The notes below the pieces were generated by a model. It saw only the letters and a program-made list of their open reading frames with translations, had not been told where the DNA came from and ran no database searches. Both the position numbers and the translations under genes were made by a program. A DNA stretch of 37,218 bases from Persephonella sp. (lineage in GTDB: Bacteria > Aquificota > Aquificia > Aquificales > Hydrogenothermaceae): contig JALSNI010000046.1 of the NCBI GenBank assembly GCA_026987075.1, positions 1 to 37,218 on the forward strand, in the 5' to 3' direction. Of this stretch, positions 1-37,218 are shown one piece after another; within the stretch, counting starts at the first letter, position 1, and every line of letters begins with the position of its first letter.

Positions 1-540
1 GGGGTAAATCTTGCAAACTTTAAACTTGCCTATTACACAGACTCTAATAGATGGATTTCTTTCATTGCTTTTCTGCTTTGCGTAGTATCCATTGGTGTTT
101 TATTCCTTTATAACCTAAAAACAAGCCCTGAGAGTTTACAGTCTTCACTGGTTGTCCTTGTTTTAACATTTTTGTTTGAGCTGTTTTATAGGCTTTTCAC
201 AAAAGTAAGAATAAAAGAGTATATAGATTGGCGATTAAAAGAAGGGGAAAAGGTAATTAAAGAATACGAAAGTGTAATTCCTAAAATAAAAGATAAGTTA
301 TCAGACAAAATTAAAGATGCAGAGGTATTTATTGAAGGAAACATATTAAAGTCTAAAGATAAAGCAGGTCATATTAATGTTGTCGTTTTTACTGATGAAC
401 CTGTAGAAGATATATACAAACAAGAAGCAGAGCTGAAGAAAAGTGTAGGCTTAAAAGAATATCATCCAGTTCACATTAAAATTATAGATAAAAACAAAAA
501 AAGTGAATACTTAAAAAAGTCTCATCTAAAAAGTGTTTAG
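1..540 (+). CDS. Membrane protein with nucleotidyltransferase-like domain (5' cut by window)
   Basis: The frame is open from base 1, so the true start lies left of the window. The visible N-terminal part gives two hydrophobic stretches at about bases 52-115 and 136-190, probably two membrane helices. A charged cytoplasmic domain of roughly 110 residues follows. Its core, around bases 316-460, reads like the small archaeal-type nucleotidyltransferase fold: strand, glycine turn, strand, then a helix and a HPVHIKIID strand. The catalytic signature is lost, because the usual GS is GN (in IEGNILKSKDK) and the usual DxD is HIN. If the fold assignment is right, this is a membrane-tethered pseudo-enzyme. 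The flavodoxin gene starts 10 bases after the stop, so the two are probably co-transcribed. Being a gene is near certain; the fold is a tentative reading by eye. Confidence 0.75.
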   Translation, partial: GVNLANFKLAYYTDSNRWISFIAFLLCVVSIGVLFLYNLKTSPESLQSSLVVLVLTFLFELFYRLFTKVRIKEYIDWRLKEGEKVIKEYESVIPKIKDKLSDKIKDAEVFIEGNILKSKDKAGHINVVVFTDEPVEDIYKQEAELKKSVGLKEYHPVHIKIIDKNKKSEYLKKSHLKSV

Positions 541-550
541 GAGGGTTCAC

Positions 551-1084
551 ATGGGAAAGGTATTGGTTTTATACGATACCCAGACTGGACATACAAAAAA
601 GATGGCAGAGTATGTGGCAAAAGGGGCACAGAAATTTCCTGTTGAGGTAAGACTAAAATCTGTTGATGAGGCAACAAAAGATGATGTTCTGTGGTGTGAT
701 GGTATAGCTGTTGGCAGTCCCACACATCTTGGAGTTATGTCCTGGAAAATGAAGAAATTCTGGGATGAACTTGTTGACTACTGGGGGGAGATTGACGGAA
801 AAATTGGATGTGCCTTTTCCTCTTCAGGAGGATGGGGTGGAGGAAACGAGATCGCCTGTATGTCTATACTGACAATGCTGATGAATTACGGCTTTTTGGT
901 TTTTGGTATAACAGACTATACAGGAGATAAGTTTACACTCCATTATGGGGCAGTCTGTGCTGGAGAGCCGAGGAAGGAGGAGGAAATTAAAGCCTGTGAA
1001 AGGCTTGGAGAGAGACTTGCCCAGTGGGTTTTAATATATGTAGATGGTAAAAAGGAGTATCTCCAGAGTTTGAAGAAACCTTAA
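551..1084 (+). CDS. Flavodoxin-family (WrbA-like) FMN protein
   Basis: A 177-residue flavodoxin-fold protein, expected to bind FMN and carry electrons or reduce quinones in the cytoplasm. The phosphate-binding loop TQTGHTKKMA sits at about residues 8-17. The second loop has GSPTHLGVMSWKMKKFWD near residue 56, and the third has the glycine-rich SSSGGWGGGNE near residue 90. The order and spacing match the NAD(P)H:quinone oxidoreductase and multimeric flavodoxin group. The frame is open 18 bases further upstream, but ATG 551 has GGAGGG at 540-545 with 5-base spacing and leaves the normal short N-terminus before the first strand. It follows the membrane-protein gene by 10 bases and precedes the zinc-ribbon gene by 75 bases. 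The exact substrate cannot be told from sequence. Confidence 0.9.
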   Translation: MGKVLVLYDTQTGHTKKMAEYVAKGAQKFPVEVRLKSVDEATKDDVLWCDGIAVGSPTHLGVMSWKMKKFWDELVDYWGEIDGKIGCAFSSSGGWGGGNEIACMSILTMLMNYGFLVFGITDYTGDKFTLHYGAVCAGEPRKEEEIKACERLGERLAQWVLIYVDGKKEYLQSLKKP

Positions 1085-1106
1085 TCAAAACTTCATAAAA
1101 CCTTAA

Positions 1107-1156
1107 CATTCACCTCCTACAATATAGTCAGAAATAAAATAGAAAGGAGGTGAATG
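1107..1156 (+). promoter_or_regulatory. Perfect 12-bp inverted repeat enclosing ribosome site and first ATG
   Basis: CATTCACCTCCT at 1107-1118 is the exact reverse complement of AGGAGGTGAATG at 1145-1156, with a 26-base loop. In RNA the right arm holds the whole Shine-Dalgarno sequence of the zinc-ribbon gene and its first possible ATG (1154). The left arm contains CACCTCCT, the same string as the anti-Shine-Dalgarno end of 16S rRNA. The hairpin would block ribosome access if transcription starts upstream of 1107, for example by read-through from the flavodoxin gene. A TACAAT at 1118-1123 could instead be a -10 box, in which case the left arm would not be transcribed. Confidence 0.6.
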
Positions 1157-1159
1157 ATA

Positions 1160-1330
1160 ATGAAGACAAAAGAGTTAGACATCAGATTTGAGACTGTCAA
1201 AATTATCTGTCCCAGATGTAAGACAGAGCAGGAAGAGGTTGTGATTGTCTCAAGGTCTGTCGGCATTATTGACGTCCAGTGTAAAAACTGTAAAAAAAGA
1301 GTTGTAGAACTCAGAATCTTCAATCAGTAG
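1160..1330 (+). CDS. Small zinc-ribbon protein, 56 residues
   Basis: A short gene encoding a 56-residue protein with two CxxC pairs, CPRC at residues 17-20 and CKNC at about 42-45, separated by a beta-rich stretch. This is the layout of a minimal four-cysteine zinc ribbon, so it probably binds one zinc ion; the function is unknown. It has one of the strongest ribosome sites in the window (AAAGGAGGTGA, 1143-1153). ATG 1160 gives 9-base spacing and is preferred, but ATG 1154, two codons earlier, is also possible. The ribosome site is buried in a 12-bp inverted repeat. The gene converges on the porin-like gene and overlaps its 3' end by 7 bases. The opposite-strand frame here is only its shadow. 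Confidence 0.75.
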   Translation: MKTKELDIRFETVKIICPRCKTEQEEVVIVSRSVGIIDVQCKNCKKRVVELRIFNQ

Positions 1331-2385
1331 GACAGGTATATCCTTCCTCCTGCCACCACATCTTCTTTTTTCTCTTTTATATACTGCAGGTCAGCTGTTA
1401 CAGATAGATGTTTGTTGATATTTACTGAATAATAACATTCGCAGGCGGATATGTTGTCTGTTTTATCTCCCTTTATAAAACCGTATGCTACACCTAATCT
1501 GTCCTGAGCGATTATCTTCTTTATCTCAGCCCCGCCTGATATAAAATGTCTGTAATCCCCATCAGACATACCTCCTCTGAAGAATAAACCGTATCTGCTG
1601 TTTACAGTGTAATCCATAGACAGCCCTGTTCCTTTGTATTCTTCTCCTCCAAAAACATAAAAGTAGTAAGGTCTTACATTTAATTTTTCTGTTTCATACT
1701 CTACCTCTAATATCCCAGTATATCCTTCATCAGGACTGTTTTTAATGTAAACTCCTGTTATTCCTGCCCTGTCAGACATCTGGTAATGAAGATACGCACC
1801 AGGATTGTAAGATGGCAGTGATGCCACCGGGTTATTTATAAACATACTGTTTAAAAACTGTATATGCTCGTCGTTTGCATATCTGTTTGTGTCAACAAAT
1901 GCTGTTGAGTCAATAATACCTCCTGCCACTGATAAACTGCCTATATCCTTCTGATAAAAAATTTCTAAAAGATACTCCCTTCCTGTACCATTGATATCCC
2001 TCAGGTAGTCTTCAAGGTCGTCTCCTGTCGTGGCGATAGAGTATCCTAATCTTTCTGTTTTTTTTGTTATACCGTTGCCAACAGTATAAGAAGCATTAAA
2101 AAACAGGTGGTCTGTATCTGAAGGGTTAATGCTGAAGAATGCGTGGAATGTGTTGTAAATAGCTGAATAGTTTCTTATCTGCTGGAAGACAGTAGCGTTA
2201 ACAAAGTCAACCCTGTGAAGGTGTTTCTCGTGCTCCAATATAAATGGTTTTTCTGTATCCTGAGCAAAGGAAGTTCCTGCCATAATCAAAATGATGTATG
2301 AGCATTTACTGCATTTTTTCCCTTTTGTTTTTTTGTAAAGGAAGTACACAGACAATGCCACGAAAGCAGGTATGAGGAAATCCAT
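1324..2385 (-). CDS. Porin-like beta-barrel protein with Cys-rich membrane N-terminus
   Basis: 353 residues. From about residue 45 on, the sequence alternates polar and aromatic residues and ends in SY, as expected of an outer-membrane barrel. Repeated strands such as LEVEYETEKLNVRPYYFYVF suggest a carbohydrate-porin-like (OprB/alginate-type) channel. The N-terminus is odd. Residues 1-30 form a membrane helix followed by KKTKGKKCSKCS, which resembles the small FeoB-associated Cys-rich membrane proteins. Directly after it comes a second short hydrophobic run ending TSFAQ that looks like the end of a signal peptide. ATG 2385 has a good ribosome site (GGAGGG, 6-base spacing). An internal GTG at codon 13 would give a more ordinary secreted protein. 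It follows the 66-residue gene by 11 bases in the same operon. Porin class is an inference. Confidence 0.7.
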   Translation of the reverse strand: MDFLIPAFVALSVYFLYKKTKGKKCSKCSYIILIMAGTSFAQDTEKPFILEHEKHLHRVDFVNATVFQQIRNYSAIYNTFHAFFSINPSDTDHLFFNASYTVGNGITKKTERLGYSIATTGDDLEDYLRDINGTGREYLLEIFYQKDIGSLSVAGGIIDSTAFVDTNRYANDEHIQFLNSMFINNPVASLPSYNPGAYLHYQMSDRAGITGVYIKNSPDEGYTGILEVEYETEKLNVRPYYFYVFGGEEYKGTGLSMDYTVNSRYGLFFRGGMSDGDYRHFISGGAEIKKIIAQDRLGVAYGFIKGDKTDNISACECYYSVNINKHLSVTADLQYIKEKKEDVVAGGRIYLSY

Positions 2386-2396
2386 TTTACTCCCTC

Positions 2397-2597
2397 CTAA
2401 AATACCTGTGGGACTTTCTTTCTGTTTTTACATTCTCTGCATATATGGTCAAGATGCATTTGCTGAATCAGTAGTATCGTTTCGTAGAAAGCCCTGAACA
2501 TCTGCTCCTTTTCTATGTAGCTGTCAGCTTTTGAGATGATATAGCAGTAGTGATGGGACAGAGTTTCTATCTTTTTTTCAAGCTCTGTTATGTTCAT
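2397..2597 (-). CDS. Small Cys/His-containing helical protein, unknown
   Basis: A 66-residue protein that looks mostly helical, with heptad-like hydrophobic spacing. It carries possible metal ligands: HHYC near residue 15 and HLDHICREC near residues 48-56, the latter ending in a CxxC. I do not recognise the family. The start is well supported by AAGGAGGAG six bases before the ATG. It is first in a two-gene operon with the porin-like protein (11-base gap) and lies directly beside the Fur-box-like palindrome at 2618-2636. That context, plus the FeoB-associated look of the next gene's N-terminus, suggests a role in iron handling. This is inference only. Confidence 0.7.
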   Translation of the reverse strand: MNITELEKKIETLSHHYCYIISKADSYIEKEQMFRAFYETILLIQQMHLDHICRECKNRKKVPQVF

Positions 2598-2617
2598 GAT
2601 TTGCTCCTCCTTTTGTG

Positions 2618-2636
2618 ATTGAGAATTAGTCTCAAT
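2618..2636. promoter_or_regulatory. Fur-box-like palindrome between divergent genes
   Basis: ATTGAGAATTAGTCTCAAT has 7-bp perfect arms around a 5-base centre. Its inner 15 bases match the 7-1-7 Fur consensus TGATAATnATTATCA at 11 of 14 informative positions, by hand comparison. It lies in the 87-base gap between the 66-residue gene (-) and apbE (+). It overlaps the -35 box of the predicted apbE promoter and ends about 20 bases from the start of the divergent gene, so bound repressor could shut both directions. Confidence 0.6.
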
Positions 2637-2647
2637 TTTGATAGAAT
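2619..2647 (+). promoter_or_regulatory. Predicted sigma-70-type promoter of apbE
   Basis: TTGAGA (2619-2624) and TAGAAT (2642-2647) are each one base from the -35 and -10 consensus, with an ideal 17-base spacer. The start of transcription would be near 2654, about 30 bases before ATG 2685. The -35 box is inside the Fur-box-like palindrome. Confidence 0.6.
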
Positions 2648-2684
2648 TTTAATAGGTAAAAATCTGCCTGTCAAGGAGAATTTT

Positions 2685-3599
2685 ATGTATCTGATAACTG
2701 TAGCACTTCTTGTTTGTGTAAGCCTTTCTTTTCCTTACGAAAGGACAAAATACATAATGGGAATTCCAGTCACTGTGAAAACAGACCGCAGAGAAGTTCC
2801 AGCGAAAATTTTTTCTGTTTTTAAAAAGGTTGATTTTTACTTTTCTAATTATCGGAAAGACAGTATTCTGTGCAGACTAAACAGACAAAAAATTCTAAAT
2901 ATAGATAACTTTTTCCGCCAGATGTTAGAAAAATCTCTAACTATATATAAGGATACATATGGATACACAGATATAAGCATAGGTAATCTGACTGTCAGGA
3001 ATGGTCACGCTGTAGATAGATGTCCTGCTGAAAAGTCAGACACAACAGGAATACAGAACATTACCATCAAAGGAAGTGTTGTAGTACTGAAAAATGGTAT
3101 ATCACTGGATTTTGGAGCTGTGGGAAAAGGATTTGCTGTTGATAGGGCAGTTGAAGAGATAAGGGGCGAAACAGAGAAAACAGTAATCAATGCGTCAGGA
3201 GAGATAAGATGCATCGGAAAGTGTAGCGTGTTTATAAAAAATCCTTTTGGGAATGGTGCTGTTGCTCACTTTAAGACTGTTAAGCAGGAGACAGGTATAT
3301 CAACCAGTGGAACTTATGAGAGGGGAAACCATCTGTTTAATCCTTTCAGAAAAGAATTTTCAGCCTCTTTTATTTCTATAACCCTGTTTTCTGATATTGA
3401 AAATGTGTACCTTGATGGTTATGCAACAGCTGTATCTGTTATGCCAGAGGAGATGGCTGTTGAGTTTTTAAACAGAAAGAAGATAGGTTTTGTGCTGATA
3501 AAAAAAGAAAGATGCTACATAAAGGGCAGGTACAACGACAGATTTATCACAGAGCTAACATTTCTGATAAATCTTCCTGAGTGTAAAAAGCGCAGATAA
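2685..3599 (+). CDS. apbE: FAD:protein FMN transferase (ApbE family)
   Basis: 304 residues. ApbE enzymes cut FAD and attach FMN covalently to a Thr or Ser of exported proteins, using Mg2+. The family landmarks are in order: DISIGNLT near residue 96, SLDFGAVGKGFAVD at about 140-153, NASGEIRCIG at about 169-178, ISTSGTYER at about 205-213, and the metal site DGYAT at 244-248. The N-terminus is hydrophobic with a signal-like stretch, fitting a periplasmic enzyme. ATG 2685 has AAGGAG six bases upstream. The frame is open further left, but that start would need ATT and lies inside the operator. Its likely substrate is the FMN-binding protein at 4474-5001, which has a TGAT motif. The last 45 bases overlap the convergent membrane-protein gene. 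The predicted promoter carries a Fur-box-like site, suggesting induction under iron limitation. Confidence 0.9.
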   Translation: MYLITVALLVCVSLSFPYERTKYIMGIPVTVKTDRREVPAKIFSVFKKVDFYFSNYRKDSILCRLNRQKILNIDNFFRQMLEKSLTIYKDTYGYTDISIGNLTVRNGHAVDRCPAEKSDTTGIQNITIKGSVVVLKNGISLDFGAVGKGFAVDRAVEEIRGETEKTVINASGEIRCIGKCSVFIKNPFGNGAVAHFKTVKQETGISTSGTYERGNHLFNPFRKEFSASFISITLFSDIENVYLDGYATAVSVMPEEMAVEFLNRKKIGFVLIKKERCYIKGRYNDRFITELTFLINLPECKKRR

Positions 3600-4004
3600 A
3601 ACAAAGGCAAATACAGAAGCACCTATAAAGATTAAAAATGTAAAAATCTTGGTAAATGCCACATTTTCGTTTGTTAAGATAACAAAAGGTATTGCAAAGT
3701 TTAGAAAAATAAAGACAAACGTTATTCCTGCAGCTATGAAGTACAGCTTTTTGACAGGAAAAAAGTAAAAAAAGTGATATATAACAAAAAACATCACAGA
3801 AACAGCTATAAAGTGGGGCAGATGAATCTCTAACAGTCCTGTAAAGCTTTTTTTCTGTATAAACATCTCAGGATTACCGTGGATGTACTGGTTTATCTTC
3901 TGGACTGAAAAGCCGTATCTGTCTAAATACAGGTAAACAGCTGTAAGTAGCTCCCCTAAAAACAGCAAGGCAAACATCAGGACAAGCAAAAATGCCGGCT
4001 TCAT
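3555..4004 (-). CDS. Small four-helix membrane protein, paralogue of the next gene
   Basis: 149 residues with about four membrane helices (roughly 3-27, 62-82, 87-110 and 118-143). An extracytoplasmic loop between helices 1 and 2 holds YIHGNPEMF, and helix 2 begins LEIHLPHF. The neighbouring 158-residue protein repeats this plan (AGNPDIF, then VEKVHIELF), so the two look like diverged copies that may form a heterodimer. The conserved His at the head of helix 2 could hold haem or interact with a flavin; this is speculation. I do not recognise the family. The gene is last of an operon whose members overlap by 4 bases (ATGA), with the FMN-binding protein first, so a shared redox function is likely. 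Its 3' end overlaps apbE by 45 bases. Confidence 0.8.
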   Translation of the reverse strand: MKPAFLLVLMFALLFLGELLTAVYLYLDRYGFSVQKINQYIHGNPEMFIQKKSFTGLLEIHLPHFIAVSVMFFVIYHFFYFFPVKKLYFIAAGITFVFIFLNFAIPFVILTNENVAFTKIFTFLIFIGASVFAFVLSALFTLRKIYQKC

Positions 4005-4477
4005 TTTATCTTCCCTGCCGTGAAAAATATGATGTTCATAAGATTAACAGCAGAAATAACAGTAAGCAGTAAAGATAAGCTGATAGTATAAATGTTAGAA
4101 AACACAGCAGGATAAAGTTTTATCAGGAAGAAAGACAGCACATAAACCCATATGTTTAAAAAGGAAAAGATGGACAGGGTTATTTTGTGGCTGTCTTTGA
4201 TGTTTAATCTCAGGTTTATTGAAAACACAGTGAGAAAGACAACAGACAGCAGAAAAAGCTCAATATGAACCTTTTCCACTATCTGTCCTGTCTCTATTCC
4301 TTCTAAAAAAATATCAGGATTTCCTGCCACTAAGTTTTTGATATCTTCAGGGAAAAACTCTCCAGAAAGCAGTTTGTTTACTACAAAAAGAGTTAAAAAC
4401 CCCTGAACAAAGATAGACAGCATAACAACCAGAAATTTTATGTATGAAGCTTTCCTGTGCTGAACCACGTATCTCAT
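4001..4477 (-). CDS. Small four-helix membrane protein
   Basis: 158 residues, predicted four membrane helices (roughly 12-34, 68-88, 95-118 and 126-152). After helix 1 comes a loop with AGNPDIFLEG, then VEKVHIELF at the start of helix 2. This is the same arrangement as in the protein encoded just downstream, so they look like tandem duplicates. It overlaps the FMN-binding gene upstream and its paralogue downstream by 4 bases each, which implies coupled translation. The likely job is to anchor the flavinylated protein or pass electrons to it from the membrane. No haem, flavin or quinone motif is certain, and no family was recognised. Confidence 0.8.
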   Translation of the reverse strand: MRYVVQHRKASYIKFLVVMLSIFVQGFLTLFVVNKLLSGEFFPEDIKNLVAGNPDIFLEGIETGQIVEKVHIELFLLSVVFLTVFSINLRLNIKDSHKITLSIFSFLNIWVYVLSFFLIKLYPAVFSNIYTISLSLLLTVISAVNLMNIIFFTAGKIK

Positions 4478-5001
4478 TTTAGTTTTTCCCTCAGATAATA
4501 CTTACAGATACCTATTCCTTGACGAACAGAGTCTGTGATAACCCGGGAAGATAATGTGGCACCTGTAACATTGGGGATGTTCCTTTTTATGTAAGGGAGT
4601 TTTTCAGGAGAGAGATTTCTAAACAGTTTTAACCACTTTTCAGGGGGAATGTATTCTGGTGGTTCGTAAAATGCTATAATCTCCACGTCCAATACCTGAC
4701 AGTCTCTGTTCATTGTGATTAGAACAGTCTCTTTTTTTGTTCTTACCCTGTGGGAATGCAGAAGTGAGTAAGCAACAGTTTTACCTTCTTTGTCTTTTAT
4801 AAGATAAACAGTAAACAGAGAGCTTTTTATTTTTGTTTTAAACTGTTTTTCTATCAGCACTTTTTCCTTTTTTCCAAGGAGAAAACTTTTTTTTGTGTAA
4901 CTGTGCTGTGGAAACATATCTTTTATAGCTTTTTCTGGTTTTATCAGTAATCCACCATAGGAAAAACCTATCCATATCAAAAACGTCAGCATAAATCTCA
5001 T
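4474..5001 (-). CDS. Exported FMN-binding (flavinylated) protein
   Basis: 175 residues with an N-terminal hydrophobic export signal or anchor (residues 2-20) and a C-terminal FMN-binding domain like those of NqrC and RnfG. The covalent attachment motif is NVTGATLSS at residues 144-152, which makes Thr149 the probable FMN-phosphothreonine. Before it, YEPPEYIPPEKWLKLF resembles the family's substrate-binding segment. The frame opens at TTG 5007, but ATG 5001 is preferred because AGGAGG then sits six bases away. It leads an operon with two small membrane proteins, and apbE, the enzyme that would load the FMN, converges on the same operon. This arrangement matches known flavinylated extracytoplasmic electron-transfer systems. 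The electron donor and acceptor are unknown. Confidence 0.85.
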   Translation of the reverse strand: MRFMLTFLIWIGFSYGGLLIKPEKAIKDMFPQHSYTKKSFLLGKKEKVLIEKQFKTKIKSSLFTVYLIKDKEGKTVAYSLLHSHRVRTKKETVLITMNRDCQVLDVEIIAFYEPPEYIPPEKWLKLFRNLSPEKLPYIKRNIPNVTGATLSSRVITDSVRQGIGICKYYLREKLK

Positions 5002-5042
5002 CTTCAACCTCCTATATATCAGGTTAAAAACTTTTTCAGTTT

Positions 5043-5076
5043 TTTTTATGACAAATTTTCTGAAAAGTCATAAAAA
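5043..5076. promoter_or_regulatory. Inverted repeat between FMN-binding operon and porin
   Basis: TTTTTATGAC (5043-5052) and GTCATAAAAA (5067-5076) are perfect 10-bp arms. A nested inner pair, TTTTC and GAAAA, gives further symmetry. It sits in the 132-base gap between two divergent genes, which favours an operator over a terminator. A TTGTCA on the minus strand inside the left arm could be the -35 box of the FMN-binding operon. Confidence 0.45.
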
Positions 5077-5133
5077 CAAAGTTTTTAAAACTATAAATTA
5101 ATTGAAACAAAATCTCAATATCAGGAGGGAATA

Positions 5134-6369
5134 ATGAAGAGAATTTTATCTTTTGCTCTTTTAACAGGTTTATTTTCTTATTCTTATAGTGCAACTTTAC
5201 AGGAGATTGAGAGCAGACTGAAGCAGTTAGAGGAGCAGAATCAACAGCTGATAGAAGAGCTTGCAAATCTTAAACAGCAGGTTGAAATTCCTGAACTCAG
5301 ACAGCAGCAGTTTTCAGGTATGGGCTATGCAGCCTCAAAGGTTTACTTCACCCCTGCTGGGCTGTCTATTGGAGGATATGGAGAGATTATTTACCAGAGA
5401 TTTGAAAAATCCAACATAAAAGATAAAACAGACATTTACAGATTTATCCCATACATAGGTTACAAGTTTAACGACTGGATTATTCTTAATGCAGAAATAG
5501 AGTTTGAGCACGGAGCTGATACATCAAGAGGTGGAAAGGTAAAGATAGAGTTTGCCTATATGGATTTCCTTTTTAATGACTACTTTAATGTTAGACTTGG
5601 AAGCTATCTGATACCAGTGGGACTGACAAACCTTCTCCACGAACCTGTATTTTTTAACTCTGTTAACAGGCCAGAAGTGGAAACCTACATAATACCAACA
5701 ACATGGAATGAAAACGGAGTCCTGATATTCAGTAATATGGAAAAATGGAACTATCAGGTTGGTGTAGTAAACGGCTTTTACTATCAGGGATTTTCTGACA
5801 GCAAGTGGGTAAAAGGAGGAAGACAGGCTGGTGGGAAAGCACTGGCAGAGGACTTTGCATTTGTTGGAAGGATTGATTATACAGGAGTTGACGGACTGCT
5901 GTTTGGGGTTTCAGGATATACAGGAAATTCAGGGCAGGGAGACGGATTTGACGGGACGGTTACCCTTATTGACGGACACCTTAAGTATTCTTATAAAAAT
6001 TTAGATATTTCAGCCCTCTACGTTAAAGGATATCTGTCTGATGCAGACAAGATATCTACAGCAGTAGGAAAAACTGTTGGTAAGGAGGTCTACGGTTATT
6101 ATCTGAATGTTGCTTACGACATATTCCCTTTCTTTTCCGATAAAGACTACTCACTACCTGTCTTTGTTAGATATGAACGGTATAACACCCAGGAAAAAGT
6201 GCCGGCAGGCTTTACAAAAAACAGTCAGTACGACAAAACCATATGGACTGTTGGTCTGAACTTTAAGCCCCATCCTAACGTTATCCTGAAAGCCGATTAC
6301 CAGATTAGAGACAACAGACAGTTTAACGAGTCTGACATATTTGAACTTGGTCTTGGTTTCATCTTCTAA
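5134..6369 (+). CDS. Outer-membrane porin with N-terminal coiled coil (porin O/P-like)
   Basis: 411 residues. A signal peptide (MKRILSFALLTGLFSYSYSA) is followed by a coiled coil at about residues 20-50 (LQEIESRLKQLEEQNQQLIEEL), which in this porin type trimerises or reaches toward the cell wall. From about residue 75 on, the sequence is a chain of amphipathic strands ending in FELGLGFIF with a terminal Phe, the classic outer-membrane barrel ending. The style matches phosphate-selective porin O/P-like proteins, but the solute cannot be read from sequence. CAGGAGGG lies 4-5 bases before ATG 5134. It diverges from the FMN-binding operon across an inverted repeat and ends at a clear terminator (6402-6422), so it is probably a single-gene unit. 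It may supply the redox island with its substrate. Confidence 0.85.
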   Translation: MKRILSFALLTGLFSYSYSATLQEIESRLKQLEEQNQQLIEELANLKQQVEIPELRQQQFSGMGYAASKVYFTPAGLSIGGYGEIIYQRFEKSNIKDKTDIYRFIPYIGYKFNDWIILNAEIEFEHGADTSRGGKVKIEFAYMDFLFNDYFNVRLGSYLIPVGLTNLLHEPVFFNSVNRPEVETYIIPTTWNENGVLIFSNMEKWNYQVGVVNGFYYQGFSDSKWVKGGRQAGGKALAEDFAFVGRIDYTGVDGLLFGVSGYTGNSGQGDGFDGTVTLIDGHLKYSYKNLDISALYVKGYLSDADKISTAVGKTVGKEVYGYYLNVAYDIFPFFSDKDYSLPVFVRYERYNTQEKVPAGFTKNSQYDKTIWTVGLNFKPHPNVILKADYQIRDNRQFNESDIFELGLGFIF

Positions 6370-6401
6370 ACCTCCTGTTCCCTACTCCCCTATCTGCCAC
6401 T

Positions 6402-6422
6402 GCCCCGAAAGGGGCTTTTTTT
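6402..6422 (+). terminator. Intrinsic terminator after porin gene
   Basis: GCCCC (6402-6406), a GAAA tetraloop and GGGGC (6411-6415) are followed directly by seven T. It is 33 bases after the porin stop and separates it from mtaB. Confidence 0.9.
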
Positions 6423-6431
6423 CTGATTTTT

Positions 6432-6461
6432 TTCATTGGAATTTCATAAAATCTGTATAAA
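6432..6461 (+). promoter_or_regulatory. Predicted promoter giving a leaderless mtaB message
   Basis: TTCATT (6432-6437) and TATAAA (6456-6461) are 18 bases apart. Transcription should then start near 6468-6471, at or just before ATG 6471. No Shine-Dalgarno sequence is present before that ATG, which fits a leaderless transcript. Confidence 0.5.
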
Positions 6462-6470
6462 ATATACGAT

Positions 6471-7781
6471 ATGAAAAAGTTAAAGGTAGCATTTTCCACT
6501 TTAGGATGTCGGATGAACCATTTTGAGACCTCTGCTATGGAGGAGCAGTTTGAAAACAGAGGTTATACTCTGTCTGATTTTTCTGATGTTGCAGACATTT
6601 ATATTGTGAACACATGCACAGTAACAAATGATGCAGACAGAACCTCAAGGAAAACATTGAGACAGGCAAAAAGGAAAAATCCTGATGCGGTTGTCGTGGC
6701 AACAGGATGTTATGCTCAGGTCTCCCCTGAGCAGCTTTCTCAGATGGAAGAGGTTGACCTTGTTATTGGAAACTCCCACAAAACGGCAGTTTTGGAGATT
6801 GTTGAGCAGTATATTAATGAAAAAAGAGAAAATAAAGTATTTTTAGACAACATATTCAGAAAATCCCAGTTTGAGACATTCTTTATCAGCACTTTTTACG
6901 AAGGGGCAAGACCTATACTGAAGGTTCAGGAAGGGTGCAACAGTTTCTGCTCATTCTGTATTATCCCCTTTGCCAGAGGAAAAGTAAGAAGTGCACCGAT
7001 TAGTCAGATTGTCCAGCAGGTAAAAGTATTGGTGGACAGAGGATTTAAGGAGATTGTTCTGACCGGAACTCAGCTTTCCCAGTTTGGCTACGACCACAGG
7101 GAAGGATACCTTTATGACCTGCTTAAGGAGCTGATAAAGATAAAGGAACTTTACAGGATAAGGCTCTCCTCAATGGGAATAAATGAGGTAGATGACAGGC
7201 TCCTTGGTCTGATAACTTCAGAGGAAAAGATAGCTCCCCATTTTCATCTTTCTCTCCAGTCTGGAGATGATAATGTTCTGAAAGATATGAAGAGAGGTTA
7301 TACAACATTCCAGTATGAAAAAGTTGTTACAGAAATAATAAAAAGAAGACCAGAAACAGCCATAGGAACAGACATAATAACAGGATTTCCAACAGAAGAT
7401 GATAAGGCTTTTGAAAACAGCAGAAGATTTGTTGAAAGTATCCCTTTTGCTTATATGCATGTGTTTACTTACTCTAAAAGGGAAGGAACATCAGCGACAA
7501 AATTTGGAGACCCTGTCCATCCTCAGGAGAAAAAGAGAAGAACCTACATAATGAGAGAGATATCCAAGAAAAAGAGCCTGAATTTCAGAAAAAGATACTT
7601 AGGTAAAAAGTTAGAGGCTTTAATAATAGGTGAGAAAGGAGGAGAAAAAATAGGACTTACAGGAAACTACATACACATAAAGTTTAGCTCTGAAAAGCCT
7701 GTTAACAGTATAACAACAGTAAAGCTGACAGGGATTGGTGAGGAAAGGGAGGAAAATACAGGAAAGGAGATAGCAGGATGA
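6471..7781 (+). CDS. mtaB: tRNA t6A37 methylthiotransferase (MtaB-type radical SAM)
   Basis: 436 residues. MtaB adds a methylthio group to threonylcarbamoyladenosine at position 37 of ANN-decoding tRNAs. The N-terminal domain has the three cluster cysteines: TLGCRMN (Cys13), NTCTVTN (Cys49) and ATGCYAQ (Cys80). The radical SAM motif CNSFCSFC gives Cys156, Cys160 and Cys163. A TRAM-like RNA-binding tail follows from about residue 375. NTCTVTNDAD and the TLGCRMNHFET start favour MtaB over MiaB or RimO. There is no ribosome site before ATG 6471 and the promoter lies right upstream, so the message is probably leaderless. It is first of a five-gene run and overlaps the next gene by 4 bases. Confidence 0.92.
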   Translation: MKKLKVAFSTLGCRMNHFETSAMEEQFENRGYTLSDFSDVADIYIVNTCTVTNDADRTSRKTLRQAKRKNPDAVVVATGCYAQVSPEQLSQMEEVDLVIGNSHKTAVLEIVEQYINEKRENKVFLDNIFRKSQFETFFISTFYEGARPILKVQEGCNSFCSFCIIPFARGKVRSAPISQIVQQVKVLVDRGFKEIVLTGTQLSQFGYDHREGYLYDLLKELIKIKELYRIRLSSMGINEVDDRLLGLITSEEKIAPHFHLSLQSGDDNVLKDMKRGYTTFQYEKVVTEIIKRRPETAIGTDIITGFPTEDDKAFENSRRFVESIPFAYMHVFTYSKREGTSATKFGDPVHPQEKKRRTYIMREISKKKSLNFRKRYLGKKLEALIIGEKGGEKIGLTGNYIHIKFSSEKPVNSITTVKLTGIGEEREENTGKEIAG

Positions 7782-8341
7782 AAAAAATACTTATAGCACT
7801 GTTTTTGATTTTTTATCAGAGCTTTGCTTTTGACAGCTCAGTAGTGGGTAAGGAGTTTTTGGATTTTACGTCAAGGGATGAGACAGGAAAAGAAGTTAAA
7901 GCATCTCAGGTGATAGACCATAAACCTGCTGTTGTTGTATTTTTTGCCATTGGAGACCAGCCGGGAACATTTAAGTTTATGCCTCAGATGAACAGCCTCT
8001 ATGAGAAGTATAAAGACAGAGTGGTTTTTATGGCCGTTTTACTCAGCAGGTCAAATCCTGAAGAAGTGAAAGAACTGAAAAAGATGCTTCCACTGAAACT
8101 TCCTGTTTATTTAGGTTATAGAGACGCAATAATAAACTACCAGATACAGAAAGTGGATGTTCCCCTGATTGTTTTTGTTGACAGAGCAGGTCTTATAACA
8201 CACATAATAGCAAGGCCTGAATCAACAGAAGAAGAGATATATCCTCCAGAAAAAGTGGCAAAAGAAAAAACCATTGAAAGAAGGATTTACCAGAGCATCG
8301 GCATTATAGAGAAGTACATCAGAGAGATGATAGGAGAGTAA
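7778..8341 (+). CDS. Exported thioredoxin-fold (TlpA-like) protein lacking CxxC
   Basis: 187 residues with a signal peptide (KKILIALFLIFYQSFAF) and a TlpA/AhpC-like thioredoxin fold. The start of the fold is KEFLDFTSRDETGKEV, followed by PAVVVFFAIGD, and the cis-proline strand is VDVPLIVFVDRAGLI at about residues 127-141. Where active relatives have WCxxC, this protein reads AIGDQPGTFKF (about residues 57-67), so both redox cysteines are missing and it cannot act as a dithiol oxidoreductase. It may bind a partner or haem as some degenerate relatives do; this is not known. The gene overlaps mtaB by 4 bases (ATGA), which points to coupled translation even though the products work in different compartments. 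Confidence 0.85.
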   Translation: MKKILIALFLIFYQSFAFDSSVVGKEFLDFTSRDETGKEVKASQVIDHKPAVVVFFAIGDQPGTFKFMPQMNSLYEKYKDRVVFMAVLLSRSNPEEVKELKKMLPLKLPVYLGYRDAIINYQIQKVDVPLIVFVDRAGLITHIIARPESTEEEIYPPEKVAKEKTIERRIYQSIGIIEKYIREMIGE

Positions 8342-8342
8342 G

Positions 8343-8609
8343 ATGGAACAGGTGAAACAGATAACAGTAGTAATAGATGGAGATATTACTGATTACGACG
8401 AAGAGACAGCAACAGACATACTGATGGAAAAGTTTGAAGAGAAGGGATACATTCCCACTGACAGACCTGTTGTTGTAAGAGTAGGGAAGGTGAGCTCCAT
8501 AAGAGCTGTTGAAAAAGAGTCTCAGGAAGAGGTTGAGATTTATGCTGTTGCACAGGTTTTAAACAAAAACGGCTCTAAAAAAACTGTTATTTCTGGCAGA
8601 ATTGTATAA
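8343..8609 (+). CDS. Conserved-looking small protein, unknown
   Basis: 88 residues, soluble, acidic, with no cysteine and no signal peptide. It starts one base after the stop of the thioredoxin-like gene and is clearly part of the same operon. The layout (ITVVIDGDI, a helix of acidic residues, PVVVRVGKVSSI, then VEIYAVAQVLNK and KKTVISGRIV) suggests a small alpha/beta or beta-barrel fold. I do not recognise a family. Its codon use and tight spacing support it as a real gene. Confidence 0.75.
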   Translation: MEQVKQITVVIDGDITDYDEETATDILMEKFEEKGYIPTDRPVVVRVGKVSSIRAVEKESQEEVEIYAVAQVLNKNGSKKTVISGRIV

Positions 8610-8647
8610 ATTTTAAAATATAAGCATATAATAATGGAGGGGTTGTT

Positions 8648-9127
8648 ATGAAAAATATCCGGCTGCTGAAAAAACTCATCACTGCAATAATGGAAGGGGA
8701 TTACGACGAAATCTACAGACTTGTAGATTTATTGGGAGTAGACCTTAACAGGTCCTACGAGTATGAGGGAACTCCTCTGCATGTTGCAGTAAAGGAAGGA
8801 GATACAGAGCTTGTTAAATATCTTTTGGAAAAAGGGGCAGACCCTGACGGAAAAGGAGCCTTTGGAGAAACACCACTCCACATTGCTGTTGATAGGGGAT
8901 ATGCAGACATAGTAAAGCTTCTCCTTGATAATGGTGCAGATCCTAATGCACAGAGTAACGAAGGTAATACACCTTTACACCTTTCTGTTATAGCAAGCTC
9001 TGCAGATATAGCTTATGAGCTGATGAAAAAAGGTGCATCTGTTGATATAAAAAACAGCTTTGGTAAAACACCTTTAGATGTGGCAAGAGAATTAAGTGAC
9101 GAGAAAATGATAAAAATTCTTTCTTAG
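8648..9127 (+). CDS. Ankyrin-repeat protein
   Basis: 159 residues made of about four ankyrin repeats. Two are perfect: TPLHVAVKEGDTELVKYLLEK at about residues 39-59 and TPLHIAVDRGYADIVKLLLDN at about 73-93. A third is more divergent (TPLHLSVIASS...), and there is a capping half-repeat (TPLDVAREL). There is no signal peptide, so it is probably a cytoplasmic protein-binding scaffold; the partner is unknown. ATG 8648 has GGAGGGG five bases upstream. It lies 38 bases after the preceding gene and 8 before the rhodanese gene. Confidence 0.9.
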   Translation: MKNIRLLKKLITAIMEGDYDEIYRLVDLLGVDLNRSYEYEGTPLHVAVKEGDTELVKYLLEKGADPDGKGAFGETPLHIAVDRGYADIVKLLLDNGADPNAQSNEGNTPLHLSVIASSADIAYELMKKGASVDIKNSFGKTPLDVARELSDEKMIKILS

Positions 9128-9135
9128 GAGGAGAT

Positions 9136-9513
9136 ATGAAAAGGCTGATATTTCTGTCTGTTTTAATATTTTTCTCTTATAAGGCAGTAGCATTTACAGA
9201 TGTTTCTGCTGAAGAGTTTAAGAAACTGATGAAAGGAAGTAATGTAATAATTCTTGACGTCAGAACCCCTGAAGAGTATGAGAAGGACGGACATATAAAG
9301 GGGGCAAACCTTATTCCTGTACAGCTTTTTAGGTACATATATCTGCCCGGTTTGAGAGATAAGACTGTTCTTGTTTACTGCAGAAGTGGAAACAGAAGTG
9401 TAAGTGCCAGCAGAATCTTAGAACAGATGGGTATAAAAAAGGTTTACAACCTGAAAGGTGGCATATTAGAGTGGAAATCTAAGAATTTTCCTGTTGAATA
9501 CGGCTGGAAGTAA
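9136..9513 (+). CDS. Exported single-domain rhodanese
   Basis: 125 residues: a signal peptide (KRLIFLSVLIFFSYKAVAF) and one rhodanese domain. Family landmarks are ILDVRTPEEYEKDGHIKGA at about residues 38-56 and the active-site loop CRSGNRS, with the persulfide-forming Cys near residue 86. Exported single-domain rhodaneses move sulfane sulfur in the periplasm, which would suit a sulfur-oxidising chemolithotroph, though the acceptor is not shown here. AGGAGGAGAT precedes the ATG. The last 35 bases overlap the 3' end of the convergent ybeY. Confidence 0.9.
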   Translation: MKRLIFLSVLIFFSYKAVAFTDVSAEEFKKLMKGSNVIILDVRTPEEYEKDGHIKGANLIPVQLFRYIYLPGLRDKTVLVYCRSGNRSVSASRILEQMGIKKVYNLKGGILEWKSKNFPVEYGWK

Positions 9514-9940
9514 TCTTTCCGAAAATTCTGTCCTGCAGAGAAAACATCTTTTTAGCCTCTGCAGGGCAGACCTCGTGGTCGTAACCTAAAAGGTGTAAAA
9601 TTCCGTGAATAAGCAGTCTGACGACCTCATCTTTGTAAGGAATGCCTATCTCTTCTGCCTGTTTTTTTGCATAGGGGAGAGATATAACAACATCTCCTAA
9701 CACTCTGTATCTGTATCCGGGAGGTTTTTCGTCAATAGGGAAAGACAGAACATCAGTAGGTCTGTCTTTTTTTCTCCAATTCCTGTTTAACTCTTTTATA
9801 GTCTGGTTGTCCGTCAGTGTTATACTCAGCTCAACGCCGTCTAACTGGAGCTCTTTCAGTATTTTAGAGGCAGTTTCTTTTATAAACTTTTTTGTTATCT
9901 GTCTGTCATAAACATCCTTACTTATCAGAATTTTGTTCAT
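9479..9940 (-). CDS. ybeY: Endoribonuclease YbeY
   Basis: 153 residues, the usual length. YbeY is a single-strand RNase needed for 16S rRNA 3' maturation and ribosome quality control. The zinc motif HGILHLLGYDH gives His112, His116 and His122, and DVLSFP near residue 63 is also typical. It overlaps phoH by 23 bases, and phoH-ybeY is a common bacterial pair. It is the last gene of the long minus-strand run and overlaps the rhodanese gene tail to tail by 35 bases. Confidence 0.95.
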   Translation of the reverse strand: MNKILISKDVYDRQITKKFIKETASKILKELQLDGVELSITLTDNQTIKELNRNWRKKDRPTDVLSFPIDEKPPGYRYRVLGDVVISLPYAKKQAEEIGIPYKDEVVRLLIHGILHLLGYDHEVCPAEAKKMFSLQDRIFGKITSSRIQQENS

Positions 9941-10895
9941 TCTCCCTCTCGTATCTGTCGTATGCTGTTATAATCCTCTGAACCACAGGGTGTCTTACTA
10001 CATCTTTTTCTGAAAATCTGCATATTCCTATCCCTTTTACCCCTTCTAAAACCTTCAGTGCCTCTATCAGTCCAGACTGGGATACTTTAGGCAGGTCTAT
10101 CTGTGTGATATCTCCTGTTATGACAGCCTTTGAACCAAACCCTATTCTTGTGAGAAACATCTTCATCTGCTCTTTTGTTGTGTTCTGGGCTTCGTCAAGG
10201 ATTATGAAGGCATCATTCAGAGTTCTTCCCCTCATAAATGCAAGGGGAGCTATCTCTATAATGTTTTTTTCTAACATATCTTTTATTTTGTCAGGGTCAA
10301 CCATCTCATAAAGGGCATCGTATAGGGGTCTGAGATATGGGTCAACCTTTTCTGTCAGTGTTCCCGGCAAAAATCCTAATTTTTCCCCTGCTTCCACGGC
10401 AGGTCTTGTAAGTATTATCCTGTTTACCTTCTGCTGTTTCAGATAAGATACAGCCATTGCCATAGCAAGATAGGTTTTTCCTGTTCCTGCTGGACCAACA
10501 CCAAATGTTATGTCATTTTTCTTTATAGTTTCTATGTATACTTTCTGTGAAGGAGTTTTTGCCATTATAGGTTTTTTTCTGTGGGTAAACAGGATAGTCT
10601 CGTAATTTCCAACGATTTTTTCTTCAGATTTCTCTGTCTCGTTTTTGTATCCAACAGCTAAATTTCTTACATCCTGTGGTGAAAGGTGATGTCCTCCTTC
10701 AAAGTAAGATGCTACTTTGTGCATAAAGTCCTCAAATCTGTCTAAAGATTCCTCTTCTCCTTCTGCAATCAGGCTTGTTCCCCGTGCAAATATATCTATT
10801 CCAAAAATCTCTTCAAAATACTTTATGTTTTCATCTCTGCTTCCAACTATGCTCCAGAAAGCCTCCTGTGGTATTTGAACCTCTAATTTTAAAAT
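9918..10895 (-). CDS. phoH: PhoH-family ATPase (YbeZ-type) with probable ATT start
   Basis: PhoH/YbeZ is an NTPase that works with YbeY in rRNA processing. Walker A is GPAGTGKTYLA (about residues 134-144 of the full-length form), and the Walker B region is AFIILDEAQN. The first ATG (10724) would give only 268 residues and cut off the N-terminal KH-like domain. Translating upstream in frame gives 57 more residues that fit the family (ending GIDIFARGTSLIAEGEEE). The frame then stops at TAA (10901-10899), one codon before ATT 10895-10893. The only strong ribosome site, AAGGAGG at 10904-10910, is 8 bases before that ATT, and there is no ATG, GTG or TTG in frame between them. An ATT start giving 325 residues is therefore proposed. 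Confidence 0.85.
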   Translation of the reverse strand: MLKLEVQIPQEAFWSIVGSRDENIKYFEEIFGIDIFARGTSLIAEGEEESLDRFEDFMHKVASYFEGGHHLSPQDVRNLAVGYKNETEKSEEKIVGNYETILFTHRKKPIMAKTPSQKVYIETIKKNDITFGVGPAGTGKTYLAMAMAVSYLKQQKVNRIILTRPAVEAGEKLGFLPGTLTEKVDPYLRPLYDALYEMVDPDKIKDMLEKNIIEIAPLAFMRGRTLNDAFIILDEAQNTTKEQMKMFLTRIGFGSKAVITGDITQIDLPKVSQSGLIEALKVLEGVKGIGICRFSEKDVVRHPVVQRIITAYDRYERENEQNSDK

Positions 10896-10903
10896 CTTTT
10901 ATA

Positions 10904-10910
10904 CCTCCTT
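10904..10910 (-). promoter_or_regulatory. Ribosome site that decides the phoH start
   Basis: On the minus strand AAGGAGG (10910 to 10904) is followed by 8 bases and then ATT at 10895. No such site precedes the internal ATG at 10724. It supports initiation at the rare codon ATT. Confidence 0.7.
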
Positions 10911-10960
10911 TTTATTTATTTACGGTGATAATTTATTCATTTTTTAAATTTTTCAATATT

Positions 10961-11467
10961 TTAAAGGGAAAACCATCCCTCTGGAGGGTGTATGTAAATC
11001 TTTCTGCTTTTGATGTCTACCTTTTTTACAAACTCTTTTATAAACGGCAGATGTCTCGTTTTTTCGTCTACACATTTTATTATCAGGTATGCTGTAGAGA
11101 GTCTGTCGTCAATTTTTACTACTTTTCCTATAGGTTTATCGTTGTAAATAACATCTGCATCCAAAATCTGGTATTCGTAAAATGTGTCCCTGTCTAACTT
11201 AGGCAGTTTTGATACTTCTACATAGAAGTATCTGTGTTTTATCTTTTTTGCTTTGTCTAAATCCTCATAGCCTTTGAATTTTATTAAACCTTTTTTCTTG
11301 GAATATGCTTCAACTTCAAGGGGCAAGAAGTTACCATTTTTGTCTTTAATGTAAATCACAGGGGGAAGTTTGAAGTTTGGGGGGAATATTTCTATCTTCA
11401 GGTCTCCCCTTACACCGTGGGTTCCATGTATTTTACCTGCAATGACCATCTCCTCTTTTACGGTCAC
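10961..11467 (-). CDS. rimM: 16S rRNA processing protein RimM
   Basis: 168 residues, near the family length. RimM helps assemble the 30S subunit head by binding ribosomal protein S19. The N-terminal barrel opens with AGKIHGTHGVRGDLKIEIF, the family signature. The C-terminal PRC barrel includes YYEY-like FYEYQILDADV and ends HPPEGWFSL, matching the common PPEGLL-type ending. The start is GTG 11467, 2 bases after the exbD stop, with AGGAGAGGTGA upstream inside exbD. It is separated here from trmD and rpsP, its usual partners. Confidence 0.95.
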   Translation of the reverse strand: MTVKEEMVIAGKIHGTHGVRGDLKIEIFPPNFKLPPVIYIKDKNGNFLPLEVEAYSKKKGLIKFKGYEDLDKAKKIKHRYFYVEVSKLPKLDRDTFYEYQILDADVIYNDKPIGKVVKIDDRLSTAYLIIKCVDEKTRHLPFIKEFVKKVDIKSRKIYIHPPEGWFSL

Positions 11468-11469
11468 TG

Positions 11470-11865
11470 CTAATCACCTCTCCTTGTTGCTATGTTTATC
11501 TCTTCAACACCGTTTTGTTTTGCTATGTCCATCAGTCTGACAACTTTCCCATACATCACTCTTCTATCTGCCACAATGACGAGTGATTTTGCTCCTTTTG
11601 ATTTTATAAATTCTCCTATTTCTTTTTCTGAAGCTTTTTTTCTACCTATGTAGTAGTTTCCGTCTTTGTCAACAAATATTTTCAGCGGTTCAACTGCTGT
11701 TTTTTCTGCTTTTGCCTTTGGTAGTTCCACATTTATGGAAGATATGGGAGCAAGTGTGCTCACGATGCCGAGGAATAATATAATAATAAAAGCTATATCA
11801 ACAAGGGCTGTCATATCTACGATGAAGCCTCTATCTTCAGAGCGAAGATACTTCCTGAAATTCAT
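11470..11865 (-). CDS. exbD: ExbD/TolR-family proton-channel subunit
   Basis: 131 residues: a short cytoplasmic tail, one membrane helix and a periplasmic domain. The proton-path aspartate is Asp23 in TALVDIAFIIILFL. The periplasmic part has ELPKAKAE and ends with KQNGVEEINIATRR, typical of the family. ExbD/TolR works with ExbB/TolQ to turn proton flow into work at the outer membrane. Start and stop overlap by one base with the exbB gene (TAATG), implying a stoichiometric pair. No TonB or TolA is encoded in the window, so ExbD and TolR cannot be told apart. Confidence 0.9.
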   Translation of the reverse strand: MNFRKYLRSEDRGFIVDMTALVDIAFIIILFLGIVSTLAPISSINVELPKAKAEKTAVEPLKIFVDKDGNYYIGRKKASEKEIGEFIKSKGAKSLVIVADRRVMYGKVVRLMDIAKQNGVEEINIATRRGD

Positions 11866-12503
11866 TACTGTTTACCTTCTTCTTTTTTTTCTGTTAGCTG
11901 ATAGACTACTTCTATTGCTAAGTTTTCAAGCTGAGAAACAATAAAGGAAAGTTTTGACTTGAAATACCAGTATGCTGCAAGGGAAGGTATGGCAATGGAA
12001 AGACCAAATGCTGTTGTTATTAATGCCTGAGATATACCAGATGACAGTACTTCAGGGTTACTTAATCCTTCCACTGATAATGCTTCAAACACCTGTATCA
12101 TTCCTGTAACTGTTCCAAGAAATCCAAGCAGTGGTGAAATAGCAGCTATAGCTCCTATTGCATTCACATATCCTTCTAATTTTGGAATTTCCGTTCTGGC
12201 TATTTCTTCTGCTGTAGTTTTTAGCTGCTCTTCTGTTTTTCTGCCTTTCATGTAAGCTTCTAAAATGCCTGCTATAAGGTTTGTTGCTACAGAGCCAGTG
12301 TTTTTTGCTATGGTTATAGCTTCTGCCATTCTATTTTCCTGTATATAGAAGGATATCTCTTCAATTTTCCTTACAGGAAAGGTTTTTCTGAAAGAAAGGG
12401 AGTAAAGCCTCTCTATTATAAACGCTACAGATAGAACTCCTAAAAACAGGAGGGGATACATAATAGGACCCCCTTTTTGAAATATTTGTAGTATGTATTC
12501 CAT
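11865..12503 (-). CDS. exbB: ExbB/TolQ-family proton-channel subunit
   Basis: 212 residues with three predicted membrane helices (about 14-33, 107-130 and 153-178). The motifs LLGFLGTVTGMIQVF and SQALITTAFGLSIAIPSLAAYW are characteristic of MotA/TolQ/ExbB channels. It forms the proton channel with the ExbD protein encoded right after it. It lies 14 bases after the large TPR gene, suggesting that the TPR protein and this motor work together in the envelope. ExbB and TolQ are not separable from sequence alone. Confidence 0.92.
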   Translation of the reverse strand: MEYILQIFQKGGPIMYPLLFLGVLSVAFIIERLYSLSFRKTFPVRKIEEISFYIQENRMAEAITIAKNTGSVATNLIAGILEAYMKGRKTEEQLKTTAEEIARTEIPKLEGYVNAIGAIAAISPLLGFLGTVTGMIQVFEALSVEGLSNPEVLSSGISQALITTAFGLSIAIPSLAAYWYFKSKLSFIVSQLENLAIEVVYQLTEKKEEGKQ

Positions 12504-12517
12504 CTATCTCCTCCTTA

Positions 12518-15310
12518 TTATCTGCATTCTGGCAATCCTTCTATAAGTTTGTTTAACTGCTCGTTTAACTTTTCTGTAAGCTTTTCGTTTTTTAAAGGTT
12601 TAAGCATGCAGGCTGCCTCTTTTTTCTGACCTTCTTTTTTCATTATTTCGGCAGCTTTCAGTCTTGCCTTGATAACAAATTCCTTTGCCTCTGGGTATAA
12701 GTAGATAACGTTAATATAGCTGTTTAAGGCTTCTTCTTTGTTTCCTTCTTTTTCAGCAATAACTCCTAACAGGAAATAGCTTTCTGCTGTATGAAAGTAG
12801 TCTGTTCCTCCAATAGCTTCCTGCAGAAATTTTTTAGCCATATCAGTATGCCCCAGCTCCATCTGTATCTTTCCTAAGTAGTAAGCTATATCATTTCTGT
12901 ATTTAGGAAATCTTGTATAAATGTCTTCAAAATATTCTTTTGCTTTTAAGAGGTCTTTCTTTTTGTAGTATAGAACTGCCAGTTTGAATATGTTTTCATC
13001 ATTGTTTGGAAGTTGTTTCAGCAATGATATTGCTTTTTCGTAATCTCCTATGCTGTCGTAAATTTTTACCAGCAGAGTTTTTCCATTGGCTACATATTTT
13101 CCATTTGGATGTTTTTTTATGTAATCTGTAAGTGTTTTTATAGCATTTTCTAAATCTTTCTTTATATAATACATGTAGCCTAATTTGTAGAATGCATAAT
13201 CAGACTCTTTAGAATCACTAACAATTATGTGTTTGTAAATTTCTTCAGCTTTTTCATACTCCTGTTTTTCCAGGTAATAATCTGCAAGTTGTAGTTTAAG
13301 AAGGTTAACGAAGGGATAGTTAGGATACTTCTGTATAAAGCTGTTAATCTGTTGTGCCACGTCTCCTTCTGATGACTTCATTTCCAATATAGTTAGCTGA
13401 TAGGCTGCATCTATTGCTTCTGGAGAGTTAGAGTATTTTTGTATAAACTGTCTGTATATTTGCCGTGCTTTTTCTATGTTGCCTGCATTGTAGTAGCTGT
13501 CTGCCATCCGTAAAGTTGCTAACTTTCCTAATCTTGTGTTTTCATATTTCTGGGCAAACTCTTTAAACGCCTGTGCAGCTTGAAGGTATTTCTGCTGGGA
13601 AAAGTAAGAATAGGCGTAAAGATATCCAGCTTCTTCAGCTATTTTGTCGTTACCTCTGGAAAGTTCTTTTAAAACTTTTCGTGCTTTATCTAACTGTTCT
13701 TCTTTAAGGTATATGTATGCCAGTAGAAATTTATATTTTCTGTCTGTCTTGTCTTTTATAATCTGGTATGCTTCCTTTAACATATTTCCGTTAAAGGCTG
13801 ATACTGCTTTCATGTAAGGGTCTTTAAATGACAGATATGCCTTTTGATATTCTTTTTTTACAAAGAAATACCATCCTAAGAGATTAGACGCATACTCTTG
13901 GTCGTAACTTTTTAGCAGTTTTACAACGTTTAAATATTCTCTAAACTGTCTGAGCTGAAAGTATATATCAGCTAAAAACTTTAAGGCTGTTTCTTTTAAC
14001 TGGTTTTTTTCTGCCAGTCTGTATGCTTTTTCAAAGTATTCTTTTGCCTGAACTGGTCTGTTAAGTTTTAAGAGAGCATATCCTGCATACAGGAAAAATT
14101 CAGGCTGATTTATGTCTTTGAACATCAAAAATGCATACTGATAATTGCCTGTGTTGTAAGCAGTAACAGCTATCTTTTTTCTAAGGTAATCTATGTATCT
14201 ATTTCCAGTTTTTACTGATTTTTGTAAAATGACGAATGCATTTATGAAATCTTTTCTGTCTGCTAATTCTTCTGCTATTTTTATGTATAGGTTTTGAGAA
14301 AGCTCAGGATTTCTTACTTCTAAAATTCCAGCATCTTCAATGGCTTTTTTTATGTTTCCTGTTTTTATGTCTATTATTCCAAGTCCATAGATGGCATAGT
14401 CTGAAATCTTTTCAACAGAGCCGTATCCTTCAAGAAACTTGTTAAAGTAAGCGGTAGCTTTAGAAAGTTCATTTAAGTTTAAGTAGGAAAATCCTTTGAG
14501 TAACAAAAGATGTCTGTAATATGTGGGAATGTCAATGTTCTTTAACACTTCTAATGCTTCTTTAAATCTGTGGGTTGCAAAAAGGAGATATCCCTTAATG
14601 TATCTGCAATACTCAACAAAGTTTATGTCTAAGTCCTCACAATTAATGTCTTTTGCCAGATTTTGAGCTTCTTTTGGGTTTCCTAAATGGGCAAATAGAA
14701 CACTATGCCAGAAAAGTGAGTTGTCGTCTATCAAATCTATGTTTTTTAACATGTTTTCTGCTTCTTTTAGATTATGAAAGCGGAGATTAAGTATTACTGC
14801 TGAAATACACGAGTAATCTTTTACTTTTGATATATTTTTTGAGCTACATCCTTTTGAAAAATTTTCTAAAGCTTTTTTATATTCTTCTAACCTGTAATAC
14901 ACAATTCCCAAAAGATAGTAAGCATCGTTTATAAATTCCACTTCAGGATACTTTTTTGTTAATGTTTCTAACTTTTCTTTAGCAGAAAATAGCCTTCCCA
15001 TTTGAAAGTCTTCTACTGCTCCTGACATCAGGGCATTTTCTTCAGGAATACCTAAGAATGTAGAAGGTTTTTTTAGGTTTAGAACAGGTGGATTTACTGT
15101 ATATGGAGGTATTGGTTTGAATTCTTCAACAAACAGTTTTATTTCTAACTTTTCTTTTAAACTGATATTTTCAGGAGGAGATAGGAGGGGTTTTTCCTCT
15201 TTTTTTTCTGCTATTATTTCTATAGGAAAGGTAATTTCTGGAACTTTAACTTCCTCAGAAAAAACGGTTGTGAATATGAGTAATAAAGCAAAGAGTATAT
15301 ATCTTCTCAT
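12518..15310 (-). CDS. Large exported TPR-repeat protein
   Basis: 930 residues with a signal peptide (RRYILFALLLIFTTVFSE), a proline-rich stretch near residues 60-80, then a near-continuous array of TPR-like helical pairs from about residue 90 to the end. Typical units are YYLGIVYYRLEEYKKALENF and YKLGYMYYIKKDLENAIKTL, some resembling CpoB/BamD-type TPRs. It is probably a periplasmic scaffold. It starts 1 base after the ribF stop and is followed by exbB and exbD, replacing the TolA/Pal/CpoB set usually found near such motors. That suggests it is a periplasmic partner of the ExbBD motor. No lipobox is seen. The exact family was not recognised. Confidence 0.88.
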   Translation of the reverse strand: MRRYILFALLLIFTTVFSEEVKVPEITFPIEIIAEKKEEKPLLSPPENISLKEKLEIKLFVEEFKPIPPYTVNPPVLNLKKPSTFLGIPEENALMSGAVEDFQMGRLFSAKEKLETLTKKYPEVEFINDAYYLLGIVYYRLEEYKKALENFSKGCSSKNISKVKDYSCISAVILNLRFHNLKEAENMLKNIDLIDDNSLFWHSVLFAHLGNPKEAQNLAKDINCEDLDINFVEYCRYIKGYLLFATHRFKEALEVLKNIDIPTYYRHLLLLKGFSYLNLNELSKATAYFNKFLEGYGSVEKISDYAIYGLGIIDIKTGNIKKAIEDAGILEVRNPELSQNLYIKIAEELADRKDFINAFVILQKSVKTGNRYIDYLRKKIAVTAYNTGNYQYAFLMFKDINQPEFFLYAGYALLKLNRPVQAKEYFEKAYRLAEKNQLKETALKFLADIYFQLRQFREYLNVVKLLKSYDQEYASNLLGWYFFVKKEYQKAYLSFKDPYMKAVSAFNGNMLKEAYQIIKDKTDRKYKFLLAYIYLKEEQLDKARKVLKELSRGNDKIAEEAGYLYAYSYFSQQKYLQAAQAFKEFAQKYENTRLGKLATLRMADSYYNAGNIEKARQIYRQFIQKYSNSPEAIDAAYQLTILEMKSSEGDVAQQINSFIQKYPNYPFVNLLKLQLADYYLEKQEYEKAEEIYKHIIVSDSKESDYAFYKLGYMYYIKKDLENAIKTLTDYIKKHPNGKYVANGKTLLVKIYDSIGDYEKAISLLKQLPNNDENIFKLAVLYYKKKDLLKAKEYFEDIYTRFPKYRNDIAYYLGKIQMELGHTDMAKKFLQEAIGGTDYFHTAESYFLLGVIAEKEGNKEEALNSYINVIYLYPEAKEFVIKARLKAAEIMKKEGQKKEAACMLKPLKNEKLTEKLNEQLNKLIEGLPECR

Positions 15311-15311
15311 T

Positions 15312-16229
15312 TTATACCTCTAACATCTGAAGGGTTTTTTTTATGTCTGTCTTTATCTGATTTTTTAGCTGTTGAAGAGTTTCAAACTTTTTTTCTTCTC
15401 TTAGAAATTTCTTGAAGAAGATTTTTATTTCTGTTTTTTCTTTTATGTTTATATTTTCTCCTATAATGTGGGCTTCTATGAGTATCTGTTTTCCATCTAC
15501 AGTTGGTCTTGAACCATAATTTATAACGGCAGGATATATGTGTTTGTTTACAGATACAAAACCTGAATACACTCCTCTCTTTAAACAGAGGTCTTCTGAT
15601 GGTTTTATGTTTAGTGTGGGGTATCCAATCTGTTTACCTATTTGGTTTCCTCTCTGAATAGTTCCTTTAATGCAGTAGGTTCTTCCTAAGAGATGCTCCA
15701 CTTCTTCTAATCTTCCTTCCTTGAGTAGCTGTCTTATTTTTGTGCTGCTTATTCTTTCATTGTTTTCTTTTAAAGGAGGTATTACAGTGATGTTTATGTT
15801 AAATTTGTTTCCTAAGATTTTTGCTGTTTCAATGTTTCCTTTACCTCTATACCCAAATTTCCAATCATGTCCTACGATTAACTCTCTACATTTTAGATTT
15901 TTAGATAAAAATTCCATAAATTCTTCAGGGCTTTTCTCTGCAAAACTTTTATCAAAGTGTATTACATACACGTATTCTATTCCCTGTTGTCTTAGCAGGT
16001 CTAATTTTGTTTCAAGATTTGTTATTCTACAGGGGGTATTTTCCGGGTTGAGTAACTTTTTAGGATGAGGTTCAAAAGTGATGACGAGGGATTTTTTGTT
16101 TTTTTTGTGGGCAATCTCTTTTATTTCCTGTAATATGAAAGTATGTCCCTTATGAAAACCGTCAAAATTACCTATAGTGCATACTGTTTCTTCTTTTAGA
16201 GGCAGGTCTGCTTCTGTAATAACCTTCAT
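15312..16229 (-). CDS. ribF: Bifunctional riboflavin kinase / FAD synthetase
   Basis: 305 residues, the usual length. RibF makes FMN from riboflavin and then FAD. The N-terminal adenylyltransferase domain has GNFDGFHKGH at residues 20-29 and ISSTKIRQLLKEG. The C-terminal kinase domain has GRTYCIKGTIQRGNQIGKQIGYPTLNI, including the PTLN metal and nucleotide motif. It overlaps recX by 4 bases. Its FAD is the substrate of the ApbE enzyme in the first island, although the two genes are far apart. Confidence 0.95.
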   Translation of the reverse strand: MKVITEADLPLKEETVCTIGNFDGFHKGHTFILQEIKEIAHKKNKKSLVITFEPHPKKLLNPENTPCRITNLETKLDLLRQQGIEYVYVIHFDKSFAEKSPEEFMEFLSKNLKCRELIVGHDWKFGYRGKGNIETAKILGNKFNINITVIPPLKENNERISSTKIRQLLKEGRLEEVEHLLGRTYCIKGTIQRGNQIGKQIGYPTLNIKPSEDLCLKRGVYSGFVSVNKHIYPAVINYGSRPTVDGKQILIEAHIIGENINIKEKTEIKIFFKKFLREEKKFETLQQLKNQIKTDIKKTLQMLEV

Positions 16230-16639
16230 TCTTCCTCATCTAAAAATTTATTGGCTGCTTCCTGTATTACTGAGTATGAAAAACCTCTATTTTTTAAAAA
16301 TTTTACTATATCGTAAAACCTTTTTTCCCCTATATATTTGTTTTTTAATAGGTTCATGGCTGATTTTAGCTCTTCCTCGTAAGAAATCTCAATAGATACT
16401 CCTTTAGAAAAAAGCTTTCTTTTTATGTATGTGGAGCTTTTTCCTTTCTCTATAGCTTTTTCCTTTACCCTTTCTAAAAGTTTATCGTCGTTAATCAAGT
16501 GTTGGTTTTTTAAATAGATAACAGTTTCTTCTATTTCCTCTTCAGAAAAGCCTTTTTGGGATAGTTTTCTCCTTATCTCACTTTCAAAGTAGTCCTTTTT
16601 CGCAAGAAGTTTCAGTGCATACGATTTTGCTTTCTCCAT
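16226..16639 (-). CDS. recX: RecA regulator RecX
   Basis: 137 residues of charged three-helix repeats, typical of RecX, which binds RecA filaments and limits their activity. The family style is clear in ALKLLAKKDYFESEIRRKLSQKGF and IEETVIYLKNQHLINDDKLLERV. It is slightly short for the family. The ATG abuts the pilT stop with no gap, and the gene overlaps ribF by 4 bases. It is two genes downstream of recA, with pilT placed between, which is unusual because recX normally follows recA directly. Confidence 0.88.
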   Translation of the reverse strand: MEKAKSYALKLLAKKDYFESEIRRKLSQKGFSEEEIEETVIYLKNQHLINDDKLLERVKEKAIEKGKSSTYIKRKLFSKGVSIEISYEEELKSAMNLLKNKYIGEKRFYDIVKFLKNRGFSYSVIQEAANKFLDEEE

Positions 16640-17761
16640 TTATTGATATTTTCCGTCTATTCCATACATTCCTGCGTCATACTCCCCAGAGGAAACTCCT
16701 TTTATCTTTAGGTCAAGGTCTGATGGATTGGTTGCGTATGCAAGGGCGTTTTCGTAAGAAATCCATCCTTTGTTGTAAAGGTCTAATATTGCCATGTCAA
16801 ATGTCTGCATACCGTATTCACTTCTACCTTTTTCCATCAGCTCTGTTATTGTCTCAAACTTGTCTGGGTCTATAATAGCGTCAAATACTGCACCTGTGTT
16901 TATCAGTATTTCAACAGCTGGGACTATACCTTCCTGGTCTTTTCTTGGAATAAGTCTCTGGGATATTACAGCCTTCAGGGTTGAGGCAAGCATTATTCTG
17001 ATGTGGTTCTGTGCTTCTAATGGAAACATATCTATAATCCTGTTCAATGTATCTTTTGCGTCTTGCGTATGAAGTGTTGAAAAGACAAGGTGTCCAGTCT
17101 CTGCAGCTCTTAAAGCTGTTTCAACAGTCTCAACATCTCTCATCTCTCCAACCATTATAACGTCAGGGTCTTCCCTCAGTGCTGCCCTGAGTGCAGTGGC
17201 AAATGTTGTGGAGTCCAGTCCTATCTCTCTCTGGGCGATGTAGCACTTCTTATCGTGAAAAACATACTCAATAGGGTCTTCAATGGTGATGATAACGTCT
17301 TCCATGTTCTGGTTTCTGTAGTCTATCATTGCTGCAAGGGTTGTGGATTTACCTGTTCCTGTGGGACCTGTAACGAGAACGAGTCCTCTTTTCTCAAGGG
17401 CAATCTCTGCAAGTTTTTTGGGGAGGTTTAGCTCTTCAAATGAAGGTATCCTTGTTTTTAAAATCCTGAATGCAAATGCATATGTTCCTCTCTGCCTGTA
17501 TATGTTTACCCTGAATCTGCTAACTCCCGGTATGGAGTAGGATATGTCTATCTCTCCTTTTCTTATCAGTTCTGCTTTTTTGTTTTCGCTTTTTATGACA
17601 GTGTTAATAAAATTTACTATGTCGTGCTCTTTTATCTTTCCAAACTCTTCCTTGTCTGTCAGTTTCCTGTTTATCCTGAATACAGGATGTCTCCCTATCT
17701 TCAGATGAATGTCTGTAGCATTTTCCTCAACGGCCTTTGTGAGTATATCATTGAGCTCCAC
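16640..17761 (-). CDS. pilT: Type IV pilus retraction ATPase PilT
   Basis: 373 residues. PilT is the hexameric ATPase that disassembles type IV pili for twitching motility and DNA uptake. Walker [10 protein letters not shown] is at 132-140, the Asp box has [11 protein letters not shown], Walker B is [12 protein letters not shown], and the His box is [22 protein letters not shown]-type and [14 protein letters not shown] segments fit PilT rather than PilB. The start is GTG 17761, inside recA (14-base overlap), with GGGAGGG upstream. No other pilus gene is in the window. Confidence 0.95.
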
Positions 17762-18764
17762 TGTTTATACCCTCCCTTATTTTTTGTTCTATTTCTTCTT
17801 TTATTTCAGGGTTTTGTTTTAGAAACTCCCTTGCTTTTTCCCTGCCCTGACCAATCTTCATATCTCCATATGAATACCATGCTCCACTTTTTTTGATTAT
17901 TCCAAGCTCTTCTCCAAGGTCTAAAATCTCTCCTTCTTTTGAGATACCTTCTCCGTATATAACGTCAAATTCTGCTTCTTTAAATGGAGGTGCAAGTTTA
18001 TTTTTGACCACTTTTACTTTAACTCTGCTTCCTACTTTTTCACCAGAGTCTTTTATATCTTTTTTCCTTACTTCTAATCTCATATCAGCAAAGAATTTTA
18101 TGGCTCTTCCCCCTGTCGTTGTTTCAGGATTTCCAAACATAACACCAACTTTTTCTCTTATCTGGTTAATAAGAACAAGGGCAGTGTTTGATTTATTTAC
18201 AGCTCCTTTTAGAACTCTCATTGCCTTTGACATCAGCCTTGCGTGCAGTCCTACATTAGAGTCTTCTATATCTCCCTCAAGCTCAGCCTTTGGAACAAGA
18301 GCTGCGACAGAGTCTATAATAACAACATCTACAGCTCCACTCCTGATAAGTGTTTCTGCTATTTCTAATGCCTGTTCTCCGTAATCTGGCTGTGAGACAA
18401 TCAGGTCGTCTATGTTTACGCCAATTGCTTTTGCGTATTTTGGGTCAAATGCATGTTCAGCATCTATGAATACAGCTTTTCCTCCTATTTTCTGAGTTTC
18501 TGCGATAAGGTGGAGCGTAAGTGTTGTTTTTCCTGAAGATTCTGGACCAAAAATTTCTGTTATCCTTCCCCTTGGTATTCCACCAATACCTGTTGCCATG
18601 TCTAATGTGAGAGAACCTGAAGGTATTGCTTCAACAGTCTTTATAGCCTCTGAGCTGAGGGTCATAACAGACCCTTTTCCAAATTTCTTTTCTATCTGGG
18701 CAAGGGCACTTTCTAAGGCTTTTTTTCTTGCTTCTAACTCTTTTTCGTCTAAGACTTCACCCAT
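17748..18764 (-). CDS. recA: Recombinase RecA
   Basis: 338 residues. RecA binds single-stranded DNA and drives strand exchange and repair. Walker A GPESSGKT is at 73-80, Walker B is [12 protein letters not shown], the L1/L2 region has [17 protein letters not shown], and a short acidic-basic C-terminus follows. AGGAGGAATTTTTTAG precedes the ATG. It lies 16 bases after gatC and overlaps pilT by 14 bases. No LexA-like box was seen before the operon promoter. Confidence 0.98.
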
Positions 18765-18780
18765 CTAAAAAATTCCTCCT

Positions 18781-19071
18781 CTATTCAGCGGAAACGACCC
18801 TTGGGACTACAAAAAATCCCCTTTCAGACTGGGGAGCATTGGAAAGGGCTTCTTCTTTTGTCAACCCTTCTTCTATATGGTCGTCCCTCATAGGCGTTTC
18901 CTGATTTATTAATTCATAAAAAGGTAATATATTTTCTGTATCTAATTCTTCAAGTTTTTCTATAAATCCTAAAATGTCTGAAAGCTGTTTTGAGAATAGC
19001 TCAACCTCTTCTTCTTTTAGTTTCAGTTTTGAAAGCTGGGCCACCTTCAAGACAGTTTCTCTGTCTATCAT
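18781..19071 (-). CDS. gatC: Glutamyl/aspartyl-tRNA amidotransferase subunit C
   Basis: 96 residues, the usual length. GatC stabilises the GatCAB complex that makes Gln-tRNA and Asn-tRNA by transamidation. The family pattern is clear: VLKVAQLSKLKLKEEEVELF, then ILGFIEKLEELDTE, then PMRDDH and the C-terminal GFFVVPRVV. It is the first gene after the predicted promoter at 19099-19128 and so leads the recA run. gatA and gatB are not nearby. Confidence 0.95.
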   Translation of the reverse strand: MIDRETVLKVAQLSKLKLKEEEVELFSKQLSDILGFIEKLEELDTENILPFYELINQETPMRDDHIEEGLTKEEALSNAPQSERGFFVVPRVVSAE

Positions 19072-19098
19072 TTAGTTCTCCTTTTTTATTTTTTCGTC

Positions 19099-19128
19099 AT
19101 TATATAATTCTATCATTACTGTTGTCTA
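19099..19128 (-). promoter_or_regulatory. Predicted promoter of the gatC-recA run
   Basis: On the minus strand TAGACA (19128-19123) and TATAAT (19104-19099) are separated by 18 bases. The -10 is perfect and the -35 is one base off. Transcription should start near 19092, about 20 bases before the gatC ATG. Confidence 0.7.
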
Positions 19129-19265
19129 TAGTCAGTCATAAAATCTATAAGTCCTTAATTTTTAAAGATTTTCTGATAAAAAAATCTTAATAATTTTTTT
19201 ATATGATAAAAATCATTCCTAATAAGGAACGTATGGTCTAAATTATAGTTAACTTTAGTTAGCAT

Positions 19266-19283
19266 CCCCCTCCCTCCCCCTCC
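19266..19283. repeat. C-rich/G-rich mirror-symmetric tract
   Basis: CCCCCTCCCTCCCCCTCC on the plus strand stands out in AT-rich surroundings. On the minus strand the first 15 bases give GGGGGAGGGAGGGGG, a mirror repeat. Such tracts can form triplex DNA or two-layer G-quadruplexes. It lies between the hairpin at 19291 and the promoter of gatC. Confidence 0.6.
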
Positions 19284-19290
19284 ATTTCCT

Positions 19291-19315
19291 GCGGGTCTAT
19301 CAGACCCGCCTTTTT
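19291..19315 (+). terminator. Forward-facing terminator-like hairpin without an upstream gene
   Basis: GCGGGTCT (19291-19298), loop ATC, AGACCCGC (19302-19309), then C and five T. It is a strong intrinsic terminator for plus-strand transcripts. The flanking genes topA and gatC are both minus-strand. Read on the minus strand after topA the hairpin has no T tail, so it would be a poor terminator for topA. Confidence 0.65.
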
Positions 19316-21347
19316 ATTTTCTTCTTTTTTTAAAGTAGCTGCTCAGCCATTTTAATGCTTTTTCTGGTTTATCTATCAGGTCTTCTCTGCCGTTTTTTAT
19401 GAGGACTGCCTTCTGTTTTTCTGACAGGATGTATGATTTCATTGCTTCTTTTTTTGCCCTGTTTATCCATTTTTTCATCTTATCCCTGTCCTGTAGAACA
19501 TCCTCTGGCAATTCAATTCCTGTTTTTTCTGACAGGGATTTTGCATATGATATCTGTTTTTCTGTAGGTTTTGTATCTTTATGCTGGTCTATAAATTTTT
19601 TCAGCTCCTTTGGATTGTCTAATATGTGGGATATGTCTTTCCCATGTTTCTGTGCAAGGTCTAACGCATATTGGAGCATCTTTTTTGAAACTACAGTTTT
19701 CCCTGAGGACTGGGTTTTTTCGTAAATCTGTTTTACGAACTCTTTCCAGTCTTTTTTTCTCTGTTCTACGCTGTCTAAGAAGTCTTCCATATTTTTTGTG
19801 AAGTCGTAATCTACAACCCAGCTGTATTTTTTGTCTAAGTAATCTATCAGCTCGTATGCTGCCTGAGTTGGCTTCAGTGCATTTCCTTCCTTTACAACAT
19901 ATCCTCTGTCTTTTATTGTTTTCATTATGGTTGCATATGTAGAAGGTCTGCCTATGCCTAATTCTTCAAGCTTTCTGACCAGTGAACCTTCTGTGTAGCG
20001 TGGTGGTGGTTTTGTCCACTTTTCTTCTAATTTCTGGTCTAATTTCTGGAGTTTTTCTCCTTTTTGCAGAGGGGGAATTTTCTGTGTATCTTCTTTGTCT
20101 TCTATGTTGTAAAGCCTTTTGTATCCGTCAAAGATTATTACAGAGCCAGTTGTTTTGAATCTGTAACCTTTTATATCAAAAATTGCTGTTGTTCTTTCGT
20201 AGACTGCTTCTTTCATCTGTGATGCTACTGTTCTCTGGTAAATCAGCCTGAGGAGCTTGAAGTGGTCTTCTGTCAGGCCTTTTTCCTGAACGAGCTGTTT
20301 CTGTTTTTCTATTGGAACAAAGTTTGTTATTCTTATGGCTTCGTGGGCATCTGCCTGCGTGTTTTTTGAGCGGTATTTTTTTGCCTTTGGGGGCAGATAT
20401 TCCTCTCCAAAATATTCTTTTATAAACATTCTTATCTTTTTTACTGCTTCATCAGATATCCTGACGCTGTCTGTCCTGTGATATGTTATAAGACCGTTTT
20501 CAAATAAATCCTGTGCAAGGAGCATCGTTTTTTCTGGGGAAAACCTTAGCTGGGCATTTGCTGTCTGTTGTAAAACAGATGTGGTAAATGGTGGTTTTGG
20601 AGACTGCTTTACCTGCTTTTTTTGTATCTCTACAACTGTTGCTTCTGTTTCCTCTTTGATTTCTTCGTATATCTTTTCTGCTAAATTTTTGTCTTCTATT
20701 CTCTGTTTTTCATAAAATGCTGTAAAGGGAATATCTGACTTTTCCAACAGGACAGATAAAACGTAGTAAGGTGTTGGCTTGAATGACTGTATTTCTCTTT
20801 CTCTTTCTACCACTAATCTTACAGCAGGAGATTGAACTCTCCCCACACTGAACCTTCCTCCAATCTCTTTAGATGCAATGGGAGAGAGTATGTATCCAAC
20901 AATTCTGTCTCCAACTCTTCTGCCTAAGAATGCATCAAACAGACCAAAGTTTGTTTTTTCAAACTCCGGGGCTTTTTTTATCACTTCTTTTATATGTTTG
21001 GGGGTTATCTCGTGGAACTCTGCCCTTTTGATTCCTTTTGCTTTCTTTTTCAGCTCGTCATACATAAAGTATCCTATGGCATAACCTTCCCTGTCTGGGT
21101 CTGTTGCTATGTAAACTTCAGCATTTTCTGCAAGTTTTTTTATCTCAGACAGTATTTTTCTGTGATTTTTTGATTTTATAACAAATTTTGGTTTGAAGCT
21201 TTTAAGGTCAACTCCCATCTCTTTTTCTGGGAGGTCTTTAAAATGACCTATTGTTGCCTTTACAGAAAAGTCCTTCCCTAAAATCTTCTGTATCTCCCTT
21301 GCCTTTTTTGGTGATTCTACAATCACAACCTTTTTACTTTTTCCCAT
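19314..21347 (-). CDS. topA: DNA topoisomerase I (type IA) with non-zinc C-terminal repeats
   Basis: 677 residues. TopA relaxes negative supercoils. The Toprim domain has IVESPKKAREI and ATDPDREGYAIG (about 81-92), and the active-site tyrosine is Tyr289 in GLITYHRTDSVRIS. GIGRPSTYATIM at about 464-475 closes the core. Instead of the usual Cys4 zinc ribbons, residues 553-677 hold about three roughly 40-residue helical repeats. Each begins S/TEKQ-like (SKKMLQYALDLAQKHG, TEKQISYAKSLSEKTG, SEKQKAVLIKNGRED) and the first two end KKFI/KKWI. No cysteine pair is visible there. It starts 4 bases after the queC stop. Confidence 0.95.
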   Translation of the reverse strand: MGKSKKVVIVESPKKAREIQKILGKDFSVKATIGHFKDLPEKEMGVDLKSFKPKFVIKSKNHRKILSEIKKLAENAEVYIATDPDREGYAIGYFMYDELKKKAKGIKRAEFHEITPKHIKEVIKKAPEFEKTNFGLFDAFLGRRVGDRIVGYILSPIASKEIGGRFSVGRVQSPAVRLVVEREREIQSFKPTPYYVLSVLLEKSDIPFTAFYEKQRIEDKNLAEKIYEEIKEETEATVVEIQKKQVKQSPKPPFTTSVLQQTANAQLRFSPEKTMLLAQDLFENGLITYHRTDSVRISDEAVKKIRMFIKEYFGEEYLPPKAKKYRSKNTQADAHEAIRITNFVPIEKQKQLVQEKGLTEDHFKLLRLIYQRTVASQMKEAVYERTTAIFDIKGYRFKTTGSVIIFDGYKRLYNIEDKEDTQKIPPLQKGEKLQKLDQKLEEKWTKPPPRYTEGSLVRKLEELGIGRPSTYATIMKTIKDRGYVVKEGNALKPTQAAYELIDYLDKKYSWVVDYDFTKNMEDFLDSVEQRKKDWKEFVKQIYEKTQSSGKTVVSKKMLQYALDLAQKHGKDISHILDNPKELKKFIDQHKDTKPTEKQISYAKSLSEKTGIELPEDVLQDRDKMKKWINRAKKEAMKSYILSEKQKAVLIKNGREDLIDKPEKALKWLSSYFKKRRK

Positions 21348-21351
21348 CTAT

Positions 21352-22032
21352 CTACCTTCCGCTTTTTATTGGGTCTTCTAATCCCAGTGTTCTGAATGCT
21401 TCTTCCCTCTGCCTGCACGTTGCACACTCTCCGCAGGGAGGAACCGTTCCCCTGTAGCAGGAGTATGTTTTTTCATATGGGACGCCAAGCTCTAAACCTA
21501 ACTTTAGAACATCTGTCTTTGTCATTCCTAAAAATGGCGTCCATACTTTAATCCTGTTTTTCTTTTTTGCAACCATCACAGATGATGCGTTTATTGCTGC
21601 TTCTGCAGAAGATGCAAACTCTGCTCTACAGTCAGGATACGGGCTGTCAACAGAATGTATGCCTATGCCTATGTTTTCTATCTGGTAAACATCTGCAAAT
21701 GATGCAGCTATGGCTAAAAAGTTCAGATTCCTCATGGGAACAGTTGTTATGGGAGGTTCCTCTGTATATTCTTCAGAAGGCACTTCTATACTTTCGTCTG
21801 TAAGGGCTGAGCCTTCTATTCCTTTAAGATGGGGAACTTCTACGATGAAATGTTTATTTACCTCTGCTTCCTTCACCAGCTCCTTTGCAAACTGGAGCTC
21901 TACTTTGTGTTTCTGACCGTAGTCAAATGATATGGCGTAAACTTTTGAAAACTCTCTTTTTGCAAGCCACAGGAGCGTGGCACTGTCCATTCCTCCAGAA
22001 ACGAGGATAATAGCATTACTGGACTGCTTCAT
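21352..22032 (-). CDS. queC: 7-cyano-7-deazaguanine synthase QueC
   Basis: 226 residues. QueC converts carboxy-deazaguanine to preQ0 with ATP and ammonia in queuosine biosynthesis. The PP-loop SGGMDSATLL is near residues 12-21, and the C-terminal zinc site is Cys192, Cys200, Cys203 and Cys206 (CYRGTVPPCGECATC). GIHSVDSPYPDCRAEF is also typical. The start overlaps the bactofilin gene by 17 bases, with GGAGG before the ATG. No other queuosine gene is in the window. Confidence 0.95.
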   Translation of the reverse strand: MKQSSNAIILVSGGMDSATLLWLAKREFSKVYAISFDYGQKHKVELQFAKELVKEAEVNKHFIVEVPHLKGIEGSALTDESIEVPSEEYTEEPPITTVPMRNLNFLAIAASFADVYQIENIGIGIHSVDSPYPDCRAEFASSAEAAINASSVMVAKKKNRIKVWTPFLGMTKTDVLKLGLELGVPYEKTYSCYRGTVPPCGECATCRQREEAFRTLGLEDPIKSGR

Positions 22033-22423
22033 TTTCCTCCTTTGCCTCTTTTATGTTTTTTATTTTTCCTGTTTTTAGTTTTACTGTTCCTTCAAATATT
22101 CCTTTTGGCTCTATGGTTATTTCATTATAGGTGATTTCCCCTGTAAATTTTCCACCAGAGAGTATCTCCACACTGTTGCAGTCAGCATTTCCCTCTACAT
22201 ATCCATTTATGATAATCTTTTCAGCAGATATCTTTCCTCTCACTTTCCCATTTTTTCCTACTGTTACAACATTTTCACACATTATACTTCCTTCCACTTC
22301 ACCGTCAATATGGACAGAGCCTTTAAATTTCAGTTCCCCTGATATAAATGAGCCTTCACTGATAATTGTTGTTCTGGAACTGTCTGTAGGTTTGCTGTTA
22401 CTGCTTTTATTAAAGATTCCCAT
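22016..22423 (-). CDS. Bactofilin
   Basis: 135 residues. Bactofilins polymerise without nucleotides into membrane-associated filaments that place cell-wall enzymes. The core from about residue 20 is a chain of short beta turns with regular glycines (FISGELKFKGSVHIDGEVEGSI, then ...EKIIINGYVEGNADC), the bactofilin beta-helix. The frame is open 51 bases further upstream, but ATG 22423 (MGIFNKSS) has GAGAGG eight bases before it and gives the usual short tail. It overlaps the M23 peptidase gene by 94 bases in another frame. Bactofilin with an M23 peptidase is a known shape-control pair. Confidence 0.9.
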   Translation of the reverse strand: MGIFNKSSNSKPTDSSRTTIISEGSFISGELKFKGSVHIDGEVEGSIMCENVVTVGKNGKVRGKISAEKIIINGYVEGNADCNSVEILSGGKFTGEITYNEITIEPKGIFEGTVKLKTGKIKNIKEAKEENEAVQ

Positions 22424-23253
22424 TTTACGTGCCTCTCTCTGGTGAATATTTTTTTGTAATCTAACTTTTTCCACTTTATAAAATTGACAGGATTTAATGG
22501 TCTTTGCAAGTATCTGACTTCATAGTGCAGATGGGGTCCATTAATGAGTCCTGTATTTCCAGAGTATCCAATAAGCTGTCCTTTTTCAACAAAATCTCCC
22601 ATCTTTACTTTTATTTTGCTCAGATGCCCGTAAAGTGTTTTAAATCCGTAGTTGTGCTGTATTATGATAAGTTTTCCGTAATTTCCCTTTTTTCCTGCAT
22701 ACTCAACAATACCCCTTGCTGTTGAATATACAGGCGTTCCCCATTTTGCCCTCAGGTCAACTCCCGGATGGAAGTCCCTCTGGCCGTTAACAGGATGTTT
22801 TCTGTATCCAAATCTGCTTGTTATCACCGTTTTTTTTAGTGGTGAGCCGTTGGGGATGTTTTTGAACATGTGGTATATCTGGGCTGTTGTTAGGGAAAGC
22901 TGGTTTATTCTGTGAGACAGATCTTTTTCTTCTTCTGGTCTTATTCCTATCATCTCCTCAATGTTTTTCAGTTTTTCTGTTATCTGTTTAAGCTCTGAGT
23001 TTTTCTGTTCAATACTTTTTTTCAGGGCGATGTTTTCCTTTGTCATCTGTATAAACTGACTCTGCAACTTTTCTTTTTTTGCTGAAAGCTGTGATACTTC
23101 TTTTGTCAGGAAATATATAACTGCCGTGCTTGTAAAAACAAAAAATAAAATAAAGCTGGCAAAATACAGGATGTACCTCTTTACTATCTGCTTCAGTGTA
23201 TACTGCTTAATACCGTTTACGTCATGAATGGTTATGATGAATTTATCTTTCAT
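22330..23253 (-). CDS. Membrane-anchored M23 endopeptidase
   Basis: 307 residues: a short cytoplasmic start, one membrane helix (about 30-52), a coiled coil (about 55-105) and a C-terminal M23 (LytM) domain. The zinc ligands are visible: His and Asp in FHPGVDLRA, and HxH in GPHLHYEVR; the extra histidine is in LYGHLSK. The enzyme should therefore be active and cut peptidoglycan cross-bridges. The frame is open to GTG 23286, but ATG 23253 (MKDKFIITIHD), 2 bases after the prfB stop, looks like the family start. No ribosome site precedes it, so translation is probably coupled to prfB. Its last 94 bases also encode the start of bactofilin. Confidence 0.9.
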   Translation of the reverse strand: MKDKFIITIHDVNGIKQYTLKQIVKRYILYFASFILFFVFTSTAVIYFLTKEVSQLSAKKEKLQSQFIQMTKENIALKKSIEQKNSELKQITEKLKNIEEMIGIRPEEEKDLSHRINQLSLTTAQIYHMFKNIPNGSPLKKTVITSRFGYRKHPVNGQRDFHPGVDLRAKWGTPVYSTARGIVEYAGKKGNYGKLIIIQHNYGFKTLYGHLSKIKVKMGDFVEKGQLIGYSGNTGLINGPHLHYEVRYLQRPLNPVNFIKWKKLDYKKIFTRERHVKWESLIKAVTANLQTVPEQQLSVKAHLYQGN

Positions 23254-23255
23254 GA

Positions 23256-24368
23256 TTAGTTTTGCTGTTTTTCTGAAGCGTTCCACTTCAGATAGCTTTC
23301 AATAAATCCGTCAATCTCACCGTCCATAACAGCTTCTATATTTCCTGTTTCGTGTCCTGTTCTCAGGTCTTTTACCATCTGGTAAGGGTGGAACACATAA
23401 GACCTTATCTGGCTACCCCATGAGATATCTTTCTTCTCACCTTCAAGCTCTTTCTGTTTCTCTTTCTGTTTCTGTAGTTCATACTGGTAAAGTTTTGCCT
23501 TCAGCATCTGCATCGCTTTTGCTCTGTTCTGAATCTGAGACCTTTCGCTCTGGCAAGATACTGTGATGCCTGTTGGGATGTGAACAATTCTTACAGCTGA
23601 ATCTGTTGTGTTAACGTGCTGTCCCCCTGCTCCTGATGCCCTGAATGTATCTATTCTCAGGTCTTCTTCTTTTATCTCAACCTTAACCTCTTCTCCTATT
23701 TCTGGTATGACTGATACAGCGGCAAAAGACGTATGTCTTCTTTTGTTAGCATCAAATGGAGATATTCTGACCAGTCTGTGGACTCCCTGCTCACCTTTCA
23801 GATATCCGTAAGCATATGGACCCTTCACAATAACTGTTGCACTTTTTATTCCTGCTACATCATCTGGCTGATAATCTACCATCTCAACCTGAAATCCATT
23901 TTTTTCCGCCCATCTGAGGTACATCCTCAGTAGCATCTCAGTCCAGTCGCAGGCTTCTACACCTCCAGAGCCTGCCTGAAGGGTCAGTATAGCATCTTTA
24001 AAGTCGTATTCTCCTGACAGCAGACTTGCCGTTTCTAATCTGTTTATCTCCTTTTCTAACTGGTTTAACTCTTCATTTATAACCTTTTCTGCTTCTTCGT
24101 CATACTCTATCTCAAGGAGCTGTATGTATTCGTCTATATCTTTCAGTCTGTTCTCTACTCCTTTTATCTCTTCTAACTTGTTTGCGATACTGTTTCTCCT
24201 GCTTGCTGTCTCCTGTGCCTTTTTCTGGTCGCTCCAGAAATCAGGTTTTCCCATTTCTTCGTCTAACTTTTTCAGCTGTGATTCTAACTCTTCAGGTTTT
24301 AAAATCTCTTTTATGTTTTCAAACCTATTTGAAAGCTGGTTTAATTTCTCTTTCAGTTCTACAATCAT
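23256..24368 (-). CDS. prfB: Peptide chain release factor 2, no frameshift site
   Basis: 370 residues. RF2 ends translation at UAA and UGA. The codon-recognition tripeptide SPF is in [16 protein letters not shown], and the catalytic GGQ is in [16 protein letters not shown]. Many bacteria need a programmed +1 frameshift near codon 25 to make RF2. Here the frame is continuous through that point ([18 protein letters not shown]), so autoregulation by frameshifting is absent. A good promoter lies at 24402-24429. It is followed directly by the M23 peptidase gene. Confidence 0.96.
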
Positions 24369-24401
24369 GGCTTTAACCTTTGTTTATTTATTTTCGCCCA
24401 T

Positions 24402-24429
24402 ATAATATGGAAACTGAAGATAATTTCAA
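24402..24429 (-). promoter_or_regulatory. Predicted promoter of prfB
   Basis: On the minus strand TTGAAA (24429-24424) and TATTAT (24407-24402) are each one base from consensus with a 16-base spacer. The start would be near 24395, about 27 bases before the prfB ATG. It overlaps the last codon of the upstream membrane-protein gene. Confidence 0.55.
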
Positions 24430-24884
24430 CCACCTTTTGATGCAAGCAGATAAGCCCATAGAGAGCCTGCAACAACAAAAACAGGAAGAACGATTATTAC
24501 TGTCATCACATTTCCCAGCACGACAGCAATAACTGTTTTTACCCATGTTGAACGGAGAAAGTATTTTGCCACAAAAATTTCTATAGTTACAGCAATTAAT
24601 ACAGGTATCCATAGCATCCCCGGAGCATAAATGCCAGCCCAGATCATCAGGGTTCTTATAAGACCTAAAATTACATATGCTATGAGGGTTATCAAAAATG
24701 CTGTTTTATAGGTTATATGCCTGATAAGGGCAAGTCTTCCTGCATACCACAGGGAAAAAGCTCCTATTACAAGGAAAACAAGGGCAAACAGAAGTTTATA
24801 CACAAGGTCTGCTACTGGGTCTCCTGTTGACATTAAGTCAATCATCTGTTTTTGCTGGGAAGCATATGCAGATGTAAAAATCAT
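24426..24884 (-). CDS. Four-helix membrane protein, unknown
   Basis: 152 residues with about four membrane helices (roughly 25-50, 60-83, 88-108 and 118-142) and an N-terminal QQKQMIDLMSTGD segment outside the first helix. I do not recognise the family. The frame opens 30 bases further upstream, but ATG 24884 (MIFTSAYAS) has AAGGAG six bases before it. It starts 10 bases after the midA stop and so belongs with the midA-nuo group. A role near complex I is possible but unproven. A plus-minus strand reading of the same bases rich in cysteine is a shadow. Confidence 0.82.
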   Translation of the reverse strand: MIFTSAYASQQKQMIDLMSTGDPVADLVYKLLFALVFLVIGAFSLWYAGRLALIRHITYKTAFLITLIAYVILGLIRTLMIWAGIYAPGMLWIPVLIAVTIEIFVAKYFLRSTWVKTVIAVVLGNVMTVIIVLPVFVVAGSLWAYLLASKGG

Positions 24885-24894
24885 TCTTTTCTCC

Positions 24895-26049
24895 TTACAG
24901 TCTGTATCTATCACTCATATATGGTAACATCTCAAGACCTTTTATCTGGGGATTTTTTATGTTTTTATGCTGAACCAAAACCTTAAATCTCTCTCCCATT
25001 CCTTTAGGTAGGACAAGGGTTTTGAGTCTGTTTAATCTCTCGTAAGACTGAATATCGTTTTTCTCCTGAAGCTCTGCCATTATGTCCATCAGTCCTAAAT
25101 TTGTTAAAAAGTGTGCCTGGTCTGTAAATCCTGTAAAATCTAAGCCTGCTATCATTCCGTAATACTTTAGAGCTGAAAAATTAACGTGAGAGGTGATGTC
25201 CTGCATCCCTACATTCTGGTAAAAGTTTTCTGAATACTGATGTCTGTAATAACACAGGAGAGTTCCCCTCATTCTGTAAGGTTTATAAAGCTCAGCAGAT
25301 GGATAACCGTAATCTACTGTGATAACGTAACCTTTTCTCAGTTTTCTTCCTATTTTCTGTATGTAATCTACAGCGTCAAGGTTGATTTCTGTCTGCATTC
25401 CTTCAGGAATGTTGATGCTCAGCTCTTTTAAGTATCTGATAATATCCTCAGAAGGTTCTTTCAGTATCTCCTGAACATTATCTTCTTCATCTAAAGAGAT
25501 ATAAACCTCATAAATCTTTCCATTTATTTTTCTTATCAGATGAACAGGAAATGCGTCAAACAGTTCGTTTGAAAATATCACCCCTGTGATGCTCTCATCT
25601 TCAAAGTCTATAATGTCCTGAACCCATTTAACGTTAGGAAACTCTTTAAGAATATCTTTTTGTGTTTTTATGTGGTATGGTGATTTTTCTATGATTATGT
25701 ACTGGCTGTTTTCAAATATTTCTGAATATTTATTTTTTAGAAAATTCAGAATGTCGTAAGCAAGATACCCTTTACCTGCTCCTATCTCAACAATCTGAAA
25801 ATTTTTTCCTTCTAATTTCTCATAAATCTCAACAAACTGCTCTGCCAGAAGCTCACCGTATGCCCTATCAAGCTCAGAGGCTGTGAAAAAGTCTCCAAAG
25901 CCACCTATTTTTTCTTCTGGAGAGGTATAGTAGCCAAGTTCTGGATAGTACAGAGCCATATCCATAAAATCTCTAAATGACAGACTTCCTTCTTTTTTAA
26001 TACGGTCTTTTATTATTGAGATAAGCTGCTTTTTTCCTGTCAGTTTCAA
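24895..26049 (-). CDS. MidA/NDUFAF7-type SAM-dependent protein arginine methyltransferase
   Basis: 384 residues, the length of the MidA (COG1565, DUF185) family. The opening SLSFRDFMDMALYYPELGYYTSPEEK and GGFGDFFTASELDRAYGELLA is the family signature. The SAM loop is VEIGAGKGYLAYDIL at about residues 84-98, followed by VIFSNELFDAFPVHLI. In eukaryotes this family (NDUFAF7) dimethylates an arginine of NDUFS2, the NuoD homologue, during complex I assembly. Here it lies just downstream of nuoCD and nuoI. The start is TTG 26049 with AGGTGG about 8 bases before it. A hairpin and a TATAAT separate it from nuoI, so it may be partly independently expressed. Confidence 0.9.
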   Translation of the reverse strand: MKLTGKKQLISIIKDRIKKEGSLSFRDFMDMALYYPELGYYTSPEEKIGGFGDFFTASELDRAYGELLAEQFVEIYEKLEGKNFQIVEIGAGKGYLAYDILNFLKNKYSEIFENSQYIIIEKSPYHIKTQKDILKEFPNVKWVQDIIDFEDESITGVIFSNELFDAFPVHLIRKINGKIYEVYISLDEEDNVQEILKEPSEDIIRYLKELSINIPEGMQTEINLDAVDYIQKIGRKLRKGYVITVDYGYPSAELYKPYRMRGTLLCYYRHQYSENFYQNVGMQDITSHVNFSALKYYGMIAGLDFTGFTDQAHFLTNLGLMDIMAELQEKNDIQSYERLNRLKTLVLPKGMGERFKVLVQHKNIKNPQIKGLEMLPYMSDRYRL

Positions 26050-26103
26050 CTAAAAACCACCTGAAGAGTTTTTGCAGAATGATATTATAAACCTGAAAGT
26101 GTA

Positions 26104-26123
26104 AGGGGAGCAAAGTCCCCCTT
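26104..26123 (-). terminator. Hairpin after nuoI (possible attenuator)
   Basis: Directly after the nuoI stop the minus strand reads AAGGGG (26123 to 26118), a short loop, then CCCCTT (to about 26103), followed by a weak T-rich stretch. On the plus strand the same hairpin has a clear run of five T. It may reduce read-through into midA. A TATAAT at 26089-26084 (minus) lies just beyond it. Confidence 0.4.
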
Positions 26124-26125
26124 TT

Positions 26126-26827
26126 TCACTGCTGGTCTGCGTAGTTAGGACCTAACTTTGGAGGGTTGTTATCCCATGCTTTCGCCCTTGCTGTATCTGA
26201 ATCATCCCATATCTTCTGCCAGTCTGGCCAGTGGGACTTTTCGTCATATTTTTCTTTGCCTCTTCTTGCTATAAAGTCATCAGCTATTTTTGACAGAGTT
26301 TCTTTGTTGAGAACCCATCCTCTTCTTGTGTAAGAAGACAGGTCGTAAACATCTGTATGGATTATACATACTGTTGGGCAGGCAAGTGTACACAGTCCAC
26401 AGAACATGCATTTTGATAAATCCATGTCAAACTGGGATAAAACCTTCAACCCGTGATGGGGATGGTCTTCAGGAACGTCTAACTTTTCCGCTTTTATTAT
26501 GAATATCTCAGGGACAGGACATGCTGCCTGACAGAACTTACAGGCTATACACCTGGTTTCTCCCATCTCAGGAGGTTTTATCTTCAGCTTTTTAACCCAC
26601 GCGTCAAAATCTTCCTTTTCTGTTCCGTCAACATTCCTCAGACCATGGACGCCTCTGAATCTTGGTGCAGGCTCTACAAGCTCAAAGGGAAAGTCAACAG
26701 TTATAACCTTTCTGAACAGATGTTTTATTGTTGTTTTCAGCCCTTTCATAAAGTCTAAGAAAAATATCTTTTCTGTCAGTGTCTGGGGCTGAACATTTCT
26801 ATTTAATCCAACCTTTTTTATTCCCAT
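26126..26827 (-). CDS. nuoI: NADH dehydrogenase (complex I) subunit NuoI
   Basis: 233 residues. NuoI carries clusters N6a and N6b in the peripheral arm. Two ferredoxin motifs are intact: CIACKFCQAACP (Cys93, 96, 99 and 103) and CMFCGLCTLACP (Cys140, 143, 146 and 150). It is longer than many bacterial NuoI proteins. About 20 extra residues (71-92) lie between FRGVHGLRN and the first cluster motif, and a C-terminal tail of about 50 residues is rich in Trp, Asp and Lys. It follows nuoCD by 9 bases with no nuoE, F, G or H between them, so the complex I genes are split in this genome. Confidence 0.95.
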   Translation of the reverse strand: MGIKKVGLNRNVQPQTLTEKIFFLDFMKGLKTTIKHLFRKVITVDFPFELVEPAPRFRGVHGLRNVDGTEKEDFDAWVKKLKIKPPEMGETRCIACKFCQAACPVPEIFIIKAEKLDVPEDHPHHGLKVLSQFDMDLSKCMFCGLCTLACPTVCIIHTDVYDLSSYTRRGWVLNKETLSKIADDFIARRGKEKYDEKSHWPDWQKIWDDSDTARAKAWDNNPPKLGPNYADQQ

Positions 26828-26836
26828 TGCTTCCTC

Positions 26837-28573
26837 CTATCTGTCTGTTTCCCCAACAACCGGGTCAATTGTTGACAGAATTGTTATGGCATCTGCTATT
26901 GGTCTGCCGACCATCAGTTTTGGAAATATCTGGAGGTTATAAAAGGCTCCAGACCTGAGTCTGAATCTGTGGGGTTTTATTCCATCTTTTGGCATAAATA
27001 TGTAAACTCCAAGTTCTCCCCGTGGATTGTCAGCTCCTGCATAAACCTCACCTTTGAACAGCTTTGTTCCCCTTCCGTCTATTGTAATCTTCATCTTTTT
27101 GTCTTCAGGTTCAAAGAAGAATGGGTCGTTTTTGGACATTTTTCTCAATTTTTCTATACACTGCTGTACAATCCTTGCGGACTGTTTCATCTCTTCTATT
27201 CTGACTAAATATCTGTCATAAGAATCTCCCTTTTCACCAACAGGAACGTCAAACTCTACTTCACCGTAAGCATCATACTTGTCTATAATCCTCAGGTCGT
27301 ATGGAACGCCTGATGCCCTTGCAACAGCTCCTGTCAGACCATAGCTGTAAACGTCTTCTTCTGTTATTATTCCAACGTCTATATTTCTTCTGAGCCATAT
27401 CCTGTTTCTTGTCAGCAATGTTTCGTAATCGTTCAGTCTTGTTGGAAAATCCTTTATGAAATGCTCTATTGCATCTAATGCACCGTAAGGAAGGTCTGCG
27501 TAAACTCCTCCTACCCTGAAGTAGTTTATGGTAAATCTTGCCCCTGTTATACCTTCAAATATGTCCATTATCTTTTCCCTTTCTCTGAAGGTATACAGGA
27601 ACATGGTTAAAGCTCCAAGGTCGAGGGCATAAGTTCCCAGCCACAGTAGGTGTGAGTTTATCCTTGAAAGCTCTGCAAGCATTGTCCTGATGTATTTTGC
27701 CTTCTCTGGAATCTTTTCATGTATTCCTAAAAGTTTTTCTGCTGCAACACATACAGAATGGTTTTCGTTCATTGATGCTATGTAGTCCATCCTGTCTGTG
27801 TAAGGTATTATCTGCTGAACATTAAGGTTTTCTGCGAGCTTTTCTACTCCCCTGTGGAGCTGTCCGATGATGATGTCACATTCCTGAACGTACTCACCTT
27901 CCATATCAAATAAAAACCATATTGTTCCGTGTGTTCCTGGATGGAGGGGTCCCCAGTTCAGGACAACCTGTGATTTTTTATTAGGCATTCTCTTTTTCTG
28001 GGTTATCTCTAAATCCTCTAATGTTGGAAGGGCTGTATGCATCCTTGAGTAGTTTTGAAGACCTTCTAACTGGTCCATTCTCTCTTTTTCGTTAAGGGAA
28101 GGCAGCTCAACCTCTTCGTATCCTTTTAGTGGAAAGTCCTTTCTCAATGGATGGTAGGGATACGTCTCCCACATAAACATACGAACCAGATTCTGATGTC
28201 CCTCAAACTTTATACCAAACATATCCCATGCTTCTCTTTCTGCCCATTTAGCACCAGCCCATATGTCTGTGAGTGTGGGGAGTGTTTCGTCTGTTGCCCA
28301 TGTTTTTACTATGATTCTCTCTTTGTACTCCGGAGAAAATAGAATTAATACCCCCTGAAATCTCGGGTCAGCTTTCTGTCCGTGGTCTACTATAGTCCAG
28401 TCTATAAACATCTTAAATCTGTAATCTGGGTCTTCTTTCAGGAACTGAACGAACTGTTTAAAGTTCTCTTTTGGAACTTCAACAGAGTGGAAACCTTTAT
28501 CACTTTCGTTAATCTGAACAAAATCAAACTGTTCCTGCAGTTTTTTTATTTTATCCAGAGTTATCCAGGACAT
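26837..28573 (-). CDS. nuoC: Fused NADH dehydrogenase subunit NuoCD
   Basis: 578 residues. Residues 1-175 are NuoC (AEREAWDMFGIKFEGHQNLVR, then YPLRKDFPLKGY-like HPLRKDFPLKGY). Residues 195-578 are NuoD, with the quinone-site histidines in GPLHPGTHG (about 208-216), the tyrosine in YTDRMDYIASM, and the ending DPVVGETDR. NuoD lines the quinone pocket next to cluster N2. The arginine of GQLHRGVEKL is Arg241 and matches the arginine dimethylated in mitochondrial NDUFS2. The ribosome site GGAGAGG precedes the ATG, and a 19-bp palindrome lies 18 bases upstream. It is the first gene of its operon; nuoA and nuoB, usually just before, are absent here. Confidence 0.96.
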   Translation of the reverse strand: MSWITLDKIKKLQEQFDFVQINESDKGFHSVEVPKENFKQFVQFLKEDPDYRFKMFIDWTIVDHGQKADPRFQGVLILFSPEYKERIIVKTWATDETLPTLTDIWAGAKWAEREAWDMFGIKFEGHQNLVRMFMWETYPYHPLRKDFPLKGYEEVELPSLNEKERMDQLEGLQNYSRMHTALPTLEDLEITQKKRMPNKKSQVVLNWGPLHPGTHGTIWFLFDMEGEYVQECDIIIGQLHRGVEKLAENLNVQQIIPYTDRMDYIASMNENHSVCVAAEKLLGIHEKIPEKAKYIRTMLAELSRINSHLLWLGTYALDLGALTMFLYTFREREKIMDIFEGITGARFTINYFRVGGVYADLPYGALDAIEHFIKDFPTRLNDYETLLTRNRIWLRRNIDVGIITEEDVYSYGLTGAVARASGVPYDLRIIDKYDAYGEVEFDVPVGEKGDSYDRYLVRIEEMKQSARIVQQCIEKLRKMSKNDPFFFEPEDKKMKITIDGRGTKLFKGEVYAGADNPRGELGVYIFMPKDGIKPHRFRLRSGAFYNLQIFPKLMVGRPIADAITILSTIDPVVGETDR

Positions 28574-28590
28574 ATCGCCTCTCCATATTT

Positions 28591-28609
28591 TTTATAACAG
28601 TGTTATAAA
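28591..28609. promoter_or_regulatory. 19-bp perfect palindrome between nuoCD and pgpA
   Basis: TTTATAACAGTGTTATAAA has perfect 8-bp arms around AGT. It sits 18 bases before the nuoCD start, with TTATAA inside it usable as a -10 box on the minus strand. The position suits a repressor operator for the complex I operon. It does not match Fur, LexA or a standard FNR site. Confidence 0.55.
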
Positions 28610-28690
28610 TTTTAAAGGTTAAATCATTTTTTATCAACTTTTTCAGTATAATGGATAATGTTAAATCAAAGATTTAAAGGAGATTTTTAG

Positions 28691-29203
28691 TTGGAAAATC
28701 CTGAAAAAAATTTAGAAAACTCCTCACAGGACAGTTTTAAGCTTATGGTTGCATACTTTCTGTCAACAGGTTTTTTTGCAGGAAAGTCTCCTGTTGCACC
28801 AGGAACAGTGGGAACACTTGTTGGATTAATCCCTATTTTGATTTACTGGACAAAGGGAGGTCAGTATCAGCTACTGAACCAGATATCCATAACTGTTGCA
28901 GTTTTTCTGATAGGTATATGGGCTTCCACCGTTGTTGTGGAAAGCTACAAAGAGAAAGACCCTGAATACATAGTTATTGACGAGGTTGCCGGTTATATGG
29001 TTGCTATGATAGGTTTCACTCCCACGTGGCAGCATCTTCTTCTTGCTTTTGTTGTTTTCAGATTTTTTGATATTGTAAAGCCTCCACCAGTCAGATTTTT
29101 TGAGAAACTTCCCTCAGGTTTTGGGGTTATGGCAGATGATGTGGTAGCTGGTATATACACGTGGATTGTTATGTTTATTGCTGTTAAATACTTTGGATTA
29201 TGA
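28691..29203 (+). CDS. pgpA: Phosphatidylglycerophosphatase A
   Basis: 170 residues. PgpA dephosphorylates phosphatidylglycerol phosphate in membrane lipid synthesis. The family motifs are all visible: SPVAPGTVGTL (about 33-43), DPEYIVIDEVAGY (about 90-102), FRFFDIVKPPP (about 123-133) and GFGVMADDVVAGIY. Three to four membrane helices lie between them. The start is TTG 28691 with AAAGGAG eight bases upstream. A TATAAT at 28647-28652 is a likely -10. It overlaps the L,D-transpeptidase gene by 4 bases (TTATGA). Confidence 0.93.
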   Translation: MENPEKNLENSSQDSFKLMVAYFLSTGFFAGKSPVAPGTVGTLVGLIPILIYWTKGGQYQLLNQISITVAVFLIGIWASTVVVESYKEKDPEYIVIDEVAGYMVAMIGFTPTWQHLLLAFVVFRFFDIVKPPPVRFFEKLPSGFGVMADDVVAGIYTWIVMFIAVKYFGL

Positions 29204-30099
29204 TTAAGGTTTTATTATTTTTCCTGATTTTTTTTCTTAAGGCTTATTCAGAGGAGTATGTTTATGGGAATGTTCTTCAGCTTCCCCCATACCTTTATGC
29301 TGTTGTTGTGAGTAAATCTTATCAAAAGATGCTTGTTATCAAGATGGAGGATGGTTATCCTGTTGTTGCTGACCAGTTTATCGCTGTCACAGGTCTAAAG
29401 TTTGGGGATAAGAGAAAACAGGGAGACATGAGAACCCCTTCAGGGGTTTATTTTGCCACAGCTTTTAAACCTGAGAACTCTCTTCCGTCTTACTACGGTG
29501 CAGGGGCATTTGTTCTGAACTATCCTAATGCTTTAGATAGATTTGTTATAAAAAGGGACGGAGACGGGATATGGATACATGGTTCCCAAAAACGAAACCC
29601 CCTGTTTTTTAGCTCAAAAGGATGTGTGATTTTGAATAACAGTAGTTTTAATGCCCTCTATCACTACATAAAACTGAAAAAAACACCAGTTGTAATTCAG
29701 GAGAGATTTGTTAAACTTCCTTTAAATGAGTTTGTTTCCTTAAAAAATAGAATAAACAGTTTTGTTAACAGGTACCTGCAGGCTCTGTTAGATGTATACA
29801 GGGGTGACACAGCCCCTTTATTGGGTCTGTATTCTTCCAATTTTGGCTCAAAGGAAGGAACTGTTTACGACATTGTAAAATCATATAAAAGGCTGTTTTT
29901 CTCTTACGGAGATACTCCTTTTGTTCGTGCTGTTAATAAAATGGTGCTTTACGATAAAAGAGATAACAATACTGAATACTTTACTGTTTACCTTAATCTT
30001 GGATTTCTTTCAGGAGATGAAATAAAGACAGTAAAAAAGGTATTATATATAACCGTTGAAAACGGGAAACTGAAAATAATTTCTGAAGAAAACTTTTAG
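29200..30099 (+). CDS. Exported L,D-transpeptidase (YkuD) with C-terminal domain
   Basis: 299 residues: a signal peptide (IKVLLFFLIFFLKAYSE), then a YkuD domain at about residues 30-175. The catalytic motif is IWIHGSQ with His127, then SSKGCVILNN with Cys142. Such enzymes form 3-3 peptidoglycan cross-links or attach proteins to the wall. Residues 180-299 form a second domain (VSLKNRINSFVNRYLQALLD... through VYLNLGFLSGDE) that resembles an NTF2-like fold seen at the end of related Aquificota and proteobacterial enzymes. It overlaps pgpA by 4 bases and lies 9 bases before purM. Confidence 0.9.
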   Translation: MIKVLLFFLIFFLKAYSEEYVYGNVLQLPPYLYAVVVSKSYQKMLVIKMEDGYPVVADQFIAVTGLKFGDKRKQGDMRTPSGVYFATAFKPENSLPSYYGAGAFVLNYPNALDRFVIKRDGDGIWIHGSQKRNPLFFSSKGCVILNNSSFNALYHYIKLKKTPVVIQERFVKLPLNEFVSLKNRINSFVNRYLQALLDVYRGDTAPLLGLYSSNFGSKEGTVYDIVKSYKRLFFSYGDTPFVRAVNKMVLYDKRDNNTEYFTVYLNLGFLSGDEIKTVKKVLYITVENGKLKIISEENF

Positions 30100-30108
30100 G
30101 GGTAAAAG

Positions 30109-31131
30109 ATGCTCAGTTACAAAGATGCAGGCGTAGATATTGAAAAAGCTGACAGGTTTGTTCAGCAGATTAAAGGTTTTGTTAAGGACACATTTGATAA
30201 AAATGTTATTACTCCTATCGGTGGTTTTGCAGGGGCTTATCTTCTTGAGTTAGCAAAGTTTAAACAACCGGTAATAACTTCCTCCACTGACGGTGTAGGA
30301 ACAAAACTTAAGATTGCCCAGATATTAGATAAACACGACACAATCGGCATTGACCTTGTGGCAATGTGTGTAAATGACCTTGTAACAACCACTTCAAAGC
30401 CTTTATTCTTTCTTGATTACTTTGCAACAGGAAAGCTAAAGCCAGAAGTTGCTGTAAGTGTTGTGAAGGGAATAGCTGAAGGGTGTAAACAGTCTGAATG
30501 TGCACTGATTGGTGGAGAAACAGCAGAAATGCCCGGAATGTATAGGGAAGGGGAATACGACCTTGCAGGGTTTGCTGTTGGTGTTGTGGAAAAAGAAAAG
30601 ATGGTTGACGGCTCAAAAACAGCAGAAGGAGATGTTCTGATTGGTATTGCCTCTTCAGGAGTCCACAGCAATGGATACTCACTGGTGAGAAAAATAGTTG
30701 AGACCAGAGGTTATTCTTATACTCAGCATATAGAAGAGTTTGGAAAAACATTAGGTGAAGAACTCCTCTCCCCTACAAAAATTTATGTAAAAACAGTTTT
30801 AAAACTTGCTGAAAGTGTAGATATTCATGCTGTAGCTCATATAACAGGTGGAGGTATTCCTGGTAATCTAATAAGAGTAATAAACAAAGGTTTGAAAGCT
30901 GTTGTTAAAAAGGGCAGCTGGGAGATTCCTCCTGTGTTTAACTGGATACAGAAGGAAGGAAATGTTCCAGAAGAAGAAATGTTCAGAACATTTAATATGG
31001 GCATAGGTTTGATTTTAGCTATTCCTAAAGAAAATGTAGACAAAGTGTTAAATCTTCTGGAAAGATTAGGCGAAAAAGCTTATGTGATAGGTAAACTTGA
31101 GGAAGGGGAAAGGTCTGTTGATATTGTGTGA
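30109..31131 (+). CDS. purM: Phosphoribosylformylglycinamidine cyclo-ligase
   Basis: 340 residues, near the family length. PurM makes aminoimidazole ribotide in purine synthesis. ITSSTDGVGTKLKIAQ (about 45-60) is the ATP/substrate loop, MCVNDLVTT follows, then ALIGGETAEMPGMY (about 136-149), and GVHSNGYSLVRK and HITGGGIPGNL are in place. It is in an operon with cell-envelope genes rather than other purine genes. purN is about 3 kb downstream on the same strand. Confidence 0.97.
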   Translation: MLSYKDAGVDIEKADRFVQQIKGFVKDTFDKNVITPIGGFAGAYLLELAKFKQPVITSSTDGVGTKLKIAQILDKHDTIGIDLVAMCVNDLVTTTSKPLFFLDYFATGKLKPEVAVSVVKGIAEGCKQSECALIGGETAEMPGMYREGEYDLAGFAVGVVEKEKMVDGSKTAEGDVLIGIASSGVHSNGYSLVRKIVETRGYSYTQHIEEFGKTLGEELLSPTKIYVKTVLKLAESVDIHAVAHITGGGIPGNLIRVINKGLKAVVKKGSWEIPPVFNWIQKEGNVPEEEMFRTFNMGIGLILAIPKENVDKVLNLLERLGEKAYVIGKLEEGERSVDIV

Positions 31132-31133
31132 AA

Positions 31134-31148
31134 CCACCTGAGAGGTGG
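31134..31148 (+). promoter_or_regulatory. Hairpin covering the ribosome site of the GH63 gene
   Basis: CCACCT (31134-31139), loop GAG, AGGTGG (31143-31148). The right arm is the only ribosome site for ATG 31154. It starts two bases after the purM stop, so ribosomes finishing purM would open it. Confidence 0.5.
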
Positions 31149-31153
31149 GTATT

Positions 31154-33232
31154 ATGCCCATATACAGATATCTTGAAAAAGCAAAAAAAATACTTGACAG
31201 GAATTTTAATGGTCGTTTTACTGTTCCATCTATTTATTTATATCCCCATCAGTGGAACTGGGATTCTGGATTTATAGCTATAGGATATTCCCGTTATGAT
31301 ACAGACAGAGCTATTCAGGAAATTGTTTCTCTTTTTGAAGCCCAGTGGGAGAATGGTATGCTTCCCCACATAGTTTTTGACAGGCAAAATTTAGGTAAGT
31401 ATTTTCCAGAACCAGACTTCTGGCAGACAGATATAGCTCCATTTTCAAATAAAAAACACCTTACCTCAGGGATAACACAGCCGCCTATACATGCCTACGC
31501 TGCTTTGAAGGTATACGAGAACGCAAAAGACAAAGAAAAGGCAAAACAGTTTCTCAGATGGATATATCCAAAGCTGATAAAGTTTCACAGATATTTTTAT
31601 TTGGAGAGGAATCCTGACGATAACGGTCTTATATACATCAGACATCCATGGGAATCTGGAATGGATAACTCCCCTATGTGGGACTCAGTTTTGGAAAGGA
31701 TAGACCTTAAGACAGCAAAACTTCCTCCATTTAAAAGGAAAGACAACAAAATAATAGACCCTGAGCAAAGACCAAAAGATGAAGATTATCAGCGATATAT
31801 TTATCTTCTGGAACTGTTTAAAAAACACAGATACGATGAGAGGAAAATATTTCACGACTGCCCATTTATTGTGATTGACCCTCTGTTTAACTCTGTCTTG
31901 TCTGCTTCAAACGAAGCTCTCATAAAAATTGCTGATATAATAGGTGAAGACTGCAGACAGGCTGAAGAGTGGTATTTGACAACAGCCCGTTCAATGAGGG
32001 ATATTCTTTACAGTAAGAAAGGGAAAATATTTTATGCTTATGATTATATTGAGAAAAAGCAGATAGAAGTTGCAACGTCAGCAGGATTTATGCCTCTTTT
32101 TGGTGGTGTTGCCTCCCATTCTCAGGCTGTAGAGCTCTTTGAGACAATGAACTCAGCAAGTTTCTGTAAAATCCACGAAGAGAACTGTTTTGCTATTCCA
32201 AATTACGACAGAACCAGAGAAGATTTCAGCACAAAAAACTACTGGAGAGGTCCTGTATGGATTAACATAAACTGGATGCTGTATCAGGGTCTGAAAAGAT
32301 ATAAGTTTAAACAAAAGGCGGAACATCTTGAAAAAACTATTCTTGAACTGCCAATCAGATTTGGTTTTTATGAGTATTTTGATTCTAAATATGGAACAGG
32401 ATACGGAACAAAAGATTTTTCGTGGACTGCAGCCTTATTTATAGACCTTGTTCATGAATTTACAGAAACACAGGCTATAAAAAGTGGTATAGGTATATAC
32501 ATACAGTCGGTAAATAATGATGTAATTCTAAATTTAGACAGGAACAGTATATCTATAAATCAGCCTGATGAGATTTACAAGGAGTTTAACATACTAACAG
32601 AAAGCATTATCAGGCGATATGTAAATAACGGAACGGTTAACTACAAGAAGTTAAGACTATCCCCTGAGTATAAGCTGTTTCAAAACATAGCGGGAAAACT
32701 GTCCCTTTTTGACCTGTCTTATATAAACGGAGATAGCTCTTTCTTTATAAACCTTTACAACATGATGGTTATTGATTTTATACTGAAGATGAAGGTTAAA
32801 AAGTCTGTTAAAGAAGTAGATGGATTTTTCACAAAATTAAAATATCAGATAGATGGAAAAAAGTATTCTCTGAAAGATATTGAAGAGATTCTCCTTTCAA
32901 AAAACAACAGGGAAAAGATTCTCATTTCCCTCGTCAGAGGAACCCAGTCTTCTCCTCCTCTCAGGTATATTCCCCCCTCAAGTGCAGATTTTACCATTGA
33001 CAGTATAGTAAAAGATTTTATTAATAGCTCAGAAGTTCTGGTTCTTCCTGAAGAAAACTCTGTTTTTGTGTCTGAAATTTTCCACTGGTATAAAAATTTG
33101 TTTGGCAGTGATTATAATATTCTAAAATTTGTGAAATATTATACTGTAGATAGGAGTAAAAAGAAGTTCCTTGAAGTAGAAAAAAATCCCCAGATTAGTT
33201 ATCTCACCTATGACTGGAATCTGAATAACTGA
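31154..33232 (+). CDS. GH63-type glucosylglycerate hydrolase-like enzyme fused to a DUF547-like domain
   Basis: 692 residues from ATG 31154; a GTG three codons earlier is also open, and residue numbers here count from it. Residues 1-440 form an (alpha/alpha)6-type hydrolase like the GH63 mannosyl/glucosylglycerate hydrolases: YPHQWNWDSGF at 33-43, HPWESGMDNSPMWDS at 167-181, NYWRGPVWININWM at 365-378 and FYEYFDSKYGTGYG at 408-421. The acid/base pair is expected among Asp174, Asp180 and Glu410. Residues about 475-695 match the DUF547 pattern: FFINLYNMMVIDFIL, then ISLVRGTQSSPPLRY, ending ISYLTYDWNLN. The cysteines usual in that domain (LVCGxxSCPPL) are replaced by Arg and Ser. Probable role: turning over glucosylglycerate-type compatible solutes. 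The stop abuts the convergent cytochrome gene. Confidence 0.85.
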   Translation: MPIYRYLEKAKKILDRNFNGRFTVPSIYLYPHQWNWDSGFIAIGYSRYDTDRAIQEIVSLFEAQWENGMLPHIVFDRQNLGKYFPEPDFWQTDIAPFSNKKHLTSGITQPPIHAYAALKVYENAKDKEKAKQFLRWIYPKLIKFHRYFYLERNPDDNGLIYIRHPWESGMDNSPMWDSVLERIDLKTAKLPPFKRKDNKIIDPEQRPKDEDYQRYIYLLELFKKHRYDERKIFHDCPFIVIDPLFNSVLSASNEALIKIADIIGEDCRQAEEWYLTTARSMRDILYSKKGKIFYAYDYIEKKQIEVATSAGFMPLFGGVASHSQAVELFETMNSASFCKIHEENCFAIPNYDRTREDFSTKNYWRGPVWININWMLYQGLKRYKFKQKAEHLEKTILELPIRFGFYEYFDSKYGTGYGTKDFSWTAALFIDLVHEFTETQAIKSGIGIYIQSVNNDVILNLDRNSISINQPDEIYKEFNILTESIIRRYVNNGTVNYKKLRLSPEYKLFQNIAGKLSLFDLSYINGDSSFFINLYNMMVIDFILKMKVKKSVKEVDGFFTKLKYQIDGKKYSLKDIEEILLSKNNREKILISLVRGTQSSPPLRYIPPSSADFTIDSIVKDFINSSEVLVLPEENSVFVSEIFHWYKNLFGSDYNILKFVKYYTVDRSKKKFLEVEKNPQISYLTYDWNLNN

Positions 33233-33913
33233 TTATTTCTTGTGACAGGTGAAACAGAGCTGACTATACTCGTTAGGTTTTCTCAGGAACAGGGGCTGTC
33301 CATTGTGGGGGTCGTGGCAGGTAGGACATTCTACTTTACCGTTAAACAGTTTTACGTCAGGCCATCCTTTTTGAGGGTCTGGAGGAATATTAAAGTCTGG
33401 GTCCTGGGCAGGTGTTGGATATGATATGGATATAGGGTGGTCGTCCATTAGATTTGCTCCTATTCTCCACAGTTTCCTTGGATATATACCAGAACCTGTA
33501 TTATGACAGGCATTACAGTTAGGCTGTGAAGTAGTGTCAGGAACACTTCCTGAACCGGGACCGTTTCTCAGGTTGTGGGTGTCGTAAGGATTAACAGCAC
33601 TGGCATCTCCCTCTGCAGATACTCCGTCGTGACATGACAGGCAGGCGAGGGAAGGAGGATTTGGAGAAGAATCTATAGTACTGTCAATCGTTGGACTGGA
33701 ATACATCTGGAAGGCTGTTATGTCTGATATGTTTCTGTTCCATAAAGGTTTTGCTATATCACTTGCCCCGTGAGGTGTATGACAGAATACACATACCTGT
33801 GTCGTGGTTGTTGTGCTCAGGTCATGTTTTGACCCGACAATGTTGCTCTCCCCATTTTTTACAGAAATAAGCAGTATAAATGCAATTATAAAAATAATCA
33901 TTTCAACCCCCAT
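33233..33913 (-). CDS. Exported pentahaem cytochrome c
   Basis: 226 residues from ATG 33913, or 222 from ATG 33901. The N-terminus is hydrophobic (IIFIIAFILLISV) and acts as export signal or anchor, but is poor in positive residues. Five CxxCH haem motifs are present: Cys41-His45, Cys91-His95, Cys133-His137, Cys196-His200 and Cys220-His224. CVFCHTPHG and CPTCHDPHNG resemble the doubled-CxxCH cytochrome family. It is a periplasmic electron carrier or a subunit of a larger oxidoreductase; the partner is unknown. A 7-haem protein is encoded on the same strand with purN between. Its stop touches the stop of the GH63 gene. Confidence 0.88.
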   Translation of the reverse strand: MGVEMIIFIIAFILLISVKNGESNIVGSKHDLSTTTTTQVCVFCHTPHGASDIAKPLWNRNISDITAFQMYSSPTIDSTIDSSPNPPSLACLSCHDGVSAEGDASAVNPYDTHNLRNGPGSGSVPDTTSQPNCNACHNTGSGIYPRKLWRIGANLMDDHPISISYPTPAQDPDFNIPPDPQKGWPDVKLFNGKVECPTCHDPHNGQPLFLRKPNEYSQLCFTCHKK

Positions 33914-34008
33914 TATAAATATATATACTTTTTATAAAAATATCAATAATATAGTTAAATTCTATGGAGGAGAAAAAAGTGTATAATTAAAAGAAAAAAG
34001 GATTTTCT

Positions 34009-34656
34009 ATGAATATTGTTGTTCTTATTTCTGGAAGAGGCTCAAATCTGAAAGCAATAGCAAAAGCGTTTGATGAAGGTAAGATAAAAGGAAAGATAAG
34101 TCTGGTAATATCAAACAGAGAAGATGCTCCCGGCCTAAAGGTGGCTCAACAGTTTGGTATACCTTCTGAATTTCACAATCCTTCAGATTTTGCCTCAAGG
34201 GAGGATTACGACAGACATCTGATAGATAGAATAGAAAAGGAAAAGCCAGACCTTGTAGTTTTGGCAGGATACATGAGAATACTGTCAGAAGAGTTTATAA
34301 AAACATTTGAAGGCAGACTTGTAAACATTCACCCTTCATTAACTCCTGCATTTAAAGGACTTCATGCCCAGAGGCAGGCTGTTGAGTACGGGGTGAAATT
34401 TTCTGGCTGTACAGTCCACTTTGTAACAGCAGATTTAGATGCTGGACCCGTTATTGTTCAGGCTGTAGTGCCTCTTACACCAGAAGACAGCGAAGAAACC
34501 CTCTCAGAAAAAATCCGTCATTACGAGCACAGAATATACCCTCAGGCTATAAAGTGGATTTCAGAAGGAAGGGTGAGACAGAAGGGCAGGATTGTAGTGG
34601 TTGAGGGAGCAAAATACGGCTGTTTGCCTGTTAATCCTGCCCTTGAGGATTTTTGA
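34009..34656 (+). CDS. purN: Phosphoribosylglycinamide formyltransferase
   Basis: 215 residues, the usual length. PurN transfers a formyl group from 10-formyl-tetrahydrofolate to GAR in purine synthesis. The catalytic residues Asn106, His108 and Asp144 fall at the same positions as in the E. coli enzyme (VNIHPSLTPAFKGLHAQRQA and LDAGPVI). ISGRGSNL at the N-terminus binds the phosphate. A TATAAT at 33982-33987 is a probable -10, giving a short leader. Its stop abuts the stop of the convergent 7-haem cytochrome gene with no gap. Confidence 0.97.
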   Translation: MNIVVLISGRGSNLKAIAKAFDEGKIKGKISLVISNREDAPGLKVAQQFGIPSEFHNPSDFASREDYDRHLIDRIEKEKPDLVVLAGYMRILSEEFIKTFEGRLVNIHPSLTPAFKGLHAQRQAVEYGVKFSGCTVHFVTADLDAGPVIVQAVVPLTPEDSEETLSEKIRHYEHRIYPQAIKWISEGRVRQKGRIVVVEGAKYGCLPVNPALEDF

Positions 34657-37029
34657 TTATTCCCACCCTTTTTTGACAATCTCTTTAGATTTTTTATACG
34701 GATACTTTTTTACAAGCTCCTGTATGGACAGTTTCTGGTCTCCTTCTCTCATAAAGTGTATAAGCACAACAGATGCCCAGTAGTCTTTTTCATAATCTGT
34801 TCCTGTAAGCTGGACAGGAACACCGTATTCATTTACCGTGTGGCATGCTGCACATGTTACAGGTCCTGCATATTTTCCGTCAGGTGAGAACTGCAGAGCC
34901 TGCTTATGGGTAGTCAGGTCAACAGTTCTTTCCTCACCTTCGTATCTGACAGGGTACAGACCGTGAGGGGATTCGTGACAGCTCTGACAGGCAATAACTC
35001 CGTGAGCTTTTGAGTATCTGTAGAGGGAGTATTTCTTAGGCTGGTCTATAGGAAAGTATTTTCCTCCTTCACTTTCAACAAAAGGAGCGATATGACAGTC
35101 TGCACAGTGGGGCTCAGATGGAGCAAGCCACCAGTCTTTCCCTGCGGAAGCTTTATCATACCCTACAGGTTTTCCCTTTTTTGAAAACCACGGAAGAAGC
35201 TGAAGGTTGCCGTCTTTGTCTTTGTGGGCTTTAACTAAAACGGCAGGCTTGTGTTTTGTATAGTAATCATGAACAGGATTCTGCTTTTTGTTTACCTTTG
35301 GGTCTGCAAAGTAATCTCTGAACTTTTTCTCATCACCATCTGCTATTACTCTGATAACCTCTTCAATGCTTTTGTTTCTCAGTGTTTTTCCTTCCTGTAG
35401 AACAGGATTTTTCAGATTGTCATATCTGTACAGCTCCTGAGTAAGGAAATTGTGGCAGTTTGTGCATGTAAGACCTCTTATCTGACCTGTTCTGTTCCCT
35501 TTTTCATCTGTTTTACTCACATTATTTAAAAACCACTTTCCTATCTCGTTCAGGAAAAATGGTGGCTTTACATCAGGGTTTGAATGGGCATCCCTCCTCA
35601 GATAGCATCCACCTCCTGCTGTTCTCTGGTCAGCATTGGAAAATCTTGGATTTCCCTCTTCATCTATTATCTGGAAAGGATTTGTTGCAAAGTCGTTCAT
35701 CTCTTCAGACTGCCAGTGTGTTGGATGGCATGCCTGACAGTTCTGGGTTCTTCCTGCCCCATCAGGCATTGGAACAGCCACAGCATGTTTTCCATGGATT
35801 GCTTCTGTTAGTGGCTTTGCTTTTTTCAGCTTGTATCCTGATGCTGTAGGTCTTGGTGATTGCAGGTTCCCTGATATGTTATCTCCATGGCAGTCTGCAC
35901 AGTAAACTGGTCCTACAGAGCCTAATCTGTTTGTTGGAGCATTGGGATTGTATTCCCTCAGGAAATCTGTTTTGTGATTTTTATCGTGAAGCTCTAATAT
36001 GTTAATAGATGCCTGGGCCTGTCTAATCATAAATTCAGACATATCTGGATAGTTTTCTTTCCAGTATCTGTATTCTAAATCAAACAGTTTTAATCCTTTA
36101 CTTCTTGATAGTCTGGCAGCTATTCCCTCTCCTGAATGGCAGGTGTAACAGTTTGGTATATCAACAGGGTTTGTTCCGAAAAATGATACTATCTTACCGT
36201 TTTGAGTTATTGGCCTTCCGTCATCTCTATAAAGCTCAACAACAGAGACCTGATAAGGCTGAAAATCCTTGTTTGTTATTGTTCTTATTGTTCCTTTCCT
36301 TTTGCTGTCGTTAAATGCGGTAAGTGGCAGTCCTAAAGCATCCCATACATAGGATGCTGTCAAAACAAGGGGAACATTTTTAACTGCAGGTATCATTGAG
36401 TCTGTAAAAACAATATTGCCTCCTTTCCTCCCTGCAAAATCCATAAATCCACCTGACAGAGGTTTTCCGCTGGGACCAGCATCAACAGGTATCTGTATTT
36501 CCCTTCCTATCCTCAGTCTGTCTTTTTCAGTCCATTTTTCCGGTATAGTTCCTTCTAAATCCTTGTATATAAACAGATGTGTCCATACGTAGTTTGCCAG
36601 ATTGTCTCCCGGGTCATTCATGTCTCCATCCTGATTAACATCTTTTCCTATCTGCCAGTATCTCATTTTGTTGCCTTCGCTGTAGCTGTTATCCTTTACA
36701 TAGTAGTACAGTTTTATCTTGTCATCTGGTGTAAGCATCTGGGGGAGTTTACCTTCTGTTCCACATCTGAATGCCTGTGCCTGAATACTGTTGTATGGAG
36801 GAATAACACAGCAGTAAGTCATATCAAATCCAACACAGTGCATTCCCAGCTCGTAATTTATAAAAATGCTGTAACTATTTTTAGGGTTGTATGCTTTTAC
36901 TTTTTCCCCTTTGATTTCTAAGGTTATTGGAGAAAGCTTATCAAATCCAAAAGGTGGTTTTTTACTGTAATCTCCATAGCTAAAAAACAGCAGTCCCGAA
37001 ATTGCTGTCGTCAGGAAAACCTTTCTCAT
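34657..37029 (-). CDS. Exported heptahaem cytochrome c with N-terminal Cys-rich domain
   Basis: 790 residues with a signal peptide (RKVFLTTAISGLLFFSYG). Seven CxxCH motifs begin at Cys294, 377, 431, 522, 642, 681 and 726. Before them, residues 45-290 form a haem-free domain with an unusual set of cysteines: ELGMHCVGFD (Cys65), YCCVIPPYNS (Cys73 and 74) and Cys89. A loop DVNQDGDMNDPGDN (130-143) looks like a calcium-binding site. I do not recognise the enzyme; the size and haem number fit a periplasmic oxidoreductase or electron conduit. A hairpin-free AT-rich promoter region lies upstream, with TATAAT at 37076-37071 (minus). The ribosome site AGGGGG is 5 bases from the ATG. Confidence 0.9.
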   Translation of the reverse strand: MRKVFLTTAISGLLFFSYGDYSKKPPFGFDKLSPITLEIKGEKVKAYNPKNSYSIFINYELGMHCVGFDMTYCCVIPPYNSIQAQAFRCGTEGKLPQMLTPDDKIKLYYYVKDNSYSEGNKMRYWQIGKDVNQDGDMNDPGDNLANYVWTHLFIYKDLEGTIPEKWTEKDRLRIGREIQIPVDAGPSGKPLSGGFMDFAGRKGGNIVFTDSMIPAVKNVPLVLTASYVWDALGLPLTAFNDSKRKGTIRTITNKDFQPYQVSVVELYRDDGRPITQNGKIVSFFGTNPVDIPNCYTCHSGEGIAARLSRSKGLKLFDLEYRYWKENYPDMSEFMIRQAQASINILELHDKNHKTDFLREYNPNAPTNRLGSVGPVYCADCHGDNISGNLQSPRPTASGYKLKKAKPLTEAIHGKHAVAVPMPDGAGRTQNCQACHPTHWQSEEMNDFATNPFQIIDEEGNPRFSNADQRTAGGGCYLRRDAHSNPDVKPPFFLNEIGKWFLNNVSKTDEKGNRTGQIRGLTCTNCHNFLTQELYRYDNLKNPVLQEGKTLRNKSIEEVIRVIADGDEKKFRDYFADPKVNKKQNPVHDYYTKHKPAVLVKAHKDKDGNLQLLPWFSKKGKPVGYDKASAGKDWWLAPSEPHCADCHIAPFVESEGGKYFPIDQPKKYSLYRYSKAHGVIACQSCHESPHGLYPVRYEGEERTVDLTTHKQALQFSPDGKYAGPVTCAACHTVNEYGVPVQLTGTDYEKDYWASVVLIHFMREGDQKLSIQELVKKYPYKKSKEIVKKGWE

Positions 37030-37145
37030 CTTTACCCCCTTATTACAAAAATATAATTAAATATATTTCTATTATAACAGGTGAAATAAAAATTTTTATG
37101 TATTAGATTTATAATTGTTTAAACTATCTTCACGGAGGGATTGCT

Positions 37146-37218
37146 GTGAGGAGGATTTTACCTGTAATTTTGCTTTTGTTTTATATATCCTATGGTCAGG
37201 AAATCAAAGTTTTAGACA
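37146..37218 (+). CDS. Start of a secreted protein (3' cut by window)
   Basis: GTG 37146 has GGAGGG (37134-37139) six bases upstream and opens a frame to the window edge. The 24 visible codons encode RRILPVILLLFYISYGQEIKVLD, a clean signal peptide followed by the start of a mature protein. It diverges from the heptahaem cytochrome gene. A TATAAT at 37110-37115 is a likely -10. No function can be given from so little sequence. Confidence 0.7.
   Translation, partial: MRRILPVILLLFYISYGQEIKVLD

Follow-up and report, generated by a model that had tools for sequence, protein, structure and literature searches.

A locus of Persephonella sp. encodes what appears to be a flavinylated electron-transfer module, which, judged from its sequence, works like the known systems that couple a membrane carrier to a flavinylated protein, and whose membrane part lies outside all models tested. 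Its function is read, with somewhat better than even confidence, as that of a ferric reductase in the cell envelope that is repressed by iron and serves assimilation: reduction in the periplasm would feed FeoB. What is new here is the membrane component; flavinylation-associated, Fur-linked reductases are already known.

The stretch of DNA analysed (hereafter the window, 37,218 nucleotides) is contig C46 of a genome of 1.66 Mb in 78 contigs. The module parts found in it are a secreted FMN_bind protein, two membrane proteins (TM1 and TM2) and ApbE, with one porin on each side (Table 1). On the minus strand the genes for the FMN_bind protein, TM1 and TM2 follow one another in that order, and ATGA overlaps can be read in the sequence at 4474-4477 (FMN/TM1) and 4001-4004 (TM1/TM2). 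Both the overlapping operon and the flanking porins described in the initial annotation are thus present, the porins being recognized by Pfam. The apbE gene is convergent with this operon and divergent from the 66-aa gene and the OprB-like porin gene, while the Porin_O_P-like barrel gene is divergent from the FMN operon. The 66-aa/OprB transcription unit is followed, about 1.3 kb downstream, by a gene for a flavodoxin/WrbA-like protein (533-1084).

Table 1. Positions of the module genes, flanking porins and operator sites in the window.
Feature	Position	Strand	Characteristics
OprB-like outer-membrane porin	1324..2385	-	PF04966, E 4.3e-8; same strand as and after the 66-aa gene
66-aa cytoplasmic-looking protein	2397..2597	-	ORF; C-R-E-C near the C-terminus; no family
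Fur-box-like operator ATTGAGAATTAGTCTCAAT	2618..2636	.	Between the divergent apbE and 66-aa genes
ApbE, FAD:protein FMN transferase	2685..3599	+	PF02424, E 2.9e-36; ATG at 2685, then signal peptide
TM2, four-helix membrane protein	3555..4004	-	Second half of the fused family; H64, H77 and K119 invariant
TM1, four-helix membrane protein	4001..4477	-	First half of the fused family; H71 invariant
FMN_bind protein, secreted	4474..5001	-	PF04205, E 2.1e-5; candidate flavinylation acceptor Thr149 (codon 4555-4557)
Second, degenerate operator copy ATTGAAACAAAATCTCAAT	5101..5119	.	Divergent porin/FMN-operon promoter; one mismatch
Porin_O_P-like outer-membrane barrel with N-terminal coiled coil	5134..6369	+	PF07396, E 9e-5

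The FMN_bind protein possesses a signal peptide and the motif N-V-T-G-A-T, of which the last Thr is Thr149 when numbered from the ATG at 5001. The flavinylation motif earlier claimed at this residue is well preserved: Thr149, N144, G147 and A148 are invariant in 22 aligned homologues, which follow the pattern N-x-T-G-A-T, and the TGAT segment agrees with the [S/T]GA[S/T] signature of secreted ApbE substrates. When a profile of the homologues was compared with the PDB, only RnfG subunits were retrieved, the best being 9eri (E 5e-10), aligned through TGAT. By analogy with RnfG and NqrC, Thr149 would be the FMN acceptor. A search of genome contigs with the FMN_bind protein yielded one relative only, in a Persephonella sp. 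MAG. The window apbE encodes the only ApbE (PF02424) of the genome. Translation more likely starts at ATG 2685, which has an AAGGAG ahead of it and a signal peptide after it; a TTG at 2619 was rejected because it falls within the palindrome. The PF02424 domain, the signal peptide and the co-occurrence described below are those of an extracytosolic ApbE encoded with its substrate.

Across 136 Aquificota genomes, the FMN protein is found in 66, the membrane family in 70 and ApbE in 71. All 66 genomes with the FMN protein contain the membrane family and 63 of these 66 contain ApbE (Fisher p = 1.6e-34 and 8e-26, respectively, shared ancestry being ignored), so that the co-occurrence search proposed in the initial annotation gave a positive answer. 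In the relative G065 (L032, L011), stops or frameshifts interrupt the FMN gene and the barrel, and TM1 is truncated, which may reflect decay of the module or a faulty assembly.

Four helices are predicted for TM1 and four for TM2, and in both proteins positive charges are concentrated toward the N-terminal side. In a profile comparison the two match each other with a probability of 98 and an E-value of 1.6e-13, as expected for diverged paralogues. In most other Aquificota, a single fused protein of ~310 aa is encoded directly after the FMN gene, its first half matching TM1 (E 1.7e-19) and its second half TM2 (E 3.8e-28). Since they correspond to successive halves of this protein, TM1 and TM2 are best understood as its two halves encoded separately, the whole being an eight-helix protein with an internal duplication, and their fusion in most other Aquificota indicates that they work as one eight-helix unit. 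The two paralogous membrane proteins of the initial annotation are therefore indeed paralogues, but not two separate partners. The suggestion that they are undescribed gains ground from family searches. TM1 and TM2 of the window have no Pfam or NCBIfam family, 29 of their relatives have no Pfam family, and no PDB sequence match was found. Neither TM1 nor TM2 matches the PepSY-like, MsrQ-like, DsbD, NqrB/RnfD or DUF4405 Pfam models up to E 1, and these models are also absent from the Pfam matches of 16 fused and 13 TM2 relatives. The single NCBIfam row was CseB at E 0.18, well under its cut-off. One TM2 relative matches cytochrome b561 (PF01292) at E 6e-4, under the curated cut-off; apart from this, no sequence match of TM1/TM2 to any cytochrome was found in Pfam, NCBIfam or the PDB. 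PDB searches with TM profiles gave no meaningful match, and a plasmid search with the fused TM1-TM2-type protein gave none. AlphaFold models of TM1 and TM2 built from two-sequence alignments are of low confidence (pLDDT 61 and 57).

The invariant histidines of TM1 (H71) and TM2 (H64 and H77) are also kept in the fused form, as H71, H226 and H239 of L017. If the charge distribution is taken to indicate an N-in topology, helix 2 of each half would carry its histidine, TM1 H71 or TM2 H64, at the periplasmic end, with TM2 H77 thirteen residues further in than H64, toward the cytoplasm. These residues suggest that TM1/TM2 may be a b-type cytochrome. Three invariant histidines are too few for two complete bis-His sites; one heme might be held between the halves on the periplasmic side, H77 contributing to a second site or to proton/quinone chemistry.

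The Porin_O_P-like barrel adjoins the module, in a conserved order of genes, in 18 of the 20 loci examined and is likely to be part of the system. Its identification as an LbtU-type siderophore porin was considered; no NCBIfam match supports it for the window barrel, for L061 or for the Methylocystis relatives. In seven loci the barrel stands beside a protein of ~540-670 aa with two CxxCH motifs and, in most cases, a lipobox-like start (e.g. L056:7782-9413 and L054:5627-7645), which has no curated family match. The TM1/TM2 family is present in each of the 24 genomes that encode this dihaem c protein, which the window genome lacks. Neither the barrel nor the dihaem lipoprotein had a meaningful counterpart in the PDB. 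The OprB-like porin has an extra N-terminal TM helix and the segment KGKKCSKC, with its CSKC, ahead of the signal peptide. This Cys-rich extension, which also occurs in L054, L072 and L049 and is lacking in L055 (G080), has no Pfam match; we take it to resemble the Cys-rich membrane peptides associated with FeoB. Relatives of this porin are found at the module in G081, G082, G087, G080 and G001, with feoB immediately downstream of it in G001 (FeoB being identified by sequence). Homologues of the 66-aa protein occupy the same position in Persephonella relatives, with a weak homologue in G077; its CxxC is not kept in the L054 and L072 homologues.

The promoter between apbE and the 66-aa gene, for which a Fur-box-like palindrome had been reported, does contain the sequence ATTGAGA-N5-TCTCAAT, and the same palindrome separates these genes in G081, G082, G087 and L049. 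Its core, TTGAGA-N5-TCTCAA, has one exact match in the whole genome, ahead of apbE; with up to two mismatches, two matches are observed in the window against 0.44 expected. The second operator copy (Table 1) had been overlooked. An inverted repeat, TTTTTATGAC-N14-GTCATAAAAA, is located beside it at 5041-5075 in the porin/FMN promoter. An operator matrix built from Persephonella-clade sites only was then run on 17 loci of other genera. At a threshold of at least 13 bits it gave 20 hits, 15 of them upstream of module genes or feoB, in windows that make up 4.8% of positions; the hit rate outside these windows predicts 0.25. The 85,331 positions upstream of other genes contained a single hit, and matrices with permuted columns produced a mean of 0.23 promoter hits. 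No operator motif was found at 13 bits in L058, L060, L062, L063, L068 and L070.

The same type of site precedes a bona fide iron-uptake operon. In the feoAB loci (4.5-6 kb) of G000, G081, G082 and G080, the top site lies directly upstream of feoA; it is weak (11.9 bits) and of identical sequence in all four. In G099, a 20.8-bit site is found just upstream of feoA. Because the motif recurs before module genes and feoAB, the palindrome is best read as a putative Fur box, and the iron regulation initially proposed is strengthened. The genome encodes three Fur-family proteins. Proximity of feoB to the module, within ~8 kb, is limited to four genomes (G099, G103, G001 and G014), and FeoB is near-universal in Aquificota, including genomes that lack the module. 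A one-mismatch operator-like site at G000 C78:32533 (L099 about 1034) precedes a small DUF2249-like gene and an NnrS-like membrane gene; it adjoins a Crp/Fnr-type regulator gene, an arrangement also seen in G081.

From the parts, their co-occurrence and the operator they have in common with feoAB, all read in the sequences, we infer the following scheme. When iron is scarce, Fur would leave the two divergent promoters, and ferric iron or a ferric complex would enter the periplasm through the conserved barrel. The secreted FMN_bind protein would receive FMN on its Thr149 through the action of ApbE. Acting as a unit, TM1-TM2 would pass electrons from the membrane, probably from quinol via heme b on the invariant histidines, to this FMN, and from there they would reach Fe(III), in some relatives via the dihaem c lipoprotein. 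The resulting Fe(II) would be imported by FeoB. Ferric reduction is probably, if not by a wide measure of certainty, the most economical function of the module. A wider proposal, plausible and yet falling somewhat short of an even chance, is that TM1/TM2 and their fused form constitute a new family of eight-helix heme-b quinol:flavoprotein oxidoreductases which, with its dedicated barrel, forms a Fur-controlled ferric reductase in about half of Aquificota.

Other functions deserve consideration. The operator logic would be identical if the flavin relay spared iron instead of handling it, replacing iron-containing periplasmic carriers under iron limitation; FMN is free of iron, and flavodoxin in place of ferredoxin offers a parallel. 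Such a substitution is nevertheless unlikely: in 24 genomes, each of which also encodes the membrane partner, the module includes a dihaem c lipoprotein; the membrane part may itself bind heme, to judge from its invariant histidines; and an exchange of carriers needs no conserved outer-membrane barrel. Another possibility is respiratory or extracellular electron transfer, in which the FMN protein and the barrel, with the dihaem lipoprotein in some species, would conserve energy by delivering electrons to iron oxide or another acceptor outside the cell. Several genera have barrel, dihaem lipoprotein and FMN protein in a common operon, which agrees with this, but repression by an iron-type operator common with feoAB fits assimilation instead, and the lipoprotein, which has only two hemes, accompanies the membrane partner in 24 of its 70 genomes and is missing from that of the window; we regard this function as quite improbable.

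A further possibility is that the module maintains the redox state of a different envelope process, involving copper, protein repair or a substrate carried by a porin, and that a regulator other than Fur reads the palindrome. The palindrome does differ from the E. coli Fur consensus (PMC4506495), and the Methylocystis relative lies beside multicopper oxidases and a ferritin-like protein. The presence of the operator ahead of feoAB in five genomes speaks against this explanation, to which we give rather little credence. Assimilatory ferric reduction remains the preferred reading. If it is true, a route of ferric iron acquisition would be identified for a phylum of hydrothermal chemolithoautotrophs.

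Surveys of flavinylation sort the systems by a few membrane carriers, and the TM1/TM2 family, conserved in 70 of 136 Aquificota genomes, falls outside that list. The carriers described so far include PepSY-like, MsrQ-like, DsbD, NapH-like and NQR/RNF-like (PMC8238504), to which DUF4405 has been added (PMC11334425). The main text of the 2021 survey (PMC8238504) does not contain "Aquific-", and in the literature outside subscription papers and supplements Aquifex is linked with flavinylation in passing mentions only. The split and fused forms reveal an internal duplication and provide a handle on how the halves might hold a cofactor.

A close parallel is offered by the PepSY-like systems (DUF2271, PF03929/PF16357; PMC8238504), in which a secreted ApbE substrate, a membrane electron carrier and apbE are likewise grouped in one cluster. 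These clusters are reported to be Fur-repressed and linked to iron transporters, and a role in iron assimilation has been proposed for them, as for the module here. However, the module substrate is FMN_bind and not DUF2271, TM1/TM2 match neither PepSY model, and porins take the place of the neighbouring TonB receptors. What the module shares with the DUF4405 and MsrQ-like cytochromes (PMC11334425, PMC8238504) is a set of membrane helices bearing conserved histidines, encoded beside apbE, and a probable transfer from the membrane to an extracytosolic flavin. DUF4405 is reported to have six helices and four central histidines, whereas the module has two four-helix halves, three invariant histidines and no Pfam match. 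RnfG and NqrC resemble the FMN protein in their FMN_bind fold and TGAT, on the Thr of which they carry covalent FMN, but the window protein is the sole PF04205 match in its genome, has no adjacent Rnf/Nqr genes and is associated with unrelated partners.

Outside the phylum, the same set of parts is found in Alphaproteobacteria, on plasmids of Methylocystis heyeri, Sphingomonas and Novosphingobium, where a barrel, a homologous FMN_bind protein and apbE accompany a single four-helix protein that is rich in histidine and has conserved His residues. The latter was tested as a homologue of TM1/TM2 and showed no detectable similarity. The Methylocystis barrel is homologous to that of the window (28% over 442 positions, E 6e-25), while the Sphingomonas barrel is DUF6662. 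The comparison suggests that these are systems of one kind, in which barrel, flavoprotein and ApbE travel jointly and the membrane carrier can be exchanged.
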